This document shows positions 1-64,000 of a stretch of DNA of 64,000 nt, piece after piece. The first letter of the stretch is position 1. Each line of letters begins with the position of its first letter. A program made the translations under genes and the position numbers. The stretch is from a virus. The stretch spans positions 1-64,000 of the IMG/VR virus record IMGVR_UViG_3300043446_001478. One strand, 5' to 3'. The notes under the pieces are model-generated. The model was not told the DNA's origin and made no database searches. It was given only the letters and a program-made list of their open reading frames with translations.

Positions 1-238
1 CTTCCCACCGTTCTTCCCACCATTCTTCCCATTCTTCCCACCGTTCTTCCCACCATTCTTTCCATTCTTCCCACCATTCTTCCCTTACTTCCCATTCTTC
101 CCGTTCTTCCCACCATTCTTCCCGTTCTTCCCGTTCTTCCCACCGTTCTTCCCTTACTTCCCATTCTTCCCGTTCTTCCCACCGTTCTTCCCGTTCTTCC
201 CGTTCTTCCCACCGTTCTTCCCACCATTCTTCCCATCA
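1..238 (+). repeat. Coding tandem repeat, 9- and 12-nt units
   Basis: Units of TTCTTCCCA/G (9 nt) and TTCTTCCCACCG/A (12 nt) alternate for about 240 bases. Both are multiples of three, so repeat-number changes keep the reading frame. A few units diverge, such as TTCTTCCCTTAC. This looks like a coding minisatellite rather than an intergenic repeat. Confidence 0.85.
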
Positions 239-346
239 TTCGTAGGAGGATGTACATGTACAGGATCGTGCTTCTCACCTAAGTCAAATCCATGCAACTC
301 ATACTGCGGTTGTTACTTTAGTGGAAACTCATGTGTTTTCTGTTAA
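2..346 (+). CDS. C-terminal part of a Phe-Phe-Pro repeat protein with Cys-rich tail
   Basis: The gene enters from the left and is open in frame 2 to TAA at 344-346. The first ~80 residues are almost only Phe and Pro with a few Tyr (FPPFFPPFFPFFP pattern). The last ~35 residues hold eight Cys (GGCTCTGSC at the repeat exit, then PC, YCGC, SC, FC) and could form disulfides or bind metal. Two observations favour this frame: Tyr substitutes for Phe in it, which is conservative, and its stop lies just before a promoter. The two other + frames are also open through the repeat, ending near 244 and 283. I infer a structural, possibly virion-exposed protein. The family is not identified and the N-terminus is unseen. 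Confidence 0.6.
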   Translation, partial: FPPFFPPFFPFFPPFFPPFFPFFPPFFPYFPFFPFFPPFFPFFPFFPPFFPYFPFFPFFPPFFPFFPFFPPFFPPFFPSFVGGCTCTGSCFSPKSNPCNSYCGCYFSGNSCVFC

Positions 347-350
347 TAGA

Positions 351-359
351 TGGTATACT
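351..359 (+). promoter_or_regulatory. Extended -10 promoter for the 387 gene
   Basis: TGG-TATACT lies just after the stop of the repeat gene. I see no good -35. A leader with AAAGGAGG at 373-380 follows before the ATG at 387. Confidence 0.55.
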
Positions 360-386
360 TAATATATAAAATAAAGGAGGTAACAA

Positions 387-581
387 ATGAAAAGATATGT
401 ATTCGTAATTGATGGCGAGGTAGGCCCTGACATTACTTTTGAAGAAACAGCACATGCTAGAAATACTCTACTTGCTGCTGCATTATCATCAAATCCAAAG
501 GTAATCGAAGTCGAGAAGGATAATCCTGTTGATGTAGGTTGGTCTTGGAATGGTTCAGAGTTTTTACCTCCAGCAGAGTAA
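387..581 (+). CDS. Small conserved-type phage protein, function unknown
   Basis: A 64-residue soluble protein starts at an ATG seven bases after a strong AAAGGAGG site. It begins MKRYVFVIDGEVG and ends with VGWSWNGSEFLPP. A closing W-x-x-G-x-x-F-x-P-P segment is common in small phage proteins encoded beside tail-fibre genes, which fits its place directly after a repeat-rich structural gene. It has its own promoter and is followed by a strong terminator, so it forms a single-gene unit. I do not recognise a precise family; a chaperone or fibre-assembly role is only a guess. Confidence 0.75.
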   Translation: MKRYVFVIDGEVGPDITFEETAHARNTLLAAALSSNPKVIEVEKDNPVDVGWSWNGSEFLPPAE

Positions 582-608
582 ATAATCATTTTTAAAAATA
601 TTAATGTT

Positions 609-644
609 CTATGCTAGATTAATTTCTAGCATAGGCATTTTTTT
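609..644 (+). terminator. Rho-independent terminator
   Basis: Perfect 10-bp stem CTATGCTAGA / TCTAGCATAG with a 6-nt loop, then seven T. It ends the 387 gene unit and isolates the oxygenase island downstream. Confidence 0.9.
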
Positions 645-663
645 AATGTTACAAATGGTACAA

Positions 664-674
664 TGGTATATAAT
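664..674 (+). promoter_or_regulatory. Promoter of the oxygenase island
   Basis: TATAAT at 669-674 lies within TGGTATATAAT, right after the terminator. AAGGAG about 7 nt before the ATG at 692 provides the ribosome site. It probably drives the closely packed genes to about 9245, helped by weaker internal promoters. Confidence 0.55.
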
Positions 675-691
675 AGAATAAAGGAGATTTT

Positions 692-1405
692 ATGTATACT
701 TATGACGAAAACCAAAATCCTTGGTTTACAAAAGATAGATCAGAAACAGCATCAAATAGATACCCAACAAAAAGTTTGTCAAACGGGATAGTTGTAGAAA
801 ATCCTGGATTGGGATTAAATGTCTATAGAAATGTTTTCAATAAAGAAGATGCAGATAGATATATCAAAACTCTTGAGTCAAATCTAGATGGTACAAAAAG
901 ATATAAATGGTCTGAAGCACAAGTAACAAATTCTTCAACGCCTATTAAAAAAGCAAGAGATTGTGTAGATTTTAAATACAAACAAGAAAATCTTGGTCCA
1001 AGAGATGAATTTAATGCAGAGTTAATAGACTTACATGAAGAAATTTATCAAAAGTTAAAGTTTTGTATAGATGATTATGCACAGTATTGGGGAATTAATG
1101 TTATTTATTATGAGGCTTTTAATTTTGTAAAGTATGAAGGAGAAGGCAAACATTTTAATATTCATGCCGATCACGGTCCCGCATATAATGCTACAGTTTC
1201 AGCAGTTATATATATTAATGATGATTATGAGGGAGGAGAAATTCAATTTCCAAGATTGGATGGATATACTCTTACTCCAAAGGTAGGGGACATTGCAATC
1301 TTTCCATCTAACTATATCTACGAACACGCATCTCTTCCAATGAAGAGCGGTACAAAATATTGTGTAGTAATTATGACTGACATTAATGAATTAGGTCATA
1401 AATAA
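692..1405 (+). CDS. 2OG-Fe(II) oxygenase, P4H-like (1 of 8)
   Basis: A 237-residue non-haem Fe(II)/2-oxoglutarate dioxygenase. The double-stranded beta-helix core carries H158-x-D160 and distal H212 as iron ligands and K222 as the probable 2-oxoglutarate anchor, ten residues after the His. YINDDYEGGEIQF at 174-186 is the hallmark of the prolyl-4-hydroxylase type found in many aquatic phages. Such enzymes hydroxylate proteins or small molecules while converting 2-oxoglutarate to succinate; the substrate here is unknown. All key residues are intact, so it is probably active. The start is an ATG after AAGGAG, and the stop overlaps the next ATG (TAATG). It is the first of eight divergent paralogues in this operon. 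Confidence 0.9.
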   Translation: MYTYDENQNPWFTKDRSETASNRYPTKSLSNGIVVENPGLGLNVYRNVFNKEDADRYIKTLESNLDGTKRYKWSEAQVTNSSTPIKKARDCVDFKYKQENLGPRDEFNAELIDLHEEIYQKLKFCIDDYAQYWGINVIYYEAFNFVKYEGEGKHFNIHADHGPAYNATVSAVIYINDDYEGGEIQFPRLDGYTLTPKVGDIAIFPSNYIYEHASLPMKSGTKYCVVIMTDINELGHK

Positions 1406-2181
1406 TGGAATCAATATATAATAAAATATCTTTTAAATCATATAGACCATGGTTAACTAAACAAAGTGATTCTGTTCCTTCTTCAACTCAAAAAGAGATA
1501 CCTCAATGGTATAAAGATGCAGATAGATTTGCTAAGAATCCATTTAACGGAGAATACTATAAAGCACCGAAAGAGGTTTGTCCATTTCCAAAAGAAGGAA
1601 CAACCAATGACTACGGAATGATTCCTACGTGGAAGGCTTGTCCAGCATTAATGGATGCTTTTATGACTGGATATGTTCTTAAGACCCCTTGTGATTTAGT
1701 ATTTTTTAAAAATGATAAAGGTAAGATAGATGTTAAGGTTGAGTCTATGTATAAAGATTTTTGTACGCCAAGACCACCAATGCCACAATTTAAACATCCT
1801 TTGGGATATTATCCAGATCACTTTGCATGGATGCCAGATTGGGGTTTGCAGTTACCAGAAGGATATAGTGCTTTATTTATGACACCAATGAATAGGTTTG
1901 ATCTTCCCTTTATGAGTACTACTGGAATTGTTGATTCAGATAAGGTTCATATTTTAGGAAGTTTTCCATTTTTTATCGTTGATGGATGGGAAGGTACAAT
2001 TCCTGCTGGAACACCGTATTTACAAATATTTCCATTTAAAAGAGAAAATTGGGAACATGAAATTGAAATTTTAGACTCAACAACAATGTATGCTAAAATA
2101 GTAGATAATGCAAACTTTTATCGTCAGCCAGATGGTGGGGTATATAAAGATAAAGTTTGGACTAGACGAGAATATAAATAA
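1405..2181 (+). CDS. Phage protein with a PxWYK...GYxL signature (DUF6065-related?)
   Basis: A 258-residue soluble protein, rich in aromatic residues and Pro. It has IPQWYKDADRF near 32, a Cys-Pro segment (KACPALMDAFMTGYVL) near 86-101, and FMTPMNRFDLPF and IPAGTPYLQIFPF in the second half. The gene at 63775 is a clear relative with the same order of signatures (VPEWYK, KKCMPIFDLMTAGYIL). The layout resembles the DUF6065 gene at 2874, suggesting a shared fold. Function is unknown. It overlaps the preceding oxygenase by one base and is co-transcribed with the island, so a role in the same modification pathway is plausible. Confidence 0.7.
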   Translation: MESIYNKISFKSYRPWLTKQSDSVPSSTQKEIPQWYKDADRFAKNPFNGEYYKAPKEVCPFPKEGTTNDYGMIPTWKACPALMDAFMTGYVLKTPCDLVFFKNDKGKIDVKVESMYKDFCTPRPPMPQFKHPLGYYPDHFAWMPDWGLQLPEGYSALFMTPMNRFDLPFMSTTGIVDSDKVHILGSFPFFIVDGWEGTIPAGTPYLQIFPFKRENWEHEIEILDSTTMYAKIVDNANFYRQPDGGVYKDKVWTRREYK

Positions 2182-2190
2182 GGAGAAACT

Positions 2191-2874
2191 GTGTCAACTT
2201 GGACAAGTAAAGAAAGTCTTGGTAATGGTATAACATGTTATAGAGGTGTTATTAAAAAAGACCTTGATTTAATAAATAGATTAGAAAGTGTACTTGGAGA
2301 GCCAGCACCATGGGGAGAACTTTCAAAAGATGGTAAAAGGTATCATTGGCTACCAGCGTATGTTGGTTACCAGCAACTAATGCCAGAATATCGTGATTGT
2401 TACGATTTTAAGTTTAAGAAAACAGACATAGAATCAGATCCTTCTGAAGATTCTTTATTTTTGCAAAAAATTTGGCAAGATGTGTATGATGTTCAAGCAC
2501 CAGCAGTTGATGATTATAGAAGAGATTACAATATTATGCCATTAAAATATTGGGAAGCGTTTAACTTTATTAAGTATAATTCTGGACAACACTTTAAAGA
2601 ACATCACGACCACGGCTATTCCTATAACTGTACCGTTTCGTTAGTTGCTTATATAAATGACGACTATGACGGAGGAGAACTATACTTTAGATTACAGGAT
2701 TTAAATATTAAACCTCAAGCAGGAGATCTTTATATATTCCCTTCAAACTTTATGTATCCACATAGGGCTATGCCAGTAATTAATGGAACAAAGTATTCAA
2801 TTGTTACTATGTTAGATTATAGTAAAAAATATCATACTCCAGATATGTATGATCCAAAGTGGGAAAACGAATAA
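2191..2874 (+). CDS. 2OG-Fe(II) oxygenase, P4H-like (2 of 8)
   Basis: A 227-residue paralogue of the 692 enzyme. Ligands are H138-x-D140 (EHHDHG) and H191, with K201 for 2-oxoglutarate; YINDDYDGGELYF occupies 154-166. It starts at GTG 2191 after AAGGAGA, one of several GTG starts in this genome. Among the eight it is closest to the 692 enzyme: both share WEAFNF/YEAFNF, the HGxxYN segment after the HxD, and GTKY. That suggests a relatively recent duplication with the 1405 gene caught between the copies. The substrate is unknown. Confidence 0.9.
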   Translation: MSTWTSKESLGNGITCYRGVIKKDLDLINRLESVLGEPAPWGELSKDGKRYHWLPAYVGYQQLMPEYRDCYDFKFKKTDIESDPSEDSLFLQKIWQDVYDVQAPAVDDYRRDYNIMPLKYWEAFNFIKYNSGQHFKEHHDHGYSYNCTVSLVAYINDDYDGGELYFRLQDLNIKPQAGDLYIFPSNFMYPHRAMPVINGTKYSIVTMLDYSKKYHTPDMYDPKWENE

Positions 2875-3584
2875 TGTTTAATATAACTGTTGAAAAAATG
2901 GATGGAGGAATTTTTGAATTAAATCCTATGCCTATCAAAAGAGATTGGATGGATGTTACTTCAGAAAATCATGCTTACAGATGTTTTCCAGTCACACAAT
3001 CAAACGTTATTGGCTGGTATCTTTCATGTACAGAAGATATAATTTTTACATGGGACGGTATAAATGATCAAACAGATCAACATGTACAAATAACTAATCC
3101 AAATGGTTCTTATGCTGGAAGAGGGCAGTCATCAATAAGTTTAAATACATCATTAGTATTTAGAACTGACCCAGATGTAAGTATTTGGACAATTAATCCA
3201 GTTAATTACTTTAATGATGACTTTGAAACAATGTCTAGTTTAATAAGTACATCATTTTATGATAACCCTCTTCCACTTGCAATTAAAGCAAAAAAGGCAA
3301 ATGTTGAAACAGTCATAAAGGCTGGAACTCCTATTGCTACAATTATTCCTATTTCATTGACTAATCTAAATAATACTTCTATTAATATTATTAAATATAA
3401 AGATGAGGATAGATCAAGGCATAATGCAAATATGGAATATGGTCAGGCAGCACAAGTATTAAACTCTTCTGGACAGTGGACAGATTGGTATAGAAATGCA
3501 GTAAATGAAAAAAATGAATCCTTGGGTTCACATGAAGTAAAAACATTAAAGTTATCAGTAGAAGATAACACTAATAGAGGATGA
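2874..3584 (+). CDS. DUF6065-like protein
   Basis: A 236-residue protein starting at an ATG that overlaps the previous stop by one base (TAATG). Features read by eye are RCFPVTQSNVIGWYL near 33-47 (an RC-P...GW entry), a TWDG segment, a Gly-Arg-Gly-Gln loop, LVFRTDPDVSIW, and KAGTPIATIIPI late in the protein. This order matches my recollection of DUF6065, a family often found beside oxygenases and methyltransferases in phage and bacterial accessory loci. No biochemical role is known to me. It ends two bases before the -10 element of the next gene. Confidence 0.6.
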   Translation: MFNITVEKMDGGIFELNPMPIKRDWMDVTSENHAYRCFPVTQSNVIGWYLSCTEDIIFTWDGINDQTDQHVQITNPNGSYAGRGQSSISLNTSLVFRTDPDVSIWTINPVNYFNDDFETMSSLISTSFYDNPLPLAIKAKKANVETVIKAGTPIATIIPISLTNLNNTSINIIKYKDEDRSRHNANMEYGQAAQVLNSSGQWTDWYRNAVNEKNESLGSHEVKTLKLSVEDNTNRG

Positions 3585-3590
3585 TATAAT
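3582..3590 (+). promoter_or_regulatory. Leaderless-type extended -10 promoter
   Basis: TGA-TATAAT, whose TGA is also the stop of the upstream gene. TATAAT ends six bases before the ATG at 3597, the same spacing seen at 23681, 59749 and 61595. Confidence 0.5.
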
Positions 3591-3596
3591 AATATG

Positions 3597-4349
3597 ATGA
3601 TGCCAGAAGATGCTATAGAAGTAGTTAGGAAACCATCACTAACCCCTTCTGGATTTTTTGGAAGTGGTCCAGAAAATATTATAGAATTAGAAAATTTTAT
3701 GACTCAAGAAGAGTTAGAGTTTTTAGATTCTGCTGCCAGAAATTTAACTATATGGGATATTACTCAAAGCCATAAAAATGAAAATGGAACAATAATTTAT
3801 GATGCTGATTATTGGAAGGATAGAGTTTGTAGTGCTCCATCACTAAATCAAAATGATCCAAACATTGTTCCAGTTATTGTTGGTTTATTTAATAGACTAC
3901 AGCCAGTTATTGAAAACTTTTTTAATGTTAAAGTTCAACCAACTGGACAAACAATTGTAAAATGGCCTCCAGGATATTACCAACTTCCACACGCAGATAA
4001 GGAATTACACTCTGGGCCAGATGCTGGAACACCTAATGATTTTCCTAATTATGATATAGCAAGTTTGTTTTATATTAATGATGATTACGTAGGTGGAGAA
4101 TTATATTTTCCAAATCAAGGAATTCAATTTAAACCTAAAAGAGGATCTGCATATTTTTTCCCAGGAGACATGAACTACGTACATGGCGTTACTGAAGTAC
4201 AGAGTGGCATGAGATATACCTGTCCCTTCTTTTGGGAAATTCTAGATCACACTGGAGATGTAAAGCCAGACTTTAGTAAAGAATACTATAGAATTTTTCC
4301 AACTAATGAACAAACTGCAAAATGGGATCCAAAGCGAGGTATAAAGTAA
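3597..4349 (+). CDS. 2OG-Fe(II) oxygenase, P4H-like (3 of 8)
   Basis: About 250 residues. Three ATG codons stand in a row at 3594, 3597 and 3600. I choose 3597 because it lies exactly six bases after TATAAT, suggesting leaderless translation. Numbered from 3594, the ligands are H133-x-D135 and H197, with R207 in place of Lys for 2-oxoglutarate. YINDDYVGGELYFP spans 160-173. The N-terminal ~60 residues (FMTQEELEFLDSAARN) resemble the helical cap of other P4H-like enzymes, where the substrate groove lies. The substrate is unknown. Confidence 0.88.
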   Translation: MMPEDAIEVVRKPSLTPSGFFGSGPENIIELENFMTQEELEFLDSAARNLTIWDITQSHKNENGTIIYDADYWKDRVCSAPSLNQNDPNIVPVIVGLFNRLQPVIENFFNVKVQPTGQTIVKWPPGYYQLPHADKELHSGPDAGTPNDFPNYDIASLFYINDDYVGGELYFPNQGIQFKPKRGSAYFFPGDMNYVHGVTEVQSGMRYTCPFFWEILDHTGDVKPDFSKEYYRIFPTNEQTAKWDPKRGIK

Positions 4350-5251
4350 TGGAACTAACAGTAGAAGAAATTTATCCAAGAATATTTGTATATAATAATA
4401 TATTTGAAGATCCACAAAGAATGTATGACATTATAAAACGAATTGATACACAAGATGATCAACTATTTGAATCTTGGAAAGAATGGTACACCTTCGGAAT
4501 GAAGGTTGAAGATTTTGGTATATGGTTTGATAGAACTAAAAATCAAACTGTGGCCCTTGCTGATGTTGAAACAAAAAATGAAATTCAAGAAGAACAAAAA
4601 TATTTTATTACAGAATTAATTAATGGTTTTCATAAAGTCAATAATGACTATATTAAAAGATTTGATTTAGATATAGATTTAAATGCAAAATCTTATCCAA
4701 TAAATCCATTACCACAAGGTCAGGCTGATGACTTTAGAACCTTTACAGAAGAAGTACCTACCTGGCGCTGGACTGGTCCAAGTCTATGTAAATATTTTAT
4801 AGATGCTGGAAATGGTGAAGATTTAGAAATGAATTATCATTCTGACTATATAAGAGAACCTATTGTTACACCAGGATATAAATTTGCAATAACAACAACC
4901 ACATATTTTAATGACGACTATGATGGAGGAGATTTAGATTTTGTTATTGACAATAAACTAATAGGATATAAACCAAAGATGGGAGATTTTGTTGTATTTC
5001 CATCAGGACACCCAGATATACTAACCGAAAATGGTAAAGTATATTTACACGGAGTTAAAAATTCTTATAAAACAGAAAAATATTTTACAAGACTATACTG
5101 GACAAAGTTTGACCAAGGAGATCCAGAATGGTTTGAGAATGAAGCAAAGTACGGTAAAGAAGAGTGGGCAAAGATGCAAGGTCCAATAATGGAAGAATAC
5201 AGACAAAATGTTCAAAAAAAGGACATAGATAAATGTGTGAGGATACGATGA
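4349..5251 (+). CDS. 2OG-Fe(II) oxygenase, P4H-like (4 of 8), extended
   Basis: At 300 residues from ATG 4349 it is the largest of the eight. The start overlaps the previous stop (TAATG) and is preferred over ATG 4322, which would add nine residues inside the upstream gene. Ligands are H164-x-D166 (YHSD) and H234, with K244 at the usual +10 position; YFNDDYDGGDLDF spans 186-198. About 50 residues of charged helix follow the core, including EEWAKMQGP. The longer N-terminal half suggests a different substrate from copies 1 and 2. Confidence 0.88.
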   Translation: MELTVEEIYPRIFVYNNIFEDPQRMYDIIKRIDTQDDQLFESWKEWYTFGMKVEDFGIWFDRTKNQTVALADVETKNEIQEEQKYFITELINGFHKVNNDYIKRFDLDIDLNAKSYPINPLPQGQADDFRTFTEEVPTWRWTGPSLCKYFIDAGNGEDLEMNYHSDYIREPIVTPGYKFAITTTTYFNDDYDGGDLDFVIDNKLIGYKPKMGDFVVFPSGHPDILTENGKVYLHGVKNSYKTEKYFTRLYWTKFDQGDPEWFENEAKYGKEEWAKMQGPIMEEYRQNVQKKDIDKCVRIR

Positions 5252-6009
5252 ATCTAAATAATAAAGATAGACTAAATAAAGATATAGTTGTTTATAAAAA
5301 CTTTATTGATCCAGAAACTGCTAAAAAATTAGTAAAAGTTTTAGATAGACATGCAGAAGAGGGAAAACTAACCTGGATGCCAATATCTTTTTATGAATCA
5401 TATTCATCTGTATTGCCACAAGATGATGATGAAATTGTAATAGAAGAAGGACTTCCAGCAACTATTTTTTCAGATATGAAAAAACAAATAATTAATGCAG
5501 TTGCATCAGTACATGATATTGATCCTAACATTGTTTCTCAAATTGGATACCATACTCAAAAATGGGAACCAGGAGCATATGCAAGAATTCATTCTGACAA
5601 CACAGATGAAAAGGGAAATTCGGGAGCATTTACAAGAAGTAGATATGCTGCCTTTTTATATTTAAATGATGATTTTGAGGGTGGGCTTTTACAATTCCCC
5701 TCCCACAATATAAGTATTAAGCCAGAAGTTGGAATGCTTGCAGCATTTGATGGCGGGTTTAATAATATGCATGAAGTAACTATTATAACTAGTGGAGTAA
5801 GATATACAATAGGTTCGTTTTGGGATGATCGTGAAGAAGATGCATATCCTCAAGAATTACGAGATGCTTGGGCAGAAGAAATGAAAAAGATTAGAGATAA
5901 TCAAGAAATTGAAAGGTCCGAATGGCAAAACTTGCTTAAAGAAGGATATAAAATAGATAAAGAAGGAAATAAGTATAGAATTGAGGACGGTGTAATTCCT
6001 CATGATTGA
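5248..6009 (+). CDS. 2OG-Fe(II) oxygenase, P4H-like (5 of 8)
   Basis: A 253-residue enzyme. I use ATG 5248, which follows a GAGG and overlaps the previous stop as ATGA; the in-frame ATG 5233 is less well placed. Ligands are H115-x-D117 and H175, with R185 for 2-oxoglutarate; YLNDDFEGGLLQFP spans 138-151. A lysine- and glutamate-rich tail of ~50 residues follows the core, as in copy 4, so these two may form a subpair. Confidence 0.88.
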   Translation: MNLNNKDRLNKDIVVYKNFIDPETAKKLVKVLDRHAEEGKLTWMPISFYESYSSVLPQDDDEIVIEEGLPATIFSDMKKQIINAVASVHDIDPNIVSQIGYHTQKWEPGAYARIHSDNTDEKGNSGAFTRSRYAAFLYLNDDFEGGLLQFPSHNISIKPEVGMLAAFDGGFNNMHEVTIITSGVRYTIGSFWDDREEDAYPQELRDAWAEEMKKIRDNQEIERSEWQNLLKEGYKIDKEGNKYRIEDGVIPHD

Positions 6010-6661
6010 TAATTTTAAAGAAAAATTAAAAGAAAATAACCTTGAGTTTGAAGAAATTACTGATCAACTACTTTGGATTAAAAATTTTTTAACAAAAGAA
6101 GAATTAGATTTCATTTGGAAAATAATAAATAGTGCATCCCAAAAAGATTGGGAAGTAGAATATATGGGCAATTTAAAAAATTTTTGTTTAGAAAAATTTG
6201 GTAGAGATGATGTCGATAATCTTGTTGCTGAAGGTAAATTTGAAATTACACAAAATTGGATTGATAAAAATTTAAATATTAAGCATCATTCAGAACAACA
6301 TGTTTTTTATAATAGATTATCAGATTTAATTAATCCATCTTTTCCAGGTTTAGAACTAAGTGGTCTTGCAACTATCCAAAGAATGCAAAAAGATGTAGAG
6401 TTAAAATCACATACAGATCAGCATACAGATCCATCAATACATTATGCAACAATATTATATATTAATGATGATTATGTAGACGGAGAATTATTTTTTCCAA
6501 ATAAAGACTTATCATTAAGACCAAAACCAGGGGACCTATTATTTTTTCCAGGTAACGAAGAATATGAGCATGGAGTTAAACATGTCGGAGACGGACCAAT
6601 AAGATATGTAATTGTAGGCTTTGTAAAAGAAATAGGACACTACGAAAGGAATAAATATTAA
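6002..6661 (+). CDS. 2OG-Fe(II) oxygenase, P4H-like (6 of 8)
   Basis: A 219-residue enzyme overlapping the previous gene by eight bases. Ligands are H137-x-D139 and H190, with R201 as the probable 2-oxoglutarate contact. The signature reads YINDDYVDGELFFP at 153-166, with Asp replacing the first Gly of the usual GG pair, a small departure from its relatives. Otherwise the active site is complete. Confidence 0.87.
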   Translation: MIDNFKEKLKENNLEFEEITDQLLWIKNFLTKEELDFIWKIINSASQKDWEVEYMGNLKNFCLEKFGRDDVDNLVAEGKFEITQNWIDKNLNIKHHSEQHVFYNRLSDLINPSFPGLELSGLATIQRMQKDVELKSHTDQHTDPSIHYATILYINDDYVDGELFFPNKDLSLRPKPGDLLFFPGNEEYEHGVKHVGDGPIRYVIVGFVKEIGHYERNKY

Positions 6662-6662
6662 A

Positions 6663-7394
6663 ATGAATAAAGAAATACTAGATCCAAAGGTATACTACTA
6701 TACTGATGCAATAGATAATTTTGATGTTTTTATGCAAACCTTAAATGAGTTAGATAATATGGACTCAGATTCTGATACTGGAGTCAATGTTTGGCAAAAA
6801 TGGACATCGTCTAATGATCAAAATTTTATTTATGGAGAAACAAAAACTTTTGATGTTAATTCAATATCTAAATTTGATGGTATAGTTGGAGAAAAAAGTA
6901 AATATATTTATGATGCAGTTATGACAACTTTATATAATGTATCTAAAGACTATGCAGAAGCCATGGGTGATTTTGATGAGCCAAGATTATTTCCAACCTT
7001 TAATATTAAAAAATACTATACTGGAATGGCTATGGGAGCACACTTTGACCAATTAGATGGAGATAAGACGTTAAGATATTCACTCGTTATGTACTTGAAT
7101 GATGACTGTGAGGGTGGAGAAATTTCTTTTCAATTAAAAGATTATGATGGAGGATGGAATAGCAAAGATGGTTGGATCCACGGTGCTCCACCAGTTAATT
7201 TAGATTATGATGATGCTGTTGCAAATAATGCAATTGATTTTGGAATTAAGCCAAAAGCAAATAGTGTTATTATTTTTCCAGCAGAGGCTCCATATTTTCA
7301 TACTGCACATACCGTAAAGTCTGGAGTAAAGTATATGGTTCCAGGTCATTGGATCCATAATAGTATGGAACTTAATAAGCAGCAAGGTATGTAA
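6663..7394 (+). CDS. 2OG-Fe(II) oxygenase, P4H-like (7 of 8)
   Basis: A 243-residue enzyme. Ligands are H127-x-D129 (HFDQ) and H213, with K223; a second His at 216 could be an alternative. MYLNDDCEGGEISFQ at 143-157 carries Cys where the others have an aromatic residue. It has a ~30-residue insertion between the signature and the distal His, rich in Gly, Asp and Trp, that should change the rim of the active site. The stop overlaps the start of the dehydrogenase gene by one base. Confidence 0.87.
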   Translation: MNKEILDPKVYYYTDAIDNFDVFMQTLNELDNMDSDSDTGVNVWQKWTSSNDQNFIYGETKTFDVNSISKFDGIVGEKSKYIYDAVMTTLYNVSKDYAEAMGDFDEPRLFPTFNIKKYYTGMAMGAHFDQLDGDKTLRYSLVMYLNDDCEGGEISFQLKDYDGGWNSKDGWIHGAPPVNLDYDDAVANNAIDFGIKPKANSVIIFPAEAPYFHTAHTVKSGVKYMVPGHWIHNSMELNKQQGM

Positions 7395-8062
7395 TGAAAA
7401 CAGCCATAGTCACTGGTGCTAGTAAAGGTGTTGGCTATGCAACTGTAAAACTTTTATCTGAGAATGGATATAAAGTTATTGCTGTTTCAAGAGATATAGA
7501 TAAACTCTCTACACTATTATCTGATAATATTGAGATATATAAATTAGACATAACTCAAGAAAATCAAATCAGAGACTTTTTTGAAAAATATAAAAATATT
7601 ACATTAGATTTATTAGTAAACAATGCTGGCGGTGGTGCAGGGCCAACATATATAATTAATGAAACTATGGAAAACTTCAGAACAGCATATGACATTAATG
7701 TTTCTGGACCAATGTATTTATCTCAGTTGTTTGTTCCTTGTATGAAAAAATCAGATTCTGCAACAATTATTTTTATAACTTCCTTTTGTGGAAAGGTGCC
7801 ATTTAGAGGTGGCGGTAATTATAGTAATGCTAAACGAGGAGAAATGGCCCTAATAGACACAATGCGTATGGAGTTTCCAGAGTATGGAATTAAAGTTACA
7901 GAAATTTGTCCAGGTACAATAGATACACAATTAGAGAAAAAAGAAATTTCATTAACTGCCGAAGATATGGCAGAAACTATTAGATGGGTTGGATCATTGC
8001 CAAAACATATGAATATAAATCATTTGGAGGTAAGCCATATATTTAATAATAAGTATATGTAA
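7394..8062 (+). CDS. Short-chain dehydrogenase/reductase (SDR)
   Basis: A 222-residue Rossmann-fold NAD(P)-dependent oxidoreductase of the classical SDR type. It has the cofactor loop TGASKGVG at 7-14, LDIT at 51-54, NNAGGG at 76-81, N102, and the catalytic set S129/S130, Y143 and K147 (YSNAK). ICPGTIDT at 171-178 is the usual post-catalytic PG segment. It is slightly shorter than typical SDRs (~250 residues). Being embedded among oxygenases, it may oxidise or reduce a product they hydroxylate; that link is inference. Confidence 0.92.
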   Translation: MKTAIVTGASKGVGYATVKLLSENGYKVIAVSRDIDKLSTLLSDNIEIYKLDITQENQIRDFFEKYKNITLDLLVNNAGGGAGPTYIINETMENFRTAYDINVSGPMYLSQLFVPCMKKSDSATIIFITSFCGKVPFRGGGNYSNAKRGEMALIDTMRMEFPEYGIKVTEICPGTIDTQLEKKEISLTAEDMAETIRWVGSLPKHMNINHLEVSHIFNNKYM

Positions 8063-8067
8063 ATAAT

Positions 8068-8634
8068 ATGAAAATTAATAAGTTATATGATGATGTGTAT
8101 GAAATTAATGATTTTTTGACTAATGACGAAATGTCTGAGGTTTATAAAATTATTAATAATTCCCCAGAAGAAAAATGGTTTGATGAGGAAATGAAAAAGG
8201 AACAACAAATACCAGATTTTTGGTTTGGCAAAAATTTATACTTTAAAGAAAATACAATTTTTGATTCTATAAATCAAAAAATGAAAAACTTATTTGAATC
8301 ATATTCTTATTATCCAGATAAAATGCATTTACAAAGATATAAAAAGGGAGACTTTATAAAGCATCATGCCGATCAGTGGAGAACAGATATAGACTACTAT
8401 ATTGGTTATGGATTTTGTCTTTATTATAATGATGAATATGCTGGAGGAGAATTAGACTATCCAGAACTAAATATTACAGTCAAACCAAAGGCCAATTCAC
8501 TGTATATTCACGGTGGACATATAGTACATGGCTCACTTCCAGTTTTAGATGATACAATAAGATACTTCTCAACTGTTTTTATACGTGGAACAAATGAGCA
8601 ACCAACAAAATTAAAAGGAGATTTATTCATATGA
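8068..8634 (+). CDS. 2OG-Fe(II) oxygenase, P4H-like (8 of 8), compact
   Basis: The shortest of the set, 188 residues. Ligands are H100-x-D102 (HHADQW) and H154, with R165 for 2-oxoglutarate; YYNDEYAGGELDYP spans 119-132. LQRYKKGDFIKHHAD before the ligands is the classic strand leading into the HxD turn of P4H-like proteins. It is separated from the dehydrogenase gene by only five bases and overlaps the methyltransferase gene as ATGA. Confidence 0.9.
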   Translation: MKINKLYDDVYEINDFLTNDEMSEVYKIINNSPEEKWFDEEMKKEQQIPDFWFGKNLYFKENTIFDSINQKMKNLFESYSYYPDKMHLQRYKKGDFIKHHADQWRTDIDYYIGYGFCLYYNDEYAGGELDYPELNITVKPKANSLYIHGGHIVHGSLPVLDDTIRYFSTVFIRGTNEQPTKLKGDLFI

Positions 8635-9245
8635 CAAATATTGGATTTATGAATGAAAGTTTAGGATTTCATCAAATGACAGAACAAGAACAGTTTATTA
8701 TTGATATTTTAGATAAGAAAAGAAATGGCTATTATGTAGAGTTGGGTGCAGCACATTATAGCAAGGGAAATAACACATATACATTAGAAAAAGAATATGA
8801 TTGGACTGGAGTATCTTTTGAAATTGTAGAGTCAATGCGAAATGAATTTAATGAAAATAGAAAGAACCCATGCATGGGTGATGCATTAACTTTTAATTAT
8901 GTAGATTATTTTGAAAAAAATAATTTTCCAAAACAAATAGATTATTTGCAGTTAGATATAGACGCTGGGTATGATATGGCAGGAAGACCTGTAGGAAACA
9001 GCCATTGGACTTTGCAGGGGCTTATAGCAATGCCCTTAAATACTTATAGATTTACTCTTATTACATTTGAACATGATGCAAACATGTATTGGAGAAATGA
9101 TAAGATTAGAGATGTACAAAGAGAAATATTAGATTCATTTGGATATGCTCTTGTTCATAGGTCATATCATGAAGACTGGTGGGTAGATCCTAAAGTAATG
9201 CAACATGGAGATTTTAGAGAATACCTTCATTGGCAAACTTTATAA
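8631..9245 (+). CDS. FkbM-like SAM-dependent methyltransferase (copy 1)
   Basis: A 204-residue protein with a Rossmann-type SAM site: GYYVELGAAHY near 33-43 is motif I and IDYLQLDIDAG near 103-113 is the second acidic strand. The gene at 53420 is a paralogue with the same order (GTYIEIGAGHY, IDFLSIDID, RDIQRDIL). FkbM-type enzymes usually O-methylate sugars or small hydroxylated metabolites. Its place as the last gene of the oxygenase operon suggests it could methylate a hydroxyl installed by those enzymes; this is inference. Confidence 0.75.
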   Translation: MTNIGFMNESLGFHQMTEQEQFIIDILDKKRNGYYVELGAAHYSKGNNTYTLEKEYDWTGVSFEIVESMRNEFNENRKNPCMGDALTFNYVDYFEKNNFPKQIDYLQLDIDAGYDMAGRPVGNSHWTLQGLIAMPLNTYRFTLITFEHDANMYWRNDKIRDVQREILDSFGYALVHRSYHEDWWVDPKVMQHGDFREYLHWQTL

Positions 9246-9273
9246 CTATAAACCTCAATAATAACATTAGAGT

Positions 9274-9301
9274 TTGATAAAAATAAAAACTCTGGTATAC
9301 T
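9274..9301 (+). promoter_or_regulatory. Promoter of the ribonucleotide reductase gene
   Basis: TTGATA at 9274-9279, 16-nt spacer, TATACT at 9296-9301 with an upstream TG. A 7-bp inverted repeat (AGAGTTT 9269-9275 / AAACTCT 9287-9293) overlaps the -35 and spacer and could be an operator. No T-tract follows, so it is not a terminator. AAGGAG lies before the GTG at 9334. Confidence 0.7.
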
Positions 9302-9333
9302 TGAATAATTACAGTTTCTTAAGGAGAATAACA

Positions 9334-11364
9334 GTGTCTGATTTTTTTAGTTTTCGTTTGTCTGAAGAGTTTATAAATGAGTATAAATCAAAGGAGCCAC
9401 CATTTGGATTTACAGATGCTGGCAATAATTCATTAGGAGAGATTACATTTATTCGTACTTACTCCCGTATGAAAGAGGATGGAACTAAAGAAAGATGGTA
9501 TGAGGTTTGCCGTCGTGTAATCGAGGGTATGTATTCAGCACAAAAGAACCATGCTAAAGAAAACAGACTGCCATGGAATGATTATAAGGCTCAAGCGTCT
9601 GCTAAAGAAGCATATCAAAGAATGTTTGAATTAAAATGGACACCACCTGGAAGAGGTATGTGGGCATTTGGAACTCCACTAACTATGGAAAAGAAAAACT
9701 CTGCTGCCTTACAGAACTGCGCTATGGTTTCTACAAAGGATATAGATCGTAACGACCCAGGACAACTATTTGGTTGGGTCATGGATGCACTAATGATGGG
9801 TGTTGGTGTAGGATTTGATACTTTGGGCGGGGAGAAAAATCTTCCTATTTATAGCCCTACAGAGCCACCACAAGTATACGAAATCCCAGATACTCGTGAA
9901 GGCTGGGTAGAGTCTGTTAGATTATTAATTAATTCATTTTTAAGACCAAACATGTATATTCAGGAGTTTAACTATGACCTTATTAGGCCATTGGGAAGCC
10001 CTATTAAAGGTTTTGGAGGCACGGCAAGCGGTCCTGCACCACTTATACAGTTGCACAAGCAGATAAGGTCTGTAATCGGCGGTAGAGCAGGAGAAACCCT
10101 TGACTCAAGAGCAATAGTAGATATTGTTAACCTTATTGGTACTTGTGTAGTATCAGGAAATGTTAGAAGATCTGCTACATTGGCTTTAGGCGCAGCAGAA
10201 GATAAAGACTTTATGAATTTGAAGAACGCTGAGGTTTTCCCAGAGCGTAATTCATTTGATCCAGAAAATCCAGGTTGGGCATGGATGTCTAACAACTCCA
10301 TTGCTGCGACGGTAGGTACAAAATACGAAGACTACGTAGACCTAATCGTTAATAACGGTGAACCAGGATTTATCTGGCTTGATGTAGCACGTAACTATGG
10401 TCGTTTAGCAGATCCAAAGGATGGCAAAGATTATCGTGTTATGGGCTTCAATCCGTGTGCGGAGCAGCCATTGGAATCATACGAACTGTGCACCTTAGTC
10501 GAGGTACATTTAAATCGTCATGAATCTAAGGAGGACTTTCTACGGACGCTCAAGTTTGCATATTTGTATGGAAAGACTGTTACATTAATTCCAACACACT
10601 GGCAACAGACAAATGGAATTATGCAACGTAATCGTCGTATTGGAACATCACTTACAGGTATTGCATCATTCTCAGACAAGTTTGGCTTGCCTGTTGTGCG
10701 TGAATGGATGGACGAAGGATATAAGACTATTCGTAAATATGATCATTCTTATTCTGAGTGGTTATGTGTTCGTGAATCCATTAGAGTCACAACTGTTAAG
10801 CCATCAGGGTCTGTATCAATTCTTTCTGGCGCAACTCCAGGAGTTCACTGGGCACCAGGCGGAGATTATTTCTTGAGAGCAATTCGTTTTGGGAATACCG
10901 ACCCAATGATTCATTTGTTCAAGGCTGCTGGATATAAGATGGAGGCTGACCTTGTATCTGCGAATACAACTGTCGTATATTTCCCAGTTCACTCTGGACA
11001 TCCAAGATCTGAAAAAGATGTTACATTGTTTGAGAAGATTGCGCTTGCTGCTACTGCTCAGAAATACTGGTCTGATAATGGCGTTTCTGTAACGCTTTCA
11101 TTTGACAAAGAAACTGAAGCAAAGCACGTAGCGCCTGCTCTACATATGTACGAGGGACAATTAAAGGCTGTTTCATTCTTGCCGATGGGAAATCATACTT
11201 ATCCTCAACAACCATATACACAAATAACAGAAGAAGAATATAACAGTTATATTGGTCAAATCAAAAAGATCGATTGGTCTGCTATTTATGACGGTGCTGA
11301 GAATTTAGAAGCACAAGGCGAAATGTATTGCACTACAGATGCTTGTGAATTAAAAATATCGTAG
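9334..11364 (+). CDS. nrdJ: Class II (adenosylcobalamin) ribonucleoside-triphosphate reductase
   Basis: A 676-residue monomeric B12-dependent reductase that makes dNTPs from NTPs. It starts at GTG 9334 after AAGGAGA; the ORF extends upstream to 9274 but that start has no ribosome site. Cysteines map onto the Lactobacillus leichmannii enzyme: C129 (QNCAM) and C386 as the active-site pair, C375 with E377 in NPCAEQ as thiyl radical Cys and Glu, and C666-x4-C671 as the C-terminal shuttle pair. The spacing of 11 between C375 and C386 matches C408/C419 of that enzyme. It needs no oxygen or small subunit, but needs cobalamin from the host. The NrdH-like redoxin at 49537 is a likely electron donor. 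Confidence 0.95.
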   Translation: MSDFFSFRLSEEFINEYKSKEPPFGFTDAGNNSLGEITFIRTYSRMKEDGTKERWYEVCRRVIEGMYSAQKNHAKENRLPWNDYKAQASAKEAYQRMFELKWTPPGRGMWAFGTPLTMEKKNSAALQNCAMVSTKDIDRNDPGQLFGWVMDALMMGVGVGFDTLGGEKNLPIYSPTEPPQVYEIPDTREGWVESVRLLINSFLRPNMYIQEFNYDLIRPLGSPIKGFGGTASGPAPLIQLHKQIRSVIGGRAGETLDSRAIVDIVNLIGTCVVSGNVRRSATLALGAAEDKDFMNLKNAEVFPERNSFDPENPGWAWMSNNSIAATVGTKYEDYVDLIVNNGEPGFIWLDVARNYGRLADPKDGKDYRVMGFNPCAEQPLESYELCTLVEVHLNRHESKEDFLRTLKFAYLYGKTVTLIPTHWQQTNGIMQRNRRIGTSLTGIASFSDKFGLPVVREWMDEGYKTIRKYDHSYSEWLCVRESIRVTTVKPSGSVSILSGATPGVHWAPGGDYFLRAIRFGNTDPMIHLFKAAGYKMEADLVSANTTVVYFPVHSGHPRSEKDVTLFEKIALAATAQKYWSDNGVSVTLSFDKETEAKHVAPALHMYEGQLKAVSFLPMGNHTYPQQPYTQITEEEYNSYIGQIKKIDWSAIYDGAENLEAQGEMYCTTDACELKIS

Positions 11365-11375
11365 TATGATAAAAT
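11343..11375 (+). promoter_or_regulatory. Possible promoter for the large virion gene
   Basis: TTGTGA at 11343-11348, 16-nt spacer, TATGAT at 11365-11370; an alternative -10 is TGA-TAAAAT at 11367-11375. The ATG at 11385 has no Shine-Dalgarno site, consistent with a very short leader. Confidence 0.4.
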
Positions 11376-11384
11376 AGACCCATA

Positions 11385-14300
11385 ATGTCTATCTTGTCAA
11401 ACTTATATGCAGATAAAGCCTTCTCAGAACACCCTTCTGGCTTATGGTCGTTAGATGATTCTGCAGACTATGTTTCGCTTATATCAAATTCAAATAGAAA
11501 CGTTTATAACTGGACTACCACTGGTTGTACAGCAACACAGGTAACAAATGTAAAAAATGAACCATTTATAGATAGTAGTATAACAAGAATTGTTGTTGAT
11601 GTTGTAGAAAATTTAGGTGACGGCGAAGCAACTTTTTTATGTCAAAGTCCAGAGGTATTAGATTTTAGTCAATTACAAACAAGTCTTGGAACATTTGCAA
11701 TTGGCGCATACGTATATACGGGAAGCCCCTATATAACTGGTTATGAATTAGGATATGAGTATTACAATCCAGCAACAGGTGGTTGGAGCCAAACTACAAA
11801 AATATTTAATATTGCAATAACAGAAAGATGGATATTTTTATCTGAAACATTTGAAATTCCAAATGAATCTGGGCCAGTGCGACTTATTCTTAAAGGAAGA
11901 TTCCTGGGGGGATTCGAAGAATTTGAAAACTATATTCTTGTTAATGGAGTTTCTTTTGGACAATGGTCAGAAGAATTTTCATCAACATCTTTAGGTATAG
12001 AACCAGTACAAATACCATCTGGAATATTTAGTGAAACAACATATGGATATCCAGCAAGATCCTATGGCTTGGAAGAAAATGATGGATACTATTTAATTAA
12101 TCAAAATTCTTTACGTGCAAAAAATTCTGGTGCACCAATGGTTTATGGAACATCTAGTTGCACTATTATTTATCCTAATGACAATAAGCCATCCTTAATT
12201 CTTCCCTCACTCGGGTTCTTAAATAATTCTGGTAAATATAAAACATATACTACAGAAATGTGGTTGCGGGTTAACTCAAGTACAACAGAACCTAAAAAAA
12301 TATTTGGAAATATTGAAGACGACAATGGTCTGTATGTAGATGGACCATTTATTGTATTAAAGATAGGCGACAAGTCTGGATCTCATTATGTAGGCGAATG
12401 GGTTAGACCAATGCTTGTTCATATATTATATTTAGAAGATTCATTTAAGTTATACATAAATGGCGAAGAGGTTATTTCTATATATCAAAAAACAGAAGAT
12501 ATAAACTTTACATCTTCTAAAGAATGGCTTGGTTTTTGGGCATATGATGATGTAACCCCAATAGAACTAGATTGCGTTGGAATTTACCCATATAAAGTCT
12601 CAAACATTCTTGCAAAAAGAAGATTTGTTTATGGTCAAGGAGTTGAGGCTCCTGATAATATTAATACTGCTTATAGCGGTAAATCTTTATTAATTGATTA
12701 TTCATTTGCAGATTATTCAAACAATTATTCATATCCAAATATTGGAAAATGGAATCAGGGTATTAATGATAATCTTTCTACAGAAAATAATACACTTTCA
12801 ACTCCTAATTATTCTTTACCAAAATTTTTAATAAATCATCAGGGTGCAAATAGTGAGTCATACTATAAAGATTGGGTTAGCGCAAACTCATCTCTATCAT
12901 CAGAACTAGGCGATGAATATTTTAAAGTAAGACCAAATGAAAACTATAACGCACAGATATATTTTGAAAACTTAAATTTTTTACAGCAACAAGTAAAAAC
13001 TATATATGGTGTATTTAAAAGAACTGGTGATCCTAGATATATAAATAGTGTTGAGCAGCCAATGACATTATTTAAAATTATCGACTTAAACCAAAACTAC
13101 CTTCATGTTTATTTATATGAAAATAGTTCAAAAATAAAATATGTTGTTAAGTTTGGAAATCAAGAACCAAAAGAAATTCATGAGCAAAGTATCTCAATTA
13201 ATAAAGGAGAAAAGTTTTATGCAGGAATTTATTTACCAAATATAATTAATTGGTTTGGCGCAGAGGTTGCTTCTATTTTAGGAAATATTTCTCAGTGTAA
13301 ATTATATATAGGTAATGATGAATTTTCTGCTTCATGGTTTGATGGAAATATTTATAAATTTGGATTGTCAAATGATAGAAATACTTCATTAATTGCATCA
13401 GCATTTGGACCAAATGGATTACCAGCAGACTATTCAAGTATAGATGATTATCAAAACGCTTTAGTTATTGATGCTGGCCTTTACAATAGAGAGTTATGGG
13501 ATAGTTTAATAGACGGCGGAACTGTTGGACTTATGTTGTTTGATAAAATTTTAGATCACACGGCATCATATACTTTAGTGGCATCAAAATATTTAAATGA
13601 ATATGGGCTAGACATAGATATTGCTGGATACTGGGAAGATTATCAACCACTTACATATTATGCTCAATTTGTTGAAGACTCACAGGGTGATTATTTTTAC
13701 GATTTAGATTTCTTGCAATTTAATATTGATTATCCAGCACCATCTAAATTTTATGAAGTAGAGTCTGCAGGAGAAGAATGGACATATGCAGAACTTTATA
13801 ATCAATATAATTATCCAAGAAAAAGAAAATATGATTCATTAGATAATTTCTTATTTACTGGATATAGAGATTATACTGATTTACAATATAATACAACAAG
13901 AACATATAAATATGATACATCTGATGCAAAGGTTAGATCATATATTACTTTTCAATATGTCCAGAGTGGGGCAAACCAAACATCTAGATTTTTTACTAAC
14001 ATAGAGCCAGCAGCAAAAGAATCAACGGTAGAGCCAGGAGAAAATTGGATTTCTACAAAGTATGAAACTATAGATAATATGATTATTTATCCTCCAAAGG
14101 GTGTTGATTTTAATGATCTTGCAATTGTTACTCATTTAGAGTTTGATGTAAAAAATATATTGAGAAATAAAATAAGAATTAAAAAATTGGAATATTGTTC
14201 ACAAGCATTTAATCAATCAAACAATCCTATCGGCACAAGTCCATATGAAAAAATGTATCCATATAGAAAATCTGGAATTTATTATTCTTACAAAGGAAAG

Positions 14301-15092
14301 AACCCATATAGCATATATAAAGCAACATCTCCATATTTATATATGACAAGAAATAGTGGGATACAACTAAGAGGAAAGTTTGATCCATTAGTTAACAGGG
14401 GATTGCTAATTCCAATTAATAAAGATGGACTGAGTAATTTTGATAAAGTTATGGCAATGCAACTTGCATTAAGATTTGACGAAGACTATTTTCCTTATGC
14501 TCCAACACAAATATTTGAAGTAGAGGCAAAAAATTCTTATATTAGATTTTACATGGTTGCTACTGATCAAACTGGACAAAGAGCAAAGATATATGGAATT
14601 AATGCAAAAACTGGTAGAACAGAAGATGGAATTGCATTTTATCTAAATGGCAAAATTGTTAAAGATCCGATAATCTCAATAAAGCAGTGGTCTTTCTTAG
14701 GCATATCTTTTTCTAATCTACTTGATATTTCTGGAACATCTGGATCAATAAAATTAAATGGTCCATTATTATTTAATAATATTTCCTACTATCAATCAAC
14801 AAACTTACAAGAAGTTCAAAAGGTATCAAATAGACCATGGTTCCAAGTTAAGAGGTCTGGTCCACTTATTTTACATTGGGAAGACTGGCTTCCAGGCTTT
14901 TTCCTATGGCAGGGAGTGCTTGTTGCGTCCTCTATTAGTTACTATGGTGTAAATCCAGAAGATATTTATAAGAGTTATGTTGGAACTAATAAACTTTCTG
15001 TGTCATCAGACAAGGTTTTTGGAATAGGTCAGTGTGAATATAGCGTATATCAAAACGTTCTTTGGCAACAAACAACCTCTTCAGCAGCATAA
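11385..15092 (+). CDS. Large LamG-type virion protein, likely tail or adsorption
   Basis: A 1,235-residue protein, rich in Tyr, Asn and Ser, with beta-strand texture throughout. Two regions look like concanavalin/LamG jelly-roll folds: residues ~285-410 (TYTTEMWLRVNSS ... FKLYINGEEV ... LGFWAYDD) and ~1025-1140 (LALRFDEDYFPY ... GIAFYLNGKIV ... WSFLGISF). Such folds bind glycans or appear in phage appendages. It begins MSILSNLYADKAF with no signal peptide and ends before the promoter of the next gene. It lies just upstream of the head genes rather than with the tail genes, so a head decoration or adsorption role is also possible. Confidence 0.65.
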   Translation: MSILSNLYADKAFSEHPSGLWSLDDSADYVSLISNSNRNVYNWTTTGCTATQVTNVKNEPFIDSSITRIVVDVVENLGDGEATFLCQSPEVLDFSQLQTSLGTFAIGAYVYTGSPYITGYELGYEYYNPATGGWSQTTKIFNIAITERWIFLSETFEIPNESGPVRLILKGRFLGGFEEFENYILVNGVSFGQWSEEFSSTSLGIEPVQIPSGIFSETTYGYPARSYGLEENDGYYLINQNSLRAKNSGAPMVYGTSSCTIIYPNDNKPSLILPSLGFLNNSGKYKTYTTEMWLRVNSSTTEPKKIFGNIEDDNGLYVDGPFIVLKIGDKSGSHYVGEWVRPMLVHILYLEDSFKLYINGEEVISIYQKTEDINFTSSKEWLGFWAYDDVTPIELDCVGIYPYKVSNILAKRRFVYGQGVEAPDNINTAYSGKSLLIDYSFADYSNNYSYPNIGKWNQGINDNLSTENNTLSTPNYSLPKFLINHQGANSESYYKDWVSANSSLSSELGDEYFKVRPNENYNAQIYFENLNFLQQQVKTIYGVFKRTGDPRYINSVEQPMTLFKIIDLNQNYLHVYLYENSSKIKYVVKFGNQEPKEIHEQSISINKGEKFYAGIYLPNIINWFGAEVASILGNISQCKLYIGNDEFSASWFDGNIYKFGLSNDRNTSLIASAFGPNGLPADYSSIDDYQNALVIDAGLYNRELWDSLIDGGTVGLMLFDKILDHTASYTLVASKYLNEYGLDIDIAGYWEDYQPLTYYAQFVEDSQGDYFYDLDFLQFNIDYPAPSKFYEVESAGEEWTYAELYNQYNYPRKRKYDSLDNFLFTGYRDYTDLQYNTTRTYKYDTSDAKVRSYITFQYVQSGANQTSRFFTNIEPAAKESTVEPGENWISTKYETIDNMIIYPPKGVDFNDLAIVTHLEFDVKNILRNKIRIKKLEYCSQAFNQSNNPIGTSPYEKMYPYRKSGIYYSYKGKNPYSIYKATSPYLYMTRNSGIQLRGKFDPLVNRGLLIPINKDGLSNFDKVMAMQLALRFDEDYFPYAPTQIFEVEAKNSYIRFYMVATDQTGQRAKIYGINAKTGRTEDGIAFYLNGKIVKDPIISIKQWSFLGISFSNLLDISGTSGSIKLNGPLLFNNISYYQSTNLQEVQKVSNRPWFQVKRSGPLILHWEDWLPGFFLWQGVLVASSISYYGVNPEDIYKSYVGTNKLSVSSDKVFGIGQCEYSVYQNVLWQQTTSSAA

Positions 15093-15094
15093 TA

Positions 15095-15103
15095 TGGTAT
15101 ACT
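15095..15103 (+). promoter_or_regulatory. Leaderless-type extended -10 promoter before the head operon
   Basis: TGG-TATACT ends seven bases before ATG 15111, with no Shine-Dalgarno site. This position likely starts the portal transcript. Confidence 0.6.
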
Positions 15104-15110
15104 TGTGGTA

Positions 15111-15515
15111 ATGAAAAACAATAATCAACTCCCATTTGGTAAAGACGGTAAGCCAAGAATGCCTGGTCAGATTGGCGACACTAAGGTTACAATGATTGAA
15201 AAAAATTATGATTGGGGTTTATACGTTTGGAAAAAGGCAAACGGTAAATGGTTTACCGATGGCCAGGGAAATATTTTAAATATACCTTCAATGAAGGGTG
15301 ATATTTCTAAAATTGCAGAATTAAAAAAGGCAGCAGCATATTACGGAGAACCAGAAGGGGAGCCTCATTTCTTTCCTGGTTTGGGCAGGGTAACGGATGA
15401 AGAATATTCAGAACAAAAACAAAGAATGATGGAAGGTTGGATTCCTAATCTAAACGACCTCGGCTCAGTATATGATGCACAACAAACTGTTAAGAAATAC
15501 GGAGCACAAGACTAA
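15111..15515 (+). CDS. Conserved-type phage protein upstream of portal, unknown
   Basis: A 134-residue soluble protein. I prefer ATG 15111 over GTG 15105 because it fits the -10 spacing. The sequence is rich in Lys, Gly and Trp: LPFGKDGKPRMPGQIGD at the start, YDWGLYVWKKANGKWF near 41-56 as a beta-rich segment, and a helical second half. The stop overlaps the portal start as TAATG, so it is translated with portal. It may be a minor head component; no family recognised. Confidence 0.7.
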   Translation: MKNNNQLPFGKDGKPRMPGQIGDTKVTMIEKNYDWGLYVWKKANGKWFTDGQGNILNIPSMKGDISKIAELKKAAAYYGEPEGEPHFFPGLGRVTDEEYSEQKQRMMEGWIPNLNDLGSVYDAQQTVKKYGAQD

Positions 15516-17116
15516 TGTCAGAAGAACAAGAATTTATAATTGGTGCAAAAATTGATAATCTATCAAGTCCGTTAGATCAATTTAAAAGCGAAGATCCATT
15601 TAATGGTTCATGGAATACTATTAAATCATATTCTGGATTAGATAATAATTTTAAACGCAGAACAGGAAGACTTGTAGACAAAGCATTATCTCCAGAAAAC
15701 ACACAGGGATATCTTGATAGTGCAAAAGCAGAACAGCAAGGTATTGATGGGGCAAAATCAAAAGAGATTAATCCTGGCGTTGTATATAGAAACGCCTATG
15801 GACTGTTTGATGTAATTACTCCACCATGGAACGTTTACGAACTTGCTAATTATTATGATACTTCATTTGCTAATCATGCTGCTATTGATGCTAAAGTAGA
15901 AAACATTGTTGGACTAGGTTATGACTTTGAGGTTTCTCCAAGTACAATGCTTCGTCTTGAATCAAATCAAGATAAAGATCAAGTAGCAAGAGCACGAAAT
16001 AGAATTGAAAGAGCCAAGATTGAAATGCATGCTTGGTTAGAATCTCTAAATGATGATGATTCTTTTACAACAACAATGACAAAAGTTTATACAGATATGC
16101 AGGCAATAGGAAATGGATATCTTGAAATTGGTAGAACTACGACTGGGCAAATTGGTTATGTAGGACATATTCCAGCAACAACTGTTCGTGTTCGCAGAGT
16201 TCGTGATGGCTACGTTCAGATTATAGGTCAAAAGGTTGTATATTTTAGAAATTTTGGTGCAACTAATCCTAATCCGATTACTGCAGATCCAAGACCAAAT
16301 GAAATTATTCACTTTAAACAATATTCACCATTGAATACATTCTATGGCGTTCCAGATGTTTTGTCTGCAATTAATTCATTACATGGAGATCATTTAGCAT
16401 CTCAATATAACATTGATTATTTTAGTAACAAGGCTGTTCCTAGATATGTTGTTACATTAAAGGGTGCTCGTTTATCTGCAGACGCAGAAGACAAAATGTT
16501 TAGATTCCTACAAACAAATCTTAAAGGTCAATCACACAGAACCCTATACATTCCACTTCCTGGAGATAGCGATACAAATAAGGTTGACTTCAAGATGGAG
16601 CCAATTGAGAACGGTATTCAAGAAGGTTCTTTTGAAAGATATCGTAAACAAAATCGTGATGATATTTTAATTGCACATCAAGTACCATTATCAAAAATTG
16701 GTGGAGGAGATTCTGGTGGAGTTGCAGCAGCACTTGCACAAGATCGAACATTCAAGGAGCAGGTTGCACGTCCAGCACAAAGAGAATTAGAGAAAATATT
16801 AAATAAAATTATTAAAGAACAAACTGATATTTTAGTTCTAAAGTTTAATGAACTTACATTAACTGATGAAATTGCTCAATCTCAGATTCTTGAAAGATAT
16901 GTTAAAGCCCAAGTTATGCTTCCTAATGAAGCAAGAACTGTCTTGGGACTTCCACAAAGGGAAGGAGGAGACGAGCCTCTTCAACTTAAGCCACAAGATG
17001 CAGCAAATGCTACAGCAAATCGTGCAAGAGATGGAGAAAGATTAAACAATCAGTCCGATGGACCTGCCACAATTTCTGGTAGAAATCCAAAGGGTGAGGG
17101 TAGATCGTCACAATAA
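15515..17116 (+). CDS. Phage portal protein (HK97/PBSX type)
   Basis: A 533-residue portal that would form the dodecameric ring at the capsid vertex through which DNA is packaged. Diagnostic segments are PPWNVYELANYYDTSF near 104, NHAAIDAKVENIVGLGYDF, EIIHFKQYSPLNTFYGVPD near 265-283 and the following SAINSLHGDHLASQYN helix. FSNKAVPRY and the FKEQVARPAQRELEKILN stem region complete the family pattern. The last ~50 residues are disordered and rich in Asn, Arg and Gly. It precedes protease, scaffold and capsid, the normal order for this head type. Confidence 0.93.
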   Translation: MSEEQEFIIGAKIDNLSSPLDQFKSEDPFNGSWNTIKSYSGLDNNFKRRTGRLVDKALSPENTQGYLDSAKAEQQGIDGAKSKEINPGVVYRNAYGLFDVITPPWNVYELANYYDTSFANHAAIDAKVENIVGLGYDFEVSPSTMLRLESNQDKDQVARARNRIERAKIEMHAWLESLNDDDSFTTTMTKVYTDMQAIGNGYLEIGRTTTGQIGYVGHIPATTVRVRRVRDGYVQIIGQKVVYFRNFGATNPNPITADPRPNEIIHFKQYSPLNTFYGVPDVLSAINSLHGDHLASQYNIDYFSNKAVPRYVVTLKGARLSADAEDKMFRFLQTNLKGQSHRTLYIPLPGDSDTNKVDFKMEPIENGIQEGSFERYRKQNRDDILIAHQVPLSKIGGGDSGGVAAALAQDRTFKEQVARPAQRELEKILNKIIKEQTDILVLKFNELTLTDEIAQSQILERYVKAQVMLPNEARTVLGLPQREGGDEPLQLKPQDAANATANRARDGERLNNQSDGPATISGRNPKGEGRSSQ

Positions 17117-17159
17117 CTATCCACAGGTTTATACACAGTTTATTAACATTTGTGTAAAA
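17117..17159 (+). other. Cluster of three DnaA-box-like 9-mers
   Basis: The gap after portal holds CTATCCACA at 17117-17125, TTATACACA at 17129-17137, and TGTGTAAAA at 17151-17159 (TTTTACACA on the other strand). The last two fit TTWTNCACA and the first differs from TTATCCACA at one base. It lies immediately before, and partly within, a promoter. It could bind host DnaA as an origin element, regulator or titration site. Confidence 0.45.
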
Positions 17160-17172
17160 AAGGCTCTATAAT
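17143..17172 (+). promoter_or_regulatory. Promoter of the protease-scaffold-capsid unit
   Basis: TTAACA at 17143-17148, 18-nt spacer, TATAAT at 17167-17172. The ATG at 17183 lies 10 nt downstream without a Shine-Dalgarno site, so the leader is absent or only a few bases long. Confidence 0.65.
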
Positions 17173-17182
17173 ATATTCTAGT

Positions 17183-18535
17183 ATGACTATATCTAAAGCC
17201 CATTGGGACACCGATGGCGAATCAGTAAGACTTTCCCTTCCATTTGCGAAGGTTGATAAGGAGAGACGTATCGTCTCAGGTTTTGCATCTCTTGACAATG
17301 TTGATAAGCAAGGTGATATTGTAACAGCAGACGCATCAATGAAAGCATTTTCTAATTTCCGTGGAAACATTCGTGAAATGCATCAACCATCAGCAGTAGG
17401 AAAGATGGTTTCATTTAAAGAAGATAAGTATTTTGATGCAGAATCTAAAAAGTTTTATTCTGGAGTTTTTGTTTCTGCATATATTTCTAAAGGTGCTAAC
17501 GATGCATGGGAAAAAGTTTTGGACGGTACATATACAGGATTCTCAATTGGTGGTCGTATGAATAAGTGGGATGATGGTTATGATGAGAAGTCAGATTCTA
17601 CAATTAGAATTATTAAAGATTATGATCTTGTTGAGTTGAGTCTTGTAGATTCCCCAGCAAATCAGTTTGCAAACATTATGCATGTTGAAAAGGTAGATGG
17701 TGTTGCTGTTGTTAAAGGTGCAGATGTTGCACTTGAAAATGTTTTTTATGATGAAGAATCTGGAATTGTAATGGTTTCAGATCAAGAAACAGTTAATAGT
17801 CCAATAACTGGTAATGAAATGAAGAATATAGGTTTCGTTGAAAAAGAAGACAACGAAAAAATGGATATAGTCAAATTCTTAGTAGATAGTGCTAAAGGCA
17901 TTGATGCTAAGATTTCAAAGGAGGAAAATCCTATGGCAAAAACAAAGAAAGTTACTGAAGAAGTAACAGAAATTGCTAAGTCAGAAGAAATCGCTCCAGA
18001 GGCAGTTGCCGAAACTCCTGCAGTTGAAACTGAGAAGGCTGACGAAGTTGTTGTTGAAACAACTGAATTTGCTGATACAGAAAAGGCTGCAAAGAAGCCA
18101 CATCCAGATGAGGAAAATGCAGCAGAAGATGCAGCAGAAGGTCCAAATGCTGAGATGGAAGAAGAGGCTAAGGCAAAGAAGAAATCAGATGAAGTTATTG
18201 CTGAATCAATAGCAGACATCAAGAGCACAATCTCAACAGCCTTTAGCGATTTAGTTGAAACTGTAAAGTCTTTGCAGGCAGAAGTAGAAGTACTTAAGTC
18301 AAGCAAAGTTGATACAGATGCAGTAAAGAGTTCATTAGATGCAGTCGCCAAAGATATTGCTGCAATCAATGACCGTTTTAATAATTTTGGAAAGCGTGTT
18401 GACGCAGTAGAAGCAGATACAGCATTCCGAAAGTCTGGCGATCTAGGCGAGATCGTTCAGGAACAACCATCAGAAATGATGGAAAAATCCCTATGGGGCG
18501 GACGTTTCCTCAAAACAGCCGACTTATTTAGATAA
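17183..18535 (+). CDS. Prohead serine protease (XkdF/U35-like) fused to scaffold
   Basis: A 450-residue protein from ATG 17183; an in-frame upstream start at 17150 would sit above the promoter. The first ~185 residues match the XkdF/U35-type prohead protease: ERRIVSGFASLDNVDKQGD at 27-45, H67 in REMHQPSAVG, S121 in YTGFSIGGRM, and DLVELSLVDSPANQF at 148-162. From ~residue 250 it becomes Ala/Glu/Lys-rich and coiled-coil-like, the composition expected of a scaffold. The protease should cleave scaffold and capsid N-termini during maturation. An internal ribosome site makes the scaffold part separately (see nested feature). Confidence 0.87.
   Translation: MTISKAHWDTDGESVRLSLPFAKVDKERRIVSGFASLDNVDKQGDIVTADASMKAFSNFRGNIREMHQPSAVGKMVSFKEDKYFDAESKKFYSGVFVSAYISKGANDAWEKVLDGTYTGFSIGGRMNKWDDGYDEKSDSTIRIIKDYDLVELSLVDSPANQFANIMHVEKVDGVAVVKGADVALENVFYDEESGIVMVSDQETVNSPITGNEMKNIGFVEKEDNEKMDIVKFLVDSAKGIDAKISKEENPMAKTKKVTEEVTEIAKSEEIAPEAVAETPAVETEKADEVVVETTEFADTEKAAKKPHPDEENAAEDAAEGPNAEMEEEAKAKKKSDEVIAESIADIKSTISTAFSDLVETVKSLQAEVEVLKSSKVDTDAVKSSLDAVAKDIAAINDRFNNFGKRVDAVEADTAFRKSGDLGEIVQEQPSEMMEKSLWGGRFLKTADLFR
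17933..18535 (+). CDS. Nested in-frame scaffold protein (internal start)
   Basis: ATG 17933 is codon 251 of the protease gene, in frame, and has AAAGGAGG at 17917-17924 eight bases upstream, one of the best ribosome sites in the window. Starting there gives a 200-residue protein beginning MAKTKKVTEE. It is acidic and alanine-rich, with a coiled coil near 105-185 (LVETVKSLQAEVEVLKSS and AVAKDIAAINDRFNNFG). This is the lambda C/Nu3 arrangement: one frame gives protease-scaffold and scaffold alone. Protein-level evidence is absent, but the ribosome site is hard to explain otherwise. Confidence 0.75.
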   Translation: MAKTKKVTEEVTEIAKSEEIAPEAVAETPAVETEKADEVVVETTEFADTEKAAKKPHPDEENAAEDAAEGPNAEMEEEAKAKKKSDEVIAESIADIKSTISTAFSDLVETVKSLQAEVEVLKSSKVDTDAVKSSLDAVAKDIAAINDRFNNFGKRVDAVEADTAFRKSGDLGEIVQEQPSEMMEKSLWGGRFLKTADLFR

Positions 18536-18558
18536 GTAAAATACTTGGAGGTGACAAT

Positions 18559-19701
18559 ATGTCGGAAGAAATAAAGAAAAACCAACCAGGAGAATCTGGA
18601 CAACTTGGCTCCACACAGCCAGGCCTTTATCAGGCACAAGGTGCATTTGCATCTGGATCTGAAGCAGGTTCTAACATTCCTGGTAACTATACTGATGGTG
18701 GTGTCTTGGGTAATATCCCAAACGCTAACCTAGGTCTTACAACAGGACCAAACGCAGTAAATCCTTCAGGTGAGGCTGGAAGCGGTATCCTACGCCCTGA
18801 ACAAGCACAACGTTTCATTGATTACGTTTGGGATGCTACAGTTCTCGCCCAGGATGGTCGCCGTGTCACAATGAGAGCAAACACCATGGAACTTGAAAAA
18901 GTTAACGTTGGTGAACGAGTAATTCGTGCTGCTGCTCAAGGTCTCGGAGATTATACAAATGCTGGTGCTACATTCACTAAGGTAGAACTTACAACCAAGA
19001 AGATTCGTCTTGATTGGGAAGTATCTGCTGAAGCACTTGAAGATAATATTGAGGGGGCTGCGCTTGAAGATCATCTTGTTCGCTTGATGACAAATGCATT
19101 CGCTAATGATATCGAAGATCTTGCTATCAATGGTGATGCTTCTACAGGCAACTTCCTTTCAATCATGAAGGGCTTTATTAAGAAGCATCAAGATAATGGA
19201 GACTCACATGAGGCTGCCGTTACTGTTGCTGATAATGCTTGGACACCAGAAGTAATGCAGAATCTTATTCTTGCATTGCCACGTAAGTACCGTGCTCTTA
19301 AGAACAATCTTAAGTTCTATGTCGGTACAGATACATTTGCAGGTATCGTAAAGCATAACGGAACTCTTGCTGATGCAATTGCTGAAGCAATGGGCAACCG
19401 TGTTGCTGGTACTGCTGCAAACCGTCAAGCATACCTTGATGGAAACGGTCAGACATTCGGTGGAGCACGTACAACACGTGTTCTCGGAATTGACGTACAG
19501 GAAGTTCCTTACTATCCTGAAGGTTATGTCGATTTGACATTCCCTCAGAACCGTGTATGGGGTTTCCAGAGAGACATCGTTGTAAACCGTGAGTACAAGG
19601 CGAAGAAGGATACAATTGAATATACTGTATTCGTTCGCTTCGGTATTCAATGGGAAGAAGAAGATGCAATCGTTTGGGCCGATGCTGCTTCAGATGAGTA
19701 A
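18559..19701 (+). CDS. Major capsid protein, HK97 fold
   Basis: A 380-residue protein preceded by GGAGGTG. The first ~75 residues are Gly/Asn/Pro-rich and low complexity, and may act as a removable delta-domain. The HK97-like core follows: LRPEQAQRFIDYVWDATVL at 77-95, an E-loop region with DYTNAGATFTKVELTTKKIRL, a spine helix (LEDHLVRLMTNAFANDIEDLAING), and C-terminal ENRE-type strands ending EYTVFVRFGIQWEEEDA. Codon choice is visibly more GC-rich than its neighbours, as for a highly expressed gene. A strong terminator follows directly. Confidence 0.92.
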   Translation: MSEEIKKNQPGESGQLGSTQPGLYQAQGAFASGSEAGSNIPGNYTDGGVLGNIPNANLGLTTGPNAVNPSGEAGSGILRPEQAQRFIDYVWDATVLAQDGRRVTMRANTMELEKVNVGERVIRAAAQGLGDYTNAGATFTKVELTTKKIRLDWEVSAEALEDNIEGAALEDHLVRLMTNAFANDIEDLAINGDASTGNFLSIMKGFIKKHQDNGDSHEAAVTVADNAWTPEVMQNLILALPRKYRALKNNLKFYVGTDTFAGIVKHNGTLADAIAEAMGNRVAGTAANRQAYLDGNGQTFGGARTTRVLGIDVQEVPYYPEGYVDLTFPQNRVWGFQRDIVVNREYKAKKDTIEYTVFVRFGIQWEEEDAIVWADAASDE

Positions 19702-19719
19702 TCTGTAACAGTAACCTTT

Positions 19720-19763
19720 GAGAGGGGGCAGGGGAATGATCTCCTCCCCCTCTTACTTTTTAG
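19720..19763 (+). terminator. Strong terminator after the capsid gene
   Basis: Stem AGAGGGGG / CCCCCTCT (19721-19728 with 19746-19753) extends inward through AGGGG / CTCCT around the loop AATGAT, followed by ACTTTTT. It is the most GC-rich element in the area and limits read-through of the highly expressed capsid unit. Confidence 0.92.
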
Positions 19764-19768
19764 TATTC

Positions 19769-19777
19769 TGTTATAAT
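19769..19777 (+). promoter_or_regulatory. Extended -10 promoter for the connector genes
   Basis: TGT-TATAAT just after the terminator, then TAGGAGGTTAAATA before ATG 19799. It restarts transcription at a lower level than capsid. Confidence 0.6.
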
Positions 19778-19798
19778 AGTTACATAGGAGGTTAAATA

Positions 19799-20290
19799 AT
19801 GGAAGAAAATAATTTTATTGAAGACGCACAACCAGTTGTTGCTGAACCAGTTGCCGAACCAGTTGCTGAGTCAGTTGTTGAACCAGTTGTTGAGGCTCCT
19901 ATGCCAGAGACAAAGGTAGAAGAACAAACACCAACACCAGAAGTTTCCGCATGGGAAAAATACAAAGTTACTGCAGCAGAAGAAAATAAAAATGCTGGAG
20001 TAATTACAACAGACAATATTGCACAGGGATCTAACACTGTTCAAGGTATGGGTTCTGTTGCAAATGGTGTTATTGGCGCAACACTTGTTGAAAAAACACC
20101 AGAGAAGCCTGCTGCTCCACAAAAGAAAACAGTTGCTATTCATTCTACAAAGAATGTTAGTCTGCCAGGAGTTGGCAAGGTATATCGTGGATATAACATC
20201 GTAACACCAGATCAGGCAGAAGCATGGCTTAAGAGAAGTCATATTCGTCTTGCTACATCAGAAGAAGTAGCAGAGGAGTTTGGTCGCTAA
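19799..20290 (+). CDS. Head-associated protein with acidic PVxE repeats
   Basis: A 163-residue protein with GGAGG before the ATG. Residues ~12-32 are five Pro-Val-x-Glu-type repeats (PVVAEPVAEPVAE pattern), giving an acidic extended arm. The C-terminal ~45 residues form a compact domain (VSLPGVGKVYRGYNIV ... DQAEAWLKRSHIRLATSEEVAEEFGR). That last block is, in my recollection, common in small actinophage proteins encoded just after the capsid. Its role is not established: capsid decoration or a connector accessory are the likeliest. Confidence 0.7.
   Translation: MEENNFIEDAQPVVAEPVAEPVAESVVEPVVEAPMPETKVEEQTPTPEVSAWEKYKVTAAEENKNAGVITTDNIAQGSNTVQGMGSVANGVIGATLVEKTPEKPAAPQKKTVAIHSTKNVSLPGVGKVYRGYNIVTPDQAEAWLKRSHIRLATSEEVAEEFGR
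19832..19894 (+). repeat. 12-nt coding tandem repeat (PVxE)
   Basis: Units like CCAGTTGCCGAA and CCAGTTGTTGAG repeat five times in frame, the first with a 3-nt insertion. They encode the acidic N-terminal arm of the 19799 gene. Confidence 0.8.
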
Positions 20291-21211
20291 ATGGAAGTAC
20301 TGAGAGTTCCACCCTATCCTCTAATAACTACATGGACATTACCCATAGCAAATTATGAGTACATTGTCTATGTTGAGGATTTGGTGGATCACTCATTTGA
20401 AGAAACAAATTTATTTTCAGATGCAAATGGAACACTGGTTTATCAATTACCATTATCAAAAGTTCAGTTCGATAGAGACTTTTTAATTAGATTTTATGAT
20501 TCAGAACATGAGCATATTTTATATGAAGATAACCTAACAATTACAAGACCATATGTTAACCCATCAGATTATGGAACTACGGCATCTGAAATTAGTAAAT
20601 ATAAAATGTACGAACTTATTGCAAGATCAATTATCGATACATATGTTGGAGATGGATTCTATAACCATAAACTTGTTTTAAATGTTGTCGGACAAGGAAC
20701 TGACTATTTGCATTTATGGCATGATTCAAACAAAGTTTTAAAAGTTTATGAAAATAATGTTTTAGTTTATGATGCAGAAGATGAAAGTAGTTATCCATAT
20801 TCTTATGGAATATTGTATGATAATTCTGCAATCTATAGAGAAGAAAATGCAACGGCAACCGACGAAAGAAATAGACTTGAATATAACCCACCAAAAACTA
20901 TGACTGCACACGGAGATTTGGGTTTTGCAGGTTATAAAATTGGTGATTTCCCAAGAGGATTTGATTATACAGTAGTTATGGATGTCGGATATCGTGTTGT
21001 TCCTCCAGATGTTAGAGCAGCAACAAAAATGCTTATAGAAGATATTGATTGTGGAAAGTTAGACTATTATAAACGATACATTAATTCATATAATACAGAT
21101 CAATTTAAAATCCAGTTCGATAAGGCAATGATGTCGGGAACTGGAAATATGATTGTTGATAAAATTTTAGATAAATATCTTAAGGTCATAACTAAGCCAG
21201 GAGTTTTATAA
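20291..21211 (+). CDS. Head-tail connector (adaptor), putative
   Basis: A 306-residue protein immediately after the previous stop, with GAGGAG upstream. The N-terminal ~90 residues are beta-rich (TWTLPIANYEYIVYVED). The centre has a helical section (ISKYKMYELIARSIIDTYVG) and the C-terminal third reads VVPPDVRAATKMLIEDIDCGKLDYY, a helix arrangement typical of gp6/YqbG-type adaptors that dock on the portal. Position between capsid and tail tube supports this. The long beta-rich N-terminal extension is unusual for an adaptor and may be an extra neck decoration. Confidence 0.65.
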   Translation: MEVLRVPPYPLITTWTLPIANYEYIVYVEDLVDHSFEETNLFSDANGTLVYQLPLSKVQFDRDFLIRFYDSEHEHILYEDNLTITRPYVNPSDYGTTASEISKYKMYELIARSIIDTYVGDGFYNHKLVLNVVGQGTDYLHLWHDSNKVLKVYENNVLVYDAEDESSYPYSYGILYDNSAIYREENATATDERNRLEYNPPKTMTAHGDLGFAGYKIGDFPRGFDYTVVMDVGYRVVPPDVRAATKMLIEDIDCGKLDYYKRYINSYNTDQFKIQFDKAMMSGTGNMIVDKILDKYLKVITKPGVL

Positions 21212-21660
21212 TGGCTATATGCGAAACCACAGACTTCGCATTTCCTATGCAAGCAGATGTATATCATCCAATAGTTGAACAAGGACCTTACGGAAACGTT
21301 CAAAAAACTTGGGTTCTTGATAGAACAATTGCATGTTCATTTGCTCCTGCAGGTACTGCTTTTAGAGAAGAAGTTGTTCCCAATTTAAATATTACACAGG
21401 ATAAAATATTAATTGGAAGAGTTAAAACTGATATTAGAATTTCTAGTTTAGATGATCGCAACTCTATAAACAATGTTATTATTACAAATATTAAAGATAA
21501 TAACTGTAATGAAATATATTTAGAAACATCTGGGCCACGTTCTGGCAAGTCAACAATATTTGAAATAGCAACTCACGAACCATTTGTTGGACCTTTCGGT
21601 GGTGTTGAATATTATAAATTAATTATTCGTAGATCAGAAAATCAGGCGGTAAATATATGA
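21211..21660 (+). CDS. Head closure (stopper) protein, putative
   Basis: A 149-residue beta-rich protein overlapping the previous stop (TAATG) after AGGAG. The early segment MQADVYHPIVEQGPYGNVQKTWVLDRTIACSF fits a head-completion stopper, with an initial strand pair and an extended loop. Lengths and order of the four genes from 20291 to 22918 match adaptor, stopper, neck/HK97 gp10-like, and tail terminator. The assignment rests mainly on synteny. Confidence 0.55.
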   Translation: MAICETTDFAFPMQADVYHPIVEQGPYGNVQKTWVLDRTIACSFAPAGTAFREEVVPNLNITQDKILIGRVKTDIRISSLDDRNSINNVIITNIKDNNCNEIYLETSGPRSGKSTIFEIATHEPFVGPFGGVEYYKLIIRRSENQAVNI

Positions 21661-22328
21661 AAGTAATTACTGATTCAAGAAAATTTAAACAAGAAATGAA
21701 TAATATTATGGAGTATTCTTTTGGATTTTTGGAAGGAATGCAAAGAGGAAAGAGGGCATTATACTCAGCACTTGGACCACAAATTTCAGAATATGCTTCA
21801 CAATTTATAGATGCAAATGCAAGAGTGGCACCACAACTTCTACATCACGTATACGAGTGGGATAAAACAGGAAGCCCAGAGGCAAGACTTTTTGATATTA
21901 GTTTTACTATTAGCAATGTAGGACTTACATTTAAATCATCGTTTAAACAATCATCATCAATTAAGGACGGATCAAATGTTCCTTTTTATAATAAGGCAGA
22001 AATAATGGAAAAAGGAATTGCAGTTACTATTGCACCTAAAAAAGCAAATGCACTAAGATTTGAAATAGATGGAGAACCAGTATTTACAAAAAATCCTGTA
22101 GTTGTAGAAAATCCAGGAGGACAGACACAAGGTCAATTTGAAAATACTATTAATAATTTTTTTGGTAATTACTTTAGACAATCATTTTTAAAGGCAAGTG
22201 GACTACAAGAACATTTTAAATATCCAAAAGTATATAAACAAAATATTAGGGCTGGAAAATTACAAGGCAGATCTGCTGGTATTCGTACAGGATACCAATG
22301 GGTTGCTAGTGCAGGAGTGATTCGATAA
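21657..22328 (+). CDS. Neck / HK97 gp10-like protein, putative
   Basis: A 223-residue basic protein overlapping its neighbour as ATGA. It starts with a helix (SRKFKQEMNNIMEYSFGFLEG), followed by a long middle helix and beta segments, as in gp10-type neck proteins that join the stopper to the tail. At 223 residues it is longer than typical gp10 proteins (~130). The C-terminus (FFGNYFRQSFLKASGLQEHFKYPKVYKQN split by turns) is Lys/Arg-rich. Assigned by order and general fold pattern only. Confidence 0.5.
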   Translation: MKVITDSRKFKQEMNNIMEYSFGFLEGMQRGKRALYSALGPQISEYASQFIDANARVAPQLLHHVYEWDKTGSPEARLFDISFTISNVGLTFKSSFKQSSSIKDGSNVPFYNKAEIMEKGIAVTIAPKKANALRFEIDGEPVFTKNPVVVENPGGQTQGQFENTINNFFGNYFRQSFLKASGLQEHFKYPKVYKQNIRAGKLQGRSAGIRTGYQWVASAGVIR

Positions 22329-22918
22329 TGGCTATATCTAATCCAATAATTTTTATTAATGACTATTTAAGAGAAAAACTATCAGATCTTTTGCCACCAG
22401 CAAATATAGATGTAGATGTTCCATTTTTCCCAACAAGTCCATCAACAATTGAACAATTAACACAAACTGCTGTTATAAATAATGAAGGACAATTATTTGC
22501 GGTATACGATAGAATGTTTAGATTGCGTAGAAGTCCTTTCCCACACATTAAAGATGAACAGGCCATTTATTATTTTTATGCCTTAGATATTCCATACATG
22601 CTTGATGCTCTCCAGCATATATCAGACCTACTTGATAGGGGAGACGAATCTGCTCAGGAACTAAATACCTGGATTAAATCTAAACTAGAAGATGATGTAT
22701 ATATTAAAAATAAGGGTACTACAAATGAAAAGTCATTTCTTCCAGTATATTTTCATGAAACAAACATCTACCATTTACAAGAAACTAGAGACATTATTGA
22801 TTTTGGAACTGCCAGAACCTATGCAGGCAATAAGATTATAGTAAACTACTGCTATCACAGTGTCGGTGAAAAACGTTCTGGGTCTAAAACTACATATAAT
22901 GATACCCAAATAAACTAA
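22328..22918 (+). CDS. Tail terminator / completion protein, putative
   Basis: A 196-residue protein starting at TAATG after GGAGTG. It begins INDYLREKLSDLLPP, a helix typical of tail-completion proteins, followed by VPFFPTSPSTIEQL and strands such as GQLFAVYDRMFRLRRS. It lies immediately before the tail tube gene, where gpU-like terminators are normally found. The sequence alone does not prove the assignment. Confidence 0.5.
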   Translation: MAISNPIIFINDYLREKLSDLLPPANIDVDVPFFPTSPSTIEQLTQTAVINNEGQLFAVYDRMFRLRRSPFPHIKDEQAIYYFYALDIPYMLDALQHISDLLDRGDESAQELNTWIKSKLEDDVYIKNKGTTNEKSFLPVYFHETNIYHLQETRDIIDFGTARTYAGNKIIVNYCYHSVGEKRSGSKTTYNDTQIN

Positions 22919-22920
22919 TA

Positions 22921-22961
22921 AAAAGGCTGTATAATTATCAATGAGGAAACACGCCTTTTAA
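22921..22961 (+). promoter_or_regulatory. Hairpin, -10 element and micro-ORF before the tail tube gene
   Basis: AAAAGGC-TGT at 22921-22930 pairs with ACACGCCTTTT at 22949-22959 apart from a bulged G. TATAAT at 22930-22935 overlaps the left arm and loop. Five bases later ATG 22941 opens a six-codon ORF (MRKHAF) that stops at 22961. It could be a terminator for upstream genes, a promoter, or both. Confidence 0.45.
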
Positions 22962-22989
22962 TTTCTAGAAAAATAAAGAGGTGAAATAT

Positions 22990-23613
22990 ATGGCTTATAC
23001 TCGTGGTACAAGCAACAACATTATCGTTGGTGCTGCTGCCCTCTTCACATATGAAGATGGCGTTTTGCCAGAGGCTGGTGTCCTTCCAGGATATTCAGCA
23101 GGCGTATCTTACAAGACGACTCTTTCTGATGAAGAAGGGTTCCGTAACGTAGGATATACAATGAATGGTTTGGAACTTCAATTCCAGCCAGACTTTGGAG
23201 AAGTATCTGTCGATCAGGTTCTTGACGTTGCAAAGTTGTTCAAGCAAGGTATGAAGGTTAATCTTAATACTACATTTGCTGAAGCAACATTGGAAAATCT
23301 TTTGTTTGCACTTGCAAGCAAGGATAGCAATCTAACAAGCGTATCTGGTAATCCAACATTAAATCTTTCCGCAGGCGACATCGGTGAATGCCCAGTCGAA
23401 CGTGGTTTGGTTGCTGTAGGACCTGGAACTGGTGATTGCGCTGCATCTGACCAGATCGAAAGAGTTTATGTTGCATACCGTGCACTTTCAATTGAAAATG
23501 TAACCGTGTCTGCAAAGCGTGATGCTGCTTCTATGTTTGAAGTTTCATTCCGTCTTCTTCCAAATGATGCAGGTTCATATGGTAAGATCGTAGATCGTAC
23601 TATCCCAGCATAA
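22990..23613 (+). CDS. Major tail (tube) protein
   Basis: A 207-residue protein from ATG 22990, preceded by AAAGAGGTG; an upstream in-frame GTG at 22981 lies too close to the ribosome site. It is almost all beta: VGAAALFTYEDGVLP, GYTMNGLELQFQPDFGEVSVDQVLDVAKLF, then LENVTVSAKRDAASMFEVSFRLLPND. That ladder of strands plus GxVxVDQ-type segments is typical of siphovirus tube subunits. Codon use is more GC-rich than neighbours, as in the capsid gene, consistent with high expression, and it is bracketed by its own hairpin/promoter and terminator. Confidence 0.85.
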   Translation: MAYTRGTSNNIIVGAAALFTYEDGVLPEAGVLPGYSAGVSYKTTLSDEEGFRNVGYTMNGLELQFQPDFGEVSVDQVLDVAKLFKQGMKVNLNTTFAEATLENLLFALASKDSNLTSVSGNPTLNLSAGDIGECPVERGLVAVGPGTGDCAASDQIERVYVAYRALSIENVTVSAKRDAASMFEVSFRLLPNDAGSYGKIVDRTIPA

Positions 23614-23634
23614 TACAACTTAATAATACAGGAG

Positions 23635-23659
23635 ACCCAGTCTTTATGACTGGGTTTTT
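23635..23659 (+). terminator. Terminator after the tail tube gene
   Basis: Perfect 8-bp stem ACCCAGTC / GACTGGGT, loop TTTAT, then five T. It separates the abundant tube transcript from the chaperone and tape-measure genes. Confidence 0.92.
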
Positions 23660-23665
23660 CTGTTT

Positions 23666-23674
23666 TGGTATAAT
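23666..23674 (+). promoter_or_regulatory. Leaderless extended -10 promoter
   Basis: TGG-TATAAT ends six bases before ATG 23681, and there is no Shine-Dalgarno site in between. Confidence 0.75.
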
Positions 23675-23680
23675 GTATTT

Positions 23681-24367
23681 ATGCCAACTCAAATTTATGA
23701 TAATACAATTGTGACATTAATTGATGGAACAGAACTATACATTACTCCTTTAAAAATAAAATATTTAAAATTATTTATGCAAGAATTTGAACGGGTTAAA
23801 AAATCTAAAAATGATGATGAGGCAATAGATGCATTGGCATACTGCACAACTATTATGATGAGGCAGTATTGTCCAGAAATAAAAACACAACAACAATTAG
23901 AGGATAGAATTGACCTTCCAACAGTATATAAAATATTAGAATATTCTGCAGGCATTAAAATAAATGAAAAATCTGAAAAACCAGTAAAAGAGCAAGCCGA
24001 AAAAAGTGGATCAACTTGGGATGACTTAGATTTGGCAGAATTAGAGTCAGAGGTTTTTCTTCTCGGTATTTGGAAAGATTATGAAGAACTAGAATCTTCA
24101 ATGTCAATGCCAGAGATGACAGCAACTTTAAAAATAAAAAGAGACTTAGATTATGAGCAAAAAAAGTTTTTGGCAGCAATGCAGGGTGTAGATTTAGATA
24201 AAGCAAGTGGTAAACAGGACGCATGGGAAGAAATGAAAGCCAGGGTATTTAGTGGTGGCAAAGCAGCAGACTCAAAAGACATATTAGCACTACAAGGACA
24301 AAATGCAACTACGGCTGGTTTTGGTATTGGTTTGGGATTAGAATACGAAGATCTTACCCAAAAATAA
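23681..24367 (+). CDS. Tail assembly chaperone, long form (G and T regions in one frame)
   Basis: A 228-residue protein. Residues 1-~95 (VTLIDGTELYITPLKIKYLKLFMQEF ... IDLPTVYKILEYSAGI, read in pieces) are paralogous to the whole 24413 protein. Residues ~110-228 add a second domain containing LAELESEVFLLGIWKDYEELE and DAWEEMKARVF, which resembles the part normally reached by a -1 frameshift in tail assembly chaperones. Here both parts are in one continuous frame. The protein should bind the tape measure and recruit tube subunits during assembly. Translation probably starts leaderlessly. Confidence 0.8.
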   Translation: MPTQIYDNTIVTLIDGTELYITPLKIKYLKLFMQEFERVKKSKNDDEAIDALAYCTTIMMRQYCPEIKTQQQLEDRIDLPTVYKILEYSAGIKINEKSEKPVKEQAEKSGSTWDDLDLAELESEVFLLGIWKDYEELESSMSMPEMTATLKIKRDLDYEQKKFLAAMQGVDLDKASGKQDAWEEMKARVFSGGKAADSKDILALQGQNATTAGFGIGLGLEYEDLTQK

Positions 24368-24377
24368 AGGTTGATTG

Positions 24378-24386
24378 TGGTATAAT
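24378..24386 (+). promoter_or_regulatory. Extended -10 promoter for short chaperone and tape measure
   Basis: TGG-TATAAT in the 45-nt gap, followed by TTAAGGAGGAATA before ATG 24413. It gives the short chaperone its own strong expression signals. Confidence 0.65.
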
Positions 24387-24412
24387 TATTTCACTTACCT
24401 TAAGGAGGAATA

Positions 24413-24736
24413 ATGGCAGAAAAGCCTACAAAAAAGACTGTAAAACTCATCGATGGATCAGAACTTGCTGTACAACCATTAAAGATCTCATTGCTAAGAC
24501 CTTTTATGAAGAAGTTTGCTGATTTAGCAACCGTTAGTGATGATAATGATAAATCAATGGATATCTTGTTAGATTGTGTTCAGATTGCGATGAAACAATA
24601 TAAACCAGAATTATCAGAAAATAAAGATGATTTAGAAAACTTACTAGATCTTCCTACAGTCTATGAAATTATTGATGCTGCAACAGGATTCCAAAATGCT
24701 GATGCAAGTACATTAATTAGTTCCATGTCTAAGTAA
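24413..24736 (+). CDS. Tail assembly chaperone, short form (G-like paralogue)
   Basis: A 107-residue protein with a perfect AAGGAGG site. It aligns along its full length with the N-terminal part of the 23681 protein: VKLIDGSELAVQPLKI, CVQIAMKQYKPEL and LDLPTVYEIIDAATGF each have a counterpart there. It lacks the T-like second domain. Usual siphoviruses make G in excess over GT by frameshifting; here separate genes with different promoters could set the ratio. It ends 28 bases before the tape measure start. Confidence 0.8.
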   Translation: MAEKPTKKTVKLIDGSELAVQPLKISLLRPFMKKFADLATVSDDNDKSMDILLDCVQIAMKQYKPELSENKDDLENLLDLPTVYEIIDAATGFQNADASTLISSMSK

Positions 24737-24764
24737 AAATAAATAAAAAGAGGTGTTATGAAAA

Positions 24765-27700
24765 TTGGCAGATGTAAATTCTAATATTAATATAAATTTT
24801 AACACTGCCGATGCCTTAGCACAGTTAAGAAAATTACAGGCTGGCCTCAGCACGTTTCACCAGACTCTTGCTGAGGGTAACCTTGCTGCAGCAAATGCTC
24901 AAAAAGGTTTAAATGCTCAATTAATACAAACAATAGGTGCAACTGGAAAATTCTCTGCAAGTCAGACTAAGGTTGCATCAAGTACTTTATCTTTTACCAA
25001 TGCATTAGAAAAAAATAAATTATCTCTTCGTGAATATTACAGATACTCTATGGCTGCTGCTACAGCCAATACTACTCTTTTATCCAAGGCATTTGCACAA
25101 GAACGAGAAATTATTAATCGTGCTCGTAGAGATAGGGTAAAACTTCTTCAGTCACAATATATACAATTAAACAAAGCAAATGCTGGCTTTATTGATGCAT
25201 TAAAAATAATGCCAAGGTCTTTGGCAATGGCCAATGGTAGATTTACAGAACTTGGAACTAGAATTCAATATGCTGCACAGAGACAACAAATTTTAAATAA
25301 ATTATTAATGCAAGGATCCACAAATCTCCTTAATTTTGGTAAAAACATGCAATGGGCTGGCCGTCAGTTAATGGTTGGTTTATCTATACCAATGATGATG
25401 CTAGGTGGTTATGCATCTAAAGCATTTAGAGAATTAGAGCAAGCCACTGTTAAGTTTAGACGTGTTTATGGTGATGCATTTACTAATGATTCAGAAGTAG
25501 AGGCAGCAGTACAAAATATTAAAATGCTTGCCAAAGAATATATTAAATATGGCGTTGCAGTTAAAGATACAATGGATATGGCATCTACTGCAGCAGCAGC
25601 AGGTTTCTCAGGTAAAGCATTAACACAGCAGGTTAATGCTGCGACTAAACTTGCAGTTCTTGGACAAATTGATCAGCAAAAAGCACTTGAAACAACAATA
25701 TCATTACAAAATGCCTTTGGGTTATCTGCAGATCAACTTGCAGAAAAGATTAACTTTTTAAATGCTGTTGAAAACCAAACAGTATTATCTATTGATGATT
25801 TAACAACTGCCATTCCTAAAGCAGCACCAGTTATTAAACAACTTGGTGGTAGTGTTGAAGATCTTGCATTCTTCCTTACAGCAATGAAAGAAGGTGGAAT
25901 CAATGCAGCAGAAGGTGCCAACGCAATTAAGTCTGGCCTTGCAGCATTAATTAATCCAACAAAACGAGCATCGGATATGCTTGCTGGATTTGGAATTAAT
26001 ATTAAAGGTTTGATAGAAGCCAATAAGGGCGACATTAAAGGTATAGTAGTTGGTTTTGCAAGAGCACTTGATACGCTTGATCCACTTAATCGTGCTCGTG
26101 CTATTGAACAGTTATTTGGTAAATTCCAATTTGCACGTTTATCTACATTATTCCAAAATGTTGCAAAAGGTGGATCACAGGCATCAAGAGCATTTGATTT
26201 AGCAGGAGCATCTGTAGAAGAGTTAGCAATTTTGTCTGAACGAGAAATGAAAAAGGTTCAGGATGCAGTAGGTACAAAATTTCAGGCAGCAGTTGAACAG
26301 TTCAAACAAGACATAATGCCACTTGGCAAATCATTTTTAGAAGCAGTAACTCCTATAGTAAAGTTTTTTGGAAAGTTATTTGAAAAATTTAATAATTTAG
26401 GAGACGGAACCAAAAAAGTTATAACAATTATTGCAGGTTTGGTTGCTGGTTTAGGTCCAGTTTTATTAATGACATTCGGTCTTCTTGCAAATGGTTTGGC
26501 CAATTTAATTAAATTATTTGCAACAATTAGAGGTGGAATTGCTAAACTTAATGGACAAACAAATGTTTTAGGTGCTGGTTTTAATTATGTAACACAAGAA
26601 CAAATTGATCAACAGGCATCAGCACAAGCATTACATAATACACATACAAAACTAACAGAAGTTTTTAACGTTGAAAAAGTTGCAGCAATTCAATTAGCAG
26701 AAGCCTATATGCAATTAAGTAGTCAAATGAGAGCAATGGCACAACAAAATCCAGGTCTATTTGTTGGGGGGATGGGTGGAACAGTTAAGGCTGTTAAAAA
26801 TTTACCTCCGATTCCAAAAGTTAAAAAGTTTGCAGATGGAATAGTTAGTGTTCCAGGACCAAAGGGTGCTGGCGATGTTGTTCCAGCAATGGTTTCTCCA
26901 GGTGAGGCAATTATTCCTACCAAGACTTCTGAAAAATATCGTGGACTCATTACTGCAATGTTTAATGATAATGTTCCAGGATTTGCAACTGGAAGATTAC
27001 CATGGGGTTCAAATCATCCAATTAAACAGTCTGGCGCTGTGGATATCGGTATGCCAAAGCGTTTTGCAGAAACAACACAATCAAGAGAAATTGCTGCAAG
27101 AATAGATGCTGCAGTTAGATCTGGAAAATTTTCTAAAATGCCTCCGACAGATTTTGGTACATTGCTACAACCATTCTCTGGCAGAAGTTTTCCAATTCGT
27201 GGAGTAGGTGGAGTATATAGAAAGCCAGATGGAAAACTTGTAGTTGTTAAGCCAACTATGGATGAGAAAACTGCTTTAGCAGAAGTTCGTGCTACAGAAA
27301 TAGCAAGAGAAGTTCATGGCTTGACATCTCCAAAACAAGAAATTAGAACAATGATTGATCCAACAGATTCAACTGGTCAGAGAAAATTAATTGTTTTAGA
27401 ATCACCATATGATCCAAAAATTGCAGCAGCAACTGGTAAATTTACAAAGAGAGACATGATTAAACAGTTGGTTGCATCAACTTTAAGAGCAGATAAAGAT
27501 TTACAACAAGCAAACATATCTGGAAATATATTGGCAGATGTTGGTACTGCTGGTGTATTTGCAAGGGCTTCTGGCTTTAGAGATTATGCAAGTAATCTTC
27601 CAGGAATGGGAGAAATGGGATTAATAAACCTACTCGGTGTCAAGGGTGGCGCTAAAAAGTTTTTTGCACAAGAAACATCTTCTATAGCATCAGGCATGAC

Positions 27701-30700
27701 TGCAAAGCAATATGAAGATGCCATATTAAAAGAAATTAATTCTGATTTACCAAAATTAAGAAAATTAATAGATAAATGGAATCTAAATCCAGTTGAAAAG
27801 CAAGCATATGAGGCAATGTATCAAAGACTTGAAGAAGGCAAAAAGGTAGACTGGAAAAAATTACACTCTGTTCATATTGCTGCTGGAAATGTTACTAAAA
27901 AATATTCAGATGGTATAGATCCATCTCCTAACGAAAAAGTAATGAAAGAAGCAATATCTAGATATATGCTTGAGGGTAATCAATCAGATAAGATATTAGC
28001 AAATTTAAAAGGAGAGTTTGATACAAAATTTATAAATAAATTAAATAAATTAAAAAATATAGATCCAGAAAGAGCAGCGCTAATACAACAAGCGTGGCAT
28101 GGTGGTGGAAAGTATAAGCAAGGAAGACAATCTCAGTTCCATCATGTATTAAAAGATATGGTTCCCATTAAAGTTGGCGAAGAAACCCTTTATATTTCTA
28201 AAACAGATTTTAATAAATTTGCATCGGATCCAGAAAAACAACTTAAATATGCAAGATCAAAAGATTATATAATTGATCGTGGTCTTTATAGAATGGGACT
28301 TGCTCCAGATCAAACTGGCAGATTTGTAGGTGGAGGAGATTTAACAAAGTCACGAGCATTAAGTGCAAAACATTTTGCTTTTGATTTACAAACATCTAAT
28401 AAATCAGCAGGTGGCGGAAGAGGATTATTATCTAAAACTGTTAGAAAAATTGCAGATGATCAAAGAAAAATATTTCAAGCATCAATGGGAGATCCATTAA
28501 AGACTACTGCAGGACAGATATTAAAGGATGCAAAATATTCTCCTGAAGATATTAAATATTTATTAAGACCAGAACTTTCTCACCTAGAAGGACATCAGTT
28601 GGGAGAAAGACAAGGTTCACAATCAATGAAAACTGGCTACGGTATGTATGATGCCAGACTTGTAAATAATTTCATGAATTCTAAAAAACGACATAGCAAA
28701 CTTCTTCAATGGAATGAAGATGAATATTCAAAACTAGCAAGTGGCAAAAAGGGATATCCATTTTTAAGTCCAGAACAAATAGATGAATATAAAAAGGCAG
28801 CAACCTTTATGTCTCTTGAAAGGCATCCAGTTAATGCCATAGAAAGAGAATTAGTTGCTAAAGCAGTAGAGTTAGATATTTTAGCATTAAATGCTAAAGA
28901 AAAAGGAATTAAGGTTCCAGGTACTACACAGAGTCCTTCAGCAAACTTACGAGCACTTAAAGCAATACTTGATCCAAATAGTAAAATTAAACCAAGTAGT
29001 TTAATGGATCTTCAGGCTTTAGAATCAGGAAAGGTATTGGTTCAACCAGGAGAAATTCAAGTTAATAATCAAACTGGAAAAATTTCTATAGTTCGTGGAG
29101 GAATGACTGCCCCAACTGGATCTGTAAGGATTGGCGGAAGTCAAGCAGATAAAATTATTGGCGATGAAAAAAAGAATACATATTATTCAAAAAAATCATT
29201 TATGCCTCAATCAACATCAAGAAGTTTGGCATTTTATGGAAGAGAAACTGGAACACCAGGTGCAATTGATAGATTAAGTAATAATGCTAGAGGCAGAATT
29301 ACAAATGCAATAAGAGAGCAAGAAAGATTATTAAAACAACAAAATAAATATACAAAAGAACAAATTGATTCTGCAATGAAATCATATAGAAGAAAATTGG
29401 TCGCTGATGAACAGGCAAAAGCAATTTCTTATAGACAGCAACAAATAGCAAGAGAAGAAATAAGACAACAGCAAAGTAAAGTATTAAACGATAAACAGGC
29501 AGCATTGGCTGCAAAACAACAGCAAAAAGAAACTGTAAAACAAAATAGAATGATGCGTCAAGAAAAGATTGGCAGATTTTCTGGTGGAACATCTATGGTT
29601 CTTGGAACTGCTGGAATGGCAGCAATGATGAGCGGTCATACTGGAGTTGGTGCAGCATTAACTGGAGCCTCTGCAATTGCTGGAATGGCACCTATGTTTG
29701 CTGGTATGGGTCCAATAGGAATTGGAGTAACAGCAGTTGCTGCACTTGCTGGCGGTATGTATATGTTAGATCGTGCTGCCAAAAAGGCTGCAGAATCACA
29801 ATCAAACTATATAGATTCTATTACCGCTACAACTAGTAAGATGGCACAAATTGGAGAAATAACAAATAAAGTTGGTGCTTCTGAAATAATGGCAAGAAGA
29901 AGACTTGGAACTGTTTCAGATAAGTATACAACTGGATTTGAAAGAGGAAAACAACAATTTGGTACAACATTTTTAGATAGCAGTGTCGGCAAAGATATGT
30001 TAAAAACACTTACGGATAACTTACAAAAGTCAGGTACCGTTGCTGTAAAAAATATAGCAGCAGAACTTTCTGCTTATATTTCTGACGGTATTTTAACTGC
30101 TGAACAAGCACACAGTATTGCTCGTGCAATAGGAATTAATTTACAAGATATGACTCTTGCAATGAATATTAGTGCACAGGTAACAGATCTTGTTGGACCT
30201 AATGGAGAAAACTTAGTCAATAATCCATTACAAACAAGACTCAACATAGTTAATGCATCAATGTCTAATGCAGGTCTTATTCAATCTCAATTGGATAAAG
30301 AAAAGGCATCTGGAACTCCTTTTAGCAAAGAGGCAAGAAATTATAGAGCACAGCAGGCAGCATTGGGTGTTCAAGGATTAGAAATTAATCAAGCACAACT
30401 TGATTCTTATAATTTATATTATGAAAAACAAATTAAATCTTTGGAAACTCAAAAAGCAATTACTACAGACAAGCAAAAACAAAAAGATCTTGATACACAG
30501 ATTAAAACACTTCAAGATGAACAACTTGCGGGTCAGGGAAAGTTTGCTGAAAATTCAAAGAAAATATTAGAGGATCAACTTAATGCATTTAAAGATGCAC
30601 AAAAGTATGGTGGTCAAGTAGAGTCGGCATTTTTTAATTCTCTTAAAAATCAAGTAAAAACTAAATATAAAGGAACAGCACAAGAAGGATTTGTAGATTC

Positions 30701-33700
30701 ACTATTAAAACAAACTGCTGAATTAAAGAGCAAAACACTAGAGGTTTCTATTGATACTGTTGTTGCTTCGGGAGAATTGCCTCCAGCAACAGCAATGAAG
30801 TTATTAGATACCTTTGCTGGAGATGAAGCAACATTAGAAAAAACCTTTAATGTATTAACTTCGGTACACGATGCTGGCGCAGTTACTGAACTTATTAATT
30901 CTTTAGGTGGAATAACTGATAAAGACATACAAAAAAATATAATAATTTCTGCTGCAGGACTTAGTGGAGATAAACTTAAAGAATTTCAAAGTGTATTAAA
31001 TTTATTAAATACTATGCAAGGTAAAGAAATAGATATTAATACATTTATTAAAAATAATGTTCCAAAAGATGGAAATCCAATAGAGGCTTTAACAAAACTT
31101 TCAAATCTTTTAAATAAGGTAGAAAAGTTTCCTAAAAAAATTACTCAAAAAACTTTAATTGATATACAGACATCGGATCCAGATATGCCGTCTATGCAAG
31201 GTTTAATCGATGTATGGAAACAATATGAAAATCTTCCAGATTCTGTTAAAAAAACTGTTGTTCAGGAATATATAAGTTTATATAAATCAATAGGGGCAGA
31301 TGAAGCAAAAGCATTTATAGCAAAAAAGACAGCAGGACTTCCATCTGATGTTGCTGATCGTGTAGCAAAACAATATATAACTAGTTACAACAGCAAGGGA
31401 GAGCCAGTATATGACGTCGGTGCAATTGCAGCAGACATGATTCCTCAAAGCGTTAAAAGTGGTATATCGTCAAAAGATGGAAGCAAGTCTAACGCAGGTA
31501 TCGGTGGTACAAAACAAGATCCATATGCAGATCTCTTAAAAAGACTCAAAGAAGTTAGAAATGCAGCAATAGATGCTGCTGGAGGAATAAGTTCATTAAA
31601 TAAGGCATTAGCAGAAGGCAATGTGTCATCAATTAAAAATAAATATGCTGGTATTGAACAACAGTTACAGTCTCAAGGATATAATCAAGGATTTATAGAT
31701 TTCTTACAGGGCATGGATCCTGCAGAACAAAAGAAATGGATGCAAACAACCTACACAGCATCAAAGGGTAAATATAAAGGACAGGTCATTGATCCATTTA
31801 CTAAGTTGCCAGCAGCGCAAGGAGTAAAAGAAGGTCAGGTAGTTTTATCAGCAAATGCTAAAAAACAGGCTCAAGGATTTGACGCATTAGTAAGCGGTGA
31901 ATTTAATAGTGCAACACAAAAACAAATTAACTCTATCAAATATCAAAATGATTCATACAGAAAGTTAATTGCTGCAGGTTATGATCATTTGACTGCTCAA
32001 AAATTAATATCTGATGAGTATCTTGCTCAGGCTATAGCAACAGGAAAATTAACACAAGAAGAAATTAATCAAAATGCAATAATGGCAAAAGAAATTGTTA
32101 CAAGAGAAAAAATTAATAGTCTTATTACTCAAGGAAGAGATGCAATCAATCAACAAAATATGTATCTTAAAAATACAACAACTGGAGTATCTAAAGTTCA
32201 AGAACTGTTATTATTCTTACAAACAAGAGGAATGGCTTTTAGCGGAGATGCTATTAGAAATATAATTGGTGATCCAGAAACGCTTTCTACATTAATTGCT
32301 GGTATGGATAATGTAAAGGCTGGCATCGCTGGTGCAGCCGACGCAATGAATGAATTAGTTGCTGGTGTTAAAGCACTTAAAGATAATTCAGACATAACTT
32401 TTGCTATTAAGTTTGCAACACAAACTATGTCTCAAAATGTTCAATCTGGAATGCAATCTGCACAAAATATTAATAATGTTCTTAAAGGTGTTTATTCTAA
32501 TTTAAATGTTGGGGAATTATCTAAGTTACAAAGTTTTAATCCAATTAAAAAGACAACAACAAATGTTGGACAAAAAGCAATTGAAATGGTTAATGCCAAC
32601 TATGCTGCTGCAGGTATGCCTATTCCAAAAATATCTGCAACAGATACTCTAAAAAGTATTCAAAAACAAAAATCAGTAAAAGAAACTCAACTTAATTTGG
32701 CAAGAACACAAGAACAATATATTCAAAATGAATATAATAGCATTACAGATCAAATTAATAATATTGATAAAAACTTGCAAGAATCTATAGATGGAATTAA
32801 TAAAACTGCAGATGCAGCAATTAAAATACAACAAGATCAAATAGATGCTAATGAAAAATTAATTAAAGATAAATTTGAAGCGCCTACTCAAAAACTTGAT
32901 GCTGAAAATAAAAAACTAAGCAATGATCTTGCAATTATTGATCATGCTGCAGAACAAATTAATAAAAAATATGATGCACAAGTTCAAGCATTAGAAGAAG
33001 TTAATAAAGTAAATCAGCAAATTCTTGATAGTCAAAAACAACAACTTGATATTGCAGATGCATTAACACAGGGTGATATTGCTGCTGCAGCAAAGTCTGC
33101 ACAAGATATGAGAGCAGCAAGTGCTGCCAATTATGCAGATAATATTTCAAACGCTATCGAACAATCTAGACAAAATGATTTAGCAGCATTACGTGGTACA
33201 GAAACAGGAATGACAAAGGATCAAATTGCTGAAAGACAATATCAAATTAGCCAAGAGTTATATAAATTAGAAACTGATCCAGAAAGATTAAAACTTGAAC
33301 AAGCAATTGAAGATGCAAAAAATAATATTTCAAAAATTGAAGAACAAAGAACAAAAGATATTCAAACACAAACTGATTTAGCAGAAAAACAAAAAGTAAC
33401 TCTTGAGGCACAACAAAAAGCGGTAGAGCAACAATTAGCAGATCAAACCAAAATAACTACAGCCTTAGAAACCGATGTTTCTAAATTAACCGATATGGAA
33501 ACATATATGCAGTCAATTGCTGATGCAGCAGCAGAGTTAGATGATTCTACAGGAATGACCTTAGAAGATTGGTTAACTTTATCTGAAAAACTTCCAGATA
33601 TTTCAAAATTAACAGAAGATTATAAAAATTCATTGGTTGCAGCAGCAACAAGTTCTGGAGAAATGGCTACAAGTTGGTCTAGTGTGTTGGCATCTATTAA

Positions 33701-34451
33701 TGCAATACCTTCAAAAATTAATATAAGTTCTGTTTTGGATATTGTTAAGAATATAACAGAAAATATTACAAGATATATAAAGACCGTTTATGATAATGCC
33801 TCAGACGGTACTGGAAACGGTAACGGTAATGCCAACGGTAGTGGAACACAAAAACCAGGTGCTGCATGGATATCAGATGGAAAGGGTGGTTGGAAAAAAC
33901 CAGATAAACCATTCGGCGATTATGAATGGGATGATAATAAAGGATGGAACAAGCAGGGTTCTGGTCTTGCAATAACTGGAGAAGGTGACAGCAAATCAGG
34001 AACTGAAAAAATTGCAGCAGATAAGGCAGCAGCAGATGCAGCAGCAGCAAAGGCAGCAGCAGACAAGGCAGCAGCAGAAGGACATAAGGGAACATATGCC
34101 GAAGGATTAGCAATTTATCCATGGGTTGCTAGTACAGGATCAGCAGCACCAAGCATCTTAAGAGGATATGGATATTGGGCAAAGGGCGGTATGATTCCAA
34201 GAGGAACTGATACAGTTCCAGCAATGTTAACTCCAGGCGAATTTATTATGAGCAAATATGCAGTTGATAAATATGGTGTTGATAATTTAAGATCAATAAA
34301 TAATGGAAACTCTGTTGGTGATTCAGTGTATAATTATAGTATTAATGTCAATGTTAAATCAGATGCAAATCCTGATGACATTGCCAAAACAGTTATGGCT
34401 CATATTCAAAGAGTTAACTCACAACAAATTAGGGGTGTTAAAATATCATGA
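24765..34451 (+). CDS. Tail tape measure protein (TP901 type), very large
   Basis: 3,228 residues. It sets tail length and is ejected with the DNA. The TTG start at 24765 lies 10 nt after AAGAGGTG; an out-of-frame ATG at 24758 only gives an eight-codon peptide. Residues ~210-430 are the TP901 core (ELEQATVKFRRVYGDAF, DLAFFLTAMKEGGINAAEGA). VPAMVSPGEAIIP near 705 and VPAMLTPGEFIM near 3145 are a repeated tape-measure motif. Residues ~800-960 look kinase-like: a Gly-rich turn at 812-816, K829, E840, D910-x6-N917, D925-V-G927. A hydrophobic Gly/Ala stretch near 1610-1670 may insert into membrane. Coiled coils fill ~2640-2940 and an Ala/Asp/Lys-rich section follows. Confidence 0.95.
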   Translation: MADVNSNININFNTADALAQLRKLQAGLSTFHQTLAEGNLAAANAQKGLNAQLIQTIGATGKFSASQTKVASSTLSFTNALEKNKLSLREYYRYSMAAATANTTLLSKAFAQEREIINRARRDRVKLLQSQYIQLNKANAGFIDALKIMPRSLAMANGRFTELGTRIQYAAQRQQILNKLLMQGSTNLLNFGKNMQWAGRQLMVGLSIPMMMLGGYASKAFRELEQATVKFRRVYGDAFTNDSEVEAAVQNIKMLAKEYIKYGVAVKDTMDMASTAAAAGFSGKALTQQVNAATKLAVLGQIDQQKALETTISLQNAFGLSADQLAEKINFLNAVENQTVLSIDDLTTAIPKAAPVIKQLGGSVEDLAFFLTAMKEGGINAAEGANAIKSGLAALINPTKRASDMLAGFGINIKGLIEANKGDIKGIVVGFARALDTLDPLNRARAIEQLFGKFQFARLSTLFQNVAKGGSQASRAFDLAGASVEELAILSEREMKKVQDAVGTKFQAAVEQFKQDIMPLGKSFLEAVTPIVKFFGKLFEKFNNLGDGTKKVITIIAGLVAGLGPVLLMTFGLLANGLANLIKLFATIRGGIAKLNGQTNVLGAGFNYVTQEQIDQQASAQALHNTHTKLTEVFNVEKVAAIQLAEAYMQLSSQMRAMAQQNPGLFVGGMGGTVKAVKNLPPIPKVKKFADGIVSVPGPKGAGDVVPAMVSPGEAIIPTKTSEKYRGLITAMFNDNVPGFATGRLPWGSNHPIKQSGAVDIGMPKRFAETTQSREIAARIDAAVRSGKFSKMPPTDFGTLLQPFSGRSFPIRGVGGVYRKPDGKLVVVKPTMDEKTALAEVRATEIAREVHGLTSPKQEIRTMIDPTDSTGQRKLIVLESPYDPKIAAATGKFTKRDMIKQLVASTLRADKDLQQANISGNILADVGTAGVFARASGFRDYASNLPGMGEMGLINLLGVKGGAKKFFAQETSSIASGMTAKQYEDAILKEINSDLPKLRKLIDKWNLNPVEKQAYEAMYQRLEEGKKVDWKKLHSVHIAAGNVTKKYSDGIDPSPNEKVMKEAISRYMLEGNQSDKILANLKGEFDTKFINKLNKLKNIDPERAALIQQAWHGGGKYKQGRQSQFHHVLKDMVPIKVGEETLYISKTDFNKFASDPEKQLKYARSKDYIIDRGLYRMGLAPDQTGRFVGGGDLTKSRALSAKHFAFDLQTSNKSAGGGRGLLSKTVRKIADDQRKIFQASMGDPLKTTAGQILKDAKYSPEDIKYLLRPELSHLEGHQLGERQGSQSMKTGYGMYDARLVNNFMNSKKRHSKLLQWNEDEYSKLASGKKGYPFLSPEQIDEYKKAATFMSLERHPVNAIERELVAKAVELDILALNAKEKGIKVPGTTQSPSANLRALKAILDPNSKIKPSSLMDLQALESGKVLVQPGEIQVNNQTGKISIVRGGMTAPTGSVRIGGSQADKIIGDEKKNTYYSKKSFMPQSTSRSLAFYGRETGTPGAIDRLSNNARGRITNAIREQERLLKQQNKYTKEQIDSAMKSYRRKLVADEQAKAISYRQQQIAREEIRQQQSKVLNDKQAALAAKQQQKETVKQNRMMRQEKIGRFSGGTSMVLGTAGMAAMMSGHTGVGAALTGASAIAGMAPMFAGMGPIGIGVTAVAALAGGMYMLDRAAKKAAESQSNYIDSITATTSKMAQIGEITNKVGASEIMARRRLGTVSDKYTTGFERGKQQFGTTFLDSSVGKDMLKTLTDNLQKSGTVAVKNIAAELSAYISDGILTAEQAHSIARAIGINLQDMTLAMNISAQVTDLVGPNGENLVNNPLQTRLNIVNASMSNAGLIQSQLDKEKASGTPFSKEARNYRAQQAALGVQGLEINQAQLDSYNLYYEKQIKSLETQKAITTDKQKQKDLDTQIKTLQDEQLAGQGKFAENSKKILEDQLNAFKDAQKYGGQVESAFFNSLKNQVKTKYKGTAQEGFVDSLLKQTAELKSKTLEVSIDTVVASGELPPATAMKLLDTFAGDEATLEKTFNVLTSVHDAGAVTELINSLGGITDKDIQKNIIISAAGLSGDKLKEFQSVLNLLNTMQGKEIDINTFIKNNVPKDGNPIEALTKLSNLLNKVEKFPKKITQKTLIDIQTSDPDMPSMQGLIDVWKQYENLPDSVKKTVVQEYISLYKSIGADEAKAFIAKKTAGLPSDVADRVAKQYITSYNSKGEPVYDVGAIAADMIPQSVKSGISSKDGSKSNAGIGGTKQDPYADLLKRLKEVRNAAIDAAGGISSLNKALAEGNVSSIKNKYAGIEQQLQSQGYNQGFIDFLQGMDPAEQKKWMQTTYTASKGKYKGQVIDPFTKLPAAQGVKEGQVVLSANAKKQAQGFDALVSGEFNSATQKQINSIKYQNDSYRKLIAAGYDHLTAQKLISDEYLAQAIATGKLTQEEINQNAIMAKEIVTREKINSLITQGRDAINQQNMYLKNTTTGVSKVQELLLFLQTRGMAFSGDAIRNIIGDPETLSTLIAGMDNVKAGIAGAADAMNELVAGVKALKDNSDITFAIKFATQTMSQNVQSGMQSAQNINNVLKGVYSNLNVGELSKLQSFNPIKKTTTNVGQKAIEMVNANYAAAGMPIPKISATDTLKSIQKQKSVKETQLNLARTQEQYIQNEYNSITDQINNIDKNLQESIDGINKTADAAIKIQQDQIDANEKLIKDKFEAPTQKLDAENKKLSNDLAIIDHAAEQINKKYDAQVQALEEVNKVNQQILDSQKQQLDIADALTQGDIAAAAKSAQDMRAASAANYADNISNAIEQSRQNDLAALRGTETGMTKDQIAERQYQISQELYKLETDPERLKLEQAIEDAKNNISKIEEQRTKDIQTQTDLAEKQKVTLEAQQKAVEQQLADQTKITTALETDVSKLTDMETYMQSIADAAAELDDSTGMTLEDWLTLSEKLPDISKLTEDYKNSLVAAATSSGEMATSWSSVLASINAIPSKINISSVLDIVKNITENITRYIKTVYDNASDGTGNGNGNANGSGTQKPGAAWISDGKGGWKKPDKPFGDYEWDDNKGWNKQGSGLAITGEGDSKSGTEKIAADKAAADAAAAKAAADKAAAEGHKGTYAEGLAIYPWVASTGSAAPSILRGYGYWAKGGMIPRGTDTVPAMLTPGEFIMSKYAVDKYGVDNLRSINNGNSVGDSVYNYSINVNVKSDANPDDIAKTVMAHIQRVNSQQIRGVKIS

Positions 34452-35101
34452 CAACATCAACATACATGACAGGTCGTAAAAAATATCAAAGACCACAGGC
34501 GATGTTGTGGTCAGAAAATTCTGGAAAAATTGAAAATGGTATTTATATTCCAAATGGTCTTGAAATTAATGCTAATCCAGGTTCAGAAACAAATCCAGAT
34601 AATATAGATCAATTTTTAATATTATCTGATAACAATAGATCAACAATAGATTTTGGATATGAAAGAATTGAAAAAAGAGAAAGAATGATTAATGGTCGCA
34701 TGAGATCATATCATATTGCTGATAAGTTAACTATTTCTTTTTCATATACAGATTTACCATCAAGATCATTTGCTTTGCCTGCAGACTTTGATTCAACTGG
34801 AAAATCTCAAATGAATGGTGCATATGGAAAACCAAACTTACCAGATGCCCAGTATACAACCGACGGCGGTGCTGGAGGAGTTGATATTTTGGACTGGTAT
34901 GAAAAGCATCAGGGTTCATTTTGGTGTTATTTGGCCTATGATAAATATTATAATTTTGGAAAAGATGAATCCGCATACGGGTATTTACCACAGTATAATC
35001 AATTAGTTGAAGTATTTTTTGCAGATTTTTCATATAATGTAAAAAAACGTGGTAGTAATTTTGATTTTTGGGATATTTCAATTAAGTTGGAAGAGGCATA
35101 A
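34448..35101 (+). CDS. Distal tail protein (Dit-like)
   Basis: A 217-residue protein overlapping the tape measure stop as ATGA. It is the first gene after the tape measure, where Dit is normally encoded. Beta segments such as IDNFDQFLILSDNNRS-like stretches, then ERMINGRMRSYHIADKLTISFSYTDLPSR, and a terminal VEVFFADFSYNVKKRG fit a Dit ring domain that connects tube to the tip. The assignment is by order and fold texture. Confidence 0.65.
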   Translation: MTTSTYMTGRKKYQRPQAMLWSENSGKIENGIYIPNGLEINANPGSETNPDNIDQFLILSDNNRSTIDFGYERIEKRERMINGRMRSYHIADKLTISFSYTDLPSRSFALPADFDSTGKSQMNGAYGKPNLPDAQYTTDGGAGGVDILDWYEKHQGSFWCYLAYDKYYNFGKDESAYGYLPQYNQLVEVFFADFSYNVKKRGSNFDFWDISIKLEEA

Positions 35102-38100
35102 TGTTTGAGGATGTTGATCTTAAAAAACATTTAGAGAGTTCTTCTGTAGTTAGAACAAAGACTGCAGTTGTGGCAGAGTGGAATTTAAACTCTCCTAATA
35201 ATATTTTTAAAATTGGAAACTATCGATATAGGCCAACACAAACTGATTCTAATTATAAATTAATTCCAAATACATTTGATGCATATGAGGATGAAAACAC
35301 ATCAATACCATTTTATTTTAATGCCACAGACTCTGATGTTATTGTAGATGGTGGTTATGACGATGATGGTTTGCCTGTAAGTTTAAAACAAAATAAAGAA
35401 AAATTAAAAATGCTTTATTCCTTGGAAGATTGTTTTAAAATGTTTAGGCCAAGATCAGGAATCAATAAAGCAAGATTTTTGCCAGGTAGTTATTTACATC
35501 ATCCAAATATAAATATGGCTAACAGACCAAGATATTATATGCCAGATAAAAAAGATCCCTTTAAATATTGGACATCTTTTAGAACAGAGAATGGCTTAGA
35601 GTATGGAATATCTATTGCAAAAAATGGAGAAAATGCAATAGAAGATACTGCACCATTTATTGTTTATAAAGAAGATGTTGCTGCAAATAGAATTATTGTT
35701 AAGATGCAAACCCACGTTGGAGAAATAGATTTAGGAACATTTTCTTCAGCATCACAGGCAATATCTGATCCATTTTATGGAGACACAAATAAAGCAACAC
35801 CTGTGAAATGGAAAGTTCAAGCATTAAAAAATAATACGTGGTCAGATATTATTTCATTTAATCAATCATCTAAAAGATCAGACGGCACACCAATAATTGG
35901 CTCTGATGGTTATGTAGAACTATCATATGGATTAAAGGTGCCAAAACAATATAAAGATATTTTTATTTTTGCAGAACAGTATTCATCTACTACCTTATTA
36001 CCAGAACAATCTGTTAATGGTTATTCATATTTAATTATTGAAAATTCAAATGACATAGGTACATTTTATATTTGGCTTGATGAGGTTAACGAATACAGAA
36101 CATTCATACCAGATTACGGGTGGCACTTAGAAGAATCTGAGGTAGATAGGCTTACTAACTTTGTAACAGATATGACAGATCCTTCAAAATATCTAACATC
36201 TGGAACATCTTATAAATTTAGAGAATTTGAAAAAATAAGAGGAGTAAGACTTGTTGTAGAAACAATGAATAAAGCAAATTGTACATTTGACCTAATAGAG
36301 ATTTCACCAAGACTTTGTGCTAATATTTCAGACAAAGTAAAATCTTTTTCATTAAGAAAAAATGCTTCAGACTTAGGCGTTAGTGGAATGCCTGTTGGAC
36401 AACTACTTGCCTCAAATGGATCTATTGAGATTTTTGATTATGACGATGCCTTTAATTCTAATAATGAAAATAGCATTATTAAAAATTTAATTAATAGACA
36501 TATACAGTTTAAGTTTTATGATATTGTTTTTAATGTTGATGGTTGGGATTATTTTGTTCCTTTAAAAACTCTATACTCAGATGGATTTGCACAAATTAAT
36601 AATACAGATCAAACAGTGCAATTAGAGTTAAGAGATTTATTCTTTTATCTTGAAAGTATGACAGCACCGCAAACACTTATGACAAATGTTTCTTTAAGTT
36701 CTGCGGTTGCTATGTTACTTGATTCAATAGGTTTTTCAAACTATGTTATAAAAAGAGTAGATGGTGAAACAGAATTAATTATTCCATATTTTTATGTTGA
36801 GCCAGACGTTAGTGTGGCAGAAGTTTTGCAAAATCTTGCTATATCTACACAAACAGCAATGTTCTTTGATGAATATAATGATTTTGTTATGATGAGTAAA
36901 GACTATATGATGCCAACATTAGACCAAAGAGAAACATCAATAATTTTGTCTGGCAACGAAAAAGAATCTGACTCTGATGTTTTACCAAATATTATAGAAC
37001 TCTCAGCCCAAGAAAATCAAGTTTACAATGACGGCAAAATAAATTATTCACAAAAATATATACAAAGATCTGTTGGAACAATTAAACAGGCAAGTTTAAT
37101 TGATATGGATAGGTCTTGGATATATAAACCAGTATTGCTGTGGGAAGTTGCTGGAACAGAAAATACAAAATCTATTAATGGTGAAACAGCGTCACAATCT
37201 AGTTATATTCTTTCTGCAATTCCATTAAATTCAAATTTATCAGATAGTTTACCTACAGTTGTCAATAGGCAGGTAATAAATAATGTGATGGATCTTGGAG
37301 AAGGAGTTTACTGGATTGCTAGATATAATGGATATTTTTATTCAAATGGAGAAATTATTAAGTATGATGCTGTTCAATTTAATGTTAGCGGGGAAGGCAA
37401 TGTTTGGATTAGCAGTAATCAAGAGTATCAGTATTACTTTTCTAAATTACCCTTTAATGGAAAGATATATCCAACTGGGCTAGTTAGAATTTATTCAGAA
37501 CCAGATTATGAACAAGTTAGTGGATTTTTAAAATTAAAAAATGGTGCTGTATCAAAGCATGGTCGTGGACAATTTGGAACATCTATAACAACACATAATT
37601 CTGGACTTTCTGATTATTGGACAGACAATACAAATGTACGTGGCTGTATGATGCAGTCAAAATACTTATTTCAAAATGATTTAACGTTGCCTACAACTGT
37701 ACAAGGAACTGCTGGCCGAAATGATGCATTGGCACAAAAAAGTACAAGGACTGGAGTAATTAAAAACTTCATGTCATCAACTTATAATTCAGAGTCTGAT
37801 ATAAATACATTTAAACAAACTAAACCTGGAACGATACAATCATCAGCGTTAGTTATGCAAGGACCTTCCTTTTCAGCCACAGATAAACCAAAAGATTTTA
37901 TTTCGTATATTTATAAACCATTACAAAATAGTTTTAGGCATTTTGGTACAAGAATGAGAATTATTGGAAAAATTGAAAATGGTGCAAACAGAATTCAAAC
38001 TGCAAATGGAAGTACAAACTATTTTACTATTCCAGGACTTACACCAGATAAAGATATTACAATTTCTGGCGGTGGCGGTGGATTAGCCGTTATGATTAAT

Positions 38101-39354
38101 CCAGAAACAAATAATGGATATTATTTAGAACTAGGTGCTTTAGGTAGCGCAAGTATAACCTCCTTGGAAAAACAAAACGTACACAATGTATTATTTTATA
38201 AAATAAAAAAGGACTCTGCTTCATCTGATGCAATTCCTGTAAAAATTTGGGAAGGTTTAGGAAATATTATTGTTGACGATGGTAAGTTTACTGGTCAATA
38301 CAGAATGGTAGCAGAGCAAAATCCTACAGTTTATGATATAGGAATTGAATATGAGAATATAGGAAATTCAAGAAAATTTTATATTTATATGAATGGTTCT
38401 CTTTTAACTACTGTTGTAGACCAAGATCCACTTCCAGTTTATAATAATATGGCTCTTTTTGTGCGTGGTTCATCAAGAGTAATGTTTGAAAACATATATG
38501 CACTTGCAAATAACTATAGTCAAAATACACAATTTGCTCTAAACACTCCAGTTAATTCTATTTTTGATAATGAGATCGATGCAACAGAGTCTTTCAGAAA
38601 ATATGCAATGAGTGGTGTCGTTCAAGGAACATACCTATCTGGTATTAATAGTTCAGAAGCACCTAAGTATAGTATTTATTTTGAAGAGTTTGGAACAATT
38701 ATGAGAGAGGCAGCAACATTTAATATTAGATATGATAAGGCTTATCCAGCACTATATGCAAAATTATCACCAACCTTTAATAGAATAAAGGGTTATACCA
38801 TTTCAGGCTTTAGGGCAGGATCTTATGGTGCAGAGTTTATGATATTTAATGCAACAGATACTGCTTTAAGTTTAGACGAAACAACTGGTAATTATTTAAG
38901 AATTCAGGGTGTAACATTTACACAACAATCAAATAACGAACTTTCTGTTGATGACTATTTTTCAAAAAATAGTTCTTTGTCAGATCCAGTAATTGAAGGA
39001 TCAACAGTGGTAGTTAATCCATTTAAAGTTGCCAAAGATTATGAAGATATTAAGTTAAGCAGAATGACATATGGACGAAAAGATTTTTCTATCACGACAT
39101 CATATGTTCAAACACAAGATGATGCTAACAACTTAATGAAATGGATACTAAGTAAAATTACAAAACCAAGAAAATCTTTAGGTGTTAGAATTTTTAGCAA
39201 TCCAACAATTCAACTCGGGGATATTGTTTCTGTTAAATATAAAAAAGATGATGTTGAAAAAATAGAAAATGCTAGATATGTGGTATACTCAATTGAATAC
39301 TCTAAAGATATCAGTGGACCAAGCATGAGTTTATATTTAAGTGAGGTAGCGTAA
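35101..39354 (+). CDS. Large minor tail / tail-tip protein
   Basis: 1,417 residues, started by TAATG coupling after GGAAGAGG. The N-terminal ~550 residues contain an early strand (TAVVAEWNLNSPNN) and a tail-hub-like section with many short strands. Around residues 970-1140 a LamG-like jelly-roll appears (GGGGGLAVMINPETNNGYYLEL ... RKFYIYMNGSLLTTV). The C-terminus (GVRIFSNPTIQLGDIVSVKYKKD ... YVVYSIEYSKDISGPSMSLYLSEV) looks like the phage-hub end seen in Tal/gp27-type proteins. I infer the tail-tip hub with an embedded carbohydrate-binding module. Confidence 0.7.
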   Translation: MFEDVDLKKHLESSSVVRTKTAVVAEWNLNSPNNIFKIGNYRYRPTQTDSNYKLIPNTFDAYEDENTSIPFYFNATDSDVIVDGGYDDDGLPVSLKQNKEKLKMLYSLEDCFKMFRPRSGINKARFLPGSYLHHPNINMANRPRYYMPDKKDPFKYWTSFRTENGLEYGISIAKNGENAIEDTAPFIVYKEDVAANRIIVKMQTHVGEIDLGTFSSASQAISDPFYGDTNKATPVKWKVQALKNNTWSDIISFNQSSKRSDGTPIIGSDGYVELSYGLKVPKQYKDIFIFAEQYSSTTLLPEQSVNGYSYLIIENSNDIGTFYIWLDEVNEYRTFIPDYGWHLEESEVDRLTNFVTDMTDPSKYLTSGTSYKFREFEKIRGVRLVVETMNKANCTFDLIEISPRLCANISDKVKSFSLRKNASDLGVSGMPVGQLLASNGSIEIFDYDDAFNSNNENSIIKNLINRHIQFKFYDIVFNVDGWDYFVPLKTLYSDGFAQINNTDQTVQLELRDLFFYLESMTAPQTLMTNVSLSSAVAMLLDSIGFSNYVIKRVDGETELIIPYFYVEPDVSVAEVLQNLAISTQTAMFFDEYNDFVMMSKDYMMPTLDQRETSIILSGNEKESDSDVLPNIIELSAQENQVYNDGKINYSQKYIQRSVGTIKQASLIDMDRSWIYKPVLLWEVAGTENTKSINGETASQSSYILSAIPLNSNLSDSLPTVVNRQVINNVMDLGEGVYWIARYNGYFYSNGEIIKYDAVQFNVSGEGNVWISSNQEYQYYFSKLPFNGKIYPTGLVRIYSEPDYEQVSGFLKLKNGAVSKHGRGQFGTSITTHNSGLSDYWTDNTNVRGCMMQSKYLFQNDLTLPTTVQGTAGRNDALAQKSTRTGVIKNFMSSTYNSESDINTFKQTKPGTIQSSALVMQGPSFSATDKPKDFISYIYKPLQNSFRHFGTRMRIIGKIENGANRIQTANGSTNYFTIPGLTPDKDITISGGGGGLAVMINPETNNGYYLELGALGSASITSLEKQNVHNVLFYKIKKDSASSDAIPVKIWEGLGNIIVDDGKFTGQYRMVAEQNPTVYDIGIEYENIGNSRKFYIYMNGSLLTTVVDQDPLPVYNNMALFVRGSSRVMFENIYALANNYSQNTQFALNTPVNSIFDNEIDATESFRKYAMSGVVQGTYLSGINSSEAPKYSIYFEEFGTIMREAATFNIRYDKAYPALYAKLSPTFNRIKGYTISGFRAGSYGAEFMIFNATDTALSLDETTGNYLRIQGVTFTQQSNNELSVDDYFSKNSSLSDPVIEGSTVVVNPFKVAKDYEDIKLSRMTYGRKDFSITTSYVQTQDDANNLMKWILSKITKPRKSLGVRIFSNPTIQLGDIVSVKYKKDDVEKIENARYVVYSIEYSKDISGPSMSLYLSEVA

Positions 39355-39899
39355 TGGTTGAAGCAACTCCAAATATTCCTACTGCATCGACAACACAGCC
39401 AGTAACTTCTGCAGTTAAGGTCGCTACACCAGATTTAATATTAAAGCCAAATGAATCTACACCTATAGAAATAATGACAGACCTGATATTTGAAGATATC
39501 GGAGGAATTGAATTAATTAATATATCTAGAAATGATTTAATTAATGGTCAGAATGTTATTTATAAACCAATTAAAAACTTAAGTTCAATATTTTTTCAAT
39601 ATAATCCACAAAATGTTTTGTCTTTACAAAAAACATCAGAATCATATTTTAAAAACTTTCCCATAAAATTAGGAGACAGGGTTCCAGATTGCGGAACAGG
39701 ATATACTAGAACATATAACAACCCCTTAGATTTAGAAGACTATACCGATACTGGAAATTGTAAAATTGTTTATTGTGATCCAGTCGATGGAAGCCTTGTA
39801 ATTAATGTTATTAATATGGGCAAAGAAGAACAGGTAGAGGTAGAAATTCTTCAACGGGGCGTTGTTCTTAGTGATACAATATACCAGGTGATATTATGA
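39354..39899 (+). CDS. Tail-tip-associated protein, unknown
   Basis: 181 residues, TAATG-coupled to the hub gene after GTGAGG. The first ~40 residues are Pro/Thr-rich and flexible (IPTASTTQPVTSAVK). The rest is beta-rich, with LIFEDIGGIELINISRNDLING and a conserved-looking GDRVPDCGTGYTRTYN segment containing a Cys. ATGA overlap with the next gene. A baseplate or fibre-anchoring role fits the position; no family recognised. Confidence 0.65.
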   Translation: MVEATPNIPTASTTQPVTSAVKVATPDLILKPNESTPIEIMTDLIFEDIGGIELINISRNDLINGQNVIYKPIKNLSSIFFQYNPQNVLSLQKTSESYFKNFPIKLGDRVPDCGTGYTRTYNNPLDLEDYTDTGNCKIVYCDPVDGSLVINVINMGKEEQVEVEILQRGVVLSDTIYQVIL

Positions 39900-41068
39900 T
39901 AACAAATAACGGTAAAAATATAATAGCAAAATATCTTGTAGGCCAATCCCCAGCGTATGCCTCATATATTGCAGTTGGCTGCGGATCAAAACCATTAGAT
40001 ACAGACGGTACATTTGGAAACTATTCTGCAAAGGAAGCATTAGATTTTGAGATGTTCCGTGTTCCTATAACCTCCAGGGGATTTATTAAAGACGAGGATG
40101 GCACAGCAAAGATTGTATTAACTGCAGAACTTCCAACAGAAGAAAGATATGAGATTTCTGAAATTGGAGTTTATTCTGCAGGAGCAAATCCAACTGCTGG
40201 AGCATATGATAGTAAAACATTATTTGCTTTTTCTGAAGAGGAAAGTTGGAAGTATAATAATATTTCTGCATTAACTTCAAAATATGAACCATTAGATTCA
40301 ACTGGCGAGGCTGGAAATATTCATATTAAAATTCCTACAGGTCAGCCAAATGCGGGAGAAGATTTAATGGCATTTCAAACTAATGCTAATAATAGAATAT
40401 TCACTAACCCTTCTAGAGAAACAAGATATGAAAGATGTAGATTTTTAAATAATATAGTAATTACAAATGGATATATGTCTGATTTAACAACTCAGGTTGT
40501 AAGTGGGCAAACAAAATTAACAGCAGGTCCTGGCAGCAACTACATCTCATTATCTGCGACAAGTCTTTCTTTAAATAAAAATGCACCAACAGATCAACTA
40601 AAACTTGCATTTTCTGTTATTAATAAAAACAAAAATACTGTTTCTCCAGTAAATCCAGAAAAAGTTTATATTCTTATAGAATTTTCTAATAGCGATACTT
40701 TTGGAGAAGGACAGTGGGCAAGGTTTGAAACAATTCTTGATAACAGTAATTATGATTTTTCCTTAAACCGTTATTTTGTATCTACAAAAACATTACAAGA
40801 ACTTACAAAAAGTTCAGACGGTTTTGATTGGTCTGCTGTTACTAATGTTAAAATTTATACTACCGTAATTGCAAATGGCTCAAAATCTGGAGACTTTTAT
40901 GTATGTCTTGATGCACTAAGATTAGAAAATGTAACATCTGTAAATCCATTGTATGGTCTTGTTGGTTATACTGTAATTAAAAATACAGATGCAAAGACAA
41001 TTATTAAAAATGCAAATACTACAAGTTATATAGAATTTAGATTTGCAGTAGGCGTTAATAATGTCTAA
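39896..41068 (+). CDS. Tail fibre/appendage protein, putative
   Basis: 390 residues, ATGA-coupled. The N-terminus reads MITNNGKNIIAKYLVGQ then SYIAVGCGSKP, and RYEISEIGVYSAG follows near 82-94; this N-domain is common in phage appendage proteins that attach to the tip. The remaining ~230 residues are Asn/Thr/Ser-rich beta strands, including VYILIEFSNSDTFGEGQW and NVKIYTTVIANGSKSGDFYVCLDALRLE, a jelly-roll-like ending that may bind glycans. Confidence 0.65.
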   Translation: MITNNGKNIIAKYLVGQSPAYASYIAVGCGSKPLDTDGTFGNYSAKEALDFEMFRVPITSRGFIKDEDGTAKIVLTAELPTEERYEISEIGVYSAGANPTAGAYDSKTLFAFSEEESWKYNNISALTSKYEPLDSTGEAGNIHIKIPTGQPNAGEDLMAFQTNANNRIFTNPSRETRYERCRFLNNIVITNGYMSDLTTQVVSGQTKLTAGPGSNYISLSATSLSLNKNAPTDQLKLAFSVINKNKNTVSPVNPEKVYILIEFSNSDTFGEGQWARFETILDNSNYDFSLNRYFVSTKTLQELTKSSDGFDWSAVTNVKIYTTVIANGSKSGDFYVCLDALRLENVTSVNPLYGLVGYTVIKNTDAKTIIKNANTTSYIEFRFAVGVNNV

Positions 41069-41492
41069 TACTCCAGATTCAGGAATTAAAAAAGTTATAA
41101 TTCCAAGATCATCATTACCACCAGTTGGAAAAGATGGAAAGTATTTAGTTAGATATAGAATAGTTTCAACAGATAGAAACAGATATTCTCACTGGTCCCC
41201 AATATATAATATATCAGGAAAGACTGTAGAAACAGTTACAGGTTCTGTTCAAAAAGTAGGAAACATTATAATGGTTGCTTGGAATATGGTTTCCGATATA
41301 TCTTCCTATGATATTTTTATTAAATATGATAGTGAAACTAATTACACATATCACGGATCAACATCTTCCAATAATTACTCCATTATCAGTCAGGGAACAA
41401 CTACTGCTAATGTTGCTGTACAAATAGGCGGAATTATTAAAGAACAGAACAATGCTAATACTATTTATACTGGAACTATAAGTTTGGTATAA
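41061..41492 (+). CDS. Small appendage protein, fibronectin-III-like
   Basis: 143 residues overlapping the previous gene by eight bases. The pattern YLVRYRIVSTDRNRYSHWSP followed by IIMVAWNMVSDISSYDIFIKY matches the strand layout of a fibronectin type III domain, common in phage tail proteins. A continuation of the previous chain seems likely in related phages, so the pair may be a split gene. Confidence 0.6.
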   Translation: MSNTPDSGIKKVIIPRSSLPPVGKDGKYLVRYRIVSTDRNRYSHWSPIYNISGKTVETVTGSVQKVGNIIMVAWNMVSDISSYDIFIKYDSETNYTYHGSTSSNNYSIISQGTTTANVAVQIGGIIKEQNNANTIYTGTISLV

Positions 41493-41493
41493 T
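41485..41493 (+). promoter_or_regulatory. Extended -10 promoter
   Basis: TGG-TATAAT overlaps the stop of the 41061 gene; CAGGAGG lies close to ATG 41509, so the expected start of the RNA would include little more than the ribosome site. Confidence 0.55.
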
Positions 41494-41508
41494 TATCCAG
41501 GAGGAATT

Positions 41509-41952
41509 ATGGCAAAAGTACCACTACCAGAACGAGGACAACCATTAGACGTAAACTATTTGTTTACCTTAGCAAATGCTATTAATGAGGTGGCTCAATC
41601 AATTTCGCCATCCTCTTCTAAATATGTAACCATAGATGTTGCAGGCACAGACAGACAATCTGTCAAAGCATCAGAAGCAAGAATAATTGGCACATATAAG
41701 GTAGTAGTTACCGACTCTTCAAGAAATGTTGGAGACGAAGAACCATTTGAATATGCTTATCCAGCAGAATTTAAATTTAAACCAATTGCAGTTGCTACTG
41801 CAGAAAATATTGGATTGACTAATGCTGGAGAAAATGTTTCAGTAGTTTTAAAGAGTGTTGGAACTTCAAAGGTAGAAGGGTTGGTAAGATTTAATGAAAC
41901 TGGCAAACTGTCAGTTGCCGTTAATATTCTGGTCGTCGGCATACCGCTTTAA
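41509..41952 (+). CDS. Putative virion appendage protein, unknown
   Basis: 147 residues with GGAGG five bases upstream. A short helical start (LDVNYLFTLANAINEVAQSI) leads into a beta domain (YAYPAEFKFKPIAVATAEN ... NVSVVLKSVGTSKVEGLVRFNETGKLSVAVNILVVG, read in parts). The helix plus beta sandwich resembles small trimeric phage appendage proteins. Its own promoter and ribosome site suggest higher copy number than its neighbours. Confidence 0.6.
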   Translation: MAKVPLPERGQPLDVNYLFTLANAINEVAQSISPSSSKYVTIDVAGTDRQSVKASEARIIGTYKVVVTDSSRNVGDEEPFEYAYPAEFKFKPIAVATAENIGLTNAGENVSVVLKSVGTSKVEGLVRFNETGKLSVAVNILVVGIPL

Positions 41953-42143
41953 TGATAAATTGTATAAAGTGTTCAAGAAAAATGATGATAGACAGAGTTT
42001 ACAATTCTGTATCTCATTTAGAAATATACTGCCTTTGTTGTGGATCAAGAAAGTTTTTCCATCCACCGTCTGATTCGGAGGAAGGTAAATGGCTACTAAA
42101 AAAGGAAATAGAACGAGCGAAGAATACAATCTCGCCTCTGTAA
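41952..42143 (+). CDS. Small zinc-ribbon protein
   Basis: 63 residues, TAATG-coupled to the appendage gene. CIKC at 4-7 and CLCC at 28-31 form a four-Cys zinc site of the treble-clef/ribbon kind, followed by a basic helix. It overlaps the next gene by 55 bases, which is long for this genome, but both have plausible starts. Possibly a DNA- or RNA-binding regulator at the switch from structural to replication genes. Confidence 0.6.
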   Translation: MINCIKCSRKMMIDRVYNSVSHLEIYCLCCGSRKFFHPPSDSEEGKWLLKKEIERAKNTISPL

Positions 42144-42631
42144 TACCTGGAAATAAAAAAGTTTGGTTTTTAAATAAAGATCTTGTTAGAGTTGTGCATT
42201 ATAACAGATCAAATGGCATTATGTCAATTTATAACATTAATAAAGATAGATTAGAAAGTTGCTTGATAAATGATTTTAAAACCAAAAGAGAACGGGCATA
42301 TACAGTAGGAGAAACTGCTGATTTAGTTAATAGACATAAAAAGTATATGCCCTCATTAATGAAGCGTGGAATTATTCCATTTCCAACAGGATCGCAAAAG
42401 GGTGGTGCTCGTGGATGGCAAGTAAGATCTTATTATTCAGAATCGCAAGTTCGTGAGATTCGTGATATACTGGCTACATACCATATTGGTAGACCAAGAA
42501 AAGATAATTTAATAACAAATGATATCACTCCCACAAAGGCTGAGTTGACACGCAGAATGGGAGATGGTATACTGACATATACGAAGACTGAAGATGGAAG
42601 ATTCATTCCAGTTTGGTCAGAATCAATTTAA
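42089..42631 (+). CDS. MerR/excisionase-like DNA-binding protein
   Basis: 180 residues with GGAGGAAGG before the ATG. Residues ~70-130 form a winged helix-turn-helix of the MerR kind: AYTVGETADLVNRHKKYMP, then MKRGIIPFPTG and SYYSESQVREIRDIL. The N-terminal ~65 residues are a small beta domain. Related HTH proteins in actinophages sit between tail and replication genes and are thought to regulate transcription. The strong promoter for the replication genes lies inside its 3' end. Confidence 0.75.
   Translation: MATKKGNRTSEEYNLASVIPGNKKVWFLNKDLVRVVHYNRSNGIMSIYNINKDRLESCLINDFKTKRERAYTVGETADLVNRHKKYMPSLMKRGIIPFPTGSQKGGARGWQVRSYYSESQVREIRDILATYHIGRPRKDNLITNDITPTKAELTRRMGDGILTYTKTEDGRFIPVWSESI
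42545..42573 (+). promoter_or_regulatory. Consensus promoter for the replication module
   Basis: TTGACA at 42545-42550, exactly 17-nt spacer, TATACT at 42568-42573 with TG at 42565. This near-perfect sigma-70 type promoter lies inside the end of the HTH gene and points into the replication genes. Confidence 0.8.
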
Positions 42632-42645
42632 CAGAAGGGTATGAA

Positions 42646-42852
42646 ATGGAAGATACTAAAGTATCAGTAACGCTTGGGTATACACTAAACCTTGGAAATT
42701 TCCAATCTTTAAGACTAGATCTTGGCGTTGTAGACTCAAAGCGTGATGGAGAAAATACAGATCAGGCGTTTGAGCGTGTATATAAATTTGTTGAAGATAA
42801 ACTAACAGCAAAAATAGCAGAAGCGAAAGTTGAACTAGCAGAAAGCGAATAA
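42646..42852 (+). CDS. Small protein, unknown
   Basis: 68 residues from ATG 42646; an in-frame TTG at 42613 is inside the previous gene. VSVTLGYTLNLGNFQSLRLDLGVVDSK suggests a beta hairpin, and the second half is a helix (ERVYKFVEDKLTAKIAEAKVEL). This beta-then-helix plan, with variants of NLGNFQS, is common in phage early regions, in my recollection next to replication genes. First gene downstream of the consensus promoter, so probably expressed early. Confidence 0.7.
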   Translation: MEDTKVSVTLGYTLNLGNFQSLRLDLGVVDSKRDGENTDQAFERVYKFVEDKLTAKIAEAKVELAESE

Positions 42853-42853
42853 T

Positions 42854-43162
42854 GTGACCGACAAACAGAAGCGCATGGCTCTGTTAAGTAGGTTTGATAA
42901 ACATTATAAGTTTAAACTAGAACAGAAGCCACAGTACAATAGGTGGGTAGAGCAGTGGTCTGCTGATGCACTTATTGAGTCGTACGGCTTAGATAAGTGC
43001 TATGAATTATTAGAATATTATTTTGATATTACTCCAAACCCTTCTTGGAATCATTTTGCATATATTGCAGATGATATACTGGTAAGTATACAGGAACAAG
43101 AAAAAGATTTAAAAGAACGAGAACAGCGTAGACAGAAAGCGAAGGAATGGCTAAGTGAATAA
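42854..43162 (+). CDS. Unknown protein before DnaB; possible helicase loader
   Basis: 102 residues from GTG 42854, one base after the previous stop. All helical: KHYKFKLEQKPQYNRWVEQW, then LIESYGLDKCYELLEYYF and a charged C-terminal coil (EQEKDLKEREQRRQKAKEW). It overlaps the helicase gene by eight bases. A small helical protein directly upstream of a DnaB gene is where loaders or helicase accessory factors occur; no motif proves this. Confidence 0.6.
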   Translation: MTDKQKRMALLSRFDKHYKFKLEQKPQYNRWVEQWSADALIESYGLDKCYELLEYYFDITPNPSWNHFAYIADDILVSIQEQEKDLKEREQRRQKAKEWLSE

Positions 43163-44381
43163 TTCAGAAGTAAGATTAATATCAGCCGTTCTCAAAGACA
43201 AGCAAGCACATGTCATGTTGCAGGCAAACGTTGAGGGTATTCTAAAAACACATTTAGATGTTTGGCAGTTTATTAGAAAATATTATGAGCATAATGGAAC
43301 AGTTCCTCCAGTAGAACTAGTTGTAGAAAAGTTTAGAGACTTTGAAGTTGTAGATGGTATTGGATCAACAAAACATCACCTTGAAGAATTACAGTCAGAA
43401 TATTTAGTTAATAGTTTAAAAGATATATTAAGATCTGCTGCAACAGATGTTCAGGGTGGACTTGGATTAGAAGCATTAGAGTCTTTAATTGCTAAGACTG
43501 CAGAACTTAGAAAAAACACAGCAGCCATTCGTGACATTGATGTAACAGATCTTGATTCTGCTGTTGCATATTTTGAAAATCTTAAGAAGCAACAAGAGGC
43601 TGGTGCACTTGGAATTAAAACTGGTCTTCCAGGGTTCGATAACTACCTACCTTCTGGAATCATGCCAGGGCAGTTAGGAGTCTTTCTTGCATATCCAGGC
43701 ATAGGAAAGTCATGGTTGTCTCTCTATTTCGCTGTACAGGCTTGGAAACAGGGTCGTAGCCCAATGATCATAAGTCTTGAAATGTCTGAAGTTGAAGTTA
43801 GAAATCGTGTATTTGCAATTATGGGAGAGGGCGTTTGGTCTCATCGTAAATTAAGTGCGGGACAGGTAGAGATGGACATGCTTAAATCATGGCATACTAA
43901 AACAGTTAAGGGTAAGCCAGAGTTCCACATTATTTCAAACGATACTGGTGGTGATATCAATCCTATGGTTCTTCGTGGAAAGATTGATCAATATAAACCA
44001 GATTTCGTTATTGTTGATTACCTCCAACTTATGTCTCCAAATCAAAAGTCAGATAACGAAACTGTAAGAATGAAAAATCTTTCACGTGAATTAAAGTTAA
44101 TGGCTATTGCAGAAGAAGTTCCTATTATTGCTATTTCGTCTGCCACCCCTGATGATGTAACTAAACTTGAAACCGTTCCAACACTTGGTCAAACTGCATG
44201 GTCAAGACAGATTGCCTACGACGCAGACTGGGTTTTGGCACTTGGTCGAGGTACAAATAGTGATATTATAGAATGCGTATTTCGAAAGAACCGTAATGGT
44301 TTTATGGGCGAATTCTTAGTTCAGGCTGATTTTGACAAGGGATATTATAGATACAAGGATTATGAAGATAAGTCAGTATAA
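43155..44381 (+). CDS. Replicative DNA helicase, DnaB-like
   Basis: 408 residues, GTG start after AAGGAATGG. The N-terminal ~120 residues match the DnaB helical domain. The RecA-type motor has Walker A PGIGKSW at 181-187, LEM at 208-210, and Walker B FVIVDYLQLM near 285, followed by the QLSR-like switch region and KNRNGFMGEF near the C-terminus (arginine finger region FRKNRNG). It should be the hexameric 5'-3' helicase that works with the DnaG-like primase at 44635. Confidence 0.93.
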   Translation: MNNSEVRLISAVLKDKQAHVMLQANVEGILKTHLDVWQFIRKYYEHNGTVPPVELVVEKFRDFEVVDGIGSTKHHLEELQSEYLVNSLKDILRSAATDVQGGLGLEALESLIAKTAELRKNTAAIRDIDVTDLDSAVAYFENLKKQQEAGALGIKTGLPGFDNYLPSGIMPGQLGVFLAYPGIGKSWLSLYFAVQAWKQGRSPMIISLEMSEVEVRNRVFAIMGEGVWSHRKLSAGQVEMDMLKSWHTKTVKGKPEFHIISNDTGGDINPMVLRGKIDQYKPDFVIVDYLQLMSPNQKSDNETVRMKNLSRELKLMAIAEEVPIIAISSATPDDVTKLETVPTLGQTAWSRQIAYDADWVLALGRGTNSDIIECVFRKNRNGFMGEFLVQADFDKGYYRYKDYEDKSV

Positions 44382-44389
44382 TATGCGGT

Positions 44390-44716
44390 ATGGAGACATA
44401 TCAGCACAAACCAATAAAAAGGTTTGGAATGGACGGAGTAATCTACGATGACTCATCCATATATAGATTGCAGCAAGAATATATCAGGTTACTGGTATCT
44501 GAGATGCGTCTATCTGGGTATGTTCCAAGGTTTGATATTGATCCACAATTTACAATAGAATATAATGAAAAAAATAATACATATAACTTTATACTAAGCA
44601 TATACGGAATATATATAGGGAGAAAGAAAAGCGAATGGATATTAGGAATAGACGGAACGAAAGCAATGCCTATACAGCCAACCAAATCAAGAGAGTACTC
44701 GCAGGATCTGGCTTAA
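44390..44716 (+). CDS. Unknown small protein between helicase and primase
   Basis: 108 residues. TATAAT at 44377-44382, overlapping the helicase stop, ends seven bases before the ATG, resembling the leaderless promoters elsewhere but without an upstream TG. The sequence is helical early (IYRLQQEYIRLLVSEMRLSGY) and beta later (FTIEYNEKNNTYNFILSIYGIYIG). It overlaps the primase by 82 bases. No family recognised. Confidence 0.6.
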   Translation: METYQHKPIKRFGMDGVIYDDSSIYRLQQEYIRLLVSEMRLSGYVPRFDIDPQFTIEYNEKNNTYNFILSIYGIYIGRKKSEWILGIDGTKAMPIQPTKSREYSQDLA

Positions 44717-45579
44717 ACATAGAAAAAGAAACAGAATCTGAGTATGTTGTTTTTTGTCCATTCCATGCAAACCATAGAACCCCTGCTGGCGAAATAAATA
44801 AATATAGCGGTTTGTTTTTTTGTTTTTCATGTAGCCATACCGCAGATTTAGTAGAGTTGGTAATGGTTTGCTCTAATAGAACATATTTTGAGGCTGTTAG
44901 ATTTATTAAAAGCAAAGAAGTAGAGACAAATATTGTTTCTGATATTTCTTCCAAGTTAGTTGAAAAAGAAGAATGGCCAGAGTTAGATATGTCTATAGTA
45001 AATAAACTATATGGGCAGGCATTAAAAAGTGAAAGAGCAATAAATTACTTTACTAGTAGAAAAATAAATCAAGATTCTATAAATAAGTTTAAACTTGGAT
45101 ATTCTGAAAATCAAGATATGGTTACTATTCCTGTACAAAATCATGAAGGTCTGTGTGTTGGATTTGTTGGAAGATCTGTAGAGGGTAAAATTTTTAAAAA
45201 TACAACGGGACTTCCAAAATCAAAAGTATTATTTAATTTAAATCGTGTCAAGACTGCAAGTCGTGTTTATGTAGTAGAGTCATCGTTTGATGCTATAAGA
45301 CTTGACCAAGTTGGACTACCAGCAGTTGCTACCCTTGGGGCCAATGTTTCCTCAAAACAAATAGGTTTGCTTCAGAAGTACTTTAGCGATATAATGATTA
45401 TTGCTGATAATGATGAGGCAGGCGGTAACATGAAAGAAAAAATAATTGAAAGATTAGGTTCTCATGTTACTGTAATAAATATAGATAAACAATATAAGGA
45501 TATAGGCGATATGGATGATAAGTCAATAAAAGAACTGGACTTGCAGTTTGACAAATCAATACTGTCTATGCTAAACTAG
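44635..45579 (+). CDS. DnaG-type DNA primase
   Basis: 314 residues. A CHC2-type zinc finger sits at C41, H44, C63 and C66 (FCPFHANH ... FFCFSC). The TOPRIM catalytic core has E215 in VYVVESSFDA and D258/D260 in MIIADNDEAGGN. It lacks the C-terminal helicase-interaction domain of bacterial DnaG, making it about half their length. It makes RNA primers for lagging-strand synthesis with the DnaB-like helicase and DnaE polymerase. Start ATG 44635 follows a GGGAGAAAG site within the upstream gene. Confidence 0.92.
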   Translation: MDIRNRRNESNAYTANQIKRVLAGSGLNIEKETESEYVVFCPFHANHRTPAGEINKYSGLFFCFSCSHTADLVELVMVCSNRTYFEAVRFIKSKEVETNIVSDISSKLVEKEEWPELDMSIVNKLYGQALKSERAINYFTSRKINQDSINKFKLGYSENQDMVTIPVQNHEGLCVGFVGRSVEGKIFKNTTGLPKSKVLFNLNRVKTASRVYVVESSFDAIRLDQVGLPAVATLGANVSSKQIGLLQKYFSDIMIIADNDEAGGNMKEKIIERLGSHVTVINIDKQYKDIGDMDDKSIKELDLQFDKSILSMLN

Positions 45580-45599
45580 AGAAAACAAAGGAGAAAACT

Positions 45600-46262
45600 A
45601 TGAGCGTTATTAAAGGACTAAAAAATATTAATGCCTTGCTCGATAAGAAAAATGATGACAATGCACCAAAAGTGCGTTGGTTAAAGTTGGCAGATGGGCA
45701 ATCTGTAAAGATTCGTTTCATTGAAGAACTAGATGAGGACTCTGCACATTATGCAGAACCTCGTGGACTTGCACTTGTTGTTAAGGAACATACAAATCCA
45801 AAAGATTACAAGCGTAAAGCCGTAGATACATTAGATACAGAAGGTCGTGATTGGGCTGAAGAGATGTATCGTAAAGATCCAAAGGGAAATAGTGGATGGC
45901 GTGGTCGTCTTCGTTTTTATTGCAATGTTCTTGTTGAAGACGGAATTGAAGATAAGCCTTACGTTGCTATTTGGTCAATGGGTGTAAGCAAGCAATCTGC
46001 TTTTAATACAATTCGTGAATATGCTCTTGAAACAGGAAGCATTTCAAATGTAGTCTGGAAATTAAAGCGTAATGGTCAGGGAACTGAGACATCATATACT
46101 TTGATTCCATCTGCTCCAGATAAGGAGCCATTTAAGTGGGAAGGCATTGAGCCATATCCATTGGAGAAAGCACTTCGTCGTGTTCCATATGCGGAGCAAG
46201 AAGCGTTTTATCTTGGATTTGATTCTCCATCTACAACATCAGCGACGAATATCGACTGGTAG
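45600..46262 (+). CDS. Single-stranded DNA-binding protein, putative
   Basis: 220 residues with AAAGGAG before the ATG. The central OB-like section reads VRWLKLADGQSVKIRFIEEL near 25-44, then LRFYCNVLVEDGIEDKPYVAIWSMG, and the chain ends in a flexible stretch with a final NIDW tip, similar to the acidic/aromatic tails SSBs use to contact partners. It lies between primase and polymerase, where phage SSB genes commonly occur. The assignment is by layout and position. Confidence 0.7.
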   Translation: MSVIKGLKNINALLDKKNDDNAPKVRWLKLADGQSVKIRFIEELDEDSAHYAEPRGLALVVKEHTNPKDYKRKAVDTLDTEGRDWAEEMYRKDPKGNSGWRGRLRFYCNVLVEDGIEDKPYVAIWSMGVSKQSAFNTIREYALETGSISNVVWKLKRNGQGTETSYTLIPSAPDKEPFKWEGIEPYPLEKALRRVPYAEQEAFYLGFDSPSTTSATNIDW

Positions 46263-46265
46263 TAG

Positions 46266-49200
46266 ATGAACTACGTTCCATTACATTTACATACTCACTT
46301 TTCGTTATTCGATGGTATTGGGTTGCCATCAGAATATGTAGAACGTGCTGCAAAGTTGGGTATGCCTGCAATTGCGATTACAGACCATGGCTCCCTTTCT
46401 GGCCACAGAGAAATGTATCGTGTTGCTAAATCTAATGGGGTAAAACCTATTCTTGGCATAGAAGGGTATATGTGTGAAGATAGATTTGATCAGCGAGACA
46501 AAGCAGATCGAACAACTCCACTCGATATGGTTTATAATCATATTATCCTTCTTGCCAAGAATCAGGTTGGTCTAGAAAATCTTAATAAGTTAAATGAGAT
46601 AGCGTGGACAGAGGGTTATTATAAAAAACCACGCATTGATTTTGAAGTACTATCTAAATATAAAGAAGGTATTATAGTTTCTTCAGCATGTCCAAGTGGA
46701 ATTATTGCTAAGTCTATTGAACTTGAAGAACTTGGAATGGCAAAAAAATATATTAAATGGTTTAAAGAACAGTTTGGTGATGATTATTATCTTGAGGTAA
46801 TGCCACATAATGATGAGTCAATCAACAGAAATATTTTATTATTAGCAGATGAGTTTAACGTTAAGCCAATCGTTACTCCAGACTGCCACCATGTTGATCC
46901 TTCACAAAAAGAAGTTCAGGAATTAAAATTAATTCTTAATACTTATTCTAATAAGATTCAAAAAGATGCCACATATGAAAAGTCAAAAAAGCAAGGGGAC
47001 TTAATGAAACGTCTTGACTATTTGTATGGTGCAGATAGACAGATGTCATTTAATAAGTTTAACATTCACCTATTGTCATTTGAAGAGATTCAGGCTGCTA
47101 TGGAGGAACAGGCAATCTGGAGAACTGATATTTATGAAAACACTATTGACCTTGCTAATAAAATTGAAGACTATGATATTAAAGATGGATTAAATCTTCT
47201 GCCAGTTCAATATAAGAACCCTGATAAGCAATTATCTGATCTTGCATACGAAGGTTTAAAGAATAAAGGTTTGGCAGATAATAAAGAGTATGTTGATAGA
47301 CTTGAAGAAGAATTAAAGGTTATCAAAGATAAAAAGTTTGGTCCATACTTTCTTGTTGTTCAGAGTATGATTTCTTGGGCTAAGAAAGAAGGAATCATGG
47401 TAGGTCCAGGTCGTGGATCATCTGCTGGCTCATTACTTTGCTACACACTTGGTATTACAGATATTGATCCAATAGAACACGGACTTTTGTTCTTCCGCTT
47501 TATTAATCCAGAGCGTAATGATTTTCCAGATATTGATACAGATATTCAAGATTCTCGTCGTGATGAGGTTAAAGATTATCTTGTTAGACAATATAAACAT
47601 GTTGCATCAATTGCTACATTTTTAGAATTTAAAGACAAGGGTGTTGTAAGAGATGTTGCTCGTGTTTTAAATATTCCTCTTGTCGATGTAAACAAGGTAT
47701 TGAAATTAGTAGACACATGGGATGAATACTGTACATCAAAAACCACTGCGTGGTTTAGAGAGAAATATCCAGAGGTAGAACAATATGGAGAACAACTTCG
47801 TGGTCGTATTAGAGGTACTGGCATACACGCTGCTGGTGTTGTCACTAGTAAAAATCCTATTTTTAGATACGCACCAATGGAGACACGCAATTCTCCTGGT
47901 AGCGATGATCGTATTCCAGTTGTGGCTGTTGACATGGAAGAGGCTGAAAAGATTGGCCTTATCAAAATAGATGCCCTAGGACTTAAAACATTAAGTGTAA
48001 TTAACGACACATTAAAAATTATTAAAGAGCGTGAAGGCACAGATATTAATTTGCTTAATATTGATATGTCTGATCAAAAAGTTTATCAAATGCTTTCTGA
48101 AGGATACACTAAGGGTGTCTTCCAATGCGAAGCAACACCATATACTAACCTACTTGTAAAGATGGGTGTAAAGAGTCTTGCAGAACTATCTGCTTCCAAC
48201 GCTTTGGTTCGTCCAGGTGCTATGAATACAATTGGCAAAGACTATATTGAAAGAAAACATGGCAGACAAGCAGTCAATTATCTGCACCAAACCATGAAAC
48301 CTTTTACAGAAGAGACATATGGGTGTATCCTATACCAAGAGCAGGTTATGCAGGCCTGCGTTGAATTAGGAGGCATGTCTTGGTCTGAGGCTGATAAGGT
48401 TCGTAAAATTATCGGCAAGAAAAAAGATGCAAGAGAGTTTGATGCGTTTCAGGAACAATTCGTTAAAGGTGCTTCTAGGTTTATTAGTCCTAATCAGGCT
48501 CGTGATTTATGGCATGACTTTGAGGCGCATGCGGGTTATTCGTTCAACAAGTCTCATGCGGTTGCTTATTCTACGCTCTCGTATTGGACAGCGTGGCTAA
48601 AATATTATTATCCAATTGAATTTATGTATTCATTGTTGAAAAATGAAAGGGACAAAGATGCACGAACTGAATATCTTATTGAAGCAAAAAGAATGGGCAT
48701 TAGCATTAAGTTACCTCACATTAACGATTCGGATATTGATTTTAAGATTGAGGGTAAAGGTATTCGGTTCGGACTTAGTGCTATCAAGTTCATATCTGAC
48801 AAAATTGCACAGAGATATATTGAATCACGACCATTCGGTTCGTACAAAGAACTTGAAGAATTTACATTCACAAAAGGAAACGGAGTAAACAGCCGTGCAC
48901 TTCAAGCATTAAGAATTATTGGTGCAGCAACATTTCCAGATAATCCAAGAAATGATAATGAGATTAAAGAAAATCTTTATGAGTATTTGGGCTTACCAGA
49001 GTTTACGCAAACAGTACCTTCTCACTTTCATGCTTTTATTAATCCCGTAGAAGACTTTGAAGAAAAAGGATCTTTTATTCTTATGGGAATGGTTAAGGGA
49101 ATTAAGCGTGGTAAAGGTTGGTCACGTGTAGAAATATTAGACAAAACAGGAAGCATAGGAGTATTTGATGAAGAGCAAACTACAATTGAGGCTGGACGAA

Positions 49201-49544
49201 GTTATATTGCACTCTGTTCTGATAACAGAATTGTTAGTGCTGTTCCTGTGGACGAGATAAAGGGATCAGATTCAGCATTAGTAAAGTTTTTAAATTATAG
49301 AATGCTTCCATATAAAGACGATGAGTTATTCGTGGTATCATTTAAACCAAGAGTAACGAAAGCAGGCAAAAAGATGGCATCTCTGACTCTAGCAGATACT
49401 TCTAGAGAACTTCATCCAGTTACAGTGTTTCCTACTGCCTTTGCAAAAGCATATATGAAGATTGAAGAAGGCCATGCCTATAAATTTGATTTAGGTAAAA
49501 CAAAAGATGGAACAGTTATATTGGAGGATATTAAAAATGGATAA
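46266..49544 (+). CDS. DNA polymerase III alpha subunit (DnaE-like)
   Basis: 1,092 residues, a C-family replicative polymerase. The PHP domain opens the chain (HLHTHFSLFDG, AITDHGSLSG). Catalytic aspartates are D422 and D424 in PDIDTD, with the third near 569 in IKIDALGLKTL. GPGRGSSAGSL near 380 is the family's conserved loop, and SYCTLSYWTAW-like helix-hairpin-helix sections and a C-terminal OB region follow (ILMGMVKGIKRGKGWSRVEIL). It is slightly shorter than bacterial DnaE and makes the phage independent of the host polymerase core. It overlaps the redoxin gene by eight bases. Confidence 0.96.
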   Translation: MNYVPLHLHTHFSLFDGIGLPSEYVERAAKLGMPAIAITDHGSLSGHREMYRVAKSNGVKPILGIEGYMCEDRFDQRDKADRTTPLDMVYNHIILLAKNQVGLENLNKLNEIAWTEGYYKKPRIDFEVLSKYKEGIIVSSACPSGIIAKSIELEELGMAKKYIKWFKEQFGDDYYLEVMPHNDESINRNILLLADEFNVKPIVTPDCHHVDPSQKEVQELKLILNTYSNKIQKDATYEKSKKQGDLMKRLDYLYGADRQMSFNKFNIHLLSFEEIQAAMEEQAIWRTDIYENTIDLANKIEDYDIKDGLNLLPVQYKNPDKQLSDLAYEGLKNKGLADNKEYVDRLEEELKVIKDKKFGPYFLVVQSMISWAKKEGIMVGPGRGSSAGSLLCYTLGITDIDPIEHGLLFFRFINPERNDFPDIDTDIQDSRRDEVKDYLVRQYKHVASIATFLEFKDKGVVRDVARVLNIPLVDVNKVLKLVDTWDEYCTSKTTAWFREKYPEVEQYGEQLRGRIRGTGIHAAGVVTSKNPIFRYAPMETRNSPGSDDRIPVVAVDMEEAEKIGLIKIDALGLKTLSVINDTLKIIKEREGTDINLLNIDMSDQKVYQMLSEGYTKGVFQCEATPYTNLLVKMGVKSLAELSASNALVRPGAMNTIGKDYIERKHGRQAVNYLHQTMKPFTEETYGCILYQEQVMQACVELGGMSWSEADKVRKIIGKKKDAREFDAFQEQFVKGASRFISPNQARDLWHDFEAHAGYSFNKSHAVAYSTLSYWTAWLKYYYPIEFMYSLLKNERDKDARTEYLIEAKRMGISIKLPHINDSDIDFKIEGKGIRFGLSAIKFISDKIAQRYIESRPFGSYKELEEFTFTKGNGVNSRALQALRIIGAATFPDNPRNDNEIKENLYEYLGLPEFTQTVPSHFHAFINPVEDFEEKGSFILMGMVKGIKRGKGWSRVEILDKTGSIGVFDEEQTTIEAGRSYIALCSDNRIVSAVPVDEIKGSDSALVKFLNYRMLPYKDDELFVVSFKPRVTKAGKKMASLTLADTSRELHPVTVFPTAFAKAYMKIEEGHAYKFDLGKTKDGTVILEDIKNG

Positions 49545-49776
49545 AGTTATTGTATATACAAATCCTAATTGCGTTCAATGCGAACAAACTAAAAAATTTT
49601 TAGATCGTGAGTCTATTGATTATGAAGTAAAAGATTTAACAGAAAACAAAGATGATCTTGTAAGATTTATTAATATGGGTTTTAAATCTGCTCCAATTGT
49701 AGAAACAGAAGACGACATATGGTCAGGTTTTAGAATAGATAAATTAAAGACACTAGCAGTAAGGAGAAGTCAATGA
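49537..49776 (+). CDS. NrdH/glutaredoxin-like redoxin
   Basis: 79 residues from ATG 49537, after GGAGG and inside the end of the polymerase gene. It has a thioredoxin fold with CVQC near 12-15 as the redox pair and SAPIV, containing the cis-proline, near 48-52. It probably reduces the ribonucleotide reductase at 9334, though the genes lie 40 kb apart in the window. The reductase of this small protein (thioredoxin reductase) would come from the host. Confidence 0.87.
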   Translation: MDKVIVYTNPNCVQCEQTKKFLDRESIDYEVKDLTENKDDLVRFINMGFKSAPIVETEDDIWSGFRIDKLKTLAVRRSQ

Positions 49777-50786
49777 CAGTTTCTTTAGAAGATGTATTAG
49801 CACAATTAAATCCAAAACTAAGAAAAAATATTTTAGTTGGAAATGAAGTTCCTAAAACAGAGTATGCAAAAACACCAAGTTATGGTTTAAATCGTGCTCT
49901 TAATGGTGGCCTTCCGTACGGCAGACAGGTTCTTGTTTGGGGAAGTAAGTCAAGTGCTAAATCTTCTTTATGTCTTCAAATTATTGCAGAGGCACAAAAA
50001 GAAAACAAAGTCTGCGCTTGGATTGATGCAGAAATGTCATATGATAAAGATTGGGCAGCCAAACTTGGTGTAGATACTACAAAGTTAATTGTTTCACAGG
50101 CAAGAACCATTAATGAAATGGTTGATGTTGGAGTTCAATTAATGGAAGCAGGTGTAGACCTTATTGTTGTAGATAGTATTACTTCTTTGCTTCCAGCAAT
50201 TTATTTTGAAAAAGATTCTGATGAACTAAAGGCTTTAGAAAACACCAAACAAATTGGTGCTGAGTCAAGAGATTTTAGTAACGCATGGAAGATGATTAAC
50301 TATGCTAATAACAAGGTTAAACCAACATTGTTTATTTTAATTTCACAATCTAGAAATAATATTAATGCAATGTATACAAGCCAACAACCTACAGGTGGAC
50401 AAGCAACCAAATTTTATTCATCTACAGTTGTTAAACTATTTTCATCAGAATCAGATAATCAAGCACTGAAAGGAAAAATTCATGTTGGCGACAAGGTTAT
50501 TGAAGAAAAGATTGGCAGAAAAGTCAGATGGGAATTACAGTTTTCAAAAACTTCTCCTGCTTTTCAGTCTGGCGAGTATGATTTCTATTTTAGAGGTGAT
50601 AATCTTGGCGTGGATAGTGTGGGAGATCTCGTCGATACTGCTGAGTTAATGGGAATTGTAGAAAGAACTGGTGCGTGGTATTTACTTCCAGATGGTTCCA
50701 AGGTTCAGGGCAGAGAAGGATTTGTCAATAGAGTGAGAGAGGATCTTGATCTACAAGATATGATTAAGAGTAAACTTAGTGAATAA
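49773..50786 (+). CDS. RecA-like recombinase
   Basis: 337 residues, ATGA-coupled after AGGAGAAG. The RecA core has Walker A GSKSSAKSS at 57-65 (bacterial RecA has GPESSGKT), AWIDAEMSYD near 84-93, Walker B LIVVDSITSLLP and a QSRNN-type loop ISQSRNNINAM. A C-terminal winged section is shortened. It would carry out strand exchange for recombination-dependent replication and repair with the nucleases encoded just downstream. The altered Walker A suggests a phage-specific lineage. Confidence 0.92.
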   Translation: MTVSLEDVLAQLNPKLRKNILVGNEVPKTEYAKTPSYGLNRALNGGLPYGRQVLVWGSKSSAKSSLCLQIIAEAQKENKVCAWIDAEMSYDKDWAAKLGVDTTKLIVSQARTINEMVDVGVQLMEAGVDLIVVDSITSLLPAIYFEKDSDELKALENTKQIGAESRDFSNAWKMINYANNKVKPTLFILISQSRNNINAMYTSQQPTGGQATKFYSSTVVKLFSSESDNQALKGKIHVGDKVIEEKIGRKVRWELQFSKTSPAFQSGEYDFYFRGDNLGVDSVGDLVDTAELMGIVERTGAWYLLPDGSKVQGREGFVNRVREDLDLQDMIKSKLSE

Positions 50787-50970
50787 GTATACTATCTATG
50801 AAGGTAAGTTTCCTTGTAAAACTTGTCACGAAGAAGTAAAAACAATTAGATTTTATAAAGATACTGGATCAGCATCTTGGATGTGTTCGCAAAAACATTT
50901 ATCACAAGTTGAAATATGTCATATAGGATATAAAAAGAAAAAGGATTATGAGCGAGAAAAACGAAAGTAA
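50779..50970 (+). CDS. Small zinc-finger-like protein
   Basis: 63 residues from GTG 50779 overlapping recA by eight bases. CKTCHE at ~13-18 and CSQKHLSQVEICH near 36-48 give two Cys pairs with His, suggesting one zinc site. The C-terminal 15 residues are nearly all Lys, Arg and Glu, as in nucleic-acid-binding tails. Function unknown; the recombination context suggests a DNA-binding accessory. Confidence 0.6.
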   Translation: MNKYTIYEGKFPCKTCHEEVKTIRFYKDTGSASWMCSQKHLSQVEICHIGYKKKKDYEREKRK

Positions 50971-51238
50971 AAGAATAGGTGCCAAGCAGCATAAAAATTC
51001 TGGTAGAAATACCAAGAAGGGCGATGCTACATGGGAAAATTTTACTGTAGATTTTAAAGAGAACTCAAAATCATTTACATTAAACCAAGATGTATGGGCT
51101 AAGGCTACTACAGACGCTATAAGAAATGGCAACGACCCAGCAATAGTTGTCGTGCTTGGCGAGGGAAATAAAAAGACTAGACTTGCTATAATAGAGTTAG
51201 AACTACTAGAACAAATGGTGAATAATGGAACAGAATAA
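50948..51238 (+). CDS. Small PD-(D/E)XK-like protein, possible junction resolvase
   Basis: 96 residues with AAAGGA upstream. The layout GAKQHKNSGRNTKKGDATWE followed by FTVDFKENSKSFTLNQDVWAKA fits a compact PD-(D/E)XK nuclease of the phage Holliday-junction resolvase kind: D in KGD, then D-x-K in VDFKE, then the WxK helix and a closing strand (DPAIVVVLGEG). The second acidic residue is Asp-Phe-Lys rather than Glu-x-Lys. It overlaps both neighbours. Nuclease activity is inference. Confidence 0.6.
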   Translation: MSEKNESKRIGAKQHKNSGRNTKKGDATWENFTVDFKENSKSFTLNQDVWAKATTDAIRNGNDPAIVVVLGEGNKKTRLAIIELELLEQMVNNGTE

Positions 51239-51530
51239 AACAACACTTGAAATGATTAATGGTTTGTCAGAAATAGCAGAGTTTATGGAAGATGAGGAGT
51301 TAACTGCAGCCCTTACTTTTATTGCTAAACTAATTATAAAGCCCGATATCCCAATGAATGTAGCAACTGTAGAAATAGTAAGGCTTCAGGCTATAGCAGC
51401 AAAAATGGCCTTTAAGGCTACATGGATGGCTAACGTGGATAAGTCAGATCGTGGCAAAAAGAATATTTACTATACCGCAGCAGAATCTATTAATAATCTT
51501 GTATCTGCTCTAAAATATATCACTCGTTGA
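51225..51530 (+). CDS. Small all-helical protein, unknown
   Basis: 101 residues overlapping the upstream gene by 14 bases. It is all helix: TLEMINGLSEIAEFMEDEEL, then LTFIAKLIIKPDIPM and VEIVRLQAIAAKMAFKATWMAN. The WMANVDKSDRGKKN segment and the run of helices are of the kind found in phage recombination modules, in my recollection, without a known function. Separated from the Cas4-like gene by a promoter-like element. Confidence 0.65.
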   Translation: MEQNKTTLEMINGLSEIAEFMEDEELTAALTFIAKLIIKPDIPMNVATVEIVRLQAIAAKMAFKATWMANVDKSDRGKKNIYYTAAESINNLVSALKYITR

Positions 51531-51534
51531 TATC

Positions 51535-51543
51535 TGATATAAT
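51535..51543 (+). promoter_or_regulatory. Extended -10 promoter before the Cas4-like gene
   Basis: TGA-TATAAT followed by AAAGGATAATA and ATG 51564. No clear -35 is seen. Confidence 0.5.
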
Positions 51544-51563
51544 TATATAAACAAAGGATAATA

Positions 51564-52424
51564 ATGAAAAATTTACTAAAAGAAGTAATGATTAAAGATA
51601 CAAAGAAAACAAAGGGTGCAGGCAATTCAGAAGATACAGGTTTTGTCGATGGCCTAATTGAAAAAATACAGTCAGGTTATTTAACTAAAACTAAACCTAA
51701 GTTTAGTAAGAAGACTAACTTTTCTGCTTCAGGATTAACTTATGGTGCTGGGGAATGTCCAAGATATTGGTACTTAGCATTTGATGGTGCAGTGTTTCAT
51801 GATAACTCAGATGCATATGGAGTAGCAAATAGAACTAATGGAACATTGGGTCATGAAAGAATTCAGGGTGCTATAGAAGCATCTGGCCTATTGGACCAAA
51901 CTATGGTTATGGATCCAATACCAAGAAAATATAACAAACAAACTCATCCAGCAATGGAATTTAGAGTAAGTTCAGAAAATCCTCCGTTTGATGGATACGG
52001 AGATGTAATGTTAAATATTAATGATGAAAGAGTTATAGGAGAAATTAAAACTATAACTAATGAAGGTTTTGAATATAAAAAGAATAGCCGAAAGCCTAAG
52101 ATGGGTCATCTTATGCAGTTATTAATTTATATGGATGTATGGAATATTGATAAAGGTGTAATGATTTATGAAAATAAAAATAATCATGAGTTATTAACTT
52201 TACCAATTGTTATGAACAATCATTACCGTCGGTGGGTAGACCAGGCATTTGATTGGATGAGAGAGGTATATGCAAATTGGAAAAAGCAGGAGTTGCCACA
52301 AAAACCCTATAGATCCAATTCTAAAATATGCAAAGTTTGTCCAATTCAAAAAGCATGTGCTGAAGCAGAGACAGGGGTAATTAAACTTAAACCTCTGGAG
52401 TTGCTGGAAGATGAAAAATTGTAA
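51564..52424 (+). CDS. Cas4/RecB-type exonuclease
   Basis: 286 residues of the PD-(D/E)XK superfamily. C65 (GECPRYWY) and C256, C259, C265 (CKVCPIQKAC) are the four Cys that hold a 4Fe-4S cluster in Cas4. H97, D147 (GYGDVML) and E160-x-K162 (GEIKT) form the nuclease centre, with Q185 in GHLMQLLIYM as the conserved Gln of motif QxxxY. It likely resects DNA ends for RecA-mediated recombination. There is no CRISPR array in the window, so adaptation is not implied. Confidence 0.88.
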   Translation: MKNLLKEVMIKDTKKTKGAGNSEDTGFVDGLIEKIQSGYLTKTKPKFSKKTNFSASGLTYGAGECPRYWYLAFDGAVFHDNSDAYGVANRTNGTLGHERIQGAIEASGLLDQTMVMDPIPRKYNKQTHPAMEFRVSSENPPFDGYGDVMLNINDERVIGEIKTITNEGFEYKKNSRKPKMGHLMQLLIYMDVWNIDKGVMIYENKNNHELLTLPIVMNNHYRRWVDQAFDWMREVYANWKKQELPQKPYRSNSKICKVCPIQKACAEAETGVIKLKPLELLEDEKL

Positions 52425-52701
52425 ATGGTGCGATAAAAATTTTGATTCCAATATTTCTTATCAAATATATTGTTCAGAACAATGCAGAGAAGAAGCAACC
52501 AAAGAAAAAATAGCACAAAGGTATATTCAGTCTAGAAGACAAAAGCGAAAGGGCAAAAATAGGTTATGCAAACAGTGTGGAGAAAAGTTATCTATTTATA
52601 ATGATGAGCCATTGTGCAACCAATGTAACATTAATCCAAATGATGTTAAAAAGGCTTTAAAACAAATTAAAGGAATGACAAATGATAAACGCAAAAAATA
52701 A
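52411..52701 (+). CDS. Double zinc-ribbon protein
   Basis: 96 residues overlapping the nuclease by 14 bases. Site 1 is C4-x2-C7 with CSEQC near 21-25; site 2 is CKQC near 53-56 with CNQC near 69-72. The region between the fingers is strongly basic (RRQKRKGKNR), and the tail ends with Lys/Arg. A nucleic-acid-binding role is likely. It overlaps the resolvase start by 20 bases, so the three genes are translationally linked. Confidence 0.65.
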   Translation: MKNCKWCDKNFDSNISYQIYCSEQCREEATKEKIAQRYIQSRRQKRKGKNRLCKQCGEKLSIYNDEPLCNQCNINPNDVKKALKQIKGMTNDKRKK

Positions 52702-53254
52702 ACCATCGGTTATCTGTGCTATCGATGCAAGCACAAATAGTTTGGCATTTGCTTTATTTGATACAACACAAAATAACTTAGGGGTTACTGGAAAAATTAA
52801 TTTTGAAGGTAAAGATGTTTATGAAAAAGTCATGGATGCTGGTAAAAAGGTAAAAGCATTTCTTGATTACTATGGTGGGTTTGAGGCAATAGTAATTGAA
52901 CATACTGTATTTATGAATAGTCCAAAGACTGCTGCAGATCTTGCTTTGGTTCAGGGAGCAATCCTTGGCGCAGCAGGACAGGCGGGTACAAAGATTATAG
53001 GTAAAGTATCTCCAATAACATGGCAGTCATACTTGGGAAATAAAAAACTAACTAAAGAAGAACAGTTAGCAATTAGGGCTAAGAACCCTGGGAAATCTTT
53101 ATCTTGGTATAAAACCTATGAGCGTAACTTTAGAAAAGAAAGAACCATGAGATTAATCGATGTTGTTTACAGCAGACAGATCGGAGATAATGATGTTGCA
53201 GATGCCTGCGGTATTGGACATTGGGCTATCAATAATTGGGATAAAGCGGTTTGA
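52682..53254 (+). CDS. RuvC-like Holliday junction resolvase
   Basis: 190 residues, RNase H-like fold. Catalytic acidic residues are D15 (AIDAST), E73 (IVIEHT), and D171/D174 (DNDVADACGIG). VSPITWQSYLGNKKL near 108-122 and the later helix containing KERTMRLIDVVYSRQ match phage RuvC relatives. It would cut recombination intermediates and branched DNA before packaging. Start ATG 52682 follows AAAGGA. Confidence 0.88.
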   Translation: MINAKNKPSVICAIDASTNSLAFALFDTTQNNLGVTGKINFEGKDVYEKVMDAGKKVKAFLDYYGGFEAIVIEHTVFMNSPKTAADLALVQGAILGAAGQAGTKIIGKVSPITWQSYLGNKKLTKEEQLAIRAKNPGKSLSWYKTYERNFRKERTMRLIDVVYSRQIGDNDVADACGIGHWAINNWDKAV

Positions 53255-53265
53255 CAGGAGAGACT

Positions 53266-53427
53266 ATGGCTGCTAAACTATATACAAATGAACTATGGCT
53301 TAAGAAAAGATTTCATATTGATAAGAAATCTCCTGAAGCAATAGCAAAGGAGTGTGGAGTTACTGTGGAAACTATCTATGTATATCTTGCTAAATTTGGA
53401 TTAAGGAAGTCAAACAGAAATGCGTAA
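53266..53427 (+). CDS. Small helix-turn-helix protein (53 aa)
   Basis: ATG 53266 follows CAGGAGAGA. The 53 residues read MAAKLYTNELWLKKRFHID, then SPEAIAKECGVTVETIYVYL as a helix-turn-helix, then KFGLRKSNRNA. The turn (ECGV) and the second helix (TVETIYVYLAKFG) fit the resolvase/homeodomain-like HTH used in phage regulators. It fills the gap between the resolvase and the methyltransferase-like gene and overlaps the latter by eight bases. The TTGACA at 53251 has no matching -10, so the gene is probably expressed by coupling. Confidence 0.75.
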   Translation: MAAKLYTNELWLKKRFHIDKKSPEAIAKECGVTVETIYVYLAKFGLRKSNRNA

Positions 53428-54091
53428 TGAAATAACAATGAAAACAAAAACTAAAAAAAATATTTTTAATCAAAAAAATGAAGAAGTTTTTGTTCCAGTA
53501 TGGACACCAGACGATTTTTTAATCAACGATCACAGTACTCCATTTGCTGCAATAGCAGCATATAAATTTAATGGCGATTTAAAAAATGGTACATACATAG
53601 AAATCGGTGCTGGTCATTATAAACATCAAAACAACACATACCTGTTAGAAACAGAACATGCATGGAAGGGTGTGTCTATAGATATATCAGATATATTAAC
53701 AAATGATTTTAATTCTAATAGAATAAATCCATGCATAATGAGTGATGCTATAACCTTTGATTGGTCTAAGTATTTAATTGAAAATAATTTTCCAGCAGTT
53801 ATTGATTTCCTTTCTATTGATATTGATTTTGAAACACATGAGTCTGCAAATTTATTAGCATTAATTAATTTACCACTAACTCAATATAAATTTAATATTA
53901 TATCAATAGAGCATATGGCTTCAATGTTTTATAAATTTAAAAAATTAAGGGATATACAAAGAGATATTTTAACAATGCTGGGATATCATTTATTGATTCC
54001 TGGAAAAAATGAAGACCTTTGGACAATTCAAGAACCCAATAGTGCAAATGGATTTGACCACATTTCAGGCATGTTTGGTATAGGAGTATAA
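53420..54091 (+). CDS. FkbM-like methyltransferase (copy 2)
   Basis: 223 residues from ATG 53420; ATG 53438 is an alternative. Paralogue of the 8631 protein: GTYIEIGAGHY is the SAM loop, WKGVSIDIS the ribose-binding strand, INPCIMSDAITF and IDFLSIDID the following strands, and KLRDIQRDIL the last helix, each with a counterpart in copy 1. Both lack a signal peptide. The copies are 44 kb apart within the window. The substrate is unknown. It may act in the same pathway as the oxygenase island or on a second target. Confidence 0.72.
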   Translation: MRNEITMKTKTKKNIFNQKNEEVFVPVWTPDDFLINDHSTPFAAIAAYKFNGDLKNGTYIEIGAGHYKHQNNTYLLETEHAWKGVSIDISDILTNDFNSNRINPCIMSDAITFDWSKYLIENNFPAVIDFLSIDIDFETHESANLLALINLPLTQYKFNIISIEHMASMFYKFKKLRDIQRDILTMLGYHLLIPGKNEDLWTIQEPNSANGFDHISGMFGIGV

Positions 54092-54092
54092 A

Positions 54093-54452
54093 ATGCTAAA
54101 ACCAGTATTTGAAGATATAAAACATTTTAGTTGTCAGGATTTATATTTATTGACTGTAGGAACATCTGCAGGTGGAGAAATATACCAATCTTGTCATGAA
54201 ATTGCACATATGCTTATTAAAAAAAATATTGCTTATGGAAATTCTGCACTTGAGCCAGTTCGTATTTTTAGCAAAGCAGATGCAAGAGAACAACTTCATG
54301 TTCGTATTGATGATAAATTAAGTAGAATTATGCGTGGAACATCATATATTGGAGACAATGATATTGATGATCTTATAGGATATTTAGTATTATTAAAGAT
54401 AGCAAAAGCAAAAGAACTTGCCGATAAAGAGGAGTCTGGCCTTGTCGACTGA
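54093..54452 (+). CDS. Possible all-alpha NTP-pyrophosphohydrolase-like protein
   Basis: 119 residues, one base after the methyltransferase stop. The helical core reads IAHMLIKKNIAYGNSALEP then VRIDDKLSRIMRG and DDLIGYLVLLKIAK. Helix patterns KKNxAYG, DKxxR and DxxGY are shared by MazG/DUF1599-like all-alpha NTP-PPases, which bind metal and nucleotide. Such proteins in phages adjust the nucleotide pool. The acidic metal-ligand set is less complete than in MazG, so I keep this at family-level suspicion. Confidence 0.55.
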   Translation: MLKPVFEDIKHFSCQDLYLLTVGTSAGGEIYQSCHEIAHMLIKKNIAYGNSALEPVRIFSKADAREQLHVRIDDKLSRIMRGTSYIGDNDIDDLIGYLVLLKIAKAKELADKEESGLVD

Positions 54453-54975
54453 AGAAGATTTAATTAAGCATCTAGATGAGATTAACACGGTTGTTGGAGA
54501 ATACCTAAAAGGTAATGATGCAACTAAAATTTCTAAAGATCTTGCTATTCCAAGAACTCGTGTAGTTCAACATATCAATGAGTGGAAGGTTATGGCTTCT
54601 GCTAATGATGCAATTCGTGCTCGTGCAAAAGAAGCACTTGCAGTTGCTGACACACATTACAATAAACTTATTAGTAAATCATATGAAGTTATTGATGAAG
54701 CATCAATGACAAATAATCTAAGTGCAAAAACGGCAGCAATCAAACTTGTTATGGACATTGAGTCTAAGAGAATTGATATGTTACAAAAAGCAGGGCTTCT
54801 TGAAAACAAAGAACTTGCAGAAGAAATGCTACAGATAGAAAAGAAACAAGAAGTTTTAATGGCAATTCTTCGAGATATAGCATCAGAACATCCAGAGATT
54901 CGTGATGAGATTATGCGTAGACTTTCTGATATTGCTAAAAAGGATGAAGTGATTACAATTGTCCATGAAGTTTGA
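54442..54975 (+). CDS. Terminase small subunit
   Basis: 177 residues from TTG 54442, seven bases after AGAGGAG; the frame is open from an earlier TTG at 54418 but that start lacks a ribosome site. An HTH lies near 25-50 (YLKGNDATKISKDLAIPRTRV), followed by a long helical oligomerisation domain and EVLMAILRDIASEHPEIRDEI near the end. Position directly before the large subunit, with an 11-base overlap on the other side, supports the DNA-recognition subunit of the packaging motor. Confidence 0.8.
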   Translation: MSTEEDLIKHLDEINTVVGEYLKGNDATKISKDLAIPRTRVVQHINEWKVMASANDAIRARAKEALAVADTHYNKLISKSYEVIDEASMTNNLSAKTAAIKLVMDIESKRIDMLQKAGLLENKELAEEMLQIEKKQEVLMAILRDIASEHPEIRDEIMRRLSDIAKKDEVITIVHEV

Positions 54976-56743
54976 TGATTTTCTTGAGGCTCTTGCCGAT
55001 AATCACTTTGAAGAAACCCCAGTAGACGCTAAGACATTTGTCGAGTCTCCAGATTATTTGGGGCAGCCTGGATTATCAGATATTCAATATGACATTGTTG
55101 AAGCAATGAGTCAGATATATAGAAAAGAAGATCTTCAAATAATAATGGGAGAAGAGGAAGGCGCAAGATATTTTGAAAAATTTACTAAGAATGAAATTAT
55201 CCTCCAATTGGGCAAGGGTAGTGGAAAAGATTTTACTTCTACTGTTGCTTGTGCTTACATTGTGTATAAGTTATTATGCCTTAAGGACCCAGCAAAATAT
55301 TTCGGTAAACCCAGTGGCGATGCCATAGATCTTATCAATGTTGCTATTAACGCACAGCAAGCAAAAAATGTTTTCTTTAAAGGTTTTAAATCAAAGATCG
55401 AAAGATCCCCATGGTTTGCTGGTAAGTATGAGGCAAAGGTAGACTCTATTAGTTTTGAGAAGTCTGTAACTGTTTACTCTGGTCACTCAGAAAGAGAATC
55501 ACATGAGGGACTTAATCTTTTGCTTGCAGTTCTTGATGAGATTTCAGGTTTTGCGTCTGAGGTAGCAACAGGTAATGAGCAGGGTAAAACAGCAGATAAT
55601 ATCTATAAGGCTTTCCGTGGATCAGTTGATTCCCGTTTCCCAGATCTTGGAAAGGTAGTTCTTCTTTCTTTCCCAAGATACAATGGTGACTTTATTTCTG
55701 AGCGGTATGAAGCAGTAATTGCTGAAAAAGAAACAGTATCAAAGACACATAGATTTATTATTAATCCATTATTACCTGAAGATGATAAGGATAATTGGTT
55801 TGATATTGCTTGGGATGAAGACCATATCAAATCTTATAAATACCCTGGAGTATTTGCAATTAAAAGACCTACATGGGAAGTAAATCCAACTCGTAAAATT
55901 GATGATTTTAAGATTGCATTTATGACAGACCTTGGTGATGCTATGATGCGTTTCGCTTGTGTTCCTACATATGCTTCTGATGCATTTTTTAAGCAGGCAG
56001 ATAAAGTAAGAGCATGTATGAGTATTAGGAATCCACTGGATAATTTCAGAAGATTTGAAGAAAATTTTAAGCCAGATCCAGAAAAGGTTTATTATGTGCA
56101 TGCTGACCTTGCACAAAAACATGACAAGTGTGCAGTAGCAATTGCACATGTTGAGAAATGGGTTAATGTTCAGGTAATTAAAGATTATGAACAGATCTCT
56201 CCAGTAGTGGTTGTAGATGCTGTTGCTTGGTGGGAGCCAAAGGTAGAGGGTCCAGTAAATCTATCTGAGGTAAAGCAATGGATCCAAAATCTACGCAGAC
56301 TTGGTTTTAATATTGGTTTAGTTACATTTGACCGTTGGCAATCATTTGATATTCAAAATGAATTGCAGGCTGTAGGAATGAGAACAGAGACCGTATCTGT
56401 AGCAAAGAAACACTATGAGGATATGGCAATGCTTGTATATGAAGAAAGACTTGCTATGCCTGCTATCGAACTTTTATTTGAAGAATTAACAGAACTCAAA
56501 ATTATGAAAAATGATAAAGTTGACCACCCACGCAAAAAATCTAAGGACCTTGCAGATGCCGTGTGTGGATCTATTTTTGGTGCTATCTCATATACTCCAA
56601 GAGATCAAAACCTTGAAGTTGAAATACATACTTTTAGGGATAAACCTAAGCGGGTTGACAACCTCCCAGAGAATGTGATACACTATAAACCTAAACAAAT
56701 AGAAGAAATAAATGACTATTTGGATAGATTAAAAACAATATAA
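54965..56743 (+). CDS. Terminase large subunit
   Basis: 592 residues from ATG 54965; a TTG at 54959 is in frame but less likely. ATPase: Walker A G83-x4-GK in LGKGSGKDF, Walker B LLLAVLDE with D191-E192, and coupling motif around VVLLSFPRY. Nuclease: YYVHADLAQKHDK near 379, LVTFDRWQS near 445 and KSKDLADAVCGS near 540 give the three acidic sites of an RNase H-like nuclease. It packages DNA through the portal at 15515. Packaging genes lie far from the portal, on the other side of the replication module. Confidence 0.94.
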   Translation: MKFDDFLEALADNHFEETPVDAKTFVESPDYLGQPGLSDIQYDIVEAMSQIYRKEDLQIIMGEEEGARYFEKFTKNEIILQLGKGSGKDFTSTVACAYIVYKLLCLKDPAKYFGKPSGDAIDLINVAINAQQAKNVFFKGFKSKIERSPWFAGKYEAKVDSISFEKSVTVYSGHSERESHEGLNLLLAVLDEISGFASEVATGNEQGKTADNIYKAFRGSVDSRFPDLGKVVLLSFPRYNGDFISERYEAVIAEKETVSKTHRFIINPLLPEDDKDNWFDIAWDEDHIKSYKYPGVFAIKRPTWEVNPTRKIDDFKIAFMTDLGDAMMRFACVPTYASDAFFKQADKVRACMSIRNPLDNFRRFEENFKPDPEKVYYVHADLAQKHDKCAVAIAHVEKWVNVQVIKDYEQISPVVVVDAVAWWEPKVEGPVNLSEVKQWIQNLRRLGFNIGLVTFDRWQSFDIQNELQAVGMRTETVSVAKKHYEDMAMLVYEERLAMPAIELLFEELTELKIMKNDKVDHPRKKSKDLADAVCGSIFGAISYTPRDQNLEVEIHTFRDKPKRVDNLPENVIHYKPKQIEEINDYLDRLKTI

Positions 56744-56766
56744 ACAGAATGAATAAAAGGAGAAAA

Positions 56767-57921
56767 ATGAATTCATTTAAGAAGATCGCTCTCGCCATGG
56801 TTGCAGCCATGACACTGGGCACACTTGGAGTAGCAACTGCAAATGCTGCCCCCATGTCAGTCGCTTTGACTGTTAATGGTTCCGCCCCTGCGACAGCAGG
56901 AACAGCAACAACAACTGCAATCGAACTTCCAGTTCCTGCAGATAATTCGGTAGATGCTGCCGATGCTCTTAAGTTTGTTGTAACTGCAGATACTGGAACA
57001 ACAGTAACTGCCTCTGCAACAAATGCAACTATTGTTTCAGCACTTGCAACTGCTGCTGCTCCAGTAACTGCCTCAAGCGGTTCTGCGACAACATCTATTG
57101 CAACTGGAACAGGAACAACTGCAACGTTCTATGTATATACTAAAACGACTGCCGTTGGAACAATTTCAATTACAAACCAAGGTGAAACTAAGGTTTATTA
57201 TGTTCAGGGAGCAGTCGGTAAGATCAATACACTTTCCGTATCTGGTCTTGAGGTTGGCGCTTCTGGAACACAAGTAACTCTTACAGTTACTGCAACAGAC
57301 GTATTTGGAAACAAGGTTTCTGGAAAGTCTATTACTGCTGTAGTTGCTAACGGTACACTTGATACCACAACTGCAAATACTGGTACTGGTCTTACTGATT
57401 TTGGTACTCGTGATTTTAAAGTTACAATGCCAACTACTGGTTCGGCTGCTGTAATTTTCTCAGTAACAAACTCATCTGATCTTGCAACTGCTGTAACTGG
57501 TTTTAACACCGTTACATCATCTGTTGCAAAGAACATTGCCGTTCGTGACCTTGCTGCAGAATTAGCAACTGCTCAAGCATCGCTTGCTGCTGAAAAGGCT
57601 GCTCGTGCTGCTGATGCAACTGCTGCTGCATCTGCTGCTGCTTCTGCTAAGGCTACTACTGATGCTGCTGCTGCTAAGGCTGCTGCTGATTTGGTAACTG
57701 CTAATGCAGAGATTGCTAAGTTAAAGGCTGATGCTGTAATCGCTAAGGTTGCTTCTGATAAGGCTCTTGCTGATGCACAGGCTGCTGCTAAGGCAGAACT
57801 TGATTCTGTAAAGGCTGCAAATGCAAAGGCTATTGCTGATATTAAGACTGCTTATAATGACTTGATTAAGTCTATTAAGAAGGCTTATCCAAAGGCAAAG
57901 TTGCCTGCACCACTTAAGTAA
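56767..57921 (+). CDS. Secreted surface-layer-like protein, host-like
   Basis: About 384 residues from ATG 56767 after AAAGGAG; ATG 56749 is an alternative. A signal peptide (FKKIALAMVAAMTLGTLG ... TANA, cut near AAP) leads an Ala/Thr-rich secreted protein. Residues ~160-260 resemble an Ig-like Big_1 domain (TVTATDVFGNKVSGKSI, TGSAAVIFSV). A long Ala/Lys coiled coil follows and the chain ends KKAYPKAKLPAPLK. The gene is richer in GCT codons than its neighbours. It looks like an actinobacterial envelope protein acquired from a host. A strong terminator follows. Roles could be envelope remodelling, decoy or virion decoration. Confidence 0.75.
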   Translation: MNSFKKIALAMVAAMTLGTLGVATANAAPMSVALTVNGSAPATAGTATTTAIELPVPADNSVDAADALKFVVTADTGTTVTASATNATIVSALATAAAPVTASSGSATTSIATGTGTTATFYVYTKTTAVGTISITNQGETKVYYVQGAVGKINTLSVSGLEVGASGTQVTLTVTATDVFGNKVSGKSITAVVANGTLDTTTANTGTGLTDFGTRDFKVTMPTTGSAAVIFSVTNSSDLATAVTGFNTVTSSVAKNIAVRDLAAELATAQASLAAEKAARAADATAAASAAASAKATTDAAAAKAAADLVTANAEIAKLKADAVIAKVASDKALADAQAAAKAELDSVKAANAKAIADIKTAYNDLIKSIKKAYPKAKLPAPLK

Positions 57922-57941
57922 TTAAATTACTTTCTAAGATC

Positions 57942-57975
57942 AGAGCGGAGATTTATTCTCCGCTCTTTTCTTTTT
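57942..57975 (+). terminator. Terminator after the secreted-protein gene
   Basis: Perfect 9-bp stem AGAGCGGAG / CTCCGCTCT, loop ATTTATT, then TTTTCTTTTT. Confidence 0.93.
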
Positions 57976-57983
57976 AAATAAAA

Positions 57984-57992
57984 TGTTATAAT
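57984..57992 (+). promoter_or_regulatory. Extended -10 promoter for the lysis/export unit
   Basis: TGT-TATAAT after the terminator. GGAGG at 58008-58012 and GAAAGG at 58015-58020 precede the likely ATT start at 58024. Confidence 0.6.
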
Positions 57993-58023
57993 AACCTTAC
58001 TATAACTGGAGGAAGAAAGGAAA

Positions 58024-59532
58024 ATTAAAAAATTAATCAGAATATTAACAGCAATATTATTAGCCTTCGGATTTAATTTATGGCTACCAATAAATGCAAA
58101 TGCAACATGTGTTAATTATTTAGAATCTCAAACCATAGCAGCAGCATATGAAGGCGATGAAGTTCCGACGGTACACACAATGGATACCTGCGGTGGAGAT
58201 GACACTTCATATCAAATCCCTATAGCAACTACAATTACATTTGATGGCGTACAATACTCTAATATTTATGCAACAACTAATTCAGTAATAACCTTTGGTC
58301 AGCCAGACAATACATACTGGACTTATCCATCTACACCCTCTATCTCTTTGTATTCTATGGACTGGGTTTCTGGTTGGTATAACGCACATGATACTTTAAA
58401 TATATCTTATTCTGAAGGTGGTTTTCAATTAGGTCTAGAGGTTATCCCATTTGGACAATGGGGGGCACAATCAAGTAATATTAATATTCTTGTTGCTATT
58501 ACTAATACTGGTGGAATTGCTGTTTCATATTCATATCAAGGTCCAGAATATCCTAATCTTAGGACTGGTGTTCGCCTACATGACGGGTCTATAGTATCCC
58601 TTGAGGCTTGGGGAGCCACACAGATTCAGGCAGGATCTCCTACCCCTACCTTGTCTGCAGAACCCGTCCCAGAGCCTTCTCCAAGCCCTACAGGGCCTTC
58701 TCAGCAAGAATTGGCAGTTCAGGAAGAGGCAAGAATCACATCGTCTTTAATAGCAAATGCTATAGCGTCTTTGCAAAATACTACACCTGAGCCAACACCT
58801 CAGCCAACTCAATCAACTGAACCCACTCCAACTCCAAGTCCTGAAATAACTGTGACACCAGATCCAACTCCAAGTCCTGAGTCAACGCCCACTGCTGAGC
58901 CTTCACCAGAACCTTCACCTCAGCCAACGGATATAAATCCAACTCCTGAGCCAACACCAGCGCCATCTCCTGTTGAACCTTCTCCAGAACCATCTACTGA
59001 TAATAACACAGAACCAGAAGTTATTGTTATTGATCCAGAAATAATTACTCCAGAAGATCCAAGATTTCCAGACGAAGTAATTCCAACACCATCAAAAGAA
59101 ACAAATGACTTAATAAAACAACTTTCTGATCTTACAAGTAAGGATACATTAACTAAATTAACTTCAGAACAAAAGGTTGCAGTAGCACAAACACTTGGTA
59201 TCAAACCAACAGAAATTGCAATAGTAGCAAACCTTGCAAAATCAAACGAATCGGTTGCTGAAGCCCTTGCTACATTTTCTGAAAAATCTGCGGAAAATGC
59301 AAATGCTCCTATGCCTTATACATTAGCAGATGCTATTACTGAGGTGCAGGCTGATAAGTTTTTAGAAAATCCAATAGCAGCATTAACAAATATAGATTTA
59401 GAAAAGGTTTTTAGTCCATCTGAATGGGGCAAAGATATGACAGATGACCAAAGAGAGAAAGTTCAAGAAGTCGTAATACCAGTTATAATAGCATCAAATA
59501 TCGTGGCAGCGTCCATGACGAGGAGGAAATAA
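58024..59532 (+). CDS. Exported Pro/Thr-rich protein with apparent AUU start
   Basis: 502 residues if begun at ATT 58024. No ATG, GTG or TTG lies in frame between the TAA at 58003 and ATG 58180. Reading ATT as Met gives MKKLIRILTAILLAFGF ... PINANA, an excellent signal peptide cut before TC. Residues ~50-180 are a beta domain (FDGVQYSNIYATTNSVITFG, LGLEVIPFGQWG). A Pro/Thr/Ser/Glu linker covers ~206-325, a helical C-domain follows, and the tail is hydrophobic then TRRK, suggesting membrane anchoring. The domain order resembles cell-wall-spanning actinobacterial proteins. It heads a unit of membrane and lysis genes. Confidence 0.7.
   Translation: MKKLIRILTAILLAFGFNLWLPINANATCVNYLESQTIAAAYEGDEVPTVHTMDTCGGDDTSYQIPIATTITFDGVQYSNIYATTNSVITFGQPDNTYWTYPSTPSISLYSMDWVSGWYNAHDTLNISYSEGGFQLGLEVIPFGQWGAQSSNINILVAITNTGGIAVSYSYQGPEYPNLRTGVRLHDGSIVSLEAWGATQIQAGSPTPTLSAEPVPEPSPSPTGPSQQELAVQEEARITSSLIANAIASLQNTTPEPTPQPTQSTEPTPTPSPEITVTPDPTPSPESTPTAEPSPEPSPQPTDINPTPEPTPAPSPVEPSPEPSTDNNTEPEVIVIDPEIITPEDPRFPDEVIPTPSKETNDLIKQLSDLTSKDTLTKLTSEQKVAVAQTLGIKPTEIAIVANLAKSNESVAEALATFSEKSAENANAPMPYTLADAITEVQADKFLENPIAALTNIDLEKVFSPSEWGKDMTDDQREKVQEVVIPVIIASNIVAASMTRRK
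58639..58998 (+). repeat. Coding Pro/Thr/Glu/Ser-rich linker
   Basis: Imperfect repeats of PTP, PEPSP and PEPTP units, encoded by CCAACTCCTGAG-like triplets. This is an extended, probably wall-spanning spacer within the 58024 protein. Confidence 0.8.
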
Positions 59533-59726
59533 TGAATATACTTAAAGGCGTATTAAAATATGCATTGGAAGTGGTGAAAGAAAGCATTGCTCAGATTTTT
59601 ACCCTCCTTGGATTTTTTATCGCATGGTTGACTCTTACTGGCACAGCCCAGCAAGTAGTCGGGGTAGCAACAGTAATATCTACCATTATTTGGCTTGCCA
59701 CTATCCCATTAAGAAAAGAAGATTAA
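59532..59726 (+). CDS. Small two-helix membrane protein, holin candidate
   Basis: 64 residues, TAATG-coupled after GAGGAGG. Two hydrophobic segments near 20-37 (IAQIFTLLGFFIAWLTL) and 43-58 (VGVATVISTIIWLATIP) are separated by a short turn, and the end is basic (LRKED). Size, topology and position before the endolysin fit a class II holin. The 59957 membrane protein is a rival candidate. Confidence 0.65.
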   Translation: MNILKGVLKYALEVVKESIAQIFTLLGFFIAWLTLTGTAQQVVGVATVISTIIWLATIPLRKED

Positions 59727-59733
59727 ATAGTAT

Positions 59734-59742
59734 TGGTATAAT
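59734..59742 (+). promoter_or_regulatory. Leaderless extended -10 promoter
   Basis: TGG-TATAAT ends six bases before ATG 59749, with no Shine-Dalgarno site. Confidence 0.75.
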
Positions 59743-59748
59743 GGCTTT

Positions 59749-59964
59749 ATGAAAATGCATAGAGTCCTTTTATCGTGTATACTTATACTAAGTCTTAGTG
59801 GTTGTGGCTATAATGGTTTTTATCGCTACGAATGTCAAGACCCAGCAAACTGGGAAGCAAAGGAATGTAATCCTCCAGTTTGTGAGCCTACTGGAACTTG
59901 TTCAAGAGACTTGGTAGGTAAAACAGTATGGGACGAATACCAGAACGGAAAGAAAAATGGCTAA
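59749..59964 (+). CDS. Small lipoprotein
   Basis: 71 residues. The signal peptide ends LSLSGC at 14-19, a good lipobox, so the mature protein starts at a lipidated Cys. The mature part is Cys-rich: YECQDPANW, ECNPPVCEP, TCSRDLVGK. In my recollection a small protein with CQDPxNW and CxxDL is widespread in marine and freshwater phages, often beside a two-TM protein like the next gene. In lysis cassettes such proteins may act as spanin partners, though a Gram-positive-type host would make this different. The start appears leaderless. Confidence 0.8.
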   Translation: MKMHRVLLSCILILSLSGCGYNGFYRYECQDPANWEAKECNPPVCEPTGTCSRDLVGKTVWDEYQNGKKNG

Positions 59965-60400
59965 ACAAAGATTAACACCATCAGAGTTAGATGCTCGTTT
60001 AAAGTTTATTTTAGGTTGCACACTTGGTGCAATTCTTTTATTTACAGCACTTGGAATTTTATATGGTTTGTTATTTGTTACACAACCAGTTGGAGCACAA
60101 TCAGAAAATGATAAGATGTTCTTCAATGTGCTTGGATCAGTTGCAACATTCATTACAGGAACATTAGCAGGATTATTAATTGGACAATCTGGTGCTAAAG
60201 ATATTATGGCAGCACAATTGTCTAATAAAGAAATGGATGCAAAAAATACACAGGCTGATAAGAAACTCGAATCAGAACTGGAAATTGCTGAGAATAAGGC
60301 TCAAGCAGAAATTGATGCTACTATGGCAAGACTTGCTGCTAAACCAGATGGTCAAATGCCAGAAGAGCAACCAGTTGATTTAGATTGGCATAAGGAGTAA
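59957..60400 (+). CDS. Two-helix membrane protein with coiled tail
   Basis: 147 residues overlapping the lipoprotein gene by eight bases. Transmembrane helices near 17-40 (FILGCTLGAILLFTALGILYG) and 57-76 (VLGSVATFITGTLAGLLIG) are joined by a polar loop. A charged helical C-terminal tail is rich in Lys, Glu and Ala (LESELEIAENKAQAEID). Position directly upstream of the endolysin supports a lysis role, as holin or as a partner of the lipoprotein. Confidence 0.7.
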   Translation: MAKQRLTPSELDARLKFILGCTLGAILLFTALGILYGLLFVTQPVGAQSENDKMFFNVLGSVATFITGTLAGLLIGQSGAKDIMAAQLSNKEMDAKNTQADKKLESELEIAENKAQAEIDATMARLAAKPDGQMPEEQPVDLDWHKE

Positions 60401-60402
60401 TC

Positions 60403-60990
60403 ATGGCAGAACAAGGTACAGCAGCACGACTTATTGAAGTTGCTAAAGGTGAATTGGGAACTATTGAAGGTCCAAAAGATAACGAAACAAAGTATGGTGC
60501 TTTTACTAAAGCAAACTTTCAGCCATGGTGTGGCTCATTTGTTATGTGGTGTGCAAATGAAGCAGGAGTAAAGGTTCCTAATACTGTTTATACTCCAGGA
60601 GGCGCAGCAGCATTTAAGAAGGCTGGTGCTTGGATTGATGGCGATGTAGCAGATCCAGAACCAGGCGATATTGCTTACTTTGACTTTCCATCAGATGGTG
60701 TTGATAGAATCTCACATGTTGGTATTGTTATTGCAGACAATGAAGATGGAACTGTATGGTGCATTGAAGGAAATACAAGCCCAGATAAAAAGGGTAGCCA
60801 AAGAAATGGTGGACAGGTTTCAAAAAAACTTCGTGCATATAAGAAAAATAAGGCTGGAGAAATGATTTCTATCGTAGGCTTTGGTCGTCCAAAATTTGGT
60901 GCTGTAAAAGAAAATAAATCTAATACATTACCTAATAAAACCTCTAAGCCAAAAACTTGTTCAGAATGTGGACAAGAAATAAAAAAGTAG
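60403..60990 (+). CDS. Endolysin with CHAP domain
   Basis: 195 residues after GGAGTAATC. The CHAP cysteine peptidase/amidase domain has C43 (PWCGSFV), H105 (ISHVGIV) and E122/N124 (IEGNT). PGDIAYFDFP near 87-96 is a typical CHAP strand. The C-terminal ~30 residues are linker-like and end with C186-x2-C189 (CSECG), half of a zinc knuckle, which may be a truncated wall-binding or metal-binding tail. There is no signal peptide, so it needs a holin for access to the wall. Confidence 0.9.
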   Translation: MAEQGTAARLIEVAKGELGTIEGPKDNETKYGAFTKANFQPWCGSFVMWCANEAGVKVPNTVYTPGGAAAFKKAGAWIDGDVADPEPGDIAYFDFPSDGVDRISHVGIVIADNEDGTVWCIEGNTSPDKKGSQRNGGQVSKKLRAYKKNKAGEMISIVGFGRPKFGAVKENKSNTLPNKTSKPKTCSECGQEIKK

Positions 60991-61019
60991 TTGACATAAA
61001 AAATATTTCCTGATATACT
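60991..61019 (+). promoter_or_regulatory. Consensus promoter for the proteasome-like gene
   Basis: TTGACA at 60991-60996, exactly 17-nt spacer, TATACT at 61014-61019 with TG at 61011. A leader with AGAAAGG precedes ATG 61046. Confidence 0.85.
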
Positions 61020-61045
61020 GATATTAAACAATCAGAAAGGCTACA

Positions 61046-61579
61046 ATGACTTGCATAGCAGTCGTACGTGATAATATAAACAATAAACTTTGGATGGCAG
61101 GAGACCGTGGAGTTTCTGATGATAATGTTATTAATGTATCTTCAAGTCCTAAAATATGGAAAAAAGAAGGATATTTATTTGGATATGCTGGCTCTATGGA
61201 TGGAGATAGAATAAAACATTTATTTGTTCCCCCAGCATTTGAAGGTCGTGGCAGTATTGATAAATTTATGTATAGTAAATTCCTAAAAGCACTTCGTAAT
61301 TTTTATGAAGGTTGGTGGGTTGATACATCTCCATCATCAGACTTTGGAATGATTATTTGTATTCGTGGAAAAATATATGAACACAATGCTGGAGATATGT
61401 CATTAACTCAGTATGAACAAGATTATCTTGCTATGGGATCTGGTGGAGACTTGGCATTGGGATCTTTATATTCAACACAAAAGCAAAAGGACGCAAGGAA
61501 AAGAGCGGTACTTGCAGTAAATGCTGCAATTAATCATTCTATGTCATGTAAAGGTCCTATTGACATTCTGAGCATTTAA
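61046..61579 (+). CDS. Proteasome-subunit-like Ntn hydrolase
   Basis: 177 residues. The chain starts MTCIAVV, so removal of Met exposes Thr2 as the nucleophile. D20 (AGDRGVSD) and K36 (SSPKIWKK) sit at the catalytic positions, and YLFGYAGSMDGDR, DLALGS and later helices match proteasome-beta/HslV-like enzymes. Phage members of this group have been noted, but their targets are unknown to me. It has its own near-perfect promoter, so it may be made early or at high level. It could process phage proteins or act on host proteins. Confidence 0.78.
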   Translation: MTCIAVVRDNINNKLWMAGDRGVSDDNVINVSSSPKIWKKEGYLFGYAGSMDGDRIKHLFVPPAFEGRGSIDKFMYSKFLKALRNFYEGWWVDTSPSSDFGMIICIRGKIYEHNAGDMSLTQYEQDYLAMGSGGDLALGSLYSTQKQKDARKRAVLAVNAAINHSMSCKGPIDILSI

Positions 61580-61588
61580 GTATATACT
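61560..61588 (+). promoter_or_regulatory. Consensus leaderless promoter for the metallopeptidase
   Basis: TTGACA at 61560-61565, exactly 17-nt spacer, TATACT at 61583-61588, then six bases to ATG 61595, with no Shine-Dalgarno site. The -35 lies within the preceding coding region. Confidence 0.85.
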
Positions 61589-61594
61589 AAAGAT

Positions 61595-63118
61595 ATGAAA
61601 AAAATATTTATAACTTTCGTCTTATCATTTTCTTTATTATTACCATCTTGCGTTAACGCAGCAACACCATTAAAGGCATGTCCAAAAAATCAATTAAATA
61701 AAATTAAAGATGGTTTTATTTGTAAAAAGATTGATAATGTTTATAGATGGGCAAAATTAGATGTAGTTCCTACAATAGCGCCAACCATAAAACCAACACC
61801 AACACCATCTGCAACTATTAATACTAAACCAAATGTTACTAAAAAATATTTTAACAGTCCATGCGATCTTGATCCAGATACTCCAACAGAATGGAAAGAT
61901 TTTGAAAGAAAACATATTAACGGTGGCGGTTGTTTAAGTGCACTCAGGATACCAAATACTCAACCCTTAATAGAGTTACCAACAACACAAACAGATAAGT
62001 CTAATTTAAATCTTTCTCAATGCAAAATTGAACAATCTAGAAATAAAGGAAATGTTTTAGGATTTAAAACTTGGGACTCATACTGGCAAACATCACTAAA
62101 ACATCCTTCGCCAAATACTGTTTATCAGGTTATTCCTTTATATTCTGATGACATACCAAACTCTAAAACAAATCCTAATGATGATTTTAAAAAATATTTT
62201 GATTTCATTACTGCTTGGACTAAGCAGGCATCAGATAATGGATCTAATGTAGAATTTAGAGTGCCTAATAATTATATTTATATGCCTGGAAACATATCGT
62301 CATATAATTTAATACACGAAAGAAGTGAATCTTCTGCACAAAGGTTTACAAGTGATTTAGTCAAGGCTGTAGATTCTAAGATTAATTTTTCTGGATCAAA
62401 TATTGCATTAATTTTATTTCCACCATCTACAAATAAAATAATTGGTGATCAAGTAGGTCTAAATAGATTTTTAACAGATGAAGGTTATGTTGTTGGGTCT
62501 ATTATGCCAAGTGGCGGTAGCATTGCTTTAGAAAGAAATTTTTCATGGCCAACATGGTGGATGCATGAATTAATGCATGTTGGAATTGGCTTTGATGATA
62601 ATAATCATTCACAAAGTGATTCACCATCATGGTGGGGATTAATTAATTGGGCATCTACATTTGATCTGCTTGCTTGGCATAAATGGATTGCTGGCTTTAT
62701 TTCTGATTCTCAGGTTATTTGTTTAGATAAAGAAAAGACATCAATAGCCTATATTGCTCCATCTACAGTTAAAAGCACAAGAGATAAAATGATTGTTATT
62801 CCTTTAAGTAATTCAAAGGCTATTGTTATTGAATCACAAAGAGCAGAAGGAATAAATTATAAACTTCCACAAGTTTCAGAGGGTGCTCTTGTTTATTTTA
62901 TTGATATGTCTCTTACAAATCATGCTGATGGTATTAGATTAATATTGCCAAAAAATAAAAATATAGTTAGAGCAGATAATATGAATTCAAAATCACAAGG
63001 AAATAATGCAAACGCTTCACTTAAATTAGGTGAAATTGCAGAGTATAATGGAATTAGAATACAAGTAATAGAATCTGGATCATTTGGGGATGTGATAAAA
63101 ATTGAGCCAACAAGATGA
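61595..63118 (+). CDS. Secreted HExxH metallopeptidase
   Basis: 507 residues. The signal peptide is FITFVLSFSLLLPSC-VNA; C19 might be lipidated, but the residue before it is not ideal for a lipobox. A small N-domain with CPKNQLNK ... ICKK ... YRW resembles Cys-bearing modules of actinobacterial exported proteins, then a Pro/Thr linker. The catalytic site is H324-E325-L-M-H328 in WWMHELMHVGIG, with D334 a possible third ligand as in some HExxHxxGxxD peptidases. WAST-type and GW-like segments follow. It is probably a cell-surface or extracellular protease. The start is leaderless with a strong promoter. Confidence 0.82.
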   Translation: MKKIFITFVLSFSLLLPSCVNAATPLKACPKNQLNKIKDGFICKKIDNVYRWAKLDVVPTIAPTIKPTPTPSATINTKPNVTKKYFNSPCDLDPDTPTEWKDFERKHINGGGCLSALRIPNTQPLIELPTTQTDKSNLNLSQCKIEQSRNKGNVLGFKTWDSYWQTSLKHPSPNTVYQVIPLYSDDIPNSKTNPNDDFKKYFDFITAWTKQASDNGSNVEFRVPNNYIYMPGNISSYNLIHERSESSAQRFTSDLVKAVDSKINFSGSNIALILFPPSTNKIIGDQVGLNRFLTDEGYVVGSIMPSGGSIALERNFSWPTWWMHELMHVGIGFDDNNHSQSDSPSWWGLINWASTFDLLAWHKWIAGFISDSQVICLDKEKTSIAYIAPSTVKSTRDKMIVIPLSNSKAIVIESQRAEGINYKLPQVSEGALVYFIDMSLTNHADGIRLILPKNKNIVRADNMNSKSQGNNANASLKLGEIAEYNGIRIQVIESGSFGDVIKIEPTR

Positions 63119-63119
63119 A

Positions 63120-63809
63120 ATGTTTTCTGGCTTTAAAAAAGATTGGAACTTATGGGATAATTCTAAAACAGAAAGTTTCCTTTATATAAATAAAATAGCA
63201 GTTCCTTATAAAAAATGGCTTTCTTATGTTCCTGTTAAAGAAAATGAAATTTTTAAAAATTCTATATTAAAGCCAATAAATCATTATGCTGCAACTCTAT
63301 ACCCTCCACCAAAATTAATATCTATAACAGATAATGGATTTAGGTTAAGGCAGGGTAATCATGCAGAAATGTTCTTATTAGTAGATCATTATAGAAGAGA
63401 TGGTCAGTTTTATAATATAGATAGGCCATGGATTAGACAATACTATAGTTCAGCAAAAGAGTATATTCTTCCAGATGGTTGTTTTGATGGCATATATCGA
63501 TTCTATGTTCCTTGGATTATTGATGAAAATGTTACAGTTAACTTTAAACAAGCAGATGATAGTCCGTTTTATATATATGAAGATTCTATTGCTTTTACAA
63601 AAATACCATTTAATACATCAGAAATAGAGCCACCCTTTATACATTTTCATTTTAAAAATGTAGGAAAACATATGTTAGATTCAGAATTTGGTAAAATTAA
63701 AAAACAATCACCAATGTTTGATATTGAGGTTCAAACAACTGATATAATGTTAATAGAGAGAGTTAGGGAGTTTTATGAGTTTACGAAAGATAAAATTTTA
63801 TCCGTTTAG
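63120..63809 (+). CDS. Unknown phage protein, 229 aa
   Basis: Starts at ATG 63120, one base after the preceding stop; TTG 63102 would extend six residues into the metallopeptidase gene. Segments include YKKWLSYVPVKENEIF, RRDGQFYNIDRPWIRQYYSS, DDSPFYIYEDSIAF and HFHFKNVGKHMLDSEFGKI. It is rich in aromatic and charged residues with no signal peptide. The paired neighbour at 63775 belongs to the 1405 family, so this gene is probably part of the same accessory cassette. It overlaps that gene by 35 bases. No family recognised. Confidence 0.65.
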   Translation: MFSGFKKDWNLWDNSKTESFLYINKIAVPYKKWLSYVPVKENEIFKNSILKPINHYAATLYPPPKLISITDNGFRLRQGNHAEMFLLVDHYRRDGQFYNIDRPWIRQYYSSAKEYILPDGCFDGIYRFYVPWIIDENVTVNFKQADDSPFYIYEDSIAFTKIPFNTSEIEPPFIHFHFKNVGKHMLDSEFGKIKKQSPMFDIEVQTTDIMLIERVREFYEFTKDKILSV

Positions 63810-64000
63810 TGAAGAGACAGTATCTTTTGCTCCGCCACCAGTGCCAGCATCAAGAGTTGTTCCAGAATGGTATAAGAAGCAATCATCTACAGTAGATAAT
63901 GAGAGAGGGCTTGCTCAGGGATCTTTTAATGGCACAGTAAAAAAATGTATGCCAATATTTGACTTAATGACTGCTGGATACATATTATCTTTACCTATGG
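63775..64000 (+). CDS. N-terminal part of a 1405-family protein
   Basis: ATG 63775 after AGGGAG; the gene runs off the window end (75 codons visible). VPASRVVPEWYKKQSS and KKCMPIFDLMTAGYILSLP correspond in order to IPQWYKDADRF and KACPALMDAFMTGYVLKTP of the 1405 protein. An accessory cassette related to the first one therefore continues past the window. If the genome is circularly permuted it may join the repeat gene at position 1. Confidence 0.75.
   Translation, partial: MSLRKIKFYPFSEETVSFAPPPVPASRVVPEWYKKQSSTVDNERGLAQGSFNGTVKKCMPIFDLMTAGYILSLPM

Follow-up and report, generated by a model that had tools for sequence, protein, structure and literature searches.

Why should a phage maintain eight different 2-oxoglutarate (2OG)-Fe(II) oxygenases in a single run of genes, and on what do they act? 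The question is raised by the first part of the IMG/VR virus record IMGVR_UViG_3300043446_001478, of which we analysed a stretch of 64,000 nucleotides (positions 1 to 64,000; referred to below as the window). Oxygenases resembling prolyl 4-hydroxylases (P4H) are very common in aquatic phages, and their targets have been termed cryptic (PMC9301287).

Gene content of the oxygenase region

All eight oxygenase ORFs reported in the earlier note were found at the positions given there, intact, on the + strand and encoding proteins of 188-300 aa (Table 1). They are not strictly consecutive, as that note had described them: the operon-like run is broken by two DUF6065-like genes and by a gene for a short-chain dehydrogenase/reductase (SDR). 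A ninth, truncated oxygenase gene follows shortly after the window, where the 66,603-bp record ends, accompanied by two further DUF6065-like genes and one glycosyltransferase-like gene.

Table 1. Features of the oxygenase region (positions in the window)
Feature	Position	Strand	Remarks
3' end of fibre-like gene	2..346	+	(P)PFF repeat (2-235) followed by Cys-rich tail; truncated by record start
Small ORF, 64 aa, between fibre gene and array	387..581	+	By eye like small ORFs at the equivalent place in relatives
Terminator-like stem-loop, separating upstream ORF from array	608..635	+	Matches the consensus, but no better than expected from shuffled sequence of the region
Oxygenase O1	692..1405	+	PF13640, E 2.9e-11; dN/dS median 0.048
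D1	1405..2181	+	phrog_7084/DUF6065-like; dUTPase-superfamily-like predicted fold
Oxygenase O2	2191..2874	+	GTG start; PF13640, 1e-14; structure and PDB matches nearest prolyl hydroxylases
D2	2874..3584	+	DUF6065 (PF19541), E 3.5e-27
Oxygenase O3	3594 (or 3597)..4349	+	PF13640, 4.7e-8; Tet_JBP below its cutoff
Oxygenase O4	4349..5251	+	PF13640, 27.6 bits
Oxygenase O5	5248..6009	+	PF13640, 1.6e-8
Oxygenase O6	6002..6661	+	PF13640, 9.8e-10
Oxygenase O7	6663..7394	+	PF13640, 4.3e-9
SDR	7394..8062	+	PF00106, 5.4e-42
Oxygenase O8	8068..8634	+	PF13640, 2.6e-6
M, methyltransferase-like	8631..9245	+	Weak FkbM match in a paralogue at 53420-54091
Class II ribonucleotide reductase (RNR), conserved, closes region	9337..11364	+	ORF opens at TTG 9274

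Integrity and ancestry of the oxygenases

Each of the eight proteins exceeded the gathering score of PF13640 (2OG-FeII_Oxy_3; 27 bits), O4 only narrowly (27.6 bits); O8 scored 28.8 bits. As had been noticed from the translations, they all contain the HxD motif, a distal His, a Lys or Arg 10-11 residues further on (11 in O8, counting from the His of VHG) and an NDDYxGG-like segment; the iron triad HxD...H and the basic 2OG-binding residue are thus present in 8/8. Among the homologues, 680 of 690 also retain intact catalytic motifs, and dN/dS medians of 0.05-0.19 reveal purifying selection on seven of the genes (O4 gave no usable pairs), which led us to reject the possibility that the array consists of decayed copies.

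The remaining oxygenases of the array share 20-43% pairwise aa sequence identity with O1. In a tree including divergent arrays every slot forms its own deep clade, and copies from one genome do not cluster on short branches. Recent tandem amplification was therefore rejected, in agreement with the earlier note: the branches are long, and the eight oxygenases are ancient paralogues, each conserved separately.

Relation to prolyl hydroxylases

A profile of all eight oxygenases compared with the PDB matched the P4H of Bacillus anthracis (1.5e-13), prolyl 3-hydroxylase 1, the P4H of Paramecium bursaria Chlorella virus 1 (PBCV-1), EGLN1 and LH3. Structural comparison was made for O2, whose predicted model (pLDDT 90.7) had prolyl or lysyl hydroxylases as nearly all of its top 50 PDB matches, including an algal P4H with (Ser-Pro)5 and the PBCV-1 enzyme; the best match was the prolyl-4-hydroxylase of Pseudomonas putida in complex with EF-Tu. 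By profile and predicted fold, the array oxygenases are thus nearest to peptidyl-prolyl hydroxylases (P4H/PHD), a similarity that cannot tell protein hydroxylases from relatives using other substrates.

DNA modification of the Tet/JBP type was also considered. Among the eight oxygenases only O3 matched the Tet_JBP profile, below the Pfam cutoff (19.2 bits versus 34.9) and far more weakly than the prolyl hydroxylases were matched, and this candidate was rejected.

Distribution of the array in related phages

Arrays of 6-11 oxygenases with conserved gene order occur in dozens of related contigs (relatives of Streptomyces phages). The earlier note had named routine occurrence of such arrays as a finding that would refute its reading; they do prove to be routine in this phage group, and the locus is therefore a stable group trait rather than an oddity of a single genome. 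Some members are variable. The O4 slot is fast-evolving (27-52% identity to relatives) and is missing from some arrays, O7 falls in relatives into two allele groups (70-91% or 42-48%), and the SDR, O8 and M are optional, some arrays being without them. One array, that of L074, is divergent (O1, 44%; D2, 39%). On the RNR tree the presence of the array changes at least 7 times, 4 of these changes being forced by well-supported branches.

The DUF6065-like genes

At least 45 of the top 50 structural matches of the D1 model were dUTPases (best E 5.8e-4, probability 1.0), with negligible sequence similarity to the dUTPase/dCTP deaminase superfamily. D1 resembles this superfamily in predicted fold but differs from it in motif 5 and in the catalytic tyrosine: the motif 3 position, which lacks the tyrosine, reads GIVDSDKVH, and no sequence like the Gly-rich motif 5 is present. 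A working dUTPase was therefore rejected. Genes of this type frequently adjoin the RNR gene, and DUF6065 is also found without oxygenases. In Bradyrhizobium and Afipia such genes stand beside genes for TPR proteins and not beside oxygenases, a context that is uninformative.

The fibre-like gene and its Pro/Phe repeat

The gene upstream of the array is cut by the start of the record, and its product could be completed from contig L088 (99.99% identical over 10.2 kb). It is a protein of 370 aa with an FN3-like N-terminus, followed by a (P)PFF repeat of about 126-130 residues (about 41% proline) and a Cys-rich tail. Judging from fibre-type domains and gene position, it is probably a tail fibre: a homologue (G004) contains an fn3 domain (PF00041, 2e-11), and a gene neighbouring the fibre homologue encodes Mtd_N (PF18454, 5.5e-16). 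The codons of the repeat are near uniform (42 TTC, 20 CCA, 11 CCG), so slippage may shape it. A minus-strand reading of the repeat (GKNGG) was set aside, since it is interrupted by stops.

The fibre gene of array-less phages retains the FN3 part (up to 67% over 188 aa) but has another C-terminus; it is therefore the repeat itself that tracks the array. The genes between the fibre gene and the array differ among relatives. Alternative C-termini of the group's fibres (FSPFGVFG repeats, YSFTP repeats and Hint-like ends) recur with downstream gene sets of their own. The partner genes of the FSPFGVFG type (A5) have conserved HDH...HxH...R motifs, but neither Pfam nor PDB profiles supported their identity as oxygenases.

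Association of the repeat with the array

Array loci were assessed where 2.5 kb or more of upstream sequence was available (26 clusters at 97% O2 identity, 11 at 90%); the Pro/Phe repeat was found upstream in 53/53 of these, versus 0/26 array-less relatives (Fisher 3.5e-9 at the strictest dereplication). The strict repeat was likewise present in 13/13 array records examined over their whole length and in 0/5 array-less records, and a fourteenth array record (G010) carried a variant PFFP/FCP repeat together with a divergent array.

The reverse search, by repeat DNA alone, gave a matching result: 78 repeat ORFs had 4 kb or more of sequence behind them, and 71 of these were directly followed by at least three oxygenases (99.8% on the same strand, median distance 539 bp, 40 distinct arrays at 90% identity). 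As to the seven exceptions, four were second repeat proteins, one lay on an array contig, and two others had a single oxygenase each, one of them seen with sugar genes. Since the array has been gained or lost at least seven times with the repeat following, the pairing does not reflect one inherited event. It persists in arrays with as little as about 30% identity, and the divergent L074 array is paired with a divergent Pro/Phe/Cys repeat. The PP share of the repeat was also associated with O4 (p 0.004) and with the presence of O8 (p 0.001), in exploratory comparisons that ignore kinship.

Proposed role of the array

We propose, with a probability of roughly two in three, that the run is a phage protein-hydroxylation cassette acting on the (P)PFF repeat of the fibre. 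The oxygenases would most likely be peptidyl-prolyl hydroxylases, using 2OG, Fe(II) and O2, and their substrate would be the C-terminus of the fibre-like protein encoded directly upstream. The anciently diverged enzymes may each recognise another position or context (P in PFF, either P of PPFF, PYF variants), or may divide the labour by hydroxylating different positions of the ring, the way P4H and P3H do in collagen. Further processing of the modified residues may fall to the optional SDR, the methyltransferase-like gene and, at a second locus, sugar genes, and the DUF6065 pair may have an accessory role. The fuller proposal, in which a multi-enzyme system writes patterned hydroxylation at slot-specific sites and the fibre C-terminus moves among phages together with its enzymes as a single cassette, is more tentative, and we would rate its chances as slightly under even. 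The earlier note had suggested several substrates or sequential reactions rather than recent amplification; the absence of recent amplification stands, but with a likely substrate gene directly upstream, several sites on one repetitive protein are indicated rather than several unrelated substrates. Points that count against the proposal include the employment of 6-11 enzymes for a two-residue repeat, the possible shaping of the repeat by slippage, the occurrence of DUF6065 without oxygenases, the seven repeat ORFs that no array follows, and linkage within a variable island, which could yield co-occurrence without any action of enzyme on substrate.

Bacterial P4H-like enzymes may have other proteins as targets, and the array might act on other virion proteins or, in host takeover, on EF-Tu or ribosomal proteins of the host, the repeat fibre being a mere neighbour. 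The EF-Tu complex among the matches of O2 is in keeping with this, as are the single P4H-like genes of many phages in which such repeats are not known. We nevertheless regard this explanation as unlikely, because a strict two-way pairing with the repeat is not expected of a host-directed array, and neither are joint, repeated gains and losses or an exchange point within the fibre gene.

It is also rather improbable that the fibre C-terminus and the array are merely co-exchanged by homologous recombination as parts of one hypervariable island, with no functional interaction. The fibre regions of freshwater actinophages are known variable islands (PMC10202952), and the array does adjoin the repeat. 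However, the genes between them vary, the pairing extends to arrays of about 30% identity and, in L074, to a divergent repeat, and enzymes related to proline hydroxylases lie beside a repeat so rich in proline. Tailoring of a small molecule or glycan (e.g. a cell-surface sugar or modified nucleotide) through a series of oxidations involving the SDR and methyltransferase, which the presence of these genes in some arrays, the dUTPase/dCTP deaminase-like fold of D1 and the frequent proximity of D-type genes to the RNR gene might suggest, is very improbable, given that the SDR, O8 and M are all optional, the Tet/JBP-type matches are weak, D1 lacks the two dUTPase motifs and the repeat pairing would be left unaccounted for.

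Comparison with known systems

No prior description of the array or of the repeat was found in the literature searched. Cyanophages and other marine phages carry single 2OG-Fe(II) oxygenases (phrog_61 and mislabelled relatives), which have the superfamily and domain in common with the array but share at most about 38% identity with it; the few examples examined stand one to four in a row. A pair of P4H-like genes comes immediately after a very long S74 fibre gene in Synechococcus phage Sf-FS3; the end of that fibre was searched for a Pro/Phe repeat and contained none.

PBCV-1 is known for a single P4H enzyme, and the virus itself reportedly encodes proline-rich repeats on which this enzyme acts; we know of no fixed adjacency of enzyme and repeat in that virus. 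A link between the P4H of PBCV-1 and proline-rich repeats encoded by the virus has been described (Eriksson et al. 1999, as cited in PMC9301287). Both systems involve a virus-encoded enzyme of (here predicted) P4H fold, PDB 5c5t being among both the profile and the structure matches. PBCV-1 is, however, a eukaryotic giant virus with a different repeat, whereas the present system is an array of 6-11 enzymes in a bacteriophage, in which a proline-rich repeat protein of the same virus accompanies every array locus with readable upstream sequence (53/53, versus 0/26 without the array).

The array thus offers a concrete candidate pair of enzyme and substrate, in which a simple PFF/PPFF repeat is encoded beside the enzymes. 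If the proposal is true, it would account for phages keeping many such oxygenases, provide a set of peptide hydroxylases possibly differing in specificity on one short repeat, and suggest that phages exchange fibres jointly with the enzymes modifying them, as host-recognition modules. It would also constitute a bacteriophage counterpart of the hydroxylation of collagen or plant-wall proteins. In collagen and the hydroxyproline-rich proteins of plants, several related 2OG hydroxylases (P4H, P3H, LH) act on one repetitive proline-rich protein, sometimes with subsequent glycosylation; the array differs from these systems in being phage-borne, in its predicted activity and in a PFF/PPFF repeat that contains no glycine.

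Organization of the oxygenase array and its neighbourhood

The eight 2OG-Fe(II) oxygenase genes (O1-O8) are intact, as described in the earlier note, and encode proteins of 188-300 aa, all of which keep the reported HxD motif, distal His and Lys/Arg located 10-11 residues later. Each of them also reaches or exceeds the curated cutoff of PF13640. The genes had been called consecutive: all eight are present, but two DUF6065-like genes (D1, D2) and a gene of a short-chain dehydrogenase/reductase (SDR) are interspersed among them. Most genes of this run overlap or abut their neighbours. The terminator-like stem-loop preceding O1 belongs to a class of matches no more frequent in this region than in shuffled sequence.

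Positions of the features discussed (window coordinates; the last line refers to the whole record)
Feature	Position	Strand	Remarks
Upstream fibre-like gene	2-346	+	cut by record start
Stem-loop	608-635		5' of O1
O1-O8	692-8634	+	starts at 692, 2191, 3597, 4349, 5248, 6002, 6663, 8068
O2	2191-2874	+
O4	4349-5251	+
D1, DUF6065-like	1405-2181		among oxygenase genes
D2, DUF6065-like	2874-3584		among oxygenase genes
SDR	7394-8062		among oxygenase genes
M, methyltransferase-like	8631-9245		3' of array
Methyltransferase-like paralogue	53420-54091		weak FkbM match
507-aa protein	61595-63118		secreted-looking
Segment past the window	63775-66603		L166:3776-6604

M and its paralogue, located far apart in the genome, share 44% identity. 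The 507-aa protein contains a zinc-protease-like motif, HELMHVGIGFDD, and has no Pfam match. The IMG/VR record is 66,603 bases long, and the window covers its first 64,000. In the segment past the window lie two additional genes of the DUF6065-like type, one resembling glycosyltransferases (weak PF11397 match, 0.013) and a ninth oxygenase gene, truncated at the record end. These oxygenases are matched by the families phrog_274, phrog_2297 and phrog_3531, whose labels (DNA endonuclease V, DNA endonuclease and ferrochelatase) recur in GenBank annotations (L454, L455); this looks like an annotation error.

A dUTPase/dCTP-deaminase-like fold is predicted for the DUF6065/phrog_7084 proteins D1 and D2. 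The top matches of the D1 model (pLDDT 88) are dUTPases and dCTP deaminases throughout, with modest TM-scores; neither dUTPase motif 5 nor the tyrosine of motif 3 is present in D1. D1-like genes adjoin the class II ribonucleotide reductase (RNR) gene in haloarchaeal viruses (homologue in HF2 and HJTV-3), lie beside oxygenase genes in the phage-like contigs L257, L258 and L260, and, in many relatives without the array, occur a short distance 3' of the fibre gene.

Phage group, distribution and age of the array

With Streptomyces phages of ~127 kb, this phage shares 55% identity in the DNA polymerase and ~39% in the major capsid protein. Together with the GC content of 34%, these data fit a low-GC aquatic actinobacterium, which we infer to be the host. 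Relatives of full length seem to measure 110-125 kb; in one of them, G004 (117,492 bases), the array continues across the junction of the two record ends, as it would in a circular map.

Scans with RNR and O2 revealed dozens of contigs with 6-9 oxygenase genes in a common order, O1-D1-O2-D2-O3-(O4)-O5-O6-O7-(SDR)-(O8)-(M)-RNR (optional genes in brackets), and a search based on the fibre repeat described below found arrays of up to 11. The earlier note had named two findings that would speak against its reading, namely decayed copies and arrays routine in this phage group. In the sense of dozens of contigs with the same gene order, the arrays are therefore routine; the copies are not decayed, the full motif being retained in 680 of 690 homologues. 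The oxygenases are under strong purifying selection, with median dN/dS from 0.05 (O1) to 0.19 (O8), excluding O4, which gave no usable pairs. When other phage oxygenases are included in the tree, every slot forms its own deep clade, including, where the slot is present, the divergent array of contig L074; the slots pair as O1+O2, O3+O5 and O4+O7. These sequence data thus indicate that the paralogues are ancient and that the slots have been maintained separately. The optional O4 is the fastest-evolving enzyme of the array, with only 27-52% identity to its orthologues versus mostly 70-90% for neighbouring slots. E-values near thresholds, and an exploratory O4 correlation, are given little weight.

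Pairing of the array with a Pro/Phe repeat

The window's first 346 bases are the 3' end of a gene encoding FPPFFPPFFPFFPPFF...FPSFVGGCTCTGSC...C. Contig L088 (99.99% identical over 10.2 kb) supplies the whole protein of 370 aa, composed of an SSAQDNF start, an FN3-like region, a ~126-residue PFF/PPFF repeat and a Cys-rich tail. The N-terminal half of its homologue in G004 matches fn3 (2e-11), and the adjoining gene opens with an Mtd_N domain (5.5e-16). We regard the protein as a probable tail fibre or receptor-binding protein, presumably located on the virion.

For 53 array loci the sequence 5' of O1 extends 2.5 kb or more; the strict repeat was present in 52 of them, and the remaining one (L074) carries a variant, PPFFPPSFPFFPPAFCPFFPNFCP. 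With a broadened pattern it was found in 53/53 loci, representing 26 clusters at 97% O2 identity or 11 at 90%, versus 0/26 array-less relatives (23 after dereplication) whose sequence 5' of RNR extends 6 kb or more (Fisher p = 1.9e-21, 1.7e-14 and 3.5e-9 for loci, 26 clusters and 11 clusters, respectively). In whole records, the strict pattern occurred in 13/13 array records examined versus 0/5 array-less ones; the divergent-array record G010 has a variant repeat in place of the strict pattern.

A search of IMG/VR by repeat DNA alone yielded 78 repeat ORFs with 4 kb or more of sequence 3' of them; 71 of these were followed by at least three oxygenase genes, 99.8% of which lay on the same strand (median distance to the first, 539 bp). 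These represent 40 distinct arrays, some ~30% identical to the window's genes. Four of the seven exceptions are second repeat proteins of their contigs, one (L403) is on an array contig (L119), and L435 and L448 have one oxygenase gene each, accompanied in L435 by epimerase and glycosyltransferase-like genes.

It is less probable that array and repeat were merely exchanged together as a shared island. Array-bearing and array-less phages are intermixed in the RNR tree, on which the array was gained or lost at least 7 times (4 changes being forced by well-supported branches), and the repeat changes with it. Moreover, array phages and the array-less L283 share up to 67% identity over the first 188 residues of the fibre. 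The C-terminus of the L283 fibre consists of a GAF-repeat plus a Hint-like end, and the genes after it are those of DUF6065 and RNR, with no oxygenases. The fibres of other array-less relatives have FSPFGVFG or YSFTP repeats at their ends and different genes behind them. The N-terminal part being common and the ends different, it is the repeat-bearing end, not the whole fibre, that tracks the array, and simple linkage would not be enough to explain the pairing.

In array-less L018 (7306-9840), L030 (7293-9847) and L038 (7346-9841), two mutually related genes come after the FSPFGVFG-ending fibre; both lack a Pfam match and share conserved HDH...HxH...PRITIAYD motifs, and they may be a further fibre-modifying pair. 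The fibres of L011, L021, L025, L027, L086, L283 and L066 terminate, beyond their repeat region, in a Hint/intein-like domain and may be self-cleaving.

Predicted activity and relation to known hydroxylases

No description of the array or the repeat came up in searches of open-access papers; an earlier account may still exist. Most probably, the enzymes of the array act on the prolines of the repeat, hydroxylating them while the fibre is being made or afterwards. This modification would make a very hydrophobic, polyproline-like segment stiffer and more soluble and produce a patterned surface, and the several enzymes would serve several contexts within the repeat.

A profile of all eight oxygenases, compared with the PDB, gave Bacillus anthracis P4H as the top match (1.5e-13), followed by prolyl 3-hydroxylase 1, PBCV-1 P4H, PKHD-type hydroxylases, EGLN1 and LH3; Tet-like enzymes were far weaker. 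The top matches of the O2 model (pLDDT 90.7), the only oxygenase folded, were P. putida P4H, PHD2, algal P4H with a (Ser-Pro)5 peptide and PBCV-1 P4H, and nearly all of the top 50 were prolyl or lysyl hydroxylases. Because the repeat tracts are ~53% Phe and ~41% Pro, proline would be the obvious target, Phe or Tyr hydroxylation being another reading.

A second locus of record G002 (25.9-31.8 kb; L174:5986-11800) contains an oxygenase gene sister to O1/O2, a nucleotide-sugar epimerase gene and a glycosyltransferase-like gene, and adjoins a gene for a long P/A/T-rich protein containing PPFFPPSFPYFPFF. L435 resembles it: in both, a P/A/T-rich fibre bearing PPFFP stretches is accompanied by an oxygenase, a nucleotide-sugar epimerase and a glycosyltransferase-like gene. 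These two loci hint at a possible glycosylation step after hydroxylation.
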